Assembly (NCBI RefSeq): GCF_964019385.1
Contig: NC_088645.1
Coordinates: 20,139,158 to 20,203,157 of the forward strand
Direction: 5' to 3'
DNA: 64,000 nt
Origin: Sycon ciliatum
Taxonomy: Eukaryota; Porifera; Calcarea; Leucosolenida; Sycettidae
Position numbers and translations under genes: made by a program
Notes under the pieces: generated by a model
Told to the model about the DNA's origin: nothing
The model's database searches: none
What the model saw: the letters and a program-made list of their open reading frames with translations, nothing else
In this document: positions 1-64,000 of the stretch, in pieces
Layout of the letters: each line of letters starts with the position of its first letter
Numbering within the stretch: position 1 is the stretch's first letter

Positions 1-497
1 TCAATGTCCCAACCCTGACCCTCCCTGTGTTATAATGCACATAATATGCTTGTTCCGAGGCTCGCTATTCAAAAGGCCGAAGAACATAGAGGGAACAAGG
101 GCTTTTATCAACGAAACCTGGTGTTCCACGCATGCGTTAACACCAAGGATTCAAATAAAATCACAAAATTCATGAATTTTCACTACAAAAAAGCTATCAA
201 GAGTTAGGAAACTAGGCCAAACACATTGATATGTTCGACATCACATTCTTCATATAATCCAGAATAGCTGGCAACCACTGCGTGGTCTGAGCCATTCTGT
301 AACCATTGGAGTGCAGTGCCGTGAAGGCCAACTTCGAAAAGACATCAGACCCCGTCACCACGTCCACGATTCATGCCTGCGATGCTGCAACGCTGCTTTG
401 CATGTCATGATTGGAAGCTGTGGCCTTCGTAAAAAAAATAAAAAAAATAAAAAAACGAATCCCTGCTATACATCTATAATTATACGTTATAATTATT
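1..497. other. Non-coding sequence, no gene seen
   Basis: I see no convincing coding region, RNA gene or transposon terminus here. It is AT-rich, with an A-rich run near 430-455. The first recognisable repeat module begins at about 498. Confidence 0.4.
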
Positions 498-1436
498 ATG
501 CTATCGGCCTACATGCGAATCCCGGGCTGGTCGACAGGCGGCCCAGCCAGCCTGCCAGTGGGATCTCGGCCTCGCACACAAATCCACACAAGATGCTACT
601 GCACTATCGGCCTGAATGCATTCCCCCATACACTTCGCATATATACTCATTCTCTTGATGGTACCGTACTCTTGATGGTACGGGACAGGTATGGGATAGC
701 GCCGGGCATGCTGATGGCACAAACAAACAAATACTATAAAAAAAAAAAAACAAACAAATAATATTGTGGCCAGCTGTCTGTGCTGATACGGTACGGTACG
801 GGACAGATACGGGATAGCGCCAAGTGGGACACAAACAAACAAACAAACAAACAAACAAACAAACACCAAATTAAAGCTGTGTGGACCCTGGCTAGCGCCA
901 GACGTTACTGAAGTAACGTCTTCTGCATAGCTACGGGAATTAAAGCTGTGTGGACCCAGGCTAGCGCCAGACGTTACTGGAGTAACGTCTTCTGCATAGC
1001 TATGGGACCGGCGCTTAATCTGCCGATCACGGGCGTTCTGGAGTCGACGAGATGTCTGTCCTGACGTTTCCTGGGACCGGCGCTGACTCTGCCGATCACG
1101 CGCGTTCTTCTTCTTCTTATTATTATACTGACGGCAACTAACATCCATTCTGATTGCATTTAAACGTCTGCCTACTTCGTATTTCTTTCCAGAAAATCTC
1201 CCCATACAGCAGGGAGTCCTTTACATAATATGACTCCCTGCTATACATCTACATGACTGTATATACGTTATAATTATTATGCTATCGGCGTACATGCGAT
1301 TCCCAGGCTGGAAGAGAGAGCTTGGAAGCTCAGGGCCCTACGCTATGCTTTTATGACTTTTTTTGCCTAGCTCATCGTACATGTTATAAGAACTGATGGA
1401 AATGTCTTTTTACGTTGATTGGCCACATCACTAGAT
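498..1436 (+). repeat. Composite repeat family A, copy 1
   Basis: This is a modular repeat found many times in the window. In order it holds a CGGGCTGGTCGACAGGCGG module, a segment rich in GTACGG/GTACC palindromes, a (CAAA)n run (about 831-866), two 69-bp units each carrying the palindrome GACGTTACT-GA-AGTAACGTC, and a second 69-bp-type repeat (CCGGCGCTGACTCTGCCGATCA). A hairpin follows: CAGCAGGGAGTC, 13-nt loop, GACTCCCTGCT. The segment beginning GAGAGAGCTTGGAAGCTC (about 1312) starts the next head-to-tail unit and is broken at 1437 by another element. The long minus-strand open frames through this repeat are by-products of its base composition; I see no protein family in them. Confidence 0.8.
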
Positions 1437-2161
1437 ATCCTTAGCTAAAAAAACGCTAACGTAAACGCAAACCTTTCCGTACCTCGGATCGTTCAAGCTG
1501 ACTTTTCCCTTAAGCACAAAGTACGTTATAGTTGAGACGAAGTAGTCGTGACAACCATGGCGATATGAATTTTCGTGGAAACAGATGCGGGAAATTCAAA
1601 ATTTTGAACCAGGGATTAGTTTGCTGTCGTTCCGAAAGAATACCTTGGCGAGGTCTTTTACTCTGGAATAGCAAAAGCACGGCGAACATGAGTTTTCGCT
1701 GTTCCCAGGTCCTTGGAAACCCTTTCCTAAACGCAGCACCGAAGACTGTAAGGGTTCTCCAGCTCCAGCACGTCTGGGAGAGGCCGATGAATTTCTTCCT
1801 CAGGAGTGCCGCGGAACTGGTCCTTTGTTTCCCAGATGGGATAGAGGGAGAACGGCACGAAGCAGAGCACGCAGAAATTGTCAACTGAAAGGCAAAACTT
1901 GCCAAAAAGCTAAATGTCACAAGAGGAAGCAATCTCGACTCTCGATCTCATCTCGATCTGCACGTCGACGTGCTTTTTATCTCCCGCCAGTTACAAAACA
2001 ATGCGAGTTTTTGCATTTTTTGCAGAATTTCCATAACGAACGTCGGCCCGGCGCCCGTTATTTTGAGCTCTGTAACGTTTTTCCGTTATCCGATAACGTC
2101 TTTTGTCACGGCTGGGAGTGAGTACCGTAAAAGTTAGCGTTATCGTACTTTTGCTAAGGAT
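1437..2161. mobile_element. Non-autonomous DNA element inserted in family A
   Basis: The segment starts ATCCTTAGC and ends GCTAAGGAT, a 9-bp terminal inverted repeat followed by looser inverted similarity (CGCTAACG-like blocks near both ends). Intact family A copies run directly from the left flank (CACATCA) to the right flank (TACTGCAAAAACGTTTCA), so about 725 bp is inserted here. Open frames of 118-140 codons occur inside on both strands but match no family I recognise. The target duplication is imperfect, so the superfamily stays open; hAT is possible. Confidence 0.55.
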
Positions 2162-2668
2162 GTCTACTGTACTGCAAAAACGTTTCAGTCGGTTTGAATA
2201 TTATGAGTAGGCAAAAGTATTTGCAGAATTTATTGCGGATTGTTATTTCTCTATAATAATCATCTACACTTGGTTTGCTCCTTCTTTTCTTTTTATCTCC
2301 TTATACTGTAAATCAACAAATTTTGGCCGATGAGAAATAGAAACCTCTCTATAAGAGAGGTTAAGATGCACGTTATTTCCGACTTGACGCGCAATTTCAC
2401 GTCAAATTTGAAATCGATCGGTATTTTTGCTCTCACTTGCATCCGTTGCTCAATCATGCATCATTTGCCTACATACATGCATGAATATGACAAACTTTGG
2501 CCTGCGATTTACTTTGGCCGGTTGGTACCAAGCGGCGAAATCAGCGAAATTAAATCGCCAGCGAAAATTAGTTGATTTTAATACAGTAATCGGATTTTGT
2601 GGCCTTTTTGTAGTAATACATGTACATTGACCGGTTGACCCCGACGCCGAATGCATGGTTGCCTGTGG

Positions 2669-3460
2669 AGCACATTACATAACTTTACAGTCTCCTAAAA
2701 TACGTATCCTGCCCGACGGCAAAAGAGGCTGCAGATTTAGGCTGCGTTTACACGGAGACGAAACGAAACGAAACGGAACGAAACGGAACGAAAACGGGCT
2801 GGCCTCGAATTCAAACCGTTTACACGAGTACGGCAAATCGTTTTGAACCGTTTACACTAAAACGGAAAACGGGCGATCAGGCTGGAGTTAGCACGTGCTG
2901 GCTTGGCGCAAGGGCGGGAAGTAACACGTTAGTTGGAGTTGGTACGTGCTGGTGGTCGCAAAGGTCAGGTATTTCCCGCGAAATATAGTCCGCGCGGAAT
3001 GGTTTCCGTGACCGCGCTCTGTTTCCAATCGTTTTCACTGTTTTCACCGTTTACACGAGAACTAAAACGTTTTGAAAACGTTTCAAAACACTTTGAAGTG
3101 CGTTTCCATTTCGTTCCGTTTAGGTATTGTTTTCGGGGGTTGTCGTGTAAACGATAGTAGTAAACGCAACGATTTCGTTCCGTTTAGGTCCTACTTCGTT
3201 GTCGTGTAAACGCAAATCGTTTTCAATCGTTGTCGTGTAAACGCAGCCTTAGTTTTTCTGCGCGTAGACGGGATGTCTGCGACGCGAAAGTTCAGCTCGC
3301 GTTATTTGGCTCGCACGTCAAAAAATCAACGCGAGTGTCTTGCTGCTCACGTCGAAATTTGGACATTACATAACTTTACAGTCTCCTATAATACGTATCC
3401 TGTCCGACAGCAAAAGAGGCTGCAGATTTAGTTTTTCTGCGCGTCGACGGGATGTCTGTC
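2669..3460 (+). repeat. Direct duplication, one copy split by a MITE
   Basis: The segment from ACATTACATAACTTTACAG through GGCTGCAGATTTAGTTTTTCTGCGCG occurs twice. The first copy is interrupted at 2740-3248; the second (from about 3363) is uninterrupted. The second copy is therefore a pre-insertion reference for the MITE, which shows the duplication is older than the insertion or that only one copy was hit. Confidence 0.8.
2740..3248. mobile_element. Harbinger-like MITE with TTA target duplication
   Basis: This 509-bp element has ends GGCTGCGTTTACACG and CGTGTAAACGCAGCC in inverted orientation, flanked by TTA at 2737-2739 and 3249-3251. The duplicate without insertion at 3363-3460 reads straight through GATTTAGTTTTT and so shows the empty site with one TTA. 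A 3-bp TWA duplication is typical of the PIF/Harbinger superfamily. The interior is a series of degenerate AAACG(G/A)AACG and CGTTTTGAAACG blocks. There is no coding capacity. Related elements with GGCTGTGTTTACA termini lie at 28376 and 55828. Confidence 0.88.
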
Positions 3461-4566
3461 CTGACGTTTACTGGGACCGGCGCTGACTCTGCCGATCACG
3501 GGCGTTCTGGACTCAACGGGATGTCTGTCCTGACGTTGCCTGGGACCGGCGGACTCTGCCGATCACGGGCGTTCTGGAGCTCGTTCACGCTTATTTTGGA
3601 GACGACGGGATCTCTCTTCCAAAGTATGTTTATGCTGACGCAACCTATCACCTATTCGGCGTCTATTCTTTAATTTCCTCCTCGTCTCCCTATTTCTTTC
3701 CAAATCTCCCTCTACATCAGGGAGTCGTATACATAATACGACGAATATTGGTATGGTACGGGACAGATACAGGAGCCCGCAAATATTGTGGACAGCTGTT
3801 ATGTACAATCCTGTAGAGCCTTTGTATTCACAGGTACGGGACAGATACGGGACAGATACGGGATAGCTCCAGCCGTGACACAAACAAACAAACAAACAAA
3901 CAAACAAACACCAAATTAAAGCTGTGTGGACCCTGGCTAGCGCCAGACGTTACTGAAGTAACGTCTTCTGCATAGCTACGGGAATCAAAGCTGTGTGGAC
4001 TCTGGCTAGCGCCAGACGTTACTGAAGTAACGTCTTCTGCATAGCTACGGGAATTAAAGCTGTGTGGACCCAGGCTAGCGCCAGACGTTACTGAAGTAAC
4101 GTCTTCTGCATAGCTATGGGACCGGCGCTTAATCTGCCGATCACGGGCGTTCTGGAGTCGACGGGATGTCTGTCCTGACGTTTCCTGGGACCGGCGCTGA
4201 CTCTGCCGATCACGCGCGTTCTTCTTCTTCTTATTATTATACTGACGGCAACTAACATCCATTCTGATTGCATTTAAACGTCTGCCTACTTCGTATTTCT
4301 TTCCAGAAAATCTCCCCATACAGCAGGGAGTCGTTTACATAATATGACTCCCTGCTATACATCTACATGACTGTATATACGTTATAATTATTATGCTATC
4401 GGCGTACATGCGATTCCCAGGCTGGTTGACAGGCGGCCCAGCCAGCCTGCTAGTGGGATTTCGGCCTCGCACACAAATCCACACAAAATTTTAATGCACT
4501 GAATGCATTCCCCCGATACACTTCGCATATATACTCATTCTCTTGATGGTACCGTACTCTTGATGG
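3440..4566 (+). repeat. Composite repeat family A, copy 2 (left part)
   Basis: This copy has the same modules as copy 1, with three 69-bp palindrome units (about 3913-4120) and a (CAAA)n run at about 3880-3910. It stops inside the module ACCGTACTCTTGATGG at 4566, where the retrotransposon at 4567-8395 begins. The repeat resumes at 8411. Confidence 0.8.
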
Positions 4567-7500
4567 GTTTTTTTTTTTTTACTTTTAGGTACTTATTTAC
4601 GTACTTTCGGGGTATTTTTTTTTACAACTTGTACAAATTTATTGATTGAGTAATTATACTAAAAATGTTTGGCACCTATGATCAGGGGATGGCCCACGCC
4701 TGGTAAAAAAAGTAAGTTATTAAAAAAAATTAAAAATAAGAGGTTCTGTGTTCCGGCTCTCCGCCTTCTCCGCGAACATAAGAGAACTAGAGGAGAACAA
4801 ACAAACACAAGAAGCAAGAATGACACGAAAAGCAGAAATTATGAGAACATGGTATAAATGAGCACGGCCATCAACCTCAACAGGGGATAGCCGCCTCGGC
4901 AACAACAAGAGCAGCTGAGTCCGCGGCAAAGACCGGTGCATAGAGCCGCCTAGCACCCCTCAGGCACATCACACTGGATCGGACCAAGGCAAAGCTGATT
5001 TGACACCGGATAGAAGCCATCACGGCACTGTAGGCCTCTCCGGTCTTGTCGGCGATGAGGGACGCTATCCTCTTGTACAGAGAGGTGGCAGATTTCCCCA
5101 TGCCTCCCGTAGTGGAGAACACGGCGGGAACAAAGCTGGAGTGTTCCACTTCTCGGATTCTCTGCTCATAGGCACGGCGCTTGGCTTTTTCGTGACGGGT
5201 GTAGCTAGCAGCAAGTGAGTTGAGGCAATTCGAGGACGCAAAAGGGTTCAACACCCGGACATCAATGTAGGTGCGCTCGAACCGCCCTCCCCAAATACCA
5301 CTAGCCACCACGTCAAGGCGGGCTTGGTCGTCGCCCACAGCAGTACGGTACCGGAGCTGCTCTCCAGTGAGTGGCTGCAAATGTGGCTCAATAGCCACCT
5401 AGTACCTGGTGGCCAACACGCTTCGCAAGGCGAGCTGTCACATAGCGTACCTCGTTGTGGCGGAGGGTTGGGAAACCGCCTAACGGGCAGGAGAGGGCAT
5501 AGCTGACGGTGAACTGCTGTCCACAGGAACATGATGTTGGCAGTCGTACTGGGTGCCAGCCATACCGGAGGTGCACAGCATCGCGGAACTCAGCCTTCGT
5601 GAGGGTGAAGCCGTGGGCCTTTAGGGGCCGGCAGGTGAGCCAGCTGGATGCCCCCCGCTCCGAAGCAAGGTCGATGGTACGTTGAACCTCTGGAGGTGCG
5701 GCAGAATGCAGAGCGACGGCCTCGGCTTGGAGTGATGTCTTTGCCTTCGCCCTCAACAGCTGCTTGTTCTTCCGCACTTCCTGCAGGGCATCGCCAAGCG
5801 TGGCAGTCTGCTGCTGAATGCGCCGCACCAGGGGGCCAACGATGGTCTTGCTATGGGCGTACTGGGCCCCGAGGGAGGCAGGTGTGATGAGCCCCTGACC
5901 ACCATGTCGACAAGGCAGAGTCAGAAGCTGTCGCTCATCATCGTTGACGGTTCTGCCACCTAAGTGAGCGGGGATGAACTTGTTTCTGATGCAATCCTCC
6001 AACGGCTGCATGTACAAATGTAGGTCAGCCATGACTCGAGACAGGAAGGACCATTTGCTTCGCAGGCCGTGAACAAACGCTGCATATTCAGCTTGGGGCT
6101 GTGACGAAGCAATAGTGCGGAGCGACATAACCTCCTCTACCCAGGATTGAACCTTGCGCTCCATAAAGCAGCGGGAGAATTCTGCTGAGCCAAGCGCGGC
6201 TCCCAGATGCCGACATCCATCTGTGCGGATGTCAATTCCAGTTCCAGCAAATATGCTGGTGGCCTCATCCAGAAACTGTGGCTTGACAAGGAGGACAGAC
6301 TTGGTCGGGTTGAGGAAATAGCCGTATGATGGACCACTCTCGTCGAGGCGATCCCACCAGATTCGTACTGCTTGCAACTTGCCTTCTGCGGCAGAATCAT
6401 CCGCAAACCAAGACTGCTTGGCACCGTCTGTTGCTGCTTCTTCGATGAGGGGGAGAACACCGAGAGCGTACATCGCCATAGCGACCGGGTCGCCTTGGGT
6501 GATACCTTCGCTGGACTTGATACACTCACCGCTCACGAACAGATTGGCCGGCTCTCTGTATGTGTTGATGACTGTCGGAGCTAAGGACGGGCAGGTGTGT
6601 TCGATGTTCCGCATGCATACTTCTCTGTTCAGACAATTGAACGCATTAGTTGCATCAGCCAGTAGGATTGCTTCCGTGTCATCCAGCTGATGGAGGTCAT
6701 TCATGGCGTGAATGGCTGCTTCCACACCTCCGTCTTGGCCAGCACATAGTTGGAGACTTCCGGCTGCACGTTGAATTTCGTCATTCGTGATGGAGAGGAT
6801 GGCTTTCCCCATGATCCGGCGAAGGACCTCACCTATGCTGGCTTCTTATCAAGGGGAATCAGGCGACAGGCGACGTAGGCTTCCAGGCTTGATGGATGGA
6901 CATAGGTCGTTGCTAGCCGTCGTGCACATGCTGCAATCGCGTCGCACAGCTGATCGGAGATGTCGGCGAAACCTGAACACATGCGTCGCCAGTTGTCGGC
7001 GGCGACTCCCGAGGGACCTGCAGCACCATGTGTATTGAGCGCTGCCCGTAGCACCACTTGTCGTGTTAGTACCTCGAATTGGATGGGATGGGGTGGGGTA
7101 GGCGGGACACCACGCATCACCACTTGGGCGTGTGGCGGCGCAGCCTCCGGATGCTTGTCCTTGAGGATATCGAGGACTGTCCTCTCACCAATTCTTTCGT
7201 CCAGGTGCAGCATTCCTCCTGGATCTCCACTGCTCAGTTGGTCCAATGCGGCATGAAGCTTGCCCTTAGTTACTAGAGATGCAAACTGCTGTGCTGGGTC
7301 CGGCTGCCTTCGGCTCTTTTGTTGCTGGTGCTTGTTGAGTCGGTCATGGATAGTTTGGCACTCGTGCAGAAGCTCCTTCAGCTTCCCCTCTGTCCACAGA
7401 TCCATCCTGCGTTGCAAGCAAGTTGCGGTAGAAGAGGAGGGGTTGCCAAACGGCTTCTGCGGAAGTAGGAGCTGATAGACCATAGCTATCTTCAGGGCAC

Positions 7501-8395
7501 ATTCCGCGTAGGCGCCATGCTGCCCACAGCATTCCAAATATCTGCTCAGCTGCGCGATAAACTCCCGCCCCGTTCTCCCATGCGGCACTAGGAAAGCGTT
7601 CCGCCGGTAGTGGACGTCTTTGTCGTAGACTTCCGCTGCCATGGTCAGTGTCTGCTCTGAAGTCAGCTCGCCGAGGCTGAAGTGTGTCCTTTCCGTTGGT
7701 AGGAAATCTGGCAGTACGGTAGCTGCGGTGCTGGTGACTTGCTCTGGGCCGTCCGCGTGTTCGCCAGTGCCAGTGGGCTGTGCGGAGGTCAGGTTCGCTA
7801 GTAGGTCGACCTCGTCCGTGGTCGGCTCGACACGTTCCGGAGTTCGCGGTGGATCGGCGAGGGCATTCTCTTGCTCTTCCAAAACGTCCCAAGCCAACTG
7901 TTGCGAAGCTGATATTTGAGCTTCATTGGGCCGAGTTTCTGCGGCGCTGGTGGCGGACGGCTCATGCCTCGAGGCTTCCAGGCATTGCTGCAGTAGCTCT
8001 GTGGTGCGGTCGTGAGCGTCACCTCCACGTTCCACTCCACGCTGGCAGTTCAAACTGCCACACTAGTACTCTGCAGCTGCTGGTACGGCATTTCCGACGG
8101 TTTGATGTTCCGGGTGTACGGCATCGGCTGTGTCCTTGCACTTCTCCTTTTTTCCAGGTGTGCAGTTGATACAATGGCGGTTCTCTTTGTAGCAAGAACA
8201 GCTTTTACGGCAGGTCGCGTTCCCAGTGCAAGGGCAGCACCGACGTCCGTGTGGACCTGGACCCTTCGCGTTGCTGTTCGTTGCCATCAGCGCACCATCG
8301 TAGTCACTGAACTCACTGAAACACTCTGAAAAGTGGGGAAACCCCGGAGCTTGAAAAAACCTAACCGACCCTCGGGAACTCTACTCGGTCTTTTC
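4567..8395 (-). mobile_element. Non-LTR retrotransposon with restriction-like endonuclease
   Basis: The element is on the minus strand. Its 3' end is an A tract (T13 on the plus strand at 4568-4580) and its 5' end lies about 108 bp before the ATG at 8287. The flanks are a target-site duplication, CCGTACTCTTGATGG at 4552-4566 and CCGTACTATTGATGG at 8396-8410 (14 of 15 match), cut out of a family A repeat that continues on both sides. Poly(A) plus a variable-length duplication is the signature of target-primed reverse transcription. The 3' UTR carries one reverse copy of the ACCAGGCGTGGGCCATCCCC motif (about 4663-4705) and an AATAAA. The coding region is broken in three places, so this copy is not autonomous now. 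Confidence 0.88.
4877..8287 (-). pseudogene. Retrotransposon polyprotein, Cys-rich/RT/REL, broken
   Basis: Read from the ATG at 8287, the frame first gives a Cys-rich N-terminus (CCPCTG...CRKSCSC...CINC), probably zinc-binding, then a TAG at about 8063. The same frame continues to 6833 and ends after PLDKKPA at a TAG plus a frame change with a small deletion. The next frame (6812-5388) is reverse transcriptase: motif A LLADATNAFN, motif B GITQGDPVAMA, motif C WFADDSA. A finger follows (CSCG...YALSC, then RHN); the usual His of such a CCHC knuckle reads Tyr. A third frameshift near 5395 leads to the endonuclease part (EPHLQPL, ARLDVVASG, DVRVLNP; a PD-(D/E)XK-type pattern). Domain order resembles R2/NeSL/CRE-type LINEs; the clade assignment is inference. 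A fragment of the same family lies at 45560-46190. Confidence 0.85.
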
Positions 8396-8410
8396 CCGTA
8401 CTATTGATGG

Positions 8411-9566
8411 TACGGGACAGGTACGGGATAGCGCCAGGCATGTCGATGGCACACACAAACAAAAATATTGTGGCCAGCTGTCTTTGCTGGTACGGTACAG
8501 TACTGGACAGATACTGGATAGCGCCAGGCGTGACACAAACAAACAAACAAACAAACAAACACACACACAAATACCAAACGAGGGAGCTTGGAAGTTCAGG
8601 GCCCTGCGCTATGCTTGGTTGCCTAGCTCATCGTGCATGTTGGTAGAACTGATGGAAATGTTTTTTCCTTTGATTAGCTACATCATTGTATTGCAAAAAC
8701 GTTTCAATGAGATACTGAAGTAACGTCTTCTGCATAGCTATGGAACCGGCGCTGACTCTGCCGATCACGGGCGTTCTGGAGTCGACGGGATGTCTGTCCT
8801 GACCTTTCCTGGGACCGGCGCTGACTCTGCCGATCACGGGCGTTCTTCTTCGTATTATTATTATACTGACGGCTACTAACATCCATTCTGATTGCATTTA
8901 CTCGTCTCCCTACTTCGTATTTCTTTCCAGAAAATCTCTCCATACAGCAGGGAGTCGTTTACATAATAATTATGACTCCCTTCTATACATCTACATGACT
9001 GTATATACGTTATAATAATTTATTATGCTATCGGCCTACATGCGATTCCCGGGCTGGTCGACAGGCGGCCCAGCCAGCCTGCTAGTGGGATCTCGGCCTC
9101 GCACACAAATCCACACAAAACGTTGCTGCACTGAATGCATTTCCCCGATACACTTCGCATATATACGGATTCTCTCGTTGGTACCGTACTCTTTATGGTA
9201 CGGGACAGGTACGGGATAGCGCCAGGCATGTCGATGGCACAAACAAACAAAACTATTGTGGCCAGCTGTCTTTGCTGGTACGGTACAGTACGGGACAGAT
9301 ACGGGATAGCGCCAGGCGTGACACAAACAAACAAACAAACAAACAAACAAACAAAAACCAAATTAAAGCTGTGAGGACCCTGGCTAGCGCCAGACGTTAC
9401 TGAAGTAACGTCTTCTGCATAGCTACGGGAACTAAGCTGTGTGGACCCTGGCTAGCGCCAGACGTTACCGAAGTTACGTCTTCTGCATAGCTACGGGAAT
9501 TGAAGTGTTGTGGACCCTGGCTATCGCCAGACGTTACTGAAGTAACGTCTTCTGCATAGCTACGGG
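8411..9566 (+). repeat. Composite repeat family A, copy 2 (right part) and copy 3
   Basis: The repeat interrupted at 4566 resumes here with TACGGGACAGG. A further head-to-tail unit starts at about 8578 (GAGGGAGCTTGGAAGTTC). A (CAAA)n run lies at 9322-9356 and three 69-bp palindrome units at about 9361-9565. One palindrome has two substitutions, in its two arms (ACC...GTT), which weaken the stem. Confidence 0.78.
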
Positions 9567-9957
9567 AACGAGAGAGCTTGGAAGCTCAGGGCCCTACGCT
9601 ATGCTTTTTTGCCTTGATGACCTAGACAAAAATAAAAGCATAGGGATGTTAACAATTCTTTAAAAAATTCCTTTCTTTTAAGACATATTAAACCTGGGAT
9701 TCGAACCCGCACTATCGCGCCCTGCATGCATCCCCCGGTCTTTAAAAAAATGCTTTTTTTAAGACATAACCTGGGATTCGAACCCGCACTATCGCGCCAT
9801 ACATGCATTCCCCCATACACTTCGCATTCATACCCATTCTTCCAAGTTGCTTCACGTTTGAAAGCCCTATTTGAATATGCATTGTGTTCAGCCGTCTTTG
9901 ATGGTACGGTACGGTAGGGATAGGTACGGCACGTCTTTGTGGTCCACTTCACAACAA
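9567..9957 (+). repeat. Repeat family B, left part
   Basis: This copy begins with the same GAGAGAGCTTGGAAGCTCAGGGCCC head as family A but then diverges (GCCTTGATGACCTAG). It contains CCTGGGATTCGAACCCGCACT twice (about 9697 and 9771), the reverse complement of a tRNA T-arm/B-box-like sequence (GGTTCGAATCC). The copy is cut near 9930; matching downstream sequence reappears at about 15700. About 5.8 kb, including the Harbinger element, therefore separates its halves. Confidence 0.65.
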
Positions 9958-10090
9958 TAAGGCCGTCATCACACTACGTTTTCCGACTCCCGTTCACGTC
10001 TACGTCTACGTTCAAAATCCAAAACGGGTGGTCGTGTCATCACACAGGCGCATTTCTCGCCGCGTATACTTGGTCACGTTTTGCGGAAGA

Positions 10091-10308
10091 GTGCAAAAGT
10101 AGTAGCAAGAGCCCATGTATGGAGTCTCCTTGTTGCAACAAAACAAGTGCAAATGAGGATATTTTGGAAAATACCTCCAGCTCTTTTCTTTGAGTTAGTG
10201 CAAAAGTAGTAGCAAGAGCCCATATAGGGAGTCTCCTTGTTGCAAGAAAACAAGTGCAAATAAGGATATTTTTCTTGTAGAAAATACCTCCAGGTCTTTT
10301 CTTTGAGT
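10091..10308 (+). repeat. Two tandem 105-bp units near Harbinger left end
   Basis: Two adjacent copies of a unit of about 105 bp begin GCAAAAGTAGTAGCAAGAGCCC and end with CTCTTTTCTTTGAGTT or GTCTTTTCTTTGAGTT. They sit between the left inverted repeat and the transposase. Subterminal repeats can bind the transposase or its partner; that role is inferred, not shown. Confidence 0.7.
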
Positions 10309-10346
10309 TTGAGCATCGCCCAGCACAAGTGTTCTGATTTATTACC

Positions 10347-11744
10347 TTGTGTTTTGATGCAGTATGCCACTTCTTTGAATTCAGAATGGGTGTTGACAGG
10401 AGGAAGTGGATGTTGGCAAAGTTGAAATTCAAAATTCGTACCCCTGCATTCAGGGCAAGCTCCCTCGCTGAAGACTTTTGGCCAAGAGAAAGTGAATCTG
10501 TGGCCTGGGAAATTCCTAATTTAATTTCAGTTCGCCGCCGCCGTCGCCGTTCTCGTGCCAGAAACCTTCTTTGGGAGCTCCTGCATCCCAAAATAGTGGA
10601 CAACGTAACTGCCAACCGACGATTCTGGTCCACCAATGTCGGATGCCCAGGATTCTTTGAGAAAAGGGTGAAGGGACGATGGCTGGAAGTCATGCAAGCG
10701 TTGCAGAAGGCAGGGAAGCAGGATGACGCAGAGGACTACTTGGATAGGCAGTATGTTAAAACATTCCGTGTCAGCAAACCTCTGTTTGATGCAATTTACA
10801 CCGACACACATGCTCTCTGGGAGAAGTCGGATACTGCATTCCGTTGCGCCGTGAGCTCGGAGAAGAGGCTTGCCATGTTATTGTATTGGCTGGCTCACGC
10901 TACCACGCAGGACGAGCTTGCGAATCTCTTTGGCGTGGGACAGTCGACTGTGCATGGGATTCTGCACGACGGTGTAGACACGTTGGCTGTCCACCTTGGC
11001 AAGAAGTCAATTGTTTTTCCGAAAGGAGAAGATCTGAAGCGGGTCATTAGCGGCTTCAAGCGCATCTGCAAGCTACCAATGTGCGCTGGCGCCATTGACG
11101 GCACGTTTATGAAAATAATAAAGCCATCAGTATGGGGGGACTCATACTGGTGCTACAAGTCGTATCCCGCAATTATTATTCTTGCTGTCGTGGATGCCGA
11201 TGGCATATTCACGTATGTGGATGTTGGCCGAGCAGGCTCGCTCGGCGATGCGTATACCTTCAATAACAGCAGTTTGAAAAGGAAGTTACAGACTCGATCG
11301 TGGTTGCAATCCACAACGAAACTGATTTCTGGCCACCGTATCAAGCCCTATTTACTGGCAGACTCTGCATTTGGAGCTTCGGAACACGTTGTCAAGGCGT
11401 ATAAGCACCCACCCCAGCCTGGACAGCAAGCCACCTTCAACTCTGCTGTCAACAAAGGTCGCAAGGTGGTCGAGCAAGCATTTGGTAGACTTAAGGGTCG
11501 TTTTGCTGTCCTAACAAGAAGCTTTGTGAGGGACCCAGAGTTTGCTGCCCGCGTAGCTTTGCTGTGCAGTGCTTTGCACAATATGTGCACTCGTGGCAAT
11601 GTTGAGTTCTTCGATTCTTGGTTGCCAGATCGTGCTGAGTACACGGGAGATGGTGAACAGGCAGCGGACGCCAACAATGGAGCAGGAGGAAGTGCTGAAG
11701 TTGTTCGGAAGGCGCTGACAACGTACATCCATATGCTGCGCTAG
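10347..11744 (+). CDS. Harbinger (HARBI1-like) DDE transposase
   Basis: The frame has 465 codons. An Arg-rich stretch near residues 63-70 is followed by a helix-turn-helix-like segment (ELANLFGVGQSTVHGIL) and a DDE_Tnp_4-type nuclease core. The core has first Asp in GAIDGTFM (D251), second Asp in GSLGDAYTF (D301), conserved Asp in LLADSAFG (D339) and catalytic Glu in VVEQAFGRLKGRF (E376). These are the landmarks of HARBI1/PIF transposases, which cut and paste the element at TWA sites. The ATG at 10347 is the first in frame; ATG at 10386 is an alternative, and TGATGCAG just upstream could be a splice acceptor from an unseen 5' exon. No in-frame stop or frameshift interrupts the core. Confidence 0.92.
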   Translation: MCFDAVCHFFEFRMGVDRRKWMLAKLKFKIRTPAFRASSLAEDFWPRESESVAWEIPNLISVRRRRRRSRARNLLWELLHPKIVDNVTANRRFWSTNVGCPGFFEKRVKGRWLEVMQALQKAGKQDDAEDYLDRQYVKTFRVSKPLFDAIYTDTHALWEKSDTAFRCAVSSEKRLAMLLYWLAHATTQDELANLFGVGQSTVHGILHDGVDTLAVHLGKKSIVFPKGEDLKRVISGFKRICKLPMCAGAIDGTFMKIIKPSVWGDSYWCYKSYPAIIILAVVDADGIFTYVDVGRAGSLGDAYTFNNSSLKRKLQTRSWLQSTTKLISGHRIKPYLLADSAFGASEHVVKAYKHPPQPGQQATFNSAVNKGRKVVEQAFGRLKGRFAVLTRSFVRDPEFAARVALLCSALHNMCTRGNVEFFDSWLPDRAEYTGDGEQAADANNGAGGSAEVVRKALTTYIHMLR

Positions 11745-11816
11745 GTGTTAGATCGGCAACTCTAAATATTCAAGACCTCTTCTGCTTTCTGCTTTCCCTT
11801 TTTTCTTCTTCTTTTT

Positions 11817-12240
11817 TACCAGGCGTGGGCCATCCCCTGGACTATCAAAATGGGTGCCTTATTATTTTTCTTTTTCTGTTTATTCTTTTTACCAGGCGTG
11901 GGCCATCCCCTGGACTATCAAAATGGGTGCCTTATTATTTTTCTTCTTCTGTTTATTCTTTTTACCAGGCGTGGGCCATCCCCTGGACTATCAAAATGGG
12001 TGCCTTATTATTTTTCTTTTTTTCTTTTTCTGTTTATTCTTTTTACCAGGCGTGGGCCATCCCCTGGACTATCAAAATGGGTGCCTTATTATTTTCTTCT
12101 TCTGTTTATTCTTTTTACCAGGCGTGGGCCATCCCCTGGACTATCAAAATGGGTGCCTTATTATTTTCTTCTTCTGTTTATTCTTTTTACCAGGCGTGGG
12201 CCATCCCCTGGACTATCAAAATGGGTGCCTTATTATTTTC
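11817..12240 (+). repeat. Six-copy minisatellite, unit 72-81 bp
   Basis: Six head-to-tail copies start with ACCAGGCGTGGGCCATCCCC near 11818, 11891, 11964, 12045, 12117 and 12189. Each is followed by GGACTATCAAAATGGGTGCC and a T-rich spacer, and spacer length accounts for the period changes. All three forward frames stay open for about 440 bp, a by-product of the repeat. The same core occurs singly in two other elements (reverse at about 4663-4705, forward at about 34697-34733). Confidence 0.93.
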
Positions 12241-12740
12241 TGTTTTTTACCTTGTTTTTTAAACTTCTTTGTGCGAGTTTCGTATCAGAAAAAAATCCTG
12301 CAACAAAAGTAAGAACTTAGTAGCTTTCACAGTAAATAGTCCTCGCCGTTACATCTTATGTTGCACAGACCAACCATTGAATACAATTTAGCACTGACCT
12401 AGTTTGCATCTTTTATATCAATGGTATTTTTTCCTAGTTGTCATCTACACACCCTCACCATTTCTGGCATAAGAACGGACATTCATACTTCATGATGGTG
12501 GGAAGTATTGATTTTCTTGCTTTGTGACAGTCGAGAACGTAAATTTCCTTATCTTGCCTACATTCACGGAAATAAATATTGCACAATTAATATGCGTTTG
12601 AAGAATACCAAAACAGCAGACTGCATTTTAGGGAAACGGAACAAAGAAACAAACAATGAAATATGAAATATAATACAAAGCACAATGGACTTAGAGGTCA
12701 GGCCGGATCCTTAGAATTAAAAAACAAACAAAACAAAAAC

Positions 12741-14715
12741 TAGCTGTTTTGATCACTGTGAAACAAATTGTATTGAAATTCCATTTCCTGGCGTCGTAAG
12801 CGAGATTCTCTCTCCATCCTCTCGGTCTCCCTCTCGTTCCTTTCTCGCTCCATTCTTAGCTCATGGCGTTCACGCCGTCGCTCCCTCTCCTCTTCCCAGT
12901 CTTGCCTTCGTTGTTCAAGATCATGTTGCCACTGGCGCTGCTCACGAACCCGCCGCTCTTCAAACTCCAGTTCTCGCAGCCTGGTGTTCTGCTCGATTTC
13001 TGTCAGTCGAACTTGTACATCTGTTACAGATGACACATAATCCGTCTGAGCCCTCCTTCTCCTGGCTCCTCTGCCCACGTCCCCCTCCTTCTGGGCCAGC
13101 GCTTCCACCTGTGGAGCCACAACAGGAGTTGGTGCACGACTGGTATCAGTTATCGGGTTTGGCGCCGGGTGCCGCAACGCTTCAGGTACAGGTAAGTCTA
13201 GTTGAGTCAAGTCAGCTTGGCCAAAGTCGGCTTGCGTCTCACTAACTTCTGGATATGCTTCATCTAAATATGAGGCATATTCATCGTCCACTTCAGCGGT
13301 ATCGGTTGACCTGCTGGTGGTCGCGTGTGGTGCTGTCAGCAAAGGTGCAGAGTCGTCTAGGTGGTCCGACATGGACCGACCTAGGCGCGCAGACCTTGAT
13401 GACTGTGCACTGCCTGGTACTGGCGAGGAAACACCTGCTGACGATGTGCTGCTTGCCACTGATGACCGGGCCACCCTTGACGCACTTGGCCCGGGCAAGG
13501 TTCGCGGAGGCATAGATGTACTTGACGCGGTCAAGGTTTGGGGAGGCATAGATGCACTTGGTGCGGGCAATGTTCGCGGAGGCATTGATGGACTTGACGC
13601 GGTCAAGGGTCGGGGAGGCATAGATGCACCTGATGCCGCCGTGTACTGCGTCTGGGTGCCGAGAACAATGGTATCATCATCGGAGGATACAGTGTCCAAG
13701 GACATCCCTCCAGCTCCTAGGTTGGGGTTTGTAAGGAATAGCTGGTTCCAAACCGCAAAATTGGCCCACTTTCCCACGGCAGCCTGGATACAAGCATGAA
13801 AAAGAAGAAGTAGAAAAGAGAAATATGTTACCCAATGCATTATAATACATTTACACAGAATGCGTGCCCCAAATGAAAGCATTCTATCACCCCTTGCAGA
13901 GAATGCATCACCCAAATGGCTACCCATGCCCATTTCAGGTTCTGGTTGTACCACATATGCACTCATTTCAGGTGCACATTTGGCAACATATGCACTCGGT
14001 CCCCCTTTTGGCTTCCCTTGTCCTTTCCCGGTCCCGCCTGGGTATTCTAACGGTTGAACCCAGTGCACTCTTCTGGTCCACATTTGGCTACGCATGGACT
14101 TTTTCGGCCCTGTGAAGCCTCAAACTTCAAGAAATTAGAGACAAGTAGGGTTCTCTCTTTCTTCCTCTCCTCTATCTAGAAGGAAAACTACAGTGCTTTG
14201 TGGTCGAGTGTGCAAACACATACCAAGCACAAGATCACACACACCGAAATAACTGAAACAAGGGATTTTTACATAATGCATTTCCAATGAAACACCCGCC
14301 GTGGCCCGTGGGAACAAGACACAAAAACTAATGATAACAAGGAGGGGCAAACTCTATTACAATATCAACATCATTCCTCCTGCTGGTGAAAAAGCAATAT
14401 TGATTGGCGAGAGAAACATCGTGAAATTACCTCAAGATCTCCGGGATCTACTACAGCGTTTCCAGATTGCTGGAGAATCCGGACCTTGGCGTAGGCTTGC
14501 TTGGCCTTTTTCTTCATATTGTCCAGCTTGTTCTTGCACTGGTCAACAGTGACTTCCGGCAACCCTCTCTGCACAGAAAATGCCGTCATCTTGGCTGCTG
14601 CCTGGCGATGTTTGTCCAGTAGAGTTAGCATCTGCCCTTGTGCAGCTGACAACACATCATGCCACACTTGGATGAAATGGGCTTCTTGTTCATCAGAGAA
14701 CACTCGGAGAGGCAT
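12741..14715 (-). CDS. Harbinger partner protein, two exons
   Basis: Predicted exon 1 is 14715-14431, starting ATG in MPLRVFSDEQEAHF. It encodes a helical, basic region (DNMKKKAKQAYAKVR) like a Myb/SANT or MADF DNA-binding fold. The donor GAG|GTAATT and acceptor TATCCAG|GCTGCC are both phase 0. Exon 2, 13783-12740, continues with AAVGKWANFAVWNQ, a Ser/Pro-rich repeat zone (SMPPRTL...) and a long charged coiled coil (residues rich in RERRRERHELRMERE) to the stop at 12740-12742. The product is about 442 residues. In Harbinger elements this protein helps carry the transposase to the nucleus and element ends; that role is family knowledge. Splice sites are from sequence only. The long frame upstream of 13783 is probably intron. 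Confidence 0.75.
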
Positions 14716-14974
14716 GGCGGAATCGTTGGAGAAATAATTTGAAAATGCAAACGCACGTACAAGGTTGCTTTGAAAAAGACAGGGAAAGCTACGCCCGTTC
14801 ATCCGTTTTAGTACAAAAACCAGGTATACCCCCCCCCTCTCCTACCACGTCTACGTTTCCCGTTTCCTCTCCTCCCGTTTTCAGTCCGTATATGGATCAT
14901 CATGGCAACCGACCAAAACCTCCTTACGTGGACGTAGACGCAGCGCTTTGTACCATGGTGTGATGACAGCCTAA

Positions 14975-15640
14975 CACACACAGAAGTCTCTGCTGTGAGC
15001 ACGGTGGCTCGGCAATGGCTTTATTATTGATATTATTATATCTCCTTCCTGATATTTTTTCTTCTTTTTTTTTTTTTCGAATAATTGTACGCATAGGGCC
15101 TGATATCATAAGAAAAATTAGCACAAGACACTGCTGCTACTATAGTCGCACAGCAAAACACACAGAAAACGACAAAATGTTACAATGAATGTAACAACAC
15201 CCGTCCAAGCTAAAGGACCGACATCCCTGCCCCAGGACGGCATCTCGAACCCCCCACACACTCACCACACGGTCATCATCCAGCTTCAGTTCAATCACTG
15301 TATTCTTCCCCTGCAGACTCAACCCCCCTGTCACTAGCCATACAATCTGAAGCTGTATGTAACCATACAATGGCCCACGACGCACACACCACCCCTACGT
15401 TTTTTTAACTAAAAAAGAAAAGCAGTCGTAACTGCAACAGCCACATGGCCAATAAGAAAAACCAATACGATAATATATCGATAAACACACACCCAGAAGT
15501 CAGGGGTGGGAGGGTGGGATACAAACTGCACCAACGAAAAGCCACTGCGAAGTGACAGGAATGCGGTCGAGCACAACATTTTTGCGGACGCAAAAAGTTG
15601 TGGGGAAATCCCAAAATCGGTGCGATTTTGCATGAGCCCA
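14975..15640. other. Non-coding flank of Harbinger element
   Basis: I see no recognisable gene. The segment contains A/T tracts (about 15060-15080). Together with the left flank it lies between the two halves of a family B repeat, so it may belong to an older insertion around the Harbinger element. CTTTGTGG near 9934 and CCACAAAG near 15655 are inverted and could be remains of its ends, but the match is short. Confidence 0.35.
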
Positions 15641-15960
15641 AATGTTCAGGTTACCCACAAAGACACAAGCTTTCCAACTCTCTTTGGCCGTTGGAAAGCG
15701 TACCATGTACGATCGAGGGTAATACGACACCGTCTCCCGTACCGTACCATCAAACACAGCTGGCCACATACAGCTGGCCGCAATATTCAAATAGGGCTTT
15801 CAAACGCAAGATCATAACGTGAAGCCACTTGGAAGAATGGGTATGAATGCGAAGTGTATGGGGGAATGCATGTAAGGCGATAGTGCGGGTTCGAATCCCA
15901 GGATATGCCTGAAATATAAGAGAATTGAAAAATGTATAACATCCCTATGATTTTTTGCCG
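15640..15960 (+). repeat. Repeat family B, right part
   Basis: From about 15700 the sequence matches the second half of family B: TACGATCGAGGGTAATACGAC, GTACCATCAAACACAGCTGGCC, then GTGCGGGTTCGAATCCCAGG. It ends in GCCGTCAGATACGGGATAGCGCCAGGCGTGACAC, which is also the lead-in to the family A (CAAA)n run. Confidence 0.6.
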
Positions 15961-16441
15961 TCAGATACGGGATAGCGCCAGGCGTGACACAAACAAACAA
16001 ACAAACAAACAAACACACAAACAAATACCAAACGAGAGAGCTTGGAAGCTCAGGGCCCTGCGCTAAGTTTTGTTGCCTAGCTCCTCGTTCATGTTGTTAG
16101 AACTGATGGAAATGCTTTTTCCTTTGATAAGCTGCCTCATTGTATTGCAAAAACGCTTCAATGAGATACTGAAGTAACGTCTCCTGCATAGCTATGGGAC
16201 CGGCGCTGACTCTGCCGATCACGGGTGTTCTGGAGTCGACGGAATGTCTGTCCTGACGTTTCCTGGGACCGGCGCTGACTCTGCCGATCACGGGAGTTTA
16301 TCTTCTTCTTATTATTATACTGACGGCAAGTAACATCCATTCTGATTGAATTTACTCGTCTCCCTACTTCGTATTTCTTTCCAGAAAATCTCTCCATACA
16401 GCAGGGAGTCATTTACATAATATGACTCCCTGCTATACATC

Positions 16442-16519
16442 TACATGACTGTATAAACGTTATAACGTTTATAAACGTTATAACGTTTATAAACGTTATA
16501 ACGTTTATACAGTCATGTA
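16442..16519. repeat. Perfect 78-bp palindrome
   Basis: TACATGACTGTAT at the left is the exact reverse complement of ATACAGTCATGTA at the right. Between them are three copies of the self-complementary 18-mer AAACGTTATAACGTTTAT. Checked base by base from both ends, the palindrome is perfect. In other family A copies this position reads GTATATACGTTATAATTATT, so the palindrome arose locally. Confidence 0.93.
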
Positions 16520-17549
16520 TCTAGACCAGCCTGCTAGTGGGATCTCGGCCTCGCACACAAATCCACACAAAATGTTACTGCACTGAATGCATTCCCCCGA
16601 TACACTTCGCATATATACTCATTCTCTTGTTGGTACCGTACTCTTGATGGTACGGGACAGGTACGGGATAGCGCCAGGCATGTCGATGGCACAAACAAAC
16701 AAAAATATTGTGGCCAGCTGTCTTTGCTGGTACAGTACAGTACGGGACAGATAAGGGATAGCGCCAGGCGTGACACAAACAAACAAACACACAAACACAC
16801 AAATACCAAATTAAAGCTGTGTGGACCCTGGCTAGCGCCAGACGTTACTGAAGTAACGTCTTCTGCAGAGCTACGGGAATTAAAGCTGTGTGGACCCTGG
16901 CTAGCGCCAGACGTTACTGAAGTAACGTCCTCTGCATAGCTACGGGAACGAGAGAGCTTGGAAGCTCAGGGCCCTGCGCTATGCTTTGTTGCCTAGCTCA
17001 TCGTGCATGTTGTTAGAACTGATGGAAATGCTTTTTCCTTTGATTAGCTACATCATTGTTTTCCAAAAACGTTTCAATGAGATACTGAAGTACAAGTAAC
17101 GTCTTCTGCATAGCTATGGGACCGGCGCTGACTCTGCCGATGACGGGCGTTCTGGAGTCGACGGGATGTCTGTCCTGACGTTTCCTGGGACCGGCGCTGA
17201 CTCTGCCGATCACGGGCGTTCTTCTTCTTCTTCTTATTATTATACTGACGGCAACTAACATCCATTCTGAATGCATTTACTCGTCTCCCTACTTCGTATT
17301 TCTTTCCAGAAAATCTCCCCATACAGCAAGGAGTCGTTTACATAATATGACTCCCTGCTATACATCTACATGACTGACTTGTCAGTTTGAGCACTCTGGC
17401 AAGGTACGTTCTGGCCTGATTGGAAATTTTCATTTTCATTGCTATCAGGTTCGGCCTCATTTTCTCTGTGCTGCGCTGATGAGTTCAAAAAGAACGAAAC
17501 AGCATGCTGTCCGCAGATTGAGTGACTGTATATACGTTATAATTATTAT

Positions 17550-17831
17550 CAAGAGTACATAACCCCCCAGAGTGTGCAACGCCGATCCAGCTCTGTGTAG
17601 GGTCTTGGTCGAGCGAAATCGGATCTTCTGATGTCATGCGTACACCTCACACCCGCGGAAGGCCGGTCTCGAGGCAGGGCACCATTGTTTTTGATCCAAG
17701 AGTACCCGCGACTTCCCGGGTTCTCCTCGGATGTGTACGGTATTATGACGCAAAGATCCGATTCCGCTCGACCAAGACCCTATGCAGAGCTGGATCAGGC
17801 GTTGCACACTCTGGGGGGTTATGTACTCTTG
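17550..17831. mobile_element. Fold-back (long-TIR) element, copy 1
   Basis: The left end CAAGAGTACATAACCCCCC and right end GGGGGGTTATGTACTCTTG are inverted repeats that stay similar for about 80 bp, through the GGTCTTGGTCGAGCG segment. It is inserted in a family A unit with TTATTAT on each side (17543-17549 and 17832-17838). The length is 282 bp and nothing in it looks coding. A second copy lies at 28842-29119. Confidence 0.85.
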
Positions 17832-19489
17832 TTATTATGCTATCGGCCTACATGCGATTTCCGGGCTGGTCGACAGGCGGCCCAGCCAGCCTGCTAGTGG
17901 GATCTCGGCCTCGCACACAAATCCACACAAAATTTAATGTTACTGCACTGACTGCATTCCCCCCATACACTTCGCATATATACTCATTCTCTTGATGGTA
18001 CCGTACTCTTGATGGTACGGGACAGGTACGGGTTAGCGCCAGGCATGTCGATGGCACAAACAAACAAAAATATTGTGGCCAGCTGTCTTTGCTGGTACGG
18101 TACAGTACGGGATAGATACAGGATAGCGCCAGGCGTGACACAAACAAACAAACACACAAAAAAACACCAAACGAGAGAGCTTGGAAGCTCAGGGCCCTGC
18201 GCTATGCTTTGTTGCCTAGCTCATCGTGCATGTTGGTGGAACTGATGGAAATGCTTTTTCCTTTGATTAGCTACATCATTGTATTGCAAAAACAGTTTAA
18301 TGAGATACTGAAGTAACGTCTTCTGCATAGCTATGGGACCGGCGCTGACTCTGCCGATCACGGGCGTTCTGGAGTCGACGGGATGTCTGTCCTGACGTTT
18401 CCTGGGACCGGCGCTGACTCTGCCGATCACGGGCGTTCTTCTTCTTCTTATTATTATTATACTGACGGCAACTAACATCCATTCTGATTGTATTTACTCG
18501 TCTCCCTACTTCGTATTTCTTTCCATACAGCAGGGAGTCGTTTACATAATAATTATGACTCCCTGCTATACATCTACATGACTGTATATACGTTATAATT
18601 ATTATGCTATCGGCCTACATGTGATTCCCGGGCTGGTCGACAGGCGGCCCAGCCAGCCTGCTAGTGGGATCTCGGCCTCGCACACAAATCCACACAAAAT
18701 GTTACTGCACTGAATGCATTCCCCCGATACACTTCGCATATATACTCATTCTCTTGTTGGTACCGTACCCTTGATGGTACGGGACAGGTACGGGATAGCG
18801 CCAGGCATTTCGATGGCACAAACAAACAAAAATATCGGGGCCAGCTGTCTTTGCTAGTACGGTACAGTACGGGACAGATACGGGATAGCGCCAGGCGTGA
18901 CACAAACAAACAAACAAACAAACAAATAAACAAACAAACAAACAAACACCAAATTAAAGCTGTGTGGACCCTGGCTAGCGCCAGACGTTACTGAAGTAAC
19001 GTCTTCTGCATAGCTACGGGAATTAAAGCTGTGTGGACCCTGGCTAGCGCCAGACGTTACTGAAGTAACGTCTTCTGCATAGCTACGGGAATAAACTTAA
19101 TTTGAAGCCCTCATTGCCTCACCTTGTAGAGTTTCCTGAAGCACCACAGCTTTAGCGATACCAGTATCCCAGAAGAAGTGGAGCAGCAACTCCTGACGCC
19201 ACTGAAAATCATTAGAAAATAGCGATTAATAAGTGAGGACTGCTACGTCCGCACTGATACTGAACTTCACACCGGCAGATAGTAGACCACCTCTTTTATC
19301 ACTCAGAACATGTCACCGATTTTTGGTTTTCTTGAGGTACCCATATCTGACATTTTTCCACTCCATTGTGCTGAAGAACGGCCAAACTCTCTCATGCACG
19401 GGAGAGCGCGAAGCTCCGTCCGATCTGAAACCTCTACTCCAAACCCCGGAACAAAGTGTGTTAGTGACTCTCAATAAGATAAGTTATAC

Positions 19490-19999
19490 TCGAGTTATAC
19501 CGGAGATGTCAGAGCCAGCCTATCTCCGAGGAAGTCCACAGACGAAGAATGACCATGCTGGGACATGTCCTACGCCTACCCGAAGACACACCACCGCAAC
19601 AAGCCATGGCACTCTACTTCAATCCACCGAACACAGCCAAACCAGGAAGACCTCTGACTACTTTAGTCACCCAGATCCAGCAAGACTGCGTCCACAGACA
19701 AACGCCACTCAAGAGGAGCCCGCATCTGCAGAGCCTCCGGCAGAAGGCATCCGACAGGCAAGTGTGGAAGGCCTTCGTAAAAAACGCACAGTGAACACTG
19801 ACGAAACAGAAGTTGCCCATCCTTCTCAGTGCTATTTGCTTATTGTCGATTTGTAAACCGTACCTTGCAGTCCATGTCTTCCCATGTCATCATCATAATA
19901 GTATAGTTTTGTCTCTTTCCTTCTATTGCTCAGGAACACAGAGGCGGAAAGAGGCTGGTCCTCAAGTACGCGAAACTGTTCATAATAATAATAATAAGA
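19490..19999 (+). pseudogene. LINE 3' remnant (RT C-terminal tail)
   Basis: The frame 19549-19794 reads MLGHVLRLPEDTPPQQA...GRPLTTLV...SLRQKASDRQVWKAF, the pattern of the C-terminal tail of RTE/jockey-type LINE reverse transcriptases (GHV.RLPEDT...GRP.TTW). The catalytic core is missing. The segment ends in a short ATA/AAT repeat at about 19982-19999, typical of such LINE 3' ends. Upstream sequence from 19100 is probably more of the same element but too decayed to read. Confidence 0.7.
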
Positions 20000-21677
20000 T
20001 AAGCAGCGCTGATCACATTTTATTCAAAACAAAAAGCTTCTCTTTGCCACGACCATATTGTTTCAAGTTTGACTGAAGTCTGGTCTGCCGTTTTCGAATT
20101 AACGGCGAGAGAAATGATGAAACTACGTACTTCATGACGTATCATAACCCTTTCTGGATCACGACACGATATTACACTACATTTCATGCAAAATTCCGCA
20201 CCACAGTTCGCTAGCAGTATTACTTAAGCCATGTTGGGCTATTCCCTCGTACAGTGACGACAGTTCAATCTTGTCGTTCATTTCCCTCGCTCATCGCGAA
20301 CATGGTCCACCAGGGACAGCCAGACAGGAACATTGCTTACATGGCAAGGAGTGACGTAGGAGTGCCGAGCATGCTAGCAAGGTTGCTTGAAGTTGACCGG
20401 CTGGCCGCACTTCACGCAAAGGCAGGTTTCGCACCAGAGAGTTACATACACCTGTTCAACGACTCCTTGTTTCTCACTTCATCAAGAGCCTCGTTTGACT
20501 AGTATTCGTGCTCCATGCTTGTAAAATATAGTCTTTGTCTGCATGGCTACAACGTGAACTGTGAAGATGAATGGTGATACGTCAGGGCTATTGCGTGTGT
20601 GACCAGGATTCAAAGTGCTTGGTGAACTGTACTCGTCGACCGGGAATTTGTGATCCGCGCGACCGGGTTTTCTTGATCTGGCTTCGTGAAGCACTTGATT
20701 TCACTGTTCCCCTCGTCGTCAAATAAATCGAAAACTGCGTGCAAGATTTCAGTCACTTTCGCAATATCGGTCAGCAAAAATGTTGAACGGGTATTGGGCA
20801 CGTGCCCTTAGTGCTAGAGGAGGTGTTCCACTATCTGAAGGTTCACTGTATTCCAAGCCATAAGAATATTCGTCCAAGCTGGTTTTGTGGTGAGTGAATA
20901 TGCAAAATGTCCAAACAATTTCGCCCCAAACGATTTCCCTTTGAATGTACTTCAAGAAGAAGTACATACAAAGTGGTCCAGTCGGATATGAAAACAAAAT
21001 AGAGCGCAATATTCATACCTCTTGTAGGGTATAAGATTCCCGGGTGCATAATATGTACATTGGCGTTGTTTTTAGCTGTGTAGAACTGCACATGCAAAAC
21101 AGCCAGCACAGCACATAGGTTTAAATAATATGGGTCGTGTGCTTGAAACCTTGCAATATGTGCCTGGTTATACCTACATTCTTACATTATGCATAACCTC
21201 GGTCTATTCTCCAGCAGGCAGTCGTTGTGAGACATTATCTGGTAGCAGAGGACACGCTACACACGGTACCTACTTCCTAACTTCTAAAATTTGGTTGGGT
21301 GCAAACTCGATTCAATCCGGAGCAAAAATATGATAGAAGGTCTAAATGAATGTGAGTTGATAGTATTTGGGTAAGTGAGATTCAAGAAGTTGAAAGGCAG
21401 TATTTTAATTTTGTTTAAGAACTGTAGAAAGCATTGAAAAGAGATGAAAATATTTTTTTTAATCAACAAGACACTCTTTAGGTATCGCTCGCACTAGCTA
21501 AGGCATGTGTTATTTACCCTCAGTAGATCATGTTATCACTCATGCTAAAGCTATGTACAAATGTATGGACATCTGGTGATCTAAAAGAACGATGTCATGC
21601 TTGGAACATTGTGTGAATTTGAGGAGAACGCTGAAGTCAAGTGTACATTATTGTATACGGAATATTTATCCTAGTTT
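20000..21677. other. Non-coding sequence
   Basis: No gene or transposon is recognised here. Several short open frames occur, the most even being a 65-codon plus-strand frame from ATG at 20302, but none has a family motif or clear splice context. Confidence 0.4.
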
Positions 21678-23089
21678 TCACACCCAACTGGCTGCAGTTG
21701 TTGGTGTGACTTCATCGTACACAGGGCTAGCCTGGAGTATAACTTGATCACTCGGCGCCAGACCACGCAGTGGAGATACTTGACAAAGGACCTGATGGTA
21801 GGGGATAGGAAGTACCGAATCCGTCGGTGCACGTCTATCAGCTTGAGGGAATTGGCAGTTGCCTACAGCTGGGAGGTGATATCCAGCCGAAAGGGAAGTT
21901 AATCCCTGCTTGGTTGTGCTGCAAACGTCCATACCTTCATAACAGTGGTCGGAGATATTGGACGACCTTTCTGTGTGCTGACCACCAGGCACGGATGAAC
22001 ACGGATCAGTCCCACTACATAGAATGTTGTCCATGCTGCGACATCTTTTCTTCTGCCTTGTGGATGGGTCAACGCGTCCGCCATGCCGTTGTGGCAGTGG
22101 TTTATGCAACACTGTTGCCGCAGCGGTTGGTCTGACCAATCGTGAGACATCTGTGCCAGTTTTCTTCGTAGGAACAGATGTTCCAGACATCTCTATGTCC
22201 CTTGACAGTGGACGACTCTCTGAGTCTAACCGTTTAGGAAGCAGGTCGAAGTATGGCACCATTTGCCTTGGACTGGATTGTTGCGAGTCGTTAGTGCCAG
22301 TTGCCGTACTATGATATTCCAAGTCATCTATTTCGTACAGGCGAGGTGAATTGGCAGCTGTGCCCTTCTGCAACATGCTGTGGGCGGCACTTTTAGGCCC
22401 TGATTTGGATACATTGTCGCCTCTGGCAAGACCTCTGATCTTCGTGCATGGCCTTACCTCCAAGCCGCCACATTCAGGTCCAACTGCATCAGTGACATGC
22501 TCCTGTTCCTCGACCTCGTAATGAGACTTTTGATTAGCTGGGCATACTACACACGACGCATCCACCAGTTGTGCTTGGTTTTCTTCACCTTGGCTTATAT
22601 GACCATGCTTCTCGCTGACGCTACTTGGGCGTGCGTGCTTGTTTCCCTCCAAGCCACCATTCGTGCGCTTGAATTGTCCTGTATCGGTGAGCACTGGAGC
22701 TGGCTGGCTACCATAGTCGTAGTGCTGAGTGCTGTGAACATCTGCAGAACATGCACCGGGAGCGTTTTTTGTAGACGTACTTTTACGTGTCACGTGACTG
22801 TGCTCTTCGGACGACGACGCTTGGTCCTGGCATGGTGCGCATAGAGAGGACAAGTATGGCTCATTTTCACAATCGGCAAGGCAAGGGGCGGCGGAATCTG
22901 GTGACGGCGGTGATATGGAGACCTTTTGAGGGTTGATTTTAGTGTTCAAGTTCTGGGCATGGAGTTGTCTGCTGACGCGCATGTACTGGCGTCCCAACAA
23001 GATGAGCATAATCGATAGGAGAACGGTCGAAAGCACAAGTGCACAGCCTATAGTCAGGACCAGGCCACTCGAGCACAGCGATCCAGTTC
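21678..23089 (-). CDS. Single-pass membrane protein, TM and cytoplasmic tail exon
   Basis: The minus-strand frame is open for 470 codons and ends in TGA at 21678-21680. A good acceptor (TTTCTGTGCAATTAG|GAACTGG) puts the exon start at 23089, phase 1. The product begins with a hydrophobic span of about 23 residues (LVLTIGCALVLSTVLLSIML...), followed by basic residues (GRQYMRVSRQ) and a polar tail of over 400 residues. That order predicts a type I receptor with a cytoplasmic tail. The tail has Tyr motifs suited to SH2 docking (RLYEID, HYEVEE, CYEGMD, VYDEVT). I recognise no catalytic domain. A signal-peptide exon of matching phase lies upstream at 24158-24293; ectodomain exons between the two are unresolved. 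Confidence 0.55.
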
Positions 23090-24157
23090 CTAATTGCACA
23101 GAAACAAGGCCACAAAGAAATAAATGTCACCTCGCCACCTGTTCACATATAGATGGAATTACACAAAGCATAGCAATGTGCACTTTCATGGAAAAAAATA
23201 GAAGATTACTGCACAACAGGTCCTGACCACATCACCTGAGCAAAATGCAGCTCCCTAAATTCTTCGACGGTCTTTTTCTTTATATGAAAGGAATCAGAAC
23301 ATGATCCTCACTGGTAAAGGGTCGCTGTATTCCATTCACGCCAGACAAAATCTTCACGGAACCAGTTTCATCATGACCAGCCGGCGGTGCGCTTTTCATA
23401 GGAGTCAAGGTAGTAACAGAACACGCTGGACATGTGCTAGACTTCTGCAAGGTTATGGTGTTTTTTTTTATTGTGTCTACCTTTATGAGTCGCCCGCTCG
23501 TCAGCTAATGGAGTGTCTGTTTCAACACAACGCATCCTAGGAAAGGTTCTCCAGGTGCAGAATTGCGATTCGTATGGTAGCACACTGTGAAATTGGCGTT
23601 CTAACGCTTACTGCCTATGATAGTGCAGAACTCGATTACCGAGACTTTGAAATTCTTCCGTGATCTTCTTCATCCTCATGATGATATTGTATAATTATAT
23701 GGGTTTGATTTTTTTTCTACAACGCTACCAGCTTTTGAATGAAATTCAGTTCTGGATTGCAGCATGGAGAGCCACAAAAGAAAACCACTCCAACTACATA
23801 TTTTTTATATTACCGGCTTGTGCCTGTTCAAATTCCCATTGGGCATAAAGTATGCAACCGACGTTATGCACCTAATCAGCGCTGTAGACGTGCAGAGCTC
23901 TTGACGGTCTGGAAGTGGTGCGAATGCTTCAGAGCATACACACCTGCACCATCAATACACTACCCTCGGCAACGCAAATGATTTTCCTTGTAATGAGACC
24001 TGTTGCAGCCCACCAGCTCTGTTAGATTTCACCTAGCGAAACCGTGTGGATGGTACCACTGCAATTGCACTTGATACTGGGACGCCAATCCCGTTTAGAT
24101 TACCGAAATGGAACGGTCATCATCATAATGGTCATCATCACACGCATATGGACTTAC

Positions 24158-24293
24158 CTTTTCCACTCTCCGAATACCTACTAGTGTATTCTACATACGA
24201 GTTTGTTCCATTCCGTGCACCTCGAACTGTCTTGATCGCACCTAACGTTAGCAGCAGGAAATGCACGGCTAATACCCAAGCAACGGACTCCAT
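24158..24293 (-). CDS. Candidate signal-peptide exon of the receptor-like gene
   Basis: An ATG at 24293 opens a minus-strand frame, MESVAWVLAVHFLLLTLGA, an N-terminal hydrophobic core like a secretion signal. It continues through NGTNSYVEYTS (one N-glycosylation sequon) to a donor AAAAG|GTAAGT at 24158. The exon is 136 nt and leaves phase 1, matching the phase-1 acceptor of the transmembrane exon at 23089. Direct splicing would give a very short ectodomain, so exons between 23.1 and 24.1 kb are likely but I could not identify them. Confidence 0.4.
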
Positions 24294-24667
24294 GCCACGG
24301 CCAGTTCAGTCGTCCCTTCTCCCTGGACTCAAGGATTTTCAGGCTGCTGGCTCTCAAACAATAGACTGTCGAAAGCCAAATCACCCTATATCGTTACTAG
24401 ACATTTCTATGCAACTGTGCTTGCAATGATGGCAAACTTACTGGAGGGTCTCTACCGGATAGATGAATCTAGCACTTTCTCGAGGTCACGATATTCTGAT
24501 CATCTCAGCCATTTCGATCATCAATGAATTTCAACACACTGCTCTTAGACAACTAGATACTCCTGTAGAGTCTGGCTGACCAGATTTCGACGCAGCAGGC
24601 ATAATCATCAGATACCGGTAATATCCGCAATGTGCGTGGCACTATGACGCTTGATTGTGTTTCTTGT

Positions 24668-24707
24668 GTGTGTGTGGGGGGGGGGGAGGGGGCAGGGGGG
24701 GGGGGGG
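24668..24707. repeat. Poly-G tract
   Basis: Two G runs (10 and 13 bases) are separated by AGGGGGCA, next to a GTGTGTGTG stretch. This is low-complexity sequence that could fold as a G-quadruplex. Confidence 0.85.
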
Positions 24708-25144
24708 AGTGCAACACTGGTGCCTCATACATGTACCTAAGTATGTGACTGCACTCCACTAACACAGGACTATATGGCTTGATTGTACTGTACACATACG
24801 CAAACAACAGGAGTATTGATCTGCTCGTGTCCACGGCAAACACCAAACAATCAGACCCGTAGGTCTCAACTTATGAGGGTGTTTTGTAGCTTTTCCCCAG
24901 ATGCGGCTCTCCATCGTTTCTCGCGCAAGCGCGTCTGGAGTTTTCGACCGTCTGAGACTTTCGACTGTGACAATGTGGTGCAGAGAGCAGCCTGGAAATG
25001 TGGTCGGCAGATGGAATGAATTGTATTGAATTTATTGTTAAGTTCCGTCCATTGTCTTTTTCCACTCACAAAATAGCATGTAAGTAGACAGATGTGACCA
25101 TGTGGTGAAGTCCAAACGCATCGCCGTATGCGGTGAGTTCGTGC

Positions 25145-25205
25145 ATGTGTGTGTGGATATATATGTGCATCGTGAGTGTGTGTGTGAGCGTGTTTCTGTG
25201 CCTGC

Positions 25206-25284
<79 letters not shown>

Positions 25285-25300
25285 TGTGCGTGTCTGTGTG
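25145..25300. repeat. (GT)n microsatellite
   Basis: Interrupted GT dinucleotide repeats; the purest runs are 25209-25235 and 25242-25282. The long frames across it are artefacts of the repeat. Confidence 0.95.
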
Positions 25301-25399
25301 CAATATCTGTCTTCGGAAGTGACTGTGCAACGGGAGTTGTGTTTGGTCAGACGAGTATATGGCGCGCAAATTCACATCTAGATCGTAGGAGTGTATCAT

Positions 25400-26820
25400 G
25401 AAGCCAAGGTACAGTTTAGATTAAAGGATACTTTTTTCAAGGAAAACAATTATTTATTTGGGTAACAATGAGAGAAAGCAAATCAAAGACAATTGTACAA
25501 CTAACACGGAAAATGAGCACCTAACCATGCAAAATATCTATTCTATATGCGCCTCCGCCACTGCAAGTGTGGTGGACTGATCATTCGAACACACACTGGG
25601 GTTGCCATGCTTATTATAGGATTATAGGATAAAGAGTACATGTAGGACAGGGCCCATGCACGCTTGTATAATAATATGACATCGCTTGTCTTAACCGGGC
25701 GTGAGGTCAGCAGGTCAACGCCATTATCGCGAGTTGGCCAAGGATTACGAACTAGTTGGGGAAGAAGAAGTAGTTGTCACGTTTGTCCTAGTCTCAATAC
25801 CATTATCTTACGTTATTATTTTACGAGTTGAGTTCGTGCACATTGAAAAAAGAAAGAAAAAGAAGTGCCGGTCAATTCGGGTATTATTGTCTCCCTACCC
25901 TACGCACGCTGCTGTCGAGCGACATACAGTTGTAGGGCCAGGGTGCCTGGGTTGTGCATGGAATTCGAGTCGGATCCATTCATCCAACACTCTAGGTGTG
26001 CATATCACGGGTGCACGACTCTTCATCACTTTGATATCGGACAAGCATGGCGGTACATACATGAAAACAAAAAGCCTGCTATTTTGGGATATTGTTGCTT
26101 TCAGTCTCCTCCATATTGTTGGGCTTCATCTCTCGAGACTTTAGATTCTTATCCGTTCATCAGTCTCTTCAATAAAGTGGAGAGTGACTGCTTCATCCAA
26201 TCTGAATGATGTCTAGGTCCTATTTGTTTTACACTTCACTAACACTGCCCCATCGAGGAAGGAAACACATGAAAAGGACATTACAAACAACGAGAAGGTG
26301 CATGATCCAGGGTATGCTGCTGTCAAACTATGAAACTAGGGCATGCTATGTAGAAAGGCTGTCACGTGACATACATTGTAGCCTTCACATAATTATAGCT
26401 CATAAGAGACAATCAAATGAGGATTATGCATCTGTCGACAACGTCCAGCCATGCCAGTGCGTTCTGGCTGAGCCAAGTTTCTCCGCTTCCAAAAGAGACA
26501 TGTTGAGAAGTAAAAGGTTGTTCCTATTATTGTCTATCCATCTGGTCACTGAACAAACTCTGGGGTTCTTTATATCTGTTGTCTTTATTGCCATTGTTCC
26601 ATAGATTCCAACAAAGATCTCACGCGGTGTTTTAGTTATTGAAACTTCGCTGATAGTGATTAATTCCCAGACACGTGTAGATAATAAATTTCTTGAATGA
26701 GGGTTTACCAAGTGTTAAGGCCGTCGCGAACTCCCTTCGTGAACTGACAACATTATTTTCCTTTAATTTTTTCCTTTTTTCTTGAATTTTCTCCTGCCCG
26801 TCTATCACCTGAAGAGAAGG
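25400..26820. other. Non-coding sequence, no gene recognised
   Basis: A 147-codon plus-strand frame (25701-26144) has one hydrophobic stretch and a Lys-rich run but no family signature, no clear splice sites and no partner frame. I do not call it a gene. Confidence 0.35.
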
Positions 26821-26824
26821 AAAA

Positions 26825-27080
26825 TCTACTTTTTTTTGATTGATTGATTTTTATTTCACGGATCCTCCAGAGGCAAATAGATGCCTATCGAAGGGAGTCT
26901 CGTAAGTAAGTATGGAAAATGAGAAGTATGTTCGTAAGGGAGAAGGGGCAGAAGATACGTTAGAATATAGAGTACAGAAGAAGTCAATTCAGTACTTCGG
27001 GTAGTACATTGCATGCTAATCATAATGAGAATTAGAAAAGCAGCATTGCGGACTACTATAACTGACATATACACAAACTA
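26825..27080 (-). mobile_element. LINE 3' end, minus strand
   Basis: Read on the minus strand, the segment ends CCGTGAAATAAAAATCAATCAATC followed by an A run. An AATAAA placed just before a short ATCA tandem repeat is the usual 3' terminus of CR1/L2-type LINEs. No reverse transcriptase reading frame is left, and the 5' limit is uncertain. Confidence 0.5.
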
Positions 27081-27619
27081 TTGAAACTGTCATAGATGTG
27101 GTTAGCCTAGACACAAAAGTCAGGAATACCTTTCAAAGAAAACATAGATTGCGAATGATACCGACGAACAGCAATACTAAATTTCGCTGTTGTAGAGTAC
27201 TTGTGAAAAACTTTTCGGAAAATTTCCAAAGAACCTGAAGTTTGTGTTGCTACTTATTGTTGTTTCCTTCCTTTTTACCTTAGGAAAACATTTCTTGAGA
27301 AATGTGAAAAATTAGAAGAGCAAATGAGCAAATCGGAGAAGTGCTGAGTCTCGAATGTCTGGAAAATAAAATTCTCAACTCCAGGCTGCCATACTCTGGA
27401 TGTACCTAGGTGGGTCAAATAAGAGGTTCCCAGTAACACAGATTCTCACATTCTCGAGAGGCAAATACTGCACATGTCACTGGAAACATGCTCTGGATTT
27501 CCCGTACATATCCCGTACATATCCCATACTATGAAGAATACCCCGTACAAGATTTAGTATACGGCACTGTACGGTAAACCAGTGACATGATACTCCTAAG
27601 GGGGTGATTATAAAGCTCC

Positions 27620-27672
27620 AGTCCGGGCTGGTCGACGGGATCTCGGGGTTGTACACAAATCCACACAAAACC
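27620..27672 (+). repeat. Relic of family A
   Basis: CCGGGCTGGTCGACGGGATCTCGG followed by TACACAAATCCACACAAAA matches the CGGGCTGGTCGAC module of family A, with a deletion of the GGCGGCCCAGCCAGCC part. Confidence 0.65.
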
Positions 27673-27675
27673 TGT

Positions 27676-28375
27676 GGTGCGTTTACATGGAAAGCGGGCT
27701 GGCCCGGCGAGGCGGGATCCCGCCTCGAGGCACCTGGGATCCCGGCTAGGCGGGCCAGAAAAAGCTCATAATAATATTATTATAAACAGACCAGCCCGGT
27801 CCAGAGATGTATTATTATGGTGTCGACACGGCGTTCATACTACAAAATAGGTACTTTTACCTTTTGAGGGAAGTTACAAGGAGGATTCCCGATATTGAGG
27901 ATTCCCGAAAATCTATAAAGCTTTTTGTACAACAAGAAGGACGTGCAGTGAGCACTGTTTATTTGTCGACATGCATGATTTAAATTAAAATGGAAGGGAA
28001 ACTGCTTGCAAAATACTTTGATATGGACAGCTAAAAATGTGAAAAACAGGAAAAAATAAACGAGGTGATACAACACACCAAACATGTGCCACAGCGCGAA
28101 AAGAAATCAGCAGAAGAATACATTGTGTGGGAAAAACAGTTTTTAGGTTTATAACCTGAGTATGGCTTGCAGCTCTGCGTTTCAGCCCGGGGCAGCACAC
28201 TGCAGTCGTAGTGTGTTTGCTGCATACTCACATCGGGCTGGCATGTGCTCAGCGTATTATAAACTCACTGTGGGCTGGCGACCAGCCTGGCCTTGCACAT
28301 GTAAACACCCTTGGCGGGCTGGCCCGCTCGCTCCAGCCCGAGCTGGAGTTGCACAGATAATAGGCCCCTTTAATA
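27676..28375. mobile_element. GC-rich MITE remnants
   Basis: TGCGTTTACATGG at 27679 opens a segment with the palindromic stretch GGCGGGATCCCGCC, and GCACATGTAAACACCC lies at about 28296. These resemble the GGCTGTGTTTACATG termini of the next element, so this is probably an older, broken member of the same MITE group. Confidence 0.45.
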
Positions 28376-28789
28376 GGCTGTGTTTACATGAAGCGTTTCA
28401 ACCCGCCATGTACACAAAGTGAATGGCTCGTTGAATGGCTCGTTTACATGACGCATTGCGCTTGACCCGGGTTGAAATTTCGCCCCGGGTTGATTTCAAC
28501 CCCCCCCCCCCCCAAGGGGAACGTTGAAATCAACCCGGGTCAAGAAAATCGTACAAACGTACTTCTGTGCGTACCTCGCGCCAGGTTTGAACAGCACTGC
28601 AGATGCAAATTTCGCGCGAACGGATTCACGTGACCCTACAGGACTGTAGAAGTGGACTTTTGGCGGCATATCAGTATTTGACCCGGGTCAACTGTTTTCA
28701 TGTAAACTCTCACCTCTTTTGTCTATCGTACAGACTTTCATCCCGGGCTGAACTCGACCCGGGTTGAAATTTCTCATGTAAACACAGCC
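28376..28789. mobile_element. MITE with GGCTGTGTTTACATG termini, copy 1
   Basis: The 414-bp element begins GGCTGTGTTTACATGA and ends TCATGTAAACACAGCC, with CCCGGGTT/AACCCGGG blocks next to the ends. The flanking triplets are ATA and TTA, one mismatch from a TWA duplication. A C14 run at about 28501 lies inside. A second copy at 55828 shares the GTACTTCTGTGCGT and TTCGCGCGAACGGATTCACG interior. Confidence 0.8.
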
Positions 28790-28841
28790 TTATCCTTATT
28801 TCCTGTAGACTGTATTTGAAGGTTTCTCCCAAAGTACTAGT

Positions 28842-29119
28842 AGTACATAACCCCCAGAGTGTGCAACGCCGATCCAGCTCTGCACAGGGTCTTGGTCGAG
28901 CGGAATCGGATCTTCTGATGTCATGCGTACACTCCACACCAGCGCAAGGCCGGTCTCGAGGCAGGGTACCATTGTTTTCGATCCAAGAGCACCCGCGGCT
29001 CCCCGGGTTCCCCTCCGATGTGTACGGTATTATGACGCAAAGATCCGATTACGCTCGACCAAGACCCTATGCAGAGCTGGATCAAGCGTTGCACACTCTG
29101 GGGGATTATGTACTCTTGA
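28842..29119. mobile_element. Fold-back element, copy 2
   Basis: This copy is close to that at 17550-17831 along its whole length (AGTACATAACCCCCAGAGTG... ...CTCTGGGGGATTATGTACT). The left terminus has lost the CAAG tip. The strong similarity of the two unlinked copies points to fairly recent transposition. Confidence 0.85.
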
Positions 29120-29599
29120 TAACACTGTAATAGTACATAGATACATATCAAGGGAGTTTCCTGAAGGGGTGGATGAGATGAAAGGGAAATGAAAAGGGAC
29201 AAGAGAAATACGTAGCAGAAACACTGCTCAAGAAAACTACAGGAAAACACTGCAGGGTTAAATAGATATTACATAAAAAGCTCTAGATGCGAATATCACG
29301 GATTCCGGCCGTGGAGAATTACTACTTAAAAAATTAAGTAATGGCCCACTAGGCGAAACCGGAACTTAGCAGAAGATCGCCCCCTGCCTAAGCTCTCAGG
29401 GAGCTTGTTCCAGACAACTGATAACCGAAAAGAGGATATTTAACCAAACGCCTTGCTAAGTAGGAACGACACCACCCTCTTGGATCAAGGCGCAAATGCA
29501 GCTCCTGAGCGGTGGGAGGTGAGTAGATCAGACCCACTCCAAAGTGGTCAAAGACCGAAATCCCATTCAATGCATCCATGTGGGTGGTGGCGTTCCTGC

Positions 29600-29851
29600 G
29601 GATGCGGAAAACTGGGCCTTTGGCTGAGCCTCACGCGAACCGTGATTTTTTATTTATTTTTTGCTAAGTATAACTGGTTTGTGTCCCCCAGATCAACACG
29701 TCATTCCTTCTCATTACCCCGTGCCAATACCTCCCTGTTTCAGAAATCTCCTATCTTCTCTGCGTACACTCTCTGGTCTTCCCTGACACCTAGCCTTAAA
29801 GCATGCACAGACATTAAGGAGTTCAAGCATCAGCTTCTTCGTTCTAAATAA
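29600..29851 (+). pseudogene. LINE reverse transcriptase C-terminal fragment
   Basis: The frame ending at 29851 reads RSTRHSFSLPRANTSLFQKS followed by YTLWSSLTPSLK...FKHQLLRSK. This is the usual last 50 residues of jockey/CR1-like LINE ORF2 (pattern LPRxxTxLFQKS..xxLWNSLPxSLK.....FKxxL). No catalytic motif remains. Confidence 0.7.
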
Positions 29852-30794
29852 TCTCACCATGCCTCCCCTTGCAGTACTCTCTTTGTTTCTCTCCTTATTA
29901 TTCAGTTCGACGTGGTCGGCCACCGCCCGACTTCTCATATCTCTTAATTTGCTGGCCGAAAATCCTATATATAGGATTTGAAAATGTGTGCCTTTTATGC
30001 CGTTGTTATTGGTCATCACGACCAATAATAACGACATAATGGTTTTCATGGAAGTTGTAAATATGTTTGAGGCATGAATGTTTACATTTTAGATTCATAG
30101 GGCGATAATATTTCTGATGAATACCTATTTTCCGCAATTATTGGAAATTTGAGCATAATTAATAGTGTTCAGCTGCTGTCATGGAAAGGACTGAAGCAGT
30201 GAATGTGCAGAAGAACATTACAGGTGTGGCACGGGGTGGCTTCATGACGACATATCGCACATGCCGTCATGAAACTACCAATTGTAAGGATAAAACGAGG
30301 TCCAATAAAATCTCTAATCCTTTATTATAATTATAGGATTCGAAAAATAGGGCACAGGCCTTAGTAATACTGGGCAAGGAGATGAGCCTGAGATGTTAGT
30401 GTTTAAAAAAATTATCTTATTCAACTCTCGATATCTACTAAGACCTAGCAAGGAAGAATTGGTCACATGCCTTTTGTTATTCTCATGCCACACCCATTTT
30501 GAGATGAAAAATATGACCACAATCCTATACAAAATCCTATAGGATTTAGCAAATTAAGTATATTGGCAGTCTTCTGACGAGCCAGGAGATGTTGAATTAA
30601 TAATAATGATAATACGAAATAGAGGTTGCGACTTCGGCGATGATTTTGTTTAGGAATGGGTTTGCTCCCACACTGGAGCTCGCGCTATTCTGCCGACGAC
30701 TTGACACTTGACTGACTCACGACTGCCATCCAGAGAACACGAGAAGTCCATCGAACCTTCGACTCGGCAAACCTGCAAGAAAGCACCACTCCCT

Positions 30795-30840
30795 GCTCAA
30801 TACACAGTGTTTCGGGGAATTCACCCCTCATCAGTTGAGC
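30795..30840 (-). ncRNA. Hammerhead ribozyme, inverted copy
   Basis: On the minus strand: stem I strand GCTCAA, core CTGATGA, stem II GGGG-TGAATT-CCCC, GAAA, short stem III ACAC-T-GTGT, then the cleavage base A and stem I partner TTGAGC. The predicted cut lies between 30801 and 30800. All conserved core positions are present. Confidence 0.88.
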
Positions 30841-31280
30841 TTGAGTAGGCTGAGGAAGATTGTGCCTGAAGAGCACCACTTATATAGTGCTCTCCAGGCA
30901 CAAACATCACCAGGGATACAAACTTACAGAGACACTCCGTTTCCAGCGCTACAAACACCTCGTGAACACAAGATAGCAGCGTGAGTCAGTTATCGCTCCT
31001 GGACGGTGAGAACAGACTCTATTTCGTACTGTTGTGCCCAGCGCGGGCGTGCCACTAGCTGGTTTGGAGGTGACAGCGTTGTGAATGACCGAGGGTCCTC
31101 TACGTCTGTTCTCACCGTCCAGGAGCGATAACTGACTCACGCTGCTATCTTGTGTTCACGAGGTGTTTGTAGCGCTGGAAACGGAGTGTCTCTGTAAGTT
31201 TGTATCCCTGGTGATGTTTGTGCCTGGAGAGCACTATATAAGTGGTGCTCTTCAGGCACAATCTTCCTCAGCCTACTCAA

Positions 31281-31326
31281 GCTCAACTGATGAGGGGTGA
31301 ATTCCCCGAAACACTGTGTATTGAGC
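31281..31326 (+). ncRNA. Hammerhead ribozyme, direct copy 1
   Basis: Stem I is 31281-31286 with 31321-31326 (GCTCAA/TTGAGC, 6 of 6). The core CTGATGA is 31287-31293, stem II 31294-31297 with 31304-31307, GAAA 31308-31311, and stem III lies within 31311-31319. The predicted cut follows A31320 (GTA). Beyond an internal loop, CCTACTC upstream can pair with GAGTGG downstream and extend stem I, as in natural type I hammerheads with loop contacts. Confidence 0.92.
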
Positions 31327-31760
31327 AGGGAGTGGTGCTTTCTTGCAGGTTTGCCGAGTCGAAGGTTCGATGGACTTCTCGTGTTCTCTGGATGGCAGTC
31401 GTGAGTCAGTCAAGTGTCAAGACGTCGGCAGAATAGCGCGAGCTCCAGTGTGGGAGCAAACCCATTCCTAAACAAAATCATCGCCGAAGTCGCAACCTCT
31501 ATTTCGTACTGTTGTGCCCAGCGCGGGCGTGCGACTAGCTGGTTTGGAGGTGACAGCGTTGTGAATGACCGAGGGTCCTCTACGTCTGTTCTCACCGTCC
31601 AGGAGCAATAACTGACTCGCGCTGCTATCTTGTGTTCACGAGGTGTTTGTAGCGCTGGAAACGGAGTGTCTCTGTAAGTTTGTATCCCTGGTGATGTTTG
31701 TGCCTGGAGAGCACTATATAAGTGGTGCTCTTCAGGCACAATCTTCCTCAGCCTACTCAA

Positions 31761-31806
31761 GCTCAACTGATGAGGGGTGAATTCCCCGAAACACTGTGTA
31801 TTGAGC
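31761..31806 (+). ncRNA. Hammerhead ribozyme, direct copy 2
   Basis: Identical core and stems to copy 1, displaced exactly 480 bp; the predicted cut is 31800/31801. Cuts at copies 1 and 2 would release a 480-nt monomer. Confidence 0.92.
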
Positions 31807-32240
31807 AGGGAGTGGTGCTTTCTTGCAGGTTTGCCGAGTCGAAGGTTCGATGGACTTCTCGTGTTCTCTGGATGGCAGTCGTGAGTCAGTCAAGTGTCAA
31901 GTCGTCGGCAGAATAGCGCGAGCTCCAGTGTGGGAGCAAACCCATTCCTAAACAAAATCATCGCCAAAGTCGCAACCTCTATTTCGTACTGTTGTGCCCA
32001 GCGCGGGCGTGCGACTAGCTGGTTTGGAGGTGACAGCGTCGTGAATGACCGAGGGTCCTCTACGTCTGTTCTCACCGTCCAGGAGCGATAACTGACTCAC
32101 GCTGCTATCTTGTGTTCACGAGATGTTTGTAGCGCTGGAAACGGAGTGTCTCTGTAGGTTTGTATCCCTGGTGATGTTTGTGCCTGGAGAGCACTATATA
32201 AGTGGTGCTCTTCAGGCACAATCTTCCTCAGCCTACTCAA

Positions 32241-32286
32241 GCTCAACTGATGAGGGGTGAATTCCCCGAAACACTGTGTATTGAGC
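32241..32286 (+). ncRNA. Hammerhead ribozyme, direct copy 3
   Basis: Identical core and stems, displaced another 480 bp; the predicted cut is 32280/32281. The unit is cut short downstream at 32432 by a family A repeat. Confidence 0.92.
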
Positions 32287-32432
32287 AGGGAGTGGTGCTT
32301 TCTTGCAGGTTTGCCGAGTCGAAGGTTCGATGGACTTCTCGTGTTCTCTGGATGGCAGTCGTGAGTCAGTCAAGTGTCAAGTCGTCGGCAGAATAGCGCG
32401 AGCTCCAGTGTGGGAGCAAACCCATTCCTAAA

Positions 32433-33418
32433 CGAGAGAGCTTGGAAGCTCAGGGCCCTGCGCTATGCTTTGTTGCCTAGCTCATCGTGTATGTTGTTAG
32501 AACTGATGGAAATGCTTTTTCCTTTGATTAGCTACATCATTGTATTGCAAAAACGTTTCACTGAGATACTGAAGTCACGTCTTCTGCATAGCTATGGGAC
32601 CGGCGCTGACTCTGCCGATCACGGGCGTTCTGGAGTCAACGGGATGTCTGTCCTGACGTTTCCTGGGACCGGCGCTGACTCTGCCGATCACGGGCGTTCT
32701 TCTTCTTATTATTATTATACTGACGGCAACTAACATCCATCCTGATTGCATTTACTCGTCTCCCTACTTCGTATTTCTTTCCAGAAAATCTCCCCATACA
32801 GCAGGGAGTCGTTTACAGAATATGACACCCTGCTATACATCTACATGACTGTATATACGTTATAATTATTATGCTATCGGCCTATATGCGATTCCCGGGC
32901 TGGTCACCAGGCGGCCCAGCCAGCCAGCTAGTGGGATCTCGGCCTCGCACACAAATCCACACAAAATGTTACTGCACTGAATGCATTCCCCCGATACACT
33001 TCGCATATATACTCATTCTGTTGATGGTACCGTACTCTTGATGGTACGGGACAGGTAAGGGATAGCGCCAGGCATGTCGATGGCACAAACAAACAAAAAT
33101 ATTGTGGCCAGCTGTCTTCGCTGGTACGGTACAGTACGGGACAGATACGGGATAGCGCCAGGCGTGACACAAACAAACAAACAAACAAACAAAAAAACAA
33201 ACACCAAATTAAAGCTGTGTGGACCCTGGCTAGCGCCAGACGTTACTAAAGTAACGTCTTCTGCATAGCTACGGGAATTAAAGCTGTGTGGACCCTGGCT
33301 AGCGCCAGACGTTACTGAAGTAACGTCTTCTGCATAGCTACGGGAATTAAAGCTGTGTGGACCCTGGCTAGCGCCAGACGTTACTGAAGTAACGTCTTCT
33401 GCATAGCTACGGGAATAA
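32433..33418 (+). repeat. Composite repeat family A, copy after the ribozyme array
   Basis: A full module set from GAGAGAGCTTGGAAGCTC through the (CAAA)n run (about 33170-33203) and three 69-bp palindrome units (about 33207-33415). One palindrome reads GACGTTACT-AA-AGTAACGTC: the change is in the loop and the stem is kept. Confidence 0.8.
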
Positions 33419-33421
33419 AAA

Positions 33422-33510
33422 AGGTAACTACACACTCTGATTACGGAAAAACCAAACATTATTGCAAAAAAAGTCTCTTAAGAAATAATCATGTGCGTTC
33501 CAGGAATCGA
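33422..33510. repeat. Short repeat D, copy 1
   Basis: GGTAACTACACACTCTGATTAC... ...TCATGTGCG is shared with 35440-35512. It ends in CAGGAATCGAACCTGC, the reverse of a tRNA T-arm/B-box-like sequence (GGTTCGATTCC). Confidence 0.55.
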
Positions 33511-33784
33511 ACCTGCATACATGTAGATACCTTGTGATACGTACTCGGAGGTAGTACATGTACAAGAAACCAGATATTCAAACACGCTAACACAGCACTG
33601 TTATCTTTAAAGGCCGTACTTGAACGTGCACATTGGCTCTTCTCTCCACCTGTCTCACTGTGGAAAATAGTAACAAATTTTAAAACCAAACAGAACATCG
33701 CCAGTGTGCTCGAGAAAGGATCGATAAACCCGAAGACCCCAAACAATTGTTTGTAAAACAGTTCTCCATTGAAACATCATATTC

Positions 33785-35037
33785 GTGTTTACCCTATTAA
33801 CCAACGTTGTGGTAAAGTGCGATGGCATACCCGTGCCAAGCGTCACCAGTGCCCGCTACCTTGGCATCACCTTGGATGTACGCATGTCATGGCAGCCCCA
33901 GGTCGATGCGAGCATCACGAAAGCCAATAAGAAAATTGGAACTCTGTGGCGGACACGAAAGTCGCTAACACTTGCTAGCCGTGTGCTGTTCTTCAAGGCA
34001 GCTATCATGCCGGATCTACTGTATGGGTCCGTTGCGTTTAGCCCAGGTCTCACTCAGGCCCAGACCGACCGGCTCCAAGTAGCACAAAACCGTGGGGCAA
34101 GAGCAGTTTATGGCCGGCCGGGGTTCTCTCGTGCCAGTGATCTCCTGGAACGCATGCAGGTGTTCAGGATTGGAGAAATACATCGGCAGAAGGTCCTGGT
34201 CTTTGTCTGGAGGTGCATACACGCCAGTGCGAGTCCATCCCTCCAGGAGCTCTTCGTACGCTGCGCGGATCGTAGGACGCGCCTGGATCTCGCCCTGGGG
34301 CTCCGTCTACCAGCTACACGAACCCGCGCCGGACGATCTCGCCCTGCCTCCCGAGGTAGTGCCCTTTGGAACGTCCTACCGGATGCAGTCAGAGTACTGT
34401 CGTCTCTCAGCAGCTTCAAAGCTGCCGTCGTGCCGTATACCCTCCGATCTTCCTGATGTTATGATTAGAACCTTGCCCTGAGACAGCTTCCTGTCTGTGA
34501 TTGATTTTCACTGTTTACCATTATTATTTGCCATGGCGACCCCCGTAAGTCCGTAACTGGCAGGGCAGGGTTGGGCCTTTCATCCTCCCGATGTTAGTAG
34601 CAAGTACTCTCGTTAGCAGTAACTGTTAGTACTTTGTTTGTTTGTTTTTATTTTATTTTTATTTTATTTTATTTTCTCTATTTTATTCTCTTTACCAGGC
34701 GTGGGCCATCCCCTGGACAAACAAAATGGGTGCCTTATTATTATTTTTCTGTTTCTGTTTTAATGACAGTCCACTGCACGCCTGAAAAAAAGTACTTAGT
34801 TTATTAGGCGGGTTACAGAACTATCGACTTATCGTTCGCTGGCTTACTTGTAGTTTGATAACGCTTCGCTCTTCATTGAGATATCTACCATTCTCTCTTT
34901 TTTTTCTCCTTATTTTCTCCCCAACCCTCCTTCCCTGTAACATAATAACATATTCGCTGCCTTGTCATTGAGCATTTGTGCTCGTTTGGATTTGCGAATT
35001 CAAATAAAGTATACATACATACATACATACATACATA
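33785..35037 (+). pseudogene. CR1/jockey-type LINE, 3' part
   Basis: The frame 33785-34456 has the post-catalytic region of a LINE reverse transcriptase: SARYLGITLDVRMSWQPQVD, then KKIGTLWRTRKSL, LFFKAAIMPDLLYGS, and near the end SALWNVLPDAVRVLSSLSSFK. The polymerase catalytic Asp motifs are absent, so the copy is 5' truncated. The 3' UTR holds a T/A-rich run and one forward copy of the ACCAGGCGTGGGCCATCCCC motif (34697). The element ends AATTCAAATAAAGT followed by (ATAC)n to about 35037, a normal LINE terminus with short tandem tail. Confidence 0.82.
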
Positions 35038-35433
35038 ACCGCTCCCACAAGCTGAACTGCTAAAACCGACTCATCATTAGTGTAAAGGCTTCAAGACCTT
35101 CGCTATTTAAGATACGAAAGTCAATGCTGGACATTGTTCCCAAATACCTCGGCGTCTTGATCGATGAACGAATGGCCTCGCAACCGTAAGTTGACCAGTG
35201 CATCTCACGAACTGCTAGGAAGATCGTTAGTCTGTGGCGCGCGCGACGCTGTCTCACTCTACTGTCTCTAGCTATTCGAATCAAGTGTAATCGCTTCCAC
35301 AACGTGGGCGGCTTAGAACAGCACATGACAAGTGTCAAGGCTTCGAGACGTAGGCAATCTAGGATACGAAAGTCGATGCTTGCCATTCTGCCCTTTTTCC
35401 GGTTGGAGATCATGGCGAAGTACGGGCGTAAAA

Positions 35434-35545
35434 AAACAGGTAACTGCGCACTCTGATTACCGTAAAACAATAAATTTTTGCGGAAAAAGTCTCTTTCTGA
35501 ACAATCATGTGCGCTGCTGGTTCGAGTCCCGGCGGTGTGACTGAT
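35434..35545. repeat. Short repeat D, copy 2
   Basis: GGTAACTGCGCACTCTGATTAC... ...TCATGTGCG matches the copy at 33422, but after TCATGTGCG the sequence is GCTGGTTCGAGTCCCGG: a T-arm/B-box-like motif in the opposite sense to copy 1. Confidence 0.55.
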
Positions 35546-35689
35546 GATTTTTTTCTTTCTTTCATATCTGGCTTGCAAGTGTTGAGTTTCGGAGAGAAAA
35601 GAGCAGTACGTGGCATGTGGCCTCTCATTTCCTAAAACATTGAAATTCTCCGTAAAGTCCAAATTTGAAATTGTTATTATTATTGCAAA

Positions 35690-37590
35690 CGAGAGAGCTT
35701 GGAAGCTCAGGGCCCTACGCTATGTTTTTTTTGCCTTGATGACCTAGACAAAAAAAAAGCATAGGGATGTTATAAATTCTTTAAAAAAATCCTTTTTTTA
35801 AAGACATAACCTGGGATTCGAACCCGCACTATCGCGCGCCCTGCATGCATCCCCCGATACACTTCGCATACATACTAATTCTTCCAAGTTGTTTCACATT
35901 GTGATCTTGCATTTGAAACCCCTATTTGAATATGCATTGTGGCCAGCCGTCTTTGATGGCACGGTACGGTAGGGGATAGGTACGGGACAGGTACGATCGA
36001 GGGTAATACGACACCGTCTCCCGTACCGTACCATCAAACACAGCTGGCCACATACAGCTGCCCGCAATATTCAAATAGGGCTTTCAAACGCAAGATAATA
36101 ACGTAAAGCAACTTGGAAGAATGGGTATGAATGCGAAGTGTATGGGGGAATGCATGTAGGGCGATAGTGCGGGTTCGAATCCCAGGATATGCCTGAAAAA
36201 AAGGAGAATTGAAAAATTTATAACATCCTATGCTTTTTTGCCGTCAGATACGGATAGCGCCAGGCGTGACACAAACAAACACACAAACAAACACCAAATT
36301 AAAGCTGTGTGGACCCTGGCTAGCGCCAGACGTTACTGAAGTAACGTCTTCTGCATAGCTACGGGAATAATGATAATATTAATAATAAACGAGAGAGCTT
36401 TGAAGCTCAGGGCCCTCCGCTATGCCTTTTTTGCCTTAATGACCTTGACAAAAAAAGCATGGGGATGTTATAAATTCTTTAAAAAATTCCTTTTTTTAAA
36501 GACATAACCTGGGATTCGAACCCGCACTATCGCGCGCCCTGCATGCATCCCCCGATACACTTCGCATACATACTAATTCTTCCAAGTTGCTTCACGTTAT
36601 GATCTTCCATTTGAAAGCCCTATTTAAATATGCATTGTGGCCAGCCGTCTTTGATGGTACGGTAGGGGATAGGTACGGGACAGGTACGATCGACGGTAAT
36701 ACGACACCGTCTACCGCCTTGATGACGGCTAAAAAAGGATAGGGATGTTATAAATGTTTCAATTCTCCTATTTTTTAAGGCATATCCTGGGATTCGAATC
36801 TGCACTATCGCCCTACATGCATTCCCCATACACTTCGCATTCATACCCATTCTTCCAAGTTGCTTCACGTTATGATCTTGCGTTTAAAAGCCCTATTTGA
36901 ATATCGCGGCCAGCTGTATGTGGCCAGCTGTGTTTGATGGTACGGTACGCCACGGGACAGATACAGGATAGCGCCAGGCGTGACACAAACAAACAAACCA
37001 ATACCAAACGAGAGGGCTTGGAAGCTCAGGGCCCTACGCTATGCTTTTTTGCCTTGATGACCTAGACAAAAAAAAGCAAAGGGATGTTATAAATCCTTTT
37101 TTTTAAGACATAATCTGGGATTCGAACCCGCACTATCGCGCGCCCTGCATGCATCCCCCGATACACTTCGCATACATACTAATTCTTGCAAGTTGTTTCA
37201 CATTGTGATCTTGCATTTGAAAGCCCTATTTGAATATGCATTGTGGCCAGCCGTCTTTGATGGCACGGTACGGTGGGGGATAGGTACGGGACAGGTACGA
37301 TCGAGGGTAATACGACACCGTCTCCCGTACCGTACAGTACCATCAAACACAGCTGGCCACATACAGCTGCCCGCAATATTCAAATAGGGCTTTCAAACGC
37401 AAGATAATAACGTGAAGCAACTTGGAAGAATGGGTATGAATGCGAAGTGTATGGGGGAATGCATGTAGGGCGATAGTGCGGGTTCGAATCCCAGGATATG
37501 CCTGAAAAAAAATAGGAGAATTGAAAAATTTAAAACATCCTATGCTTTTTTGCCGTCAGATACGGATAGCGCCAGGCGTGACACAAAGTC
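35690..37590 (+). repeat. Three tandem copies of repeat family B
   Basis: Units start at about 35691, 36390 and 37010 with GAGAGAGCTTGGAAGCTC or close variants. Each has a left half with CCTGGGATTCGAACCCGCACT and a right half with its complement GTGCGGGTTCGAATCCCAGG, around a GTACGG/CCGTAC centre, so each unit is itself a large imperfect inverted repeat of about 500 bp. One 69-bp family A palindrome unit (about 36297-36366) sits between units 1 and 2. Confidence 0.8.
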
Positions 37591-37599
37591 ATAGTCTTG

Positions 37600-38095
37600 T
37601 TAACTTGCAAATACTCCCGACAAACTTCAGAGCTGTCAACAAAATGCAGGTAGATCAAAGCATTGGTCTATATATGGGAAGGTAACGCAGCAAAAAATTA
37701 CAAACAATGGAGACTTGGCAGGAATACCACCCAAAACGTTCCTGGGGTCCAAAAGGACCCCAATATACTGGGAACGTAGGAAAAACGTCATCATGGAATG
37801 AAGGTTAAATGTACATTGAGGAGTTGGTAAAACAGCGCAAAGAAGAAAAAAACGAACATAAACAACGAAAAAGCGGGACTTTTACACATGGGAATAATGC
37901 CACAAAGGTGCAAGCGCGAGAAACCCCAACAAGCGTGCCATGTGGTGCGACAACCAATGGAAAAAAACTAACGAGTAAATGATGACCTAGCCAACAGCTT
38001 ACGTGGGAATTAATTTTCCTGTGCTTGCAAAGGCTATGTTTCTGTGTGTGGATATATACAGCCTCCAAAAACATTAGGCCATCTACCACTGCGTA
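37600..38095. other. Non-coding sequence
   Basis: No feature is recognised. TTCCTGGGGTCCAAAAGGACCCCAA at about 37738 contains the perfect hairpin TGGGGTCC-AAAA-GGACCCCA. Confidence 0.4.
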
Positions 38096-38099
38096 CACA

Positions 38100-40032
38100 G
38101 ACGATAAAATGATGCTGCCCGCACACATCTAGGGAAACGCAAGAAGAAAATTAAAGAATGGATGACCGACGCTGTCCTGCGGCTATGTGACGCAAGGCGA
38201 GTGAAGACGTCGACCCGATACGAAAGTGATGTCTCCATGGCGGAATATTGCCAGGCATGCCGTGCAGTGAAGCGAGCGACCCGGAAAGCCAAAGCAGATT
38301 GGATTGAAGGAGCCTGCAAGGAGGTAGAGTGCGACCTTAAATTTAACAACACAAAAGAAGCCTACGAAACCATCAGGAGGCTGACAACGAAGCCCACTGT
38401 CAAATCTAATGTCATTGAGAACAAGGATGGAGAGCTACTTACGGAAAGTAAAAAAGTAGCCGATCGCTGGGCGGAGTATTGCTCCGACCTGTATACTTAC
38501 AACATCAACCCTGCCATGGAGGTACTGGATGATCTGGAGCTAGGAATGCCACTCAACGATGATGACAGAGATCTATCGATACTCAAGGAGGACGTAGCTG
38601 CTGTAGATAACTTGAAGGCAGGCAAGTCGCCCGTCGATGACATGATCCCAGGAGAGTTACTGAAAGAGGGTGGCGAATTCGTCATTGACGTACTGACTAC
38701 CATCTGTAACAAGATATGGTCGTCCGGCACGTGGCCACGGCAATGGTGCCGGTCAATCATGATTCCAATACCAAAGAACGGCAACCTCCGAAAGTGCACG
38801 AACTATCGCACCATCTCGTTGATAAGTCACCCTGGTAAAGTAATGTTGCGTGTTCTACTCAACCGTCTCACACCTTGCATCGAAGACCTATTGAGAGCGT
38901 TATGTAGACCATCAGAGACCCATCTATAACAATGTCATCCATTTTTGCAAGGCATTTGATAGAATGTGGCACGCATCCCTGTGGAAGATAATGCGCAAGT
39001 GTGGGCTTAGCCCGACCATCATCACACTGATCGAGTCCCTGTACCAGCAGTCCGAGAATGCTGTAAGAGTAGGAACAACGGTTAGCAGTTGGTTCCATGC
39101 CACCGTTGGCATTAGGCAAGGTTGCATGCTATCACCCTCTCTATTCAACATTTTCTTGGAAGAACTGGTATCTAGGTCATTGAAGGGATTCGCGGGTTCC
39201 ATTAGCATTGGTGGACGCATTTTAACAGGCCTGCGATTTGCAGATGACATTGATCTGGTGGCTGGCAGCGAGGGAGAACTGCAAGACGTTACTGGCCGGC
39301 TGGCTAGCACATCAAAATCATTCGGCATGGAAATCAGCACTGAGAAGAGTAAGCTACTGGTAACGGGAGCAAGCAGAGGTCTGTCCGCAAGCATAGCCAT
39401 CGAAGGGAAGGAGCTCAAGCAGGTTGACGAGTTTACATATCTGGGTAGCACGATTACTGATGATCAGCGTTCAATCAAAGAAGTGAGGAGTCGGATCGCA
39501 GCAGCCTCGGCTGCTGTTGCACGACTAGTAACAATCTGGAGGGATAGAAACATCAGAATCGGCTCGAAATATGTCTACTCAATGCTATTGTTTTATCCAT
39601 ATTCCTTTATGCTTGCCAGTCTTGGACCCTAACTGCTGAAATTTTGAAAAAGACCAAGGCTTTCGAAATGAGAAGCTATCGAAGTCTTCTCAGGATCCCG
39701 TTCCCTGATCACCAGACGAATGTGTCTGTTAGAGAGGAAGTAAATAGTATTCACAAACAAGTCCCACTTATTGGTTTTGTTCGTAGAAGGAAATCGCAAT
39801 TTTTTTGGTCATATTGTTTGTTCCGGCTGTTTGTCATTGACTGTTCTTCAGGGTTGTGTTGCTGGAGGTCGTGGCCGAGCCAGGCCCGGAATGTCGTGGC
39901 TTGATCATATTATTTCATGGACTGCACTTGACGTGCAGTCCCTGCTGCACGCGATCGATTTTTGTGGCGCTCGCTTGTTCATACTTGCTCTGTGACGCCC
40001 CGATGGCCTTAGGCTTATGATGATGATGATGA
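38100..40032 (+). pseudogene. RTE-like LINE reverse transcriptase, decayed
   Basis: The frame 38162-38929 covers the linker and fingers of a LINE ORF2 (YRTISLISHPGKVMLRVLLNRL). Then comes a deletion of roughly 40-50 codons where the GFR.GRST region should be, with a frame change. The palm resumes with FCKAFDRMWHASLW (motif A), VGIRQGCMLSPSLFNIF (motif B), GLRFADDIDLVAG (motif C, YXDD-type), and later EFTYLGSTITDD. Further stops follow, and the tail FFGHIVCSGCL...LDHIISWTAL is recognisable. The 3' end is (GAT)n at about 40018-40030, as expected for RTE-type elements. No AP endonuclease is seen, so it is 5' truncated. Confidence 0.85.
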
Positions 40033-40083
40033 CTGTACACTGAACGCGGATTGGATATGCCTCGCTATTCTCATCTAGGTAAC

Positions 40084-40180
40084 TCTGGTCGCTCGCGTTG
40101 TTTTTCGACGAGCGAGCCAAATACAGCGAGCTGAACTTTCGCCTCACGTCGGAAATAACGTGCATCTTAATTAATCTCTC
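40084..40180. repeat. Dispersed repeat shared with 2.3-3.4 kb
   Basis: GAGCGAGCCAAATA..GCGAGCTGAACTTTCGC and GTCGGAAATAACGTGCATCTTAA match, in reverse orientation, blocks at about 3284-3325 and 2363-2388. In the first locus the two blocks are separated by the MITE and duplication, so they are pieces of one older element. Confidence 0.55.
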
Positions 40181-41275
40181 TACAGTCTTCGATTCTCACA
40201 CCTGAGAGCTCGTATTTAATGGGATACTAGCTGTGCTAGTACTTGTTAGCAGCAATCCGAACTAGCGCACACACTACACTGCATTGCTTTGTACTGCATT
40301 CAAGACTGAGGTCATGCACTTTGTTTTGCTGCGTAATCACAAATGGCACCAGCCCGTTTTGCTGAAAAGAAACAAATATCTTGCTTGCCCTGTTATGTTG
40401 TGCTCTTCCAGACAACGGATCGTACTTCAGCGGTGTTTCTTTTCCTTTCGTAGCTTTGCTGCCAGCCCCAGTGTCATTTCGACACTGTATTTCTTCAGTA
40501 TGTCTGACCTAACGGTCGACACTGTCAAGGCAATGCATTGCCAAGCCCTCCGCGACGAGCTTTCTCTGCGCGGCTTGAATACTTAGCAAAAGTATTTGAC
40601 AGGACCCATTGCTGGCACAGCTAGCCCTTGGAAGTGAGAACTGCTCCGGCCAGGAGAACCAGCAACATGACAGTGCGGACAAGGCTCGCGGGCCCAAAAG
40701 CCGGACTGGCACCAATGCCTTCTCCGTCAGTTCAGGTGACGCGGGCTCAACGGATCTCTGAGCTTTCGTACGGGACGAGGTGTAGTCGGCTTTGTCGGCC
40801 GCCATTAAGGAGAGCATTGTGGCCCTCCTCACCCAAGGCCAAGGCAATTCGGCTACTGCGGCCACTACGCCAGCCCAAGCTCCTGTAACCCACCCGATCA
40901 GCCACCTGCACCAGCTGTGCCCATTGCTTTACAAGAACGTATCTTGCGAGGGAAGTTCGTAGATTTTTCAAGTTTGTTTCCTGTTGCGGAAGGTTACCGC
41001 ACCGAAAACGAGCATAAGCTACAGTCCCAAGAGAACAAAGAATGTCGATTGCTACTGGACGATGACTAGACCAGTAGGATACTTGACAAAGTGGTCTAAC
41101 TACAATTCGAAGCAGCACAGGAGCACACCACCCAACTTGGATGGTTCAGAAATATCAAAGATAAATCCAGAAGGGGGAAGCTTTGCGATAACTCAGTACT
41201 CTGTCAATTTTCAGCGAAGTTGTTGCACTTTCTGGCTATAGTCTATGGTTACAGTAGTGGAGAGTTACTCTTAAG

Positions 41276-42308
41276 GTGGCAGCCTGGTCTACAAATCCCT
41301 GAAAAATTGAATATGTAAATTCATATCGAGTGCTTAATCAGTTGAAAGAGCATGAACAGCTGCAAAATCTCTGAAAATTTTGTCTCCATCTGACCAGCCG
41401 TTCAAGAGTTATGGCCGAAAATGTGCCCTTGCAAGAAAAGTTTTTTTTGTTGCACGCTGTCATTTCTTGGCAGGACTGTATTTGATTATGAGCAGACCGT
41501 GCGCAACTTACTTGTCGTATCATTGAAACACGCGAAAGTGTGCAGAATTTTGCTCCAAGTCCAAAAAAGTCCAAAAAAATCACGTTAAAAAACACGTATT
41601 GGGCTGCACGGCCGCGGGCTTCAGGACTTTTGCCAACACCCTCGTGACGTTGCAAATGTGTGGCTTGATTATTGTAGTTGACGTTGATTTAGTGACTTTG
41701 GCAAGTTTGAGTCGTGTCAAGAAGTCAGGTAAGATTCAGTACTAGGCAGTAGCGGAACGTGAGTGGTAGTCTTTGCCAATTTTGGGTATCCTGGATTCGG
41801 TTTGAAGCGCTGTGAAAAAGGCTTGCTGTGGAGGTCCCAGCACTGGAATGTTGTATCAAAGGTACGACCTCGTAGCACGCCCTGAACCTAAAAAGATTCA
41901 AAAATTGACTTGGGTCTGTGGGAGTCTGTGACAGAACGCCCGCTCCTGCCGTTGTGACAGATTCCAGGGCCACGTTGAAGGGCCCTATCCCACCACCCAT
42001 GGCTACTTCTGGACGTTTTTTAGGTTTGGATCCTGCGCACGGACAGAATTGGCTAGAAAATGTGAAAAAATTGTAAGTGTATTTTGTTTGGCTCCTTGGT
42101 GGCTCGCCAACCGTGGCACTCTGCCGGAATTTTGAGTTTTCCCGGCTTGTAAAGCCTGTCAGTGAGGCGCAAGAACTTTTAAATCATGTCCAGAGGGCCA
42201 GCATAGTGGCAGGAGTGTGTAGGGAAAATTTCACTCAAATCCATTGAGAGACACCAAAGTTACGGTTACAATTGAATGCCATATGAAATTTAGGACCAGG
42301 CTGCTACC
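41276..42308. mobile_element. Non-autonomous element with TTAA target duplication
   Basis: The left end GGTGGCAGCCTGGTC and right end GACCAGGCTGCTACC are inverted (14 of 15). TTAA flanks both (41272-41275 and 42309-42312). Its length is 1,033 bp with no transposase frame. A TTAA duplication is characteristic of piggyBac, though the tip GGT differs from the usual CCY. The family is therefore tentative. Confidence 0.75.
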
Positions 42309-42490
42309 TTAAATCGTATTCATAGGCCCTTTTCCTTTCTACATTATTTTATTATTGGCTCAACATCCGAGTTTCAGATTCTAAAACTGAAGGACTTTAT
42401 TGTATTGTGTGCTCATGTGGTAGACGAAAAGACTTCATCAGGCATGTCATTCCGCTCACACCTAGCAGTAGGAGTAACAGGAACCCTCCA

Positions 42491-44155
42491 TTATCGTTTC
42501 CTATCTCTCCTTCGTTCCTTATCACTGAAAATACTCATTAAAGTTTGCTTTTTTGGCGCCTGCCTGACCGGTACAATCTCATCATGGGGTGATGGCGTGG
42601 AGAAATCAAACAGTTCTACGTCAGAATCATCTTTTTGCTGAGGCTTGCTCACTGTCTTGCCAGGCACACTCATGCATAACGTACTTGCGAACGCAGAGGG
42701 CTGATTCTGCTCTATCGGCGGGCCAGCAATGCGTCCAAACACAGACGTCGATTTCGTCTCTATTGGTGGGCCGCGAGCTTGGAAACCTTGGAACGGCTCG
42801 GTTTCCGTTTCATTATGATGGATGGTTTGCGACCTAAGTGCAGCCAAGGACGATAGTGAGGGAGCTGGATGTCGTGGGGGCAGTGGAAGCCTCAGGCTCC
42901 TGGACGGGAAAGCTGCATCATTCGGTGCGGCATGCTGCTGCCAGGGCTCGTCCATCGTTTCCTCACTATCAGATTCTTGACGCGCGAGTTGTTCCGATTC
43001 TGTACTAGCACCATCTGTCAGAGACATCGATGCTAGGAGCGGTGTGATCGGTTCTGTGAGTCCACCACGTGACCTTCTGGCAAGTGCATCCAAAGCACCT
43101 TGTACTGACACTGGGGTTTCTGCGCAGCGGCTGCGCGGCTCAAGTGAAGATAGGAATTCCTCCAGAGAATGACGCACCCTTGCAGGTACTGCGGAGCGTT
43201 CGTCCGCACAAGGCCAGGCTATTCCGGTAACAGCAGCACCAGACTTCTGTGCCGATGAAACAAGTGATGACAAAGCTGGTTGTTGATACCGCACACTCGA
43301 CGGAAGCACATTCGACTCACTATAAGCTGCACTGGAAGAAGCAGACTGCGGAGACAATGAAGCAAGTGATGACAAAGATGGTGCTTGATGGTGCGCACTC
43401 ATCGAAAGCACATTCAACTGACTGTGGGCTGCACTGGAAGCTGCAGACGGCTGAGCCAATGAAGCAAGTGATGACAAAGATGTTGGTTGATGGTGCGCAC
43501 TCATCGGAAGCGCATTCAACTGACTCTGGCCTGCACTTGAAGCAGCAGGCTGCTGAGACCATGAAGCAAATGATGAGAGAAATGGTGGTTGATGCTGCAA
43601 ACCCACTGGAGGCATATTCAACTGACTATTAGCTGCACTTGAAGCAGCGGACGGCCGAGACAATGAAGCAAGTGATGACAAAGAGGCTCCTATAGGAGGC
43701 GATCCAAATCCACGATCCGCACTACTAGCTGCACTTGAAGCAGCGGACGGCCGAGACAATGAAGCAAGTGATGACAAAGAGGCTCCTATAGGAGGCGATC
43801 CACATCCACCTAAAGACGCCGCTGAGAAGTCTGTACAGTCCATTGCTTGATGCTGTGGGTTGAGCGAGTATTTGTTCTCTCCGGATGAGGCAACGGGTGG
43901 TAAAGAATAGGTTTCTGGCAATCCGAAAGAGGCGGAATTATTGTGAAGTGCAGCCAAGGACGAGGACGATAGTGAGGGACCAGGTTGATTCACTGTCGGG
44001 GGGAGAAGGTACTGAGCATCTGTATTTTCTGACTGCAGAGATGCCGAGTGCACTGTTCCTTCGGTCGGCATGTTCCCGTGATCGGGAAACATCCTGTCAA
44101 GGAAAGCATATTCCGGTCGGGAGGTCGGTTGGGCTCCAGACGAGTCTTCTTCCAT
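42491..44155 (-). CDS. Ser/Ala-rich repeat protein, unknown function
   Basis: This is a single uninterrupted 554-codon frame from ATG at 44155 to the stop at 42491. The middle (about residues 130-300) is 6-7 degenerate repeats of 25-39 residues with the core SLSSLASLSRPSAASSA, each followed by a variable link such as SQLNVLSMSAHHQ; two units are nearly identical also in DNA. Acidic patches (DSEETMDEP, DDSDVELFDFS) and a basic C-terminus (SDKERRRDRKR) follow. It looks intrinsically disordered; there is no catalytic domain, signal peptide or membrane span. An AATAAA on the minus strand at 42401-42396 lies about 90 nt past the stop and supports a real 3' end. No gene family is recognised. Confidence 0.6.
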   Translation of the reverse strand: MEEDSSGAQPTSRPEYAFLDRMFPDHGNMPTEGTVHSASLQSENTDAQYLLPPTVNQPGPSLSSSSLAALHNNSASFGLPETYSLPPVASSGENKYSLNPQHQAMDCTDFSAASLGGCGSPPIGASLSSLASLSRPSAASSAASSADRGFGSPPIGASLSSLASLSRPSAASSAANSQLNMPPVGLQHQPPFLSSFASWSQQPAASSAGQSQLNALPMSAHHQPTSLSSLASLAQPSAASSAAHSQLNVLSMSAHHQAPSLSSLASLSPQSASSSAAYSESNVLPSSVRYQQPALSSLVSSAQKSGAAVTGIAWPCADERSAVPARVRHSLEEFLSSLEPRSRCAETPVSVQGALDALARRSRGGLTEPITPLLASMSLTDGASTESEQLARQESDSEETMDEPWQQHAAPNDAAFPSRSLRLPLPPRHPAPSLSSLAALRSQTIHHNETETEPFQGFQARGPPIETKSTSVFGRIAGPPIEQNQPSAFASTLCMSVPGKTVSKPQQKDDSDVELFDFSTPSPHDEIVPVRQAPKKQTLMSIFSDKERRRDRKR

Positions 44156-44159
44156 TTAT

Positions 44160-45176
44160 ATACTTATCAACAGTTTTATAGCAATACTAAAAATTTTCAA
44201 ACGAAAAAAGGTTCACAAGTATTCACGCAATTTTACACATCGAGTTAAGAACAAGTCGCTTCTATTATGGTATTGAACGTCGTCTTTCCCTTCTCTTCAC
44301 GAATGGTACAAGGAATGCTTCAGGGGCGTAGAAAGACTACAACTTACCAAGAGTACGCTGTAGTTACAACTGGCTATTGTGGATGATTTGTATATTATAC
44401 GTATGTTGGATCGTGGGCTCTGTGTACATGAGGCAAATGTGTTGTCTTTGCAACTGTTTGGTGTTACACATAATGTCAACAATACCACCTACTGCTACAT
44501 AGTGTGCTCACTTCGTTGTTGTCTCTTCTATTTTCTTATTTTCATTTTTTTTGATAAATTGCCGCCTTGTTGTTGTAGTTTTTGTTACACTTTTGCCATT
44601 CCCTGTGCTATCCTTGAAGAAAAGGGAACGAAAGCGATCGTTACCATATTAGAAGTGCTCTGTTGACCGAATGTGTAAAATTGGGCGAAGAATTGTGAAC
44701 CGACATTTGTTTGGAAATTGTTATCAGCCTCCAACCTTCTTTACAATAAAAATAGCAGAAATAATTTGCTAGGTATCAACTTCGTGCTCGCGAGATTCAT
44801 CGGCTATGGCAAGTTGAGACTCCTAATCATTGTTCCTGTTTTACACCAATATTATAGTTTTGTTTCCAGTACAGGCTATCACTAGCGGCATTTACGATGT
44901 CAAAAACACATTAGGATTCACCCGAAACACTATTTTTGGCAACAACAGTACAATGTACCCGTATCGGCAATTGCGAAAGATGAACTGAAATACTGGGAAA
45001 ACTTCAATTACATGCAAAGAAATTTCTTATAATCACAGAGTTACAATAACAAGCAATGTGTAAACGTCACTCGGCACATGAGGAACTATTTTTGGGGAAT
45101 ATGTCCTTTGGATTATTCCGATTGCTCAACCGTCACCATGAATGACACACAGTAAACAGTACAAACATGGACTGAC
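44160..45176. other. Non-coding sequence
   Basis: No gene is recognised. It is AT-rich. The first few hundred bases are the presumed upstream region of the minus-strand repeat protein gene. Confidence 0.4.
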
Positions 45177-45178
45177 TA

Positions 45179-45389
45179 CTGTAAATATACAAATTTTCGG
45201 CAGCTATTTAATTTCGGCTATATTCGGCACCGACCCAAAACGCCTAAATAAAACGCCGATAAAAATTTTCACAGTATCTGTCGCACTATACCATGCCCTC
45301 TACCCCACGCCGAAAATATATCGCTGTCGAAATGTCAAAAATCGTGAAGTGCCTAAATTTTGCAGCGCCGAAATTTTGTATATTTACAG
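45179..45389. mobile_element. MITE with TA duplication (Tc1/mariner-like)
   Basis: The termini CTGTAAATATACAAATTTTCGGC and GCCGAAATTTTGTATATTTACAG are inverted over about 23 bp with one mismatch. The dinucleotide TA flanks each end (45177-45178, 45390-45391). The element is 211 bp and non-coding. Confidence 0.82.
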
Positions 45390-45559
45390 TATGCGCATCA
45401 TTTTTGTCGCCAGGCTGACGCATATGTTGCTAGACATGGGTGCAATATGAGGCTTGTAACGACTGTGTGTTAGCCTCTTTCAAACATGTGTACCCCTCTC
45501 TTCTCCTTGGCTTCCACTTAGCAGCAAGATGCCATGACCATCTGCGAGCTTATTGACCA

Positions 45560-46190
45560 GTGCAGGAAAGAACTTTTCTGGATGTGCATGAACTAGTAAG
45601 GTTCCACATGCGACACAATGATCCCACCGACTTCTTCGCCTCGTGCATGAAGGACCTCCATCATAATGTGGAGGTGGAGCCACCTTTGCAGCCCCTAACT
45701 GGTGAAAACTTTCACCATCGGTCAGCCAACACTGATCCTGATCCCCGTGCCGACCTGCGGGTGAAGGGATTCTGGACCGATAGCCTCAACGCATTCTTTG
45801 ATACAAGAGTGTATTATCCCCAAGCGTCAAGCTATCGGTCCAAGTCTCTACCGAAGGTTCGAAATAGAGGAGAAGCGTGCTTACGGTGAACGTGTCAATG
45901 AAGTCGAGCATGGCTCTTTCACACCGTTAAGCTTCTCCTCCTGTAGTGGGATGGGCTCTAAACCAGCCGTAGTAATCAAGAGGCTGGCGCATGGCTTGGC
46001 CACCAAACGCAACGCTGCGTATAGTCGGGTTGTAGCTTAGCTACGGTGCTGCTTGGCATTTTCTCTGGCCAAATCTGCCATCTTTTGCGTCCGTGGATCA
46101 CGCTCTGTTCGCCGTCGTCGCTTCCACCTCGCGCCTGGCGACCTTGTCCAGGCTGAGGCGCGTCTGGCTCGATATTAGACTGTATTTACA
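45560..46190 (+). pseudogene. REL-type retrotransposon fragment, endonuclease end
   Basis: This is the same family as 4567-8395 but plus strand, more diverged and only the C-terminus: RHNDPTDFFASCMKDLHHN, EPPLQPLTGENF, ADLRVKGFW, FFDTRVYYP. The frame then shifts to RFEIEEKRAYGERVNEVEH and GMGSKPAVVIKRLAHGLATK, ending with scattered homology to about 46190. The aligned DxxV...DxR positions of the putative nuclease are still readable. Confidence 0.8.
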
Positions 46191-46199
46191 GCCATTTAT

Positions 46200-47251
46200 G
46201 ACATTAGACTGTATTGACAGCCATTTATCTCTTTTCTTCCTGTTGTTTAATTAATGTCCGGCGTATATTTACCGCCATATTGCCAGGTGCGTGTTTACAA
46301 CCATAATTATGAAGAAAGTTTCAGGGGGTATACCCATACCAAGGTGTCCATGCATGCTAGAGATCAACAAAGAAAAGGGAAAACAATTCATATTCTACAC
46401 ACTAGTTTACTTCTTTTGTAAAAAGATTTTTCATTGCTAAATTTTGTTTAAGTTACCTTTCAAAATTATCATGTTCAACTAGTAAAGTTCTTGAATATTG
46501 TGAAGGCGCTGATGCCTGTCATATCTTTTTACAATTTAACAGGCTTGCAGAGGACATCTTCGGAATAGTCTTTGTTGAGTAGGTAAACTACATTCGATCG
46601 ACATGGTCAAGGACATATCTCGTCTTTTGCTAGAAGTGGATGATGTGCGACTTCCTACTCTCACCATATAAAATATTATGGCTCCAAGTGGTCTACACTA
46701 GGAGGACCATTGATTCTTCTTGCTACGTTCTACGTTCTACGTCTACCGTCTTCGCATCCGCTACAATGACTGTAGTCTAGAAAACAAAATCCAATCCACG
46801 ATTATTGGCTATGAAGTTAGGTGGTAGCTCACATCAATTTTCCAGAGTGGTTCCTACTGCAAATCTTTCTTCTCCAACGGTTTCTTGACCAGTAATGCAC
46901 TTATGATCAAGTAATCAGTTATTACTTATTGACCACCTTCTGCAGCATCCGGGGCCAACAAAGAGGGAGAAGGCATCCCATCCGCTGCCTGCAAATTCAG
47001 CCTGAAATGGGAGACGAAGAGGTTTGGTTCAAGAGCTTTATCAGCGCGTCGAGTAGTTAGAAAAGATTATCTACACGATACCATCCTCCCCATAATGCGG
47101 TGTACCATCCCTAGGCTGCAGATTTGCGATTCCTTTTCCTCAACACTGTCGATTTCGCGCTCTCCACACCAACAACCGTTTCTGACAATTCCTTGTCTGA
47201 ATTGTCCCGCAATCCTTGACCGTTCTCTGGGATTTCGTAAACTTCAATACA
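46200..47251. other. Non-coding sequence
   Basis: Two direct copies of TTAGACTGTATT(T/G)ACAGCCATTTAT lie at about 46175 and 46205. Nothing else is recognised. Confidence 0.4.
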
Positions 47252-47259
47252 TTATGAAT

Positions 47260-47647
47260 TAGGGGTGAAACAATTATACCGAATACTCGAGTACTCGCTC
47301 GGTTTTTTCAAAAATAATTGTACTCGGAATAAATCAGAGTACTCGTTCATACATGGTACATGCATTTACCACAGAAATCTGCAGTTTCAGAGCAGCAGTC
47401 GGCAGATATTGATGTGCAGACTATGTGGCGAACATTTGTTCCCGAGTAGAGAGAGCCCAAATGACCCACCAACCAACATACCCGAGAAAATGACTGCCAC
47501 TCGGTTCAAGCAGGGTTGTCATCATGTGATTTTAAGGCCCTTGGTGTGCAATTTTTAGGAGATGAAGAATACTCGAATACTCGAATATTCGATCGGAGAA
47601 AATCAGAGTACTCGAACTCGGGATCTCAGAGCCAATTTTCACCCCTA
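47260..47647. mobile_element. hAT-type MITE
   Basis: It starts TAGGGGTGAAA and ends TTTCACCCCTA, flanked by a perfect 8-bp duplication TTATGAAT (47252-47259 and 47648-47655). The 8-bp duplication and the T/CAGGGGTG tip are diagnostic of hAT elements. The 388-bp interior is rich in ATACTCGAGTACTCG-type palindromes and has no transposase. Confidence 0.92.
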
Positions 47648-47998
47648 TTATGAATCCACAGGTACTCAGTTGTTGTGACCCTAAGATTCTCCCTCATATG
47701 AGAGTACTGATCCACCGCTGCCAGTGCTCACTTCACTTGAAGACCCATCAGATGAAGCTGAAGTGGTCAATTTCGCTTTCATGGTCATCAGATTCATGCA
47801 TGGTAGTAGGCGGCATCCATTCTAGTATTTCCTTGGCCGTCAGACCCTGATGGCTAATCTGGGACAATTTGCAGGAAAATGAAAGGGAATGAGCAGTATT
47901 TATAAAGAGGAAAAAGGACCAAGGAAGTGCAAGTTACTAAGTTATAGAAATAAAGAGTCGGCGTGGAAATAACATAAGAATTAACCTAAGAAGTAACG

Positions 47999-48600
47999 TA
48001 TAGTGCTCTCCAGGCAAAAACATCACCAGGGATACAAGCTTAAAGAGACGCTCCGTTTCCAGCGTGACAAACTACTCGTGAACACCAGATGGCAGCGTGA
48101 GTCAGTGTCGCTCATGGAGGTGCTGAACAAGCGTCACAGTGTTGTCCCCCGGCGCGGGCTTAAGAATAAGTTGGTTTGGAGGCAACAACGTTGCGAATGG
48201 TCAACGGTCCTCAGCGCTTGTTCATCACCTCCATGAACCTCCATGAACGACAGTGACTCACGCTTCTATCTGGTGTTCACGAGGTATTTGTCACGCTGGA
48301 AAAGGAGCGTCTCTGTAAGTTTGCATCCCTGGTGATGTTTATGCCTGGAGAGCACTATAATAATTATAAGTGGTGCTCTTCAGGCACAATTTTCCTCAGC
48401 CTACTCAAGCTCAACTGATGAGGGGTGAATTCCACGAAACACTATGTATTGCGCAGGGAGTGGTGCTTTCTTGCAGACTTGCCGAGTAGACGATTCGATG
48501 GACTTCTCGTGTGTTCTGGATGGCGAGTCACTCAAGTGAGAATTCAAGGTGGCAGGAAAACCTCGAACTCCCATGTAGGCAGAACGCACTCTTCCCCTTT
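47999..48600 (+). mobile_element. Second hammerhead-repeat locus, diverged
   Basis: This has the same architecture as 30613-32432: an inverted partial copy (about 48001-48135), a loop, then one direct copy to about 48600. The AGAGCAC...GTGCTCTT hairpin and ribozyme region are conserved, but the body is clearly diverged and the inverted arm is too short to include a ribozyme. This is an older insertion of the same or a sister family. Confidence 0.82.
48409..48454 (+). ncRNA. Degenerate hammerhead ribozyme
   Basis: The core CTGATGA and GAAA are intact. Stem II has one mismatch (GGGG against CCAC) and stem I one mismatch (GCTCAA against TTGCGC). The loop of stem III differs from the 31-kb copies. 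Cleavage, if any, would fall at 48448/48449; activity is probably reduced. Confidence 0.72.
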
Positions 48601-48830
48601 TTTGATCTATAAATTAATCATCGGCTCTCCATCCCATTCCATAAAATATAAAAAATAAATTTTAAAATTTACCAACACTACGCTGCAGTAGTGACTCCTT
48701 CTCACTTATACTATCCACTGCAGCATGATATCGCGTTGTATGCATTTTACAATATGCTATTTTACCGTCGAATACACATAGACGCTACCCAATGCGTACA
48801 CCACAGTAGGGAATAGCGATCACCTGCATG

Positions 48831-48838
48831 TATAAATA
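48831..48838 (+). promoter_or_regulatory. TATA box of the USP10-like gene
   Basis: TATAAATA lies 139 bp upstream of the ATG at 48970, leaving room for a short leader of about 110 nt. No transcript start can be read from sequence. Confidence 0.5.
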
Positions 48839-48969
48839 GTCGGGTTGTGGAGACGCTGGTTGCCGGTGTCATTAGTTCTTCGTTTGTTTACAGGAAACGA
48901 CAAGCATTCAGCCCACTCTCTGTAAACGTTCGACAGTCTTTTGAGTTTCGTTTCGTATAATATTTCGGA

Positions 48970-51283
48970 ATGGCGACCTGCAGCAACAACGACGTAAGCC
49001 CTCAGGAACCGAAGATCCAGTTCCGAGGGCTCAAGAACAGGGGCCAGATGTGCTACATCCATGTGGTAAGCAAAGAAGCCAACCATTTGCCATCTATATC
49101 CCATTTGTTGGCGGCTGCATCCCTATCCATCATTTTAACGGGTAATTGTGCCATGCTCTATGATGGATTCACACTTGCAAGAGGGCTACTGAGAATTTTA
49201 CCTAGCACGAAATATTTGCTCGCTAAGTCTTTGAATATTCTTCACCAATAATGTACATGTACTCGTATTGCTTCTCTTCTGGTGATTTTGTAGATCTTGC
49301 AGTCTCTGAATGTGTGCCTTATCCGCGGCATTGTCATGCTTCAGTCAACAGAGAACAGCCCGGATAAACCAGTCATCAACGCACTGTAAGGCAATTAGTT
49401 TTTAATCACTTTATGAACAAGGGAGAATGAAGTTGCCAACGAGAGCGCCTCCCTGTAGGTCTTCCTACAGCTTACTTAATGCTGTTCACCTAACCGTTCG
49501 ATCATTGTAGTGTTGATTCTAGACTATGTGTATTGACATTGTAGCTATAAAAGCGCTAATTGTTTGCGGTTCATTCCTCGACATATCTCCAGCAGGAGAA
49601 ATAAGAAGTGCATTGTGGACGTTTGGCAGAAAGGGTATTTTGTATGATTGCTCGATTCATTATCATGCAATTTCTGTCCTCCTTTCTACAGGGCGGAGTT
49701 TTTCACATGGTCGAGTGGAGAACCAACAGTAGCCAAAAAGGAGGATCTTGGCACTTGGGAGGGCGTGAGAGTTAAACGAGCAAAGCCCAAGAAGGTCAAA
49801 GGCCCTCAAGTGCCGATTGGTACTCCGTTCGAACCATGCCAGTTCTACGAGATCTTGCCAATCGTGAACCCATATTTTTCAGTACACGTAAGTTAAGGTG
49901 CTCTTTCATCTTTATCCGGATTGATTCACAGTCTCTATGACGAACTCATATGAATGCTTTCTGTCTGTTCGGCATAAAAACATTTTACTTAGGTCTTCAT
50001 TCAAAATGTCAATTACATTGATAGGCAATAAAAAGACAGAAGGTGTCCCGTTTGGTTAAAACCTAATAGTAATACTTGCATTTAACGGAATTCACGGGGA
50101 TGATATCACACAATATTAATGACATTTCCGACACCGCCGATGTCTTTCTGTTCTGTAGGGGGAGCAGGAAGATGCCGAGGAATTCCTCTCTTCCTTGCTC
50201 AATAAAATACACGATGAGGCAAAATGGGGTGAATTTGTAGCAACGGCACCATCGCCGATTCAACACCTGGTTTTCGGCGAGCTCAAGAACACTATCACCG
50301 ACAGGAAGGGCGTCGTGGTCTCCGTCACCGAAGAAAGATTTGTCACGCTTCCGCTAGGTGTCGACGACATCCGCATCCAGACTATTCAGGATGCATTCGA
50401 CGTCTTAGCAAGTGCCGTGGAACTGGAAGAATATGCTGAAGGAGCGGTTAGGAAGACCACAGTCACGCGGCTTCCCACCCTCCTCATGGTTCACTTGAAA
50501 CGATTCACGTTCGATTCAACACGCGGTTTAGAAAAAATACACAAGCGCGTGAAGTTCGGATTCAAGTTGACCCTGCAACGATGTGAGTATCATAATTTTA
50601 TTATTATAAGTCTCGTTTTCGTTTTATCAGTAGACTGAAATTGTACCAGGATCACCAAAAGTAACGAGATGTTTAAGTTTAAGTTAGGACTGTGCTCATA
50701 ACTATAAACGTTTGTTTTCTTGAATTCCAGTTTTACATTTCGGAAGTTTATAATCTTGTCTCCTAATTTTGTGTTATTCAGCCATGATTGAGCCATCTCC
50801 ACTTGTGTCGCCGGAGTACGAGCTTATTTCGGGTAAGTGCATTTCCTTTGACATCCGTAGTATGAGCGGTGAAAACAATAATAAGAAAGTGCACAACTGT
50901 GGTAAAAATCAAGTAAAAATCAATATATCCTTTGGCATGCATAATGTGAGGGATGAAAACCATTATTCAGAAAGTGGTGGCCATCACACAACTGCATTGT
51001 AAATGCAACAATTATGTCAGTCCATTAAACACGGTATCACAATAATTTCATGTATTCTCCACATTAAAGGGTAGAATGTATATTTGAATATTTCTCTTCT
51101 GCAGTCATCTATCACCACGGCGCCACAGGAGACAGTGGTCATTACTCCAACGACTCCAAAGATCCCACCACTGGAAAATGGATTCGCTTCGACGACGCAG
51201 TGGTGAAGGCCCTAGACGCCACTCAGGTCACCAATTATCCGGCGGGGAAGACCCCCTACGTCTTGTTCTATAGTCGAGTCTAG
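48970..51283 (+). CDS. USP10: USP10-like ubiquitin-specific protease
   Basis: I read six exons: 48970-49065, 49303-49385, 49692-49887, 50159-50582, 50782-50832 and 51105-51283. All introns are GT-AG and phases agree, giving 1,029 nt and 342 residues. It is a C19 deubiquitinase that hydrolyses ubiquitin from proteins. Motifs: Cys box RGLKNRGQMCYIHV (nucleophile C28), QEDAEEFL (residues 128-135), LPTLLMVHLKRF, and His box VIYHHG...SGHYSND (H296) with D313/D314 in WIRFDD. The His box matches USP10 (VVYHHG). Vertebrate USP10 is about 800 residues; this lacks the long N-terminal region. The Asn two residues before the catalytic Cys, part of the oxyanion hole, is Gln here, and the following helix is unusual (SLNVC instead of TLQAL). 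Activity is therefore uncertain. Confidence 0.8.
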
Positions 51284-51289
51284 GAGTAA

Positions 51290-53870
51290 TGTGTAAACTC
51301 CCTTGAATATTGTTTAGACTCTATATATCTAGTTTTAGGACGGTTTAGACCCAATATTTTAGGACAAATATGCAATGACGTCTTGTTTTACCACCCCATG
51401 TAGGAGTAATGTGAAGACTCCTTCCGTTTCGTTCTAATAATTATGTGACTCACTATCTCGTTTATTCCACCAGTGATGTCTCATCTATAATAAAATCATT
51501 TTTGTCTTAATCCGCTACTCTGAACAATCCTGTGACGATTGCGCTGGGTGTCAAAGTATCGTTGTACACAGTTATGGCTCTTACGGTACAAGTCAGGTGT
51601 AATAATCCGTCTTTGTGCAGTTGCACTGTATGGAGTAGGCTGCGTTGCCCGCCAACTGTCTTTGTGTATTTTACGCATTGACGTGTATTGTTAGATTGTC
51701 TGCCGACAAAGCACACAGGCACTGAACCATGGATATGCAGCAAGCCTAATATTAATAGTTTTAAAAAAAGTGGCCATGCCGGTAGATGATCAGCCAGTGA
51801 TTTGGAAGGTGGCGTTAACCACTGAAATAGATCATCGAAAGGTCGACGAAGAGACACTAGTGAAAACAACATGATGTGAGTGGTCGTGACTCTCTATGTT
51901 CATGAATATACGCAAACAGTGATCGAAACAGTGTGATTACTTTGTTCGTGGTGGCCCTCGGTTCGAAACCACAACCGAGTGCTAAACAAAGATCAACACT
52001 GAGAAACAGTTGGATGAACATGCGACTACTTCAATCAATGGCATGAATCGATGCCTGAAATGGGCAGTAACAAAAATGGAAAATAGTGAACATTACAATA
52101 GGGAAAGAACGTTTTGTTCAACAATCATCAGGAAGCATCGTTGAACTAATGAACAATGTATCAAAAATGTACCTTTATAAACACCCAAATATAAGTAACA
52201 CCTGGTGACACCTAGATACAGTGTTGAAGGGTACAAGTGTGATATGTGAGAGTGAAAGTGAGAAAAGCACAACACGGGCTAATAACAAAGTGCTAATCCA
52301 CTACGATGTGATAATGATAACTGCAATAATAATAATAACTTTATTATAATGACCCAAAGGCTGACTGCCTATCGTGGGGTCCGTCGCATTGAAGGATGGT
52401 ACAACAGAGTACAGATTACTACAGTACTCAGGGGATAGTAACGACCAAGCTTGGCCACAAGGAAACGTATAAATACTTCTTTAAGAACTTTAACATGGGT
52501 AAGACGTGACTTAAAAATTAATTCAAAAACTCAAAAACAGAAGCTGCAACATCTGGAAGAACTGTTCACACGTTCACGAGGTGTGTCACTAAACAGCAGT
52601 GCTAGTTTTCGTAAGTTGTTTAGTGATAATATCTTTTCGACTCTAACTCGGGGAAGGTCTAAGTCTTGCTGCGTTAAATGAGCTGTATATTCATACATCA
52701 GATCCAGAACTAGAACCACCAGAACCAGAAGCAAAACTATGTTTACAGAATACGGATGATGAAATCACTCGAAGACGTACGAACAAGTGGATGAAGGGCA
52801 AATATAGAAATCTGGGTAGGTTAAGTTAAGAAAATTCGAAAACCAAGAAAATGAGCTATCTACGGTGAGAATGGGCCAGGCGGAACCGCGATTCTACCTT
52901 TTTGAAGACATCAAGGTCTGCCGTGCGTTCCCGCGCGGACCAACAAAACCTGGCAGCCGTGCGCATATCTGCTAGTGCAGCAAGAAAGGACTGAGGAGAC
53001 AGCAAGCGTTCCAAGTGTAGAATTTACCCTCATGTTGACTCAAGCTGAGGACTGCGGCAAGTCAGGGATCATACCAGTCACTTGTCATCATGGTCATGAC
53101 TAATAAGGAATTCATTTATGGCAGGAAAACTCACACATCAATTAGGATGAACTCGTGTGCGTAGTCGTTAGGAGTAGAAGGTAACAGGAGGGTTTGAGAA
53201 CAAAGTTGACCCGGAAGTGACCTTGTCATGTTTTGACAGGCTGTGGTTTGACCCTGTCAATTTGTGGTTTGACCTTGATTACTTTACCGTGACATCCGTC
53301 AAATAGTGTTACCAGATCACGTGTAACACCCGTGTACTGCGATGTACCTGTGTTACCATAACTTTTGAAGAAAGTGTGACGATAACTTTGAAAAGTGTGA
53401 CGGTAACTTTGAAAAGTGTTTGTTATGCTGTTACAATAATTTTTTTTTTTTTGAAACCGTATCAATGAAATGTCTGTTATTTTTATTACAAACTCTGTTT
53501 TTATCTATATTTGTTAAACTGTGTGCGTGCAACAAACTCTGTTTTCCCTCTGGAGTACCACGGTGAGCACCACCACCACCACCACCGTCACCAAACCTGA
53601 TACTCCACGAGCAAAGCAATGCATCACCGTTGTAAGCCTGCTCGACTCTGCATGAAGCAACAGGTTAGCCGGCAATGACAAAATGAAGAGAGGTACCACT
53701 GCGAAGAAGACGATCACTTGCGCGCTACTCGAAGAGAGGTACATATGTAGTCAGGATGTAGCCCTGTGAAGAAGATGATCACCTGCGATACATCTGAAAT
53801 GAATGAATGATGCGATGCATTAGGTAGCCGTCTAGCGTCGTGTTTGAGTAAAGGTGAAGTGATTTGCGCT
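51290..53870. other. Intergenic, mostly unrecognised
   Basis: Past the USP10-like stop there is a TATAATAAAATC signal at about 51487. At 53340-53420 three units of roughly 24 bp (AAGTGTGACGGTAACTTTGAA) repeat in tandem. A 121-codon minus-strand frame at 51507-51872 has no motif. Confidence 0.45.
52322..52440 (-). mobile_element. LINE 3' end, minus strand
   Basis: Read on the minus strand: CACGATAGGCAGTCAGCC, TTTGGGTCATTATAATAAAGT, then (TTA)n. An AATAAA followed directly by a trinucleotide tail is the usual end of a CR1-like LINE. No coding remnant is assigned. Confidence 0.5.
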
Positions 53871-54079
53871 CAAGTGCATGGATCTACGCTAACTATTCAC
53901 GGTCTGCGAGTACTTGTCATGCACGAACTTGTCGGACAGGTAGAACAATGCCGAAGACAAGGTGTCAAGTCTGTCCGTGTAGTTACTTTAAGTGCTTGAC
54001 TGTGTTGTGCATGTACATGTAAGTGCTTAGAGGTTTTCGGTGGAAGCATACAGAATTGAAAGAGCGTTGGCACTAGTTT

Positions 54080-54660
54080 GAGAACAAATGTGCCCGGCAG
54101 TATTGTCTCAAGCTGTTTGTGGACAATTGCCTCACCTCGTGATGGAGAAAATGCAAGCGCATGCATACCGAGACGATGCCGACGAGGAGTGCTCACCTCG
54201 GAGTTTGCACCGTTATGAACAAACACGCACGGCGGCATCGTCTCAAGCGGCTTGTGGGACCATTATTTGCCCACCTCGTGATGGAGAAAATGCAAACGCA
54301 TGCATACCGAGACCACGAGCGCTCACCTCGTGACGAAGAAAATGCAGACGCATGCATACCGAGATTATGAGCGAATCGTCTTTTGCCATAGAGTAGGGTG
54401 GGAACGAACGTGCACGACGGTGTTGTCTCAAGCCGTTAAGCAGCTGTTGCATGTAGCGCATGCATACCGAGATGATGGGCGGACCGTCGTTTGCAATTGA
54501 GTAGGCTATGAACGAACATGCACGGCGGCATTGTCTCAAGCGGTTTGTGGGTAATGCGTCCACCTCGTGACGATGAAAATGCAGACGCATGCATACCGAG
54601 ATGATGAGCGAATCGTATTTTGCCATAGAGTAGGGTGCGAACGAACGTGCACGAAAGCAC
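54080..54660. repeat. Degenerate tandem repeat
   Basis: Two blocks alternate. GCATGCATACCGAGA recurs near 54161, 54298, 54350, 54457 and 54587. GTGCACGGCGGCATTGTCTCAAGC-type sequence recurs near 54090, 54227, 54410 and 54519. The spacing is irregular (about 50-135 bp). The open frames are repeat by-products. Confidence 0.75.
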
Positions 54661-54966
54661 AAATTGCCACGGCGCCCGCAGCACCTACTCAGCAAGACAG
54701 GCAATGCAGACATCTCACTGAATCTACACCCTTAATCCAGAGATCTCGGAGGGCAACAGCAAACTACTCCACAGAGATTTATGCCGGAAACGGCCAAGGA
54801 CCGCGCGTTGCGGACCGTGAGTACCAACAGGAGGAGGGTCGAGCAGTATCATGAGTCAGTCAGTGAAGTGGATCTGGGGGAACAGCTCCGGTCACGGGAC
54901 GAGCAGCTAGCAAATGGGAGAAGAGGGGGCTGTACATAAACGGAGGATGAGACGGATGATGAGAAG

Positions 54967-55338
54967 ATGGAAGAGGAATTGGATGAAGAAACGGTCGCTG
55001 AAGAGACAGAGGACGAGGCAGATGAGGGTGGTGATGATGATCGTGTGGATGACGAGCGGAACGAGAAAGAGGACGATGGGATGGACGAGGAGGAGTCGGA
55101 TTGGAAAGAGCGAGATGAGGCGGATGAATGTGTTGATCGTAAGAAGTCGGCGGTGTATCTACACTTGTTATCTCGTCCTGACTGTCTTGGTGTGTATGAT
55201 GACTCTCGTTTTTCTGTACTGTGTCGTGCTCGTTATGTTCAGCAGTTGACAGTCCTTGAGGCAGTTTGTATACGTATTCATAAGCCTGTTTTGTGTGAGC
55301 AGAAAGGGCACGTTGTTGCACTGAGGTTGTATTCGTAG
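54967..55338 (+). CDS. Acidic low-complexity open frame, doubtful
   Basis: A 123-codon frame starts with about 60 residues dominated by Glu and Asp (MEEELDEETVAEE...), then has a mixed, more ordered-looking C-terminus (LLSRPDCLGVYDDSRFSVLC). The DNA is a GA-rich tract, which by itself gives acidic frames, so this may not be a gene. No family is recognised. Confidence 0.25.
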   Translation: MEEELDEETVAEETEDEADEGGDDDRVDDERNEKEDDGMDEEESDWKERDEADECVDRKKSAVYLHLLSRPDCLGVYDDSRFSVLCRARYVQQLTVLEAVCIRIHKPVLCEQKGHVVALRLYS

Positions 55339-55827
55339 GTTGGCACGTCGTTCAGTGCCTTCTTACCTTTGGTTACGCAATCTTGTTACCTTTTCGCGTT
55401 TCCTCTAGTGGTTTTATTGCACTTATATCATGATGTTCTTTCTAACACCCTTCTATTTAACACAGTACTTAACTTCAGTTTCTTTGGTTGTATCCTTTAG
55501 TTCCGTTTTTTCCACTGATGGTAGGAACGAGAAAATCGATTCTGGGTTTCAATAATAATTTTTTTTATTATTGTTATGAAATACACATACATCTCGAACA
55601 AGTAGCGTATTGGCGTGATGTCTGCACCCTTCATCCTATTCATACGAAGTAGCTATCTTATAATACAATCTCCAGTCCAATTTCCACTTCTACCCAAATC
55701 GGAATACTTGATCACGTATTCAGTACTACACGGAAATAAAAGAAAACGCTAGGGAATATGGTGCGACTCGCCAGTCAAGTAGAATTTTTCACAATACGGA
55801 GTCTTCCTACCATAGTACAGCCCGTTA

Positions 55828-56350
55828 GGCTGTGTTTACACGAGGCGTTTCAGCCCGGGCCAGATTTCAACCCACCATGTACACAAAATGAATGGCGCGT
55901 TTACGCGCTTGACCCGGGTCAGGGAGATTGTACGAACGTACTTCTGTGCGTATCCCGCGCCAGGTTTTTGAACATGACTGCATATGCAAATTTCGCGCGA
56001 ACGGATTCACGTGATCACACATGACTCTAGAAGTGGACTTTTGGCGGCATATCAGTATTTGACCCGGGTCAACTGTCTTCATGTAAACGCTCACCTATTT
56101 TGTCTATCGTACAGACTTTCAACCCGGGCTGAACTCAACCAGGTTTGAAATTTCTCATGTAAACAGAGTGCAGTTCGCCAGGAGAGTATGCTGTATATGA
56201 CAGACCCACTTGCGCTATGGCCACGGACTTGTAAATTTGGGATATTTTTCTTAATTGCATCACTTCACATATAAGCCCATGTTGTAATTGGTGGAAATAA
56301 ATAAGCCTGAGGTGAATACGCCCAGGCTTATTTTTCTCATGTAAACAGCC
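55828..56350. mobile_element. MITE with GGCTGTGTTTACA termini, copy 2
   Basis: It starts GGCTGTGTTTACACGAGG after a TTA (55825-55827). The interior matches 28376-28789. A first right terminus (TTCTCATGTAAACAGAG) lies at about 56150-56168. A second (TTCTCATGTAAACAGCC) ends at 56350, with a hairpin AATAAGCCTG...CAGGCTTATT between them. The structure is nested or extended, so the exact right edge is uncertain. The great inverted repeat begins at the very next base. Confidence 0.7.
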
Positions 56351-56514
56351 TCTGAGAAGGGAGGTCCATGCAAGTCATGCAAAAAAGGACACTAACAAGT
56401 TTCAAAATGTCATACCCCAATCTGCACTGTGGTTACAGGACATCACACGACTCTCACTAAACAACAGCCATCATTATTAGCTTTCAGTCTTTCGAATGTT
56501 ATGCTAAAGGCAAT

Positions 56515-59500
56515 TTATGCAACCAAAGCAGAGGCGGTGGATGATTCACTGCAGGCAAACGAGCAAACAGAAATGAGACAAGAGAGTTATTCACACAACA
56601 ACCATTTAGCTGTGCCAACATGCTAAATAGCAATGAAATTATTTATTGAGGTAATCTGGAAGAAGCAATGGCTTGTTGCTGGCAATTGATTGGGTCTGAT
56701 TGTAACTCATCCCCAGCAATCTATATCAATGGGTCACCCGGCATTATCGATAAATTTTACAGAACGAAAACGTCAAGTTACGACCACCCCGGAAAAAATG
56801 TATCAACTCAATAGATAGAATGGATTTATGGTATAGGGAGTTTACTTGTGTATAAATCTTACTGTAACCTCAAGCCTATAGGTCAAGTAAGTACACGCAT
56901 GTAGGGCAAAATGGGAGCTTCACTGCTTTTTTAAATCTGCAAACAAAACCATGGCACCCAATTTTTCAAGAGAAACATGTGCAGTACAGTCGTGCACCCA
57001 AGAACGATGTTTCCAAAGGGGTTAGCCTGGGACGTCCTTATTTTTATTCTTGGCTGCAGTCGTATAGCACGTTCTTAGACAAAAATCCGCACCGGAACAT
57101 TGTGTCCTACAAGCTGCCGTTCTAAAGTTTAGGCTTTGGCGTTCTTCAGCATGCGACTCTACAATGAAATTGTCCACATGGTCTACCATTCTGTAGATAG
57201 GCCGGCCAGAGACATGACGATGGCAATGTGAATCGCCATGACGACACTATTTAAAAAGCTAGTAGTAAGTATATGTGAAGTACATTCACACAACATGTGC
57301 CAGTGAAGCGACATCCAGATGTGGTAAGACACCGTAAGAATATTAGCAAGGACTTACTACTTCCAGTTGGAGGGAAGACCACGCCTCGTCTTGTAGTAGC
57401 GAGCAAGGCGATGGATACGGCTCTCGATGAGAATGAGCCTGAACTTGGAATCCTTATCCTGAAACATGTACCCACACTAAATAGAATCGAAGCAGGATAT
57501 TGTTCACCCTGGTACATTTACCAAAAGCCACATCATTGTTTTCCAAAAAGATGCATGGAGTGACCGCACAGACTGGTCACAACAAGACATCACCACATTG
57601 GATATTCAAATTACTTTGAAACAAAGTGAACTAAAGTGGAAATGTATTCACTGTTTAGGCACTAGTTAACCTCTGTTAATTTGGCAAAGACATTTAATTT
57701 TAAATTCACAACCGCATCACGCAGTGAACCCAAGACTTCGCTAAGCCGTAAATACGGTAACGCTGAAAAGTAAAACACACCTTGCGTTGCTTCTCCATAT
57801 GCTTGCGGACAGAGACAGCCTTCTTGATAAGGTGGTACAAGTCCTCTGGAATGGCAGGGCCAAACCTAACACAAGGAAACAAAAATGAATACAAACACGG
57901 ACAGCTTGCACAAGGCGAAGAAACTAGTCTCTGAGTAACAGCAAACAAGTTCAAGGAACAGAACTTTTCAGCTAGATAATAAAACAGTGTTCAACTGTTC
58001 ATACTTTGAAATAGATTTGCATCAGGCAGTCTATATTGTATCAAAGGTTTAAAAAAAAGCCGAATACAAAGAACATTACACACGAGTAAGGGAACAAGGA
58101 AAATATTTTCTTTCTTTCAAGTCAGTAGTTGGCCAGTGGTCTGGATTTTCATATTCGGAGGCGTCCATCACATCCGGATTCTATTTAGTGAAAGACGACG
58201 TAGAGCTCTAAACCGTCTACAAAGAAAATATTTCTTTCTTTCAAGCCAGTAGTTGGCCAAGGATCCTAGGCTAGTGGTCTGGATTTTCATATTTGGAGGC
58301 CTCCATTACTTCCGGATTCTATTTAGTGAAGGAAGATGTAGAGCTCTAAACCGTTCACCTTTCAGAAATATAGGCACAGGTTTGTGTCACTAATCCAGCG
58401 GTTGCTGGCCCAAGTTTTCCATGCATAGCCTACAATTCACAAAGTGCGTTCATATTGATGGGCAAAGGTTAATAAACACAAGTGTCAGATACGAAAAGAA
58501 TGCAAACAAACTGTACATGTACATTTGTTACACCTGTATACTAGTCTTCCAGATGTGTCAACACATTGGCGATAATTTAGCTTCAGCCATTCAGAATATT
58601 CACTTGACCAACAGGGCCCGGTGCCGAGGGTGTCAGATAACTGACCGCTGATGAGGCCATTACATATGCTTTGAATGGAATGCATGGACTCAAGTGACAG
58701 TTTGTATTGAGATTCGAAGACCAAATTTGTATCAAGTGGCAAGCCATGCAAACAGTGTTAGGTTTGTGTTGCAAACCGGCACTCGCGCTCCACTGCTTTG
58801 CCACTCCATACAAGGCACCTCAAATCGTGACGTTATCACAATTATTTACATAATACAGCGCTGACAATTGCTCAAGTGAAGTGCTATCATAGTAGTAGCC
58901 AATCCAGCATATATTACAGTTCAAGGGATCCAGGGCAATCACTACAAACAGCAACCACAATTCGTTCTGCGTCATACAATCGGGATGTTGCAGACACCTG
59001 CTGTGTCCAACCTATACCCTGAGTCATCATTGGAGGGCGATGATGAGGCTGTTGTTAGTAACCATCACTGTACCGAAGTATAGGGTGCCACCATTGCATA
59101 GTAATATTTATTGCCCATTTTCAAAATTCGAATTGCTAAAAATGGGTTTCAATATTGCTAATGTCAGCTGCTACTTCTGCCGAGATGTAACGGACGGTGA
59201 CTAATATCTTTAAAGGAAGACAAACTAACTATTAAATTGAACATGTATGTAGGTAATTCATGAAAATGTAAAAAATATCAATTACATACCCTTAACCTTC
59301 AGGATTCGGAGGATCTTGTTGCCAGTAACAAGTTTGACCTGGGCAATACCATTGCTATCACGCAGCATCACACCTACAAATGCAATAGGTACAGATTGCA
59401 CAACAATGATCACGTCAATTAGGCATTCTGCTAAAGAGTTCTGTAAAATTGTGAATTGTGTTGAGTAAAATTATGCGTACAAAATCAAATTTCGACTTGT

Positions 59501-59855
59501 AGTAAATTGTTCTTACCGATTTGGGATGGAGTGCGCCCCTTCTTGGCGAGCTTGGCAATCATTTCCTTGACCTCGTCAGAGGACATCTTGACCCACTGCA
59601 GTTAACAGTAGGGTAAAATAGGTATTGTTTACCTTACAAGTCTTCCATACTTGCAGATTTTACTCAGCAGCTAAAAACTTACTGTTGGCACACTGCGCCT
59701 GTATGGCAGTTCCGAGGACGAAATGCCCTTTCTGCAAAGTACCACAATCGAGCACAAACAAGATTGTCGTCAGGCAGGGAAATACGACTATGTAGAGAGG
59801 CTTCCAATGGCCTAAATCAGCTGGGAACATACCCGGGCGCGTGCATACGGACCAT
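56515..59855 (-). pseudogene. RPS13: RPS13 copy in left arm, frameshifted
   Basis: The same seven exons as the right copy, on the minus strand: 59855-59833, 59731-59683, 59595-59517, 59373-59290, 57865-57781, 57458-57358 and 56548-56515. All splice sites are GT-AG. Exon 5 is 85 nt, not 86: the run TTGGCCCCTG of the right copy is TTGGCCCTG here, shifting the frame at about codon 81. Three missense changes are also visible: A15E, A77V and V134G; at 15 and 134 the right copy keeps the residue found in human RPS13. The pyrimidine leader is interrupted (TCGTTTATTCTTTCTC). This could be a true decayed duplicate, a mutated allele joined by misassembly, or a homopolymer error in a real second copy. 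Confidence 0.85.
58086..58360 (-). repeat. Tandem duplication in intron 4, left arm
   Basis: Two units of about 130 bp share TTTCTTTCAAG(T/C)CAGTAGTTGGCCA and CCGGATTCTATTTAGTGAA. The first lacks the 14-bp block AGGATCCTAGGCTA present in the second. Confidence 0.85.
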
Positions 59856-60131
59856 GATTGCGTCTTCTTGCCAGGCGATCGAAAGAGAGGCGATCGAGAA
59901 AGAATAAACGAAAGCGCGCATGCGCCTTATTTCTCCATTGGAATATTTTTTGCCTACCTACCGGTACTGTACTTCGTCAGTTCGTGTTTCCCAGTCAGTG
60001 CATGGATGCAGTGCACTCGTACACTCGTACTCGCGCCACTGCACGTGCACTCATGCTAGCACTGAAGTGGAGCAATGACGTCATCAAGATTGCTTTTTGC
60101 AGAAGCGGATCGTCAGTTTTTCGAAAGATTT

Positions 60132-60201
60132 GGAATGGCTAGGCTGACTACTCGCCCCAAAAAGAAGCAGTTAAGTAAGCAATGCAACGAATTCATTTCA
60201 A
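60132..60201. other. Spacer of the giant inverted repeat
   Basis: Unique sequence of about 70 bp between TTTTTCGAAAGATTT and AAATCTTTCGAAAAA. It lies midway between the two RPS13 start codons (about 617 bp apart), so any promoter elements for both copies lie within the arms on either side. Confidence 0.85.
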
Positions 60202-60471
60202 ATCTTTCGAAAAACGATCAGCTTCTGCAAAAAGCAATCTTGATGACGTCATTGCTCCACTTCAGTGCTAGCATGAGTGCACGTGCAGTGGCGCGAGTAC
60301 GCGTGTACGAGTGCACTGCATCCATGCACTGACTGGGAAACACGAACTGACGAAGTACAGTACCGGTAGGTAGGCAAAAAATATTCCAATGGAGAAATAA
60401 GGCGCATGCGCGCTTTCGTTCTTTCTTTCTCGATCGCCTCTCTTTCGATCGCCTGGCAAGAAGACGCAATC

Positions 60472-63400
60472 ATGGTCCGTATGCACGCGCCCGGGTATGT
60501 TCCCAGCTGATTTAGGCCATTGGAAGCCTCTCTACACAGTCGTATTTCCCTGCCTGACGACAATCTTGTTTGTGCTCGATTGTGGTACTTTGCAGAAAGG
60601 GCATTTCGTCCTCGGCACTGCCATACAGGCGCAGTGTGCCAACAGTAAGTTTTTAGCTGCTGAGTAAAATCTGCAAGTATGGAAGACTTGTAAGGTAAAC
60701 AATACCTATTTTACCCTACTGTTAACTGCAGTGGGTCAAGATGTCCTCTGACGAGGTCAAGGAAATGATTGCCAAGCTCGCCAAGAAGGGGCGCACTCCA
60801 TCCCAAATCGGTAAGAACAATTTACTACAAGTCGAAATTTGATTTTGTACGCATAATTTTACTCAACACAATTCACAATTTTACAGAACTCTTTAGCAGA
60901 ATGCCTAATTGACGTGATCATTGTTGTGCAATCTGTACCTATTGCATTTGTAGGTGTGATGCTGCGTGATAGCAATGGTATTGCCCAGGTCAAACTTGTT
61001 ACTGGCAACAAGATCCTCCGAATCCTGAAGGCTAAGGGTATGTAATTGATATTTTTTACATTTTCATGAATTACCTACATACATGTTCAATTTAATAGTT
61101 AGTTTGTCTTCCTTTAAAGGTATTAGTCACCGTCCGTTACATCTCGGCAGAAGTAGCAGCTGACATTAGCAATATTGAAACCCATTTTTAGCAATTCGAA
61201 TTTTGAAAATGGGCAATAAATATTACTATGCAATGGTGGCACCCTATACTGCGGTACAGTGATGGTTACTAACAACAGCCTCATCATCGCCCTCCAATGA
61301 TGACTCAGGGTATAGGTTGGACACAGCAGGTGTCTGCAACATCCCGATTGTATGACGCAGAACGAATTGTGGTTGCTGTTTGTAGTGATTGCCCTGGATC
61401 CCTTGAACTGTAATATATGCTGGATTGGCTACTACAATGATAGCACTTCACTTGAGCAATTGTCAGCGCTGTATTATGTAAATGTGATAACGTCACGATT
61501 TGAGGTGCCTTGTATGGAGTGGCAAAGCAGTGGAGCGCGAGTGCCGGTTTGCAACCCAAACCTAACACTGTTTGCATGGCTTGCCACTTGATACAAATTT
61601 GGTCTTCGAATCTCAATACAAACTGTCACTTGAGTCCATGCATTCCATTCAAAGCATATGTAATGGCCTCATCAGCGGTCAGTTATCTGACACCCTCGGC
61701 ACCGGGCCCTGTTGGTCAAGTGAATATTCTGAATGGCTGAAGCTAAATTATCGCCAATGTGTTGACACATCTGGAAGACTAGTATACAGGTGTAACAAAT
61801 GTACATGTACAGTTTGTTTGCATTCTTTTCGTATCTGACACTTGTGTTTATTAACCTTTGCCCATCAATATGAACACACTTTGTGAAGTGTAGGCTATGC
61901 ATGGAAAACTTGGGCCAGCAACCGCTGGATAAGTGACACGCTCCTGTGCCTATATTTCTGAAAGGTGAACGGTTTAGAGTTCTACATCTGCCTTCACTAA
62001 ATAGAATCCGGAAGTAATGGAGGCCTCCAAATATGAAAATCCAGACCACTAGCCTAGGATCCTTGGCCAACTACTTGCTTGAAAGAAAGAAATATTTTCT
62101 TTGTAGACGGTTTAGAGCTCTACGTCTTCCTTCACTAAATAGAATCCGGATGTGATGGAGGCCTCCGAATATGAAAATCCAGACCACTAGCCTAGGATCT
62201 TTGGCCAACTACTGGCTTGAAAGAAAGAAAATATTTTCTTTGTTCCCTTACTCGTGTGTAATGTTCTTTGTATTCGGCTATTTTTAAAACCTTTGATACA
62301 ATATAGACTGCCTGATGCAAATCTATTTCAAAGTATGAACAGTTGAACACTGTTTTATTATCTAGCTGAAAAGTTCTGTTCCTTGAACTTGTTTGCTGTT
62401 ACTCAGAGACTAGTTTCTTCTCCTTGTGCAAGCTGTCCGTGTTTGTATTCATTTTTTCCTTGTGTTAGGTTTGGCCCCTGCCATTCCAGAGGACTTGTAC
62501 CACCTTATCAAGAAGGCTGTCTCTGTCCGCAAGCATATGGAGAAGCAACGCAAGGTGTGTTTTACTTTTCAGCGTTACCGTATTTACGGTTTAGCGAAGT
62601 CTTGGGTTCACTGCGTGATGCGGTTGTGAATTTAAAGTTATATGTCTTTGCCAAATTAACAGATGTTAACTAGTGCCTGAACAGTGAATACATTTCCACT
62701 TTAGTTCACTTTGTTTCAAAGTAATTTGAATATCCAATGTGGTGATGTCTTGTTGTGACCAGTCTGTGCGGTCACTCCATGCATCTCTTTGGAAAACAAT
62801 GATGTGGCTTTTGGTAAATGTACCAGGGTGAACAATATCCTGCTTCGATTCTATTTGGTGTGGTTACATGTTTCAGGATAAGGATTCCAAGTTCAGGCTC
62901 ATTCTCATCGAGAGCCGTATCCATCGCCTTGCTCGCTACTACAAGACGAGGCGTGTTCTTCCCTCCAACTGGAAGTAGTAAGTCCTTGCTAATATTCTTA
63001 CGGTGTCTTACCACATCTGGATGTCGCTTCACTGGCACATGTTGTGTGAATGTACTTCACATATACTTACTACTAGCTTTTTAAATAGTGTCGTCATGGC
63101 GATTCACATTGCCATCGTCATGTCTCTGGCCGGCCTATCTACAGAATGGTAGACCATGTGGACAATTTCATTGTAGAGTCGCATGCTGAAGAACGCCAAA
63201 GCCTAAACTTGAGAACGGCAGCTTGTAGGACACAATGTTCCGGTGCGGATTTTGTATAAGAACGTGCTATACGACTGCAGCCATGAGTAAAAATAAGGAC
63301 GTCCCAGGCTAACCCCTTGGAAACATCGTTCTTGGGTGCACGACTGTACTGCACATGTTTCTCTGGAAAAATTGGGTGCCATGGTTTTGTTTGCAGATTT

Positions 63401-63818
63401 AAAAAAGCAGTGAAGCTCCCATTTTGCCCTACATGCGTGTACTTACTTGACCTATAGGATTGAGGTTACAGTAAGATTTATACACAAGTAAACTCCCTAT
63501 ACCATAAATCCATTCTATCTATTGAGTTGATACATTTTTTCCGGGGTGGTCGTAACTTGACGTTTTCGTTCTGTAAAATCTATCGATAATGCCGGGTGAC
63601 CCATTGATATAGATTGCCGGGGATGAGTTACAATCAGACCCAATCAATTGCCAGCAGCAAGCCATTGCTTCTTCCAGGTTACCTCAATAAATAATTTCAT
63701 TGCTATTTAGCATGTTGGCACAGCTAAATGGTTGATGTGTGAATAACTCTCTTGTCTCATTTCTGTTTGCTGGTTTGCCTGCAGTGAATCATCCACCGCC
63801 TCTGCTTTGGTTGCATAA
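60472..63818 (+). CDS. RPS13: Ribosomal protein S13 (uS15), intact
   Basis: Seven exons: 60472-60494, 60596-60644, 60732-60810, 60954-61037, 62469-62554, 62877-62977 and 63785-63818. Together they make 456 nt, or 151 residues plus stop, the same length as human RPS13. All junctions are GT-AG and in phase. Landmarks: RMHAPGKG at the N-terminus, [16 protein letters not shown]-like [36 protein letters not shown], and the invariant end [11 protein letters not shown]. The protein is a small-subunit component binding 18S rRNA. A pyrimidine tract (TCGTTCTTTCTTTCTC, 60416-60431) before the ATG fits the TOP element usual for ribosomal protein mRNAs. Intron 4 (1.43 kb) is the longest. This is the best-supported host gene in the window. 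Confidence 0.97.
61970..62245 (+). repeat. Tandem duplication in intron 4, right arm
   Basis: This is the counterpart of 58086-58360. Here both units contain the CTAGCCTAGGATC(C/T)TTGGCC block, so the arms differ by a 14-bp deletion or by unequal exchange. Confidence 0.85.
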
Positions 63819-64000
63819 ATTGCCTTAAGCATAACATTCGAAAGACTGAAAGCTAATAAAGATGGCTGTTGTTTAGTGAGAGTCGTGTGATGTGCGTGCT
63901 ATGTTTGCAAGCTCCTGTAACCACAGTGCAGATTGGGGTATGACATTTTGAAACTTGTTAGTGTCCTTTTGCATGACTTGCATGGACCTCCCTTCTCAGA

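What the first reader, a model, noticed from the sequence alone, without database searches (positions are those of the whole stretch)
30613..32432. Tandem 480-nt repeat with a complete hammerhead ribozyme in every unit
Four ribozyme copies (three direct, one inverted) have every conserved core position: CTGATGA, GAAA, a GTA cleavage site, a perfect 6-bp stem I and a 4-bp stem II. The period is exactly 480 bp, so transcription through the array followed by self-cleavage would release uniform 480-nt linear RNAs able to circularise. Near-identity of units indicates a young expansion. Hammerheads are known in Penelope-like elements and retrozymes. Here no Penelope reverse transcriptase or GIY-YIG frame accompanies the unit, so this may be an undescribed non-autonomous ribozyme element.
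Basis: partly seen in the sequence, partly recalled or inferred. Interest (0 to 1): 0.92.

Follow-up and report, generated by a model that had tools for sequence, protein, structure and literature searches.

The report
Sponge retrozyme with Penelope-style insertion ends
A sponge genome carries many copies of a small 480-letter mobile element with a hammerhead RNA-cutter in every unit, and its copies are inserted in the same two-sided way as Penelope retrotransposons, which links two groups of mobile elements that were only suspected to work together.

Summary
In detail: three direct units (480, 480, 457 nt) and a 405-nt inverted arm, each with an intact type I hammerhead core. Rfam models do not detect it. 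The window is from the sponge Sycon ciliatum. The family is dispersed; I read 33 further loci.

Of these, 26 are two-armed. All 26 are head-to-head, with one end at unit position 480-495 and the other shorter (24 of 26 at 450-465). This is the tail signature of Penelope-like elements (PLEs), present here every time. Target duplications of 9 bp or more flank 9 of 13 insertions outside simple repeats (1 of 156 in crossed flanks). Three autonomous PLE insertions of the same genome show the same end pattern. Alleles found in two or more units of a locus are in all its units in 21 of 23 cases, so each insertion came from one 480-nt monomer.

Best reading: a non-autonomous, retrozyme-like element whose monomeric, probably circular RNA is copied by a PLE enzyme from both cut target strands. 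Ribozyme activity, the RNA circle and the helper are inferred, not shown.

The parts
30588..30612 (.). Left target flank, 84% A+T, contains AATAATAAT
   Evidence: no target duplication is seen at this copy
30613..31017 (-). Inverted cDNA arm, unit positions 88 to 492; its outer end is site B (with tail)
   Evidence: differs from unit 1 at 1 position
30795..30840 (-). Type I hammerhead in the inverted arm
31017..31496 (+). Direct unit 1, 480 nt
31235..31242 (+). TATA-like TATATAAG upstream of the ribozyme (unit 219-226), in the loop region of a long hairpin; promoter role is inference
   Evidence: sequence; fold
31281..31326 (+). Type I hammerhead, unit 1; expected cleavage after A31320
   Evidence: pattern
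31497..31976 (+). Direct unit 2, 480 nt
31761..31806 (+). Type I hammerhead, unit 2
31456..31508 (+). Region of the two proposed start sites on the RNA, shown in unit 1: site A near unit 450-465 (31466-31481) in the most A+C-rich stretch of the unit, tail, then site B near unit 489-492 (31505-31508)
31977..32433 (+). Direct unit 3, ends at unit position 457 (site A)
32241..32286 (+). Type I hammerhead, unit 3
47999..48591 (+). Older copy, about 82% alike, also an inverted piece (47999 to about 48135) followed by a direct piece (about 48132 on); its hammerhead has a broken stem I and stem II pair

Best explanation
A non-autonomous, retrozyme-like element of Sycon ciliatum that is mobilised in trans by a Penelope-like element. 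Proposed cycle: transcription of arrays; hammerhead cleavage into 480-nt monomers; ligation into circles; binding by a PLE reverse transcriptase/GIY-YIG endonuclease; staggered cutting of both strands of a target, often ATT-rich; each target 3' end primes its own cDNA, one from site A (about unit 455), the other from site B (about unit 490); a cDNA can run several times round the template; the two cDNA ends are joined head-to-head at a variable point. Shown by sequence: intact ribozyme cores, two head-to-head arms, one A end and one B end per two-armed insertion, target duplications, simple-repeat targets, and both arms coming from one monomer sequence. Inferred: transcription, cleavage, circularisation, the identity of the helper, priming by both target strands, and how the arms are joined.
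For: 26 of 26 two-armed loci head-to-head with one end at 480-495 and the other shorter, 24 of 26 at 450-465, plus the window copy (492 and 457). Target duplications of 9 bp or more in 9 of 13 loci outside simple repeats against 1 of 156 crossed pairs. 13 of 26 in or beside simple repeats, 12 of them of the ATT type. Three two-armed PLE insertions of the same genome have the same layout, tails of 36-37 nt and duplications of about 8-10 bp. Site A lies in the most A+C-rich stretch of the unit, as the PLE start in an AC-rich stem-loop (PMC11167929). 21 of 23 multi-unit alleles are fixed in all units of their locus; arms reach 2793 nt. Core and spacing kept in 86 of 94 ribozyme copies. Circular monomer fold more stable than shuffles, z -3.4.
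Against: No RNA, no cleavage and no helper activity was observed. Rfam does not score the ribozyme. The window copy has no target duplication; L024, L033, L034 and L039 have 0-7 bp. The short ends of L009 (425) and L033 (355) are off site A. Seven of 33 loci are one-armed by my cut-off. In vitro a PLE showed no strand difference in start site, and ribozyme mutants did not impair insertion (PMC11167929). Likeness between the unit and the start region of the PLEs is weak: 4 of 1000 shuffles reach the score with one PLE family, 333 of 1000 with the other, for which another part of the unit scores higher. L017 is mosaic for one allele (2 of 3 units).
Confidence: 0.75

Rival explanations
1. Same PLE-type insertion, but the template is a linear multimeric transcript of an existing array and not a circle; the ribozyme is dispensable for insertion.
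For: Inner cDNA ends are not enriched at the ribozyme cut (2 of 54 within 10 nt, 2.25 expected); in vitro a PLE inserted RNA with an inactive ribozyme (PMC11167929).
Against: Locus alleles present in two or more units are in all covering units in 21 of 23 cases, 13 of them in loci where both arms cover the site; a linear transcript of an array that carries unit-private changes should give mosaics. Very young source arrays would weaken this argument.
Confidence: 0.2
2. The second arm arises by self-priming (fold-back) on a single cDNA or antisense RNA, as suggested for rotifer Penelope elements, not by priming from the second target strand.
For: Head-to-head arms are the layout for which self-priming was proposed (PMC3846280, passages read).
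Against: In L030 (arms 1-455 and 409-489) and L035 (arms 13-450 and 347-492) neither arm contains the other; and one A end plus one B end in 26 of 26 loci is not expected from copying one arm.
Confidence: 0.06
3. Mobilisation by a LINE with twin priming, which also makes 5' inversions.
For: A LINE-type reverse transcriptase frame lies in the window (38895-39632); twin priming is recalled from general knowledge.
Against: Twin priming is not expected to give two outer ends at two fixed internal RNA sites every time; the genome's own PLEs do.
Confidence: 0.06
4. A DNA-level satellite with an inversion, or an assembly artefact.
For: A tandem of near-identical units; the window copy lacks a target duplication.
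Against: Dispersed insertions on many contigs with target duplications and one end pattern; an older copy in the same window has the same layout with arms that have diverged from each other.
Confidence: 0.02

Closest known systems
Metazoan non-LTR retrozymes (PMC7229834; abstract, text parts 1-3 of 6 and discussion read)
   Same: Type I hammerhead in short direct repeats, no coding frame found in the unit, no PLE protein beside it, dimer to multimer arrays, target duplications, proposed circular RNA template, proposed PLE helper
   Different: 480-nt unit (described RNAs about 170-400 nt), 52% G+C (described below 50%), two head-to-head arms with A/B ends; the parts that I read mention no inverted arms
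Penelope-like elements (PMC3846280 passages; PMC11167929 parts 1-2 of 4 and passages)
   Same: Head-to-head arms, 30-40-nt tail, two start sites on the RNA, AC-rich start region, ATT-rich targets, target duplications of about 8-10 bp, hammerhead near the terminal repeat
   Different: No reverse transcriptase or GIY-YIG frame; fuller hammerhead than the minimal ones of the Sycon PLEs; the tail is in every two-armed copy here, while it is called optional for PLEs
Plant LTR retrozymes (as described in PMC7229834 and PMC11722881 passages)
   Same: Non-autonomous, ribozyme in the repeat, circular RNA intermediate
   Different: Type III hammerhead in LTRs with PBS and PPT, 4-bp target duplications
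228-nt hammerhead repeat of the same genome
   Same: Tandem units with a type I hammerhead in the same sponge
   Different: Rfam HH9-like ribozyme, one-way arrays in the two read, right end 11-14 nt past the ribozyme cut

Membership tests
Metazoan non-LTR retrozyme | Type I hammerhead in every unit of short direct repeats | tested here: met
Metazoan non-LTR retrozyme | Non-autonomous, no coding frame for its own movement | tested here: met
   one 159-aa antisense frame, no Pfam match
Metazoan non-LTR retrozyme | Described size (about 170-400 nt) and G+C below 50% | tested here: not met
   480 nt, 52% G+C. These are described ranges; because they are not met I call it retrozyme-like, a variant, not a member in the strict published sense
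Metazoan non-LTR retrozyme | Expressed as linear and circular RNA | not testable with these tools
   no RNA data; one search gives indirect support only
Metazoan non-LTR retrozyme | Self-cleavage activity | not testable with these tools
   core intact; Rfam does not score it
Penelope-like element | Encodes reverse transcriptase, in canonical members with GIY-YIG | tested here: not met
   hence not filed as a PLE
Penelope-like element (mode of insertion only) | Head-to-head arms and tail at one end | tested here: met
   26 of 26 two-armed loci
Penelope-like element (mode of insertion only) | Target duplications and AT-rich or ATT targets | tested here: met
   9 of 13 loci outside simple repeats with 9 bp or more; 13 of 26 in simple repeats; not at the window copy itself
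Penelope-like element (mode of insertion only) | Start module on the RNA shared with the helper | tested here: inconclusive
   4 of 1000 shuffles with one PLE family, 333 of 1000 with the other
Rfam hammerhead families | Match to a covariance model | tested here: not met

The most novel reading that the evidence does not exclude
Retrozymes of this kind are circular-RNA parasites of PLEs, and PLE-type insertion is a two-sided reaction in which the two target strands start on the RNA at two different fixed sites, so that every complete insertion is a head-to-head pair with exactly one tail. The same sponge has a second, 228-nt ribozyme repeat that inserts one way, so such elements use at least two different helpers.
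Probability: 0.55. Interest if true: 0.85.

Novelty: new variant of a known kind. Interest (0 to 1): 0.72.

Why it matters
Which enzyme moves animal retrozymes is open: PMC7229834 names PLEs only as strong candidates. This genome gives many fresh insertions whose ends, target duplications and layout match its own PLEs, and whose unit alleles point to a monomer template. It also turns the PLE tail from an optional feature into what looks like a rule, one per two-armed insertion, which is a direct test for models of PLE integration.

Tried and rejected
Searches for the unit or core in phage records, in bacterial and archaeal genome contigs (24-base pattern) and in viral contigs (26-base pattern) gave nothing. 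The ubiquitin-hydrolase frame found no relative. C2:42.72-42.80 Mb, where unit copies recur, looked at first like an autonomous partner; I read four stretches (L042-L045) that cover four of its six copies and listed ORFs in one of them (L042), which showed no obvious PLE frame. These look like one old insertion in a larger repeated segment and were left out of the 33-locus counts. The like position of the inner joint in the window copy and the 48-kb copy looked like an inherited joint, but inner ends are spread over the unit with only a mild hot spot at 74-127 (12 of 54 against 6.1, P 0.015, range chosen after looking); the coincidence stays unexplained. A first nhmmer run failed for a file-format reason and was repeated. 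Seven of the 33 loci were one-armed by my cut-off (segments of 25 nt or more) and are not in the end counts: L018, L027, L031, L036, L037, L038, L040; L038 shows by eye a tiny second arm ending at site B. The longer arm is not always the one with the tail.

Full report
WHAT IS THERE. The array is as described: direct units 31017-31496, 31497-31976 and 31977-32433 and an inverted arm 30613-31017. Each holds a type I hammerhead with all core positions, a 6-bp stem I, a 4-bp stem II and a 3-bp stem III. A descriptor that demands core and all three stems finds these four and one unrelated site in 64 kb; 200 shuffles give 0.01 per window. Rfam does not see it: no match at gathering threshold in the window, and no hammerhead match at E up to 10 in 3,001 bases or in 141 bases. 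The unrelated site at 17471-17516 is matched by the Rfam HH9 model at E 1e-5, below its gathering score. The 480-nt unit thus has a variant that the Rfam models do not cover, or a weak one; activity is untested.

WHERE IT IS. A 482-residue frame at 21678-23126 is 100% identical over 98% to a protein named for Sycon ciliatum on a contig of 46,714,003 bases. That is the length of contig C3 of the window's own assembly, on which the window lies. I take the window to be Sycon ciliatum, a calcareous sponge (class recalled).

THE FAMILY. A search of the own genome gave 128 matches in the 40 candidates scored of 2173, so the copy number is a lower bound. I fetched 33 loci besides the window (L009-L041) and four stretches of a cluster on C2 (L042-L045), which hold every place of that table except two of the six copies of the cluster. 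In L009-L045, 94 ribozyme copies were extracted: 70 are identical to the window core, 86 keep core and spacing, 82 of these also keep all three stems, 8 have a changed core or spacing. Of 69 aligned units (300 nt or longer and 97% or more alike; the window's four included), many are identical to the family consensus, so the family is young.

LAYOUT AND ENDS. Of the 33 loci, 26 have two arms. In 26 of 26 the arms are head-to-head. In 26 of 26 one outer end is at unit position 480-495 (lowest L034, at 480) and the other is shorter: 24 at 450-465, L009 at 425, L033 at 355. The window copy (492 and 457) fits. None of the 26 has two long or two short ends; if ends were chosen independently this would have probability at most 0.5 to the power 26. 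Ends were extended by a rule that tolerates single mismatches, so single positions can be off by some bases (L016 may end at 457 and not at 465). Outside simple repeats, 9 of 13 loci have direct duplications of 9-13 bp within 8 bases of the ends; L024 has 0, L034 4, L033 6 and L039 7. Crossed flanks of different loci, with the same leeway, reach 9 bp in 1 of 156. The other 13 lie in or beside simple repeats, 12 of the ATT type. The window copy has no duplication; its left flank is 84% A+T, and its right flank begins with a dispersed repeat that recurs in the window. Arms reach 2793 nt, 5.8 units.

ONE MONOMER PER INSERTION. Alleles that differ from the family majority and occur in two or more units of a locus occur in all covering units in 21 of 23 cases, 13 of these in loci where both arms cover the site (segments of more than 40 nt and 95% or more alike, 8 nt trimmed at each end). 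The 23 come from 12 of the 34 loci, window included, and some are shared by two or more loci. The two partial ones are L016 (4 of 5; the fifth segment is probably a separate older insertion) and L017 (2 of 3). A further 117 are in a single unit. Both arms were thus copied from one monomer sequence; a circular template explains this best. Gene conversion is a weaker alternative, as unit-private differences persist in the window copy. Inner cDNA ends are spread over the unit and are not enriched at the ribozyme cut (2 of 54 within 10 nt, 2.25 expected), so few cDNAs ran off a ribozyme-made 5' end; that fits a circle or an uncut multimer. The circular monomer folds with z -3.4 against 60 shuffles, while its paired fraction is like that of the shuffles (0.68 against 0.67).

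THE GENOME'S OWN PLEs. A GIY-YIG search gave 13 matches (150 of 944 candidates scored). Frames of 807 and 749 residues match GIY-YIG; the second also matches a reverse transcriptase model below its curated cut-off (26.9 against 29.6 bits), the first does not. Ten of the 13 loci carry CTGATGA...GAAA, a hammerhead-like motif, downstream on the strand of the GIY-YIG match, by my reading with one extra base before stem II. I fetched seven of the 13 regions. Three have two readable ends (L059, L060, L064): all are head-to-head, with one end at a short site and the other 36-37 nt further on (counted on the printed ends), and have duplications of 10, 8-9 (imperfect) and 10 bp. L061 shows only a long end, in an (ATT)n tract. 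The element and the PLEs of this genome thus share the insertion style. Likeness of the start regions is weak: 4 of 1000 shuffles reach the score for one PLE family, 333 of 1000 for the other, and for the latter another part of the unit scores higher.

MECHANISM. Purified protein of an anole PLE cleaves and extends both target strands, prefers ATT, and starts at two adjacent internal sites of the RNA that bound the tail, the main one in an AC-rich stem-loop (PMC11167929, parts 1-2 of 4 and passages read). Here site A lies in the most A+C-rich stretch of the unit (80% against a mean of 44%). The simplest reading is that each end of a staggered cut primes its own cDNA, one at A and one at B, and the two are then joined. 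The same paper reports no difference of start site between strands and no effect of ribozyme mutants on insertion in vitro; the pattern here says that within one insertion the two sites differ. In L030 and L035 neither arm contains the other, which speaks against self-priming as suggested for rotifer Penelope (PMC3846280, passages read).

A CONTRAST IN THE SAME GENOME. The second hammerhead (17471-17516) lies in an insert of about 147 bp with a 5-bp duplication TGACT in a dispersed repeat; the empty form is seen in four other copies in the window. It belongs to a 228-bp family (87 matches, 40 of 463 candidates scored) with an HH9-like hammerhead (below gathering). In the two arrays read and in the window copy the right end lies 11-14 nt past the ribozyme cut, and the units point one way (the distance counted on the printed sequences). 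In the list one place shows both orientations; the query covered 147 of 228 bases, so short inverted arms may be missed. This looks like one-sided insertion by another helper.

NOVELTY. Metazoan retrozymes and hammerheads in PLEs are known, and PLE help for retrozymes has been proposed (PMC7229834, abstract, parts 1-3 of 6 and discussion read; PMC7761336, PMC6155905 and PMC11722881, passages read). I found no paper in the held library that describes such elements in sponges, or head-to-head retrozyme insertions with PLE ends. The library lacks most subscription journals, and the 2014 paper on PLE hammerheads is not held. New here: a 480-nt sponge family, its PLE-type ends in every two-armed copy read, and the one-monomer evidence.

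Noticed in passing
window 17376-17522; L066, L067: Fragment of a second, 228-bp hammerhead repeat family (HH9-like ribozyme) with a 5-bp target duplication; its arrays are one-way in the two read, unlike the 480-nt family.
   Followed up: partly
L064 3741-3802; L060 8614-8999: Old fragments of the 480-nt family lie beside two PLE insertions; the L064 fragment ends at unit 454 (site A) about 30 bases from the PLE end.
   Followed up: no
window 32434-33420 and about 16034-18950, 8580-9570, 35691: Dispersed composite repeat that starts GAGAGAGCTTGG and holds (ACAA)n and 69-bp tandem units; it begins exactly at the right end of the array, and AAC stands before it in 5 of the other 6 exact occurrences.
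   Followed up: partly
window 28842-29121 and 17544-17837: Inverted-repeat element, about 93% alike between the two places, self-complementary at about 76%.
   Followed up: no
window 10338-11744: Harbinger-like transposase frame (DDE_Tnp_4) without a stop, next to a 72-bp tandem repeat.
   Followed up: no
L042-L045 (C2:42.72-42.76 Mb): Single direct copies of the unit (457-480 then 1-463) recur at about 6.7-7 kb and longer spacing, as if one old insertion had been amplified with a larger segment.
   Followed up: no
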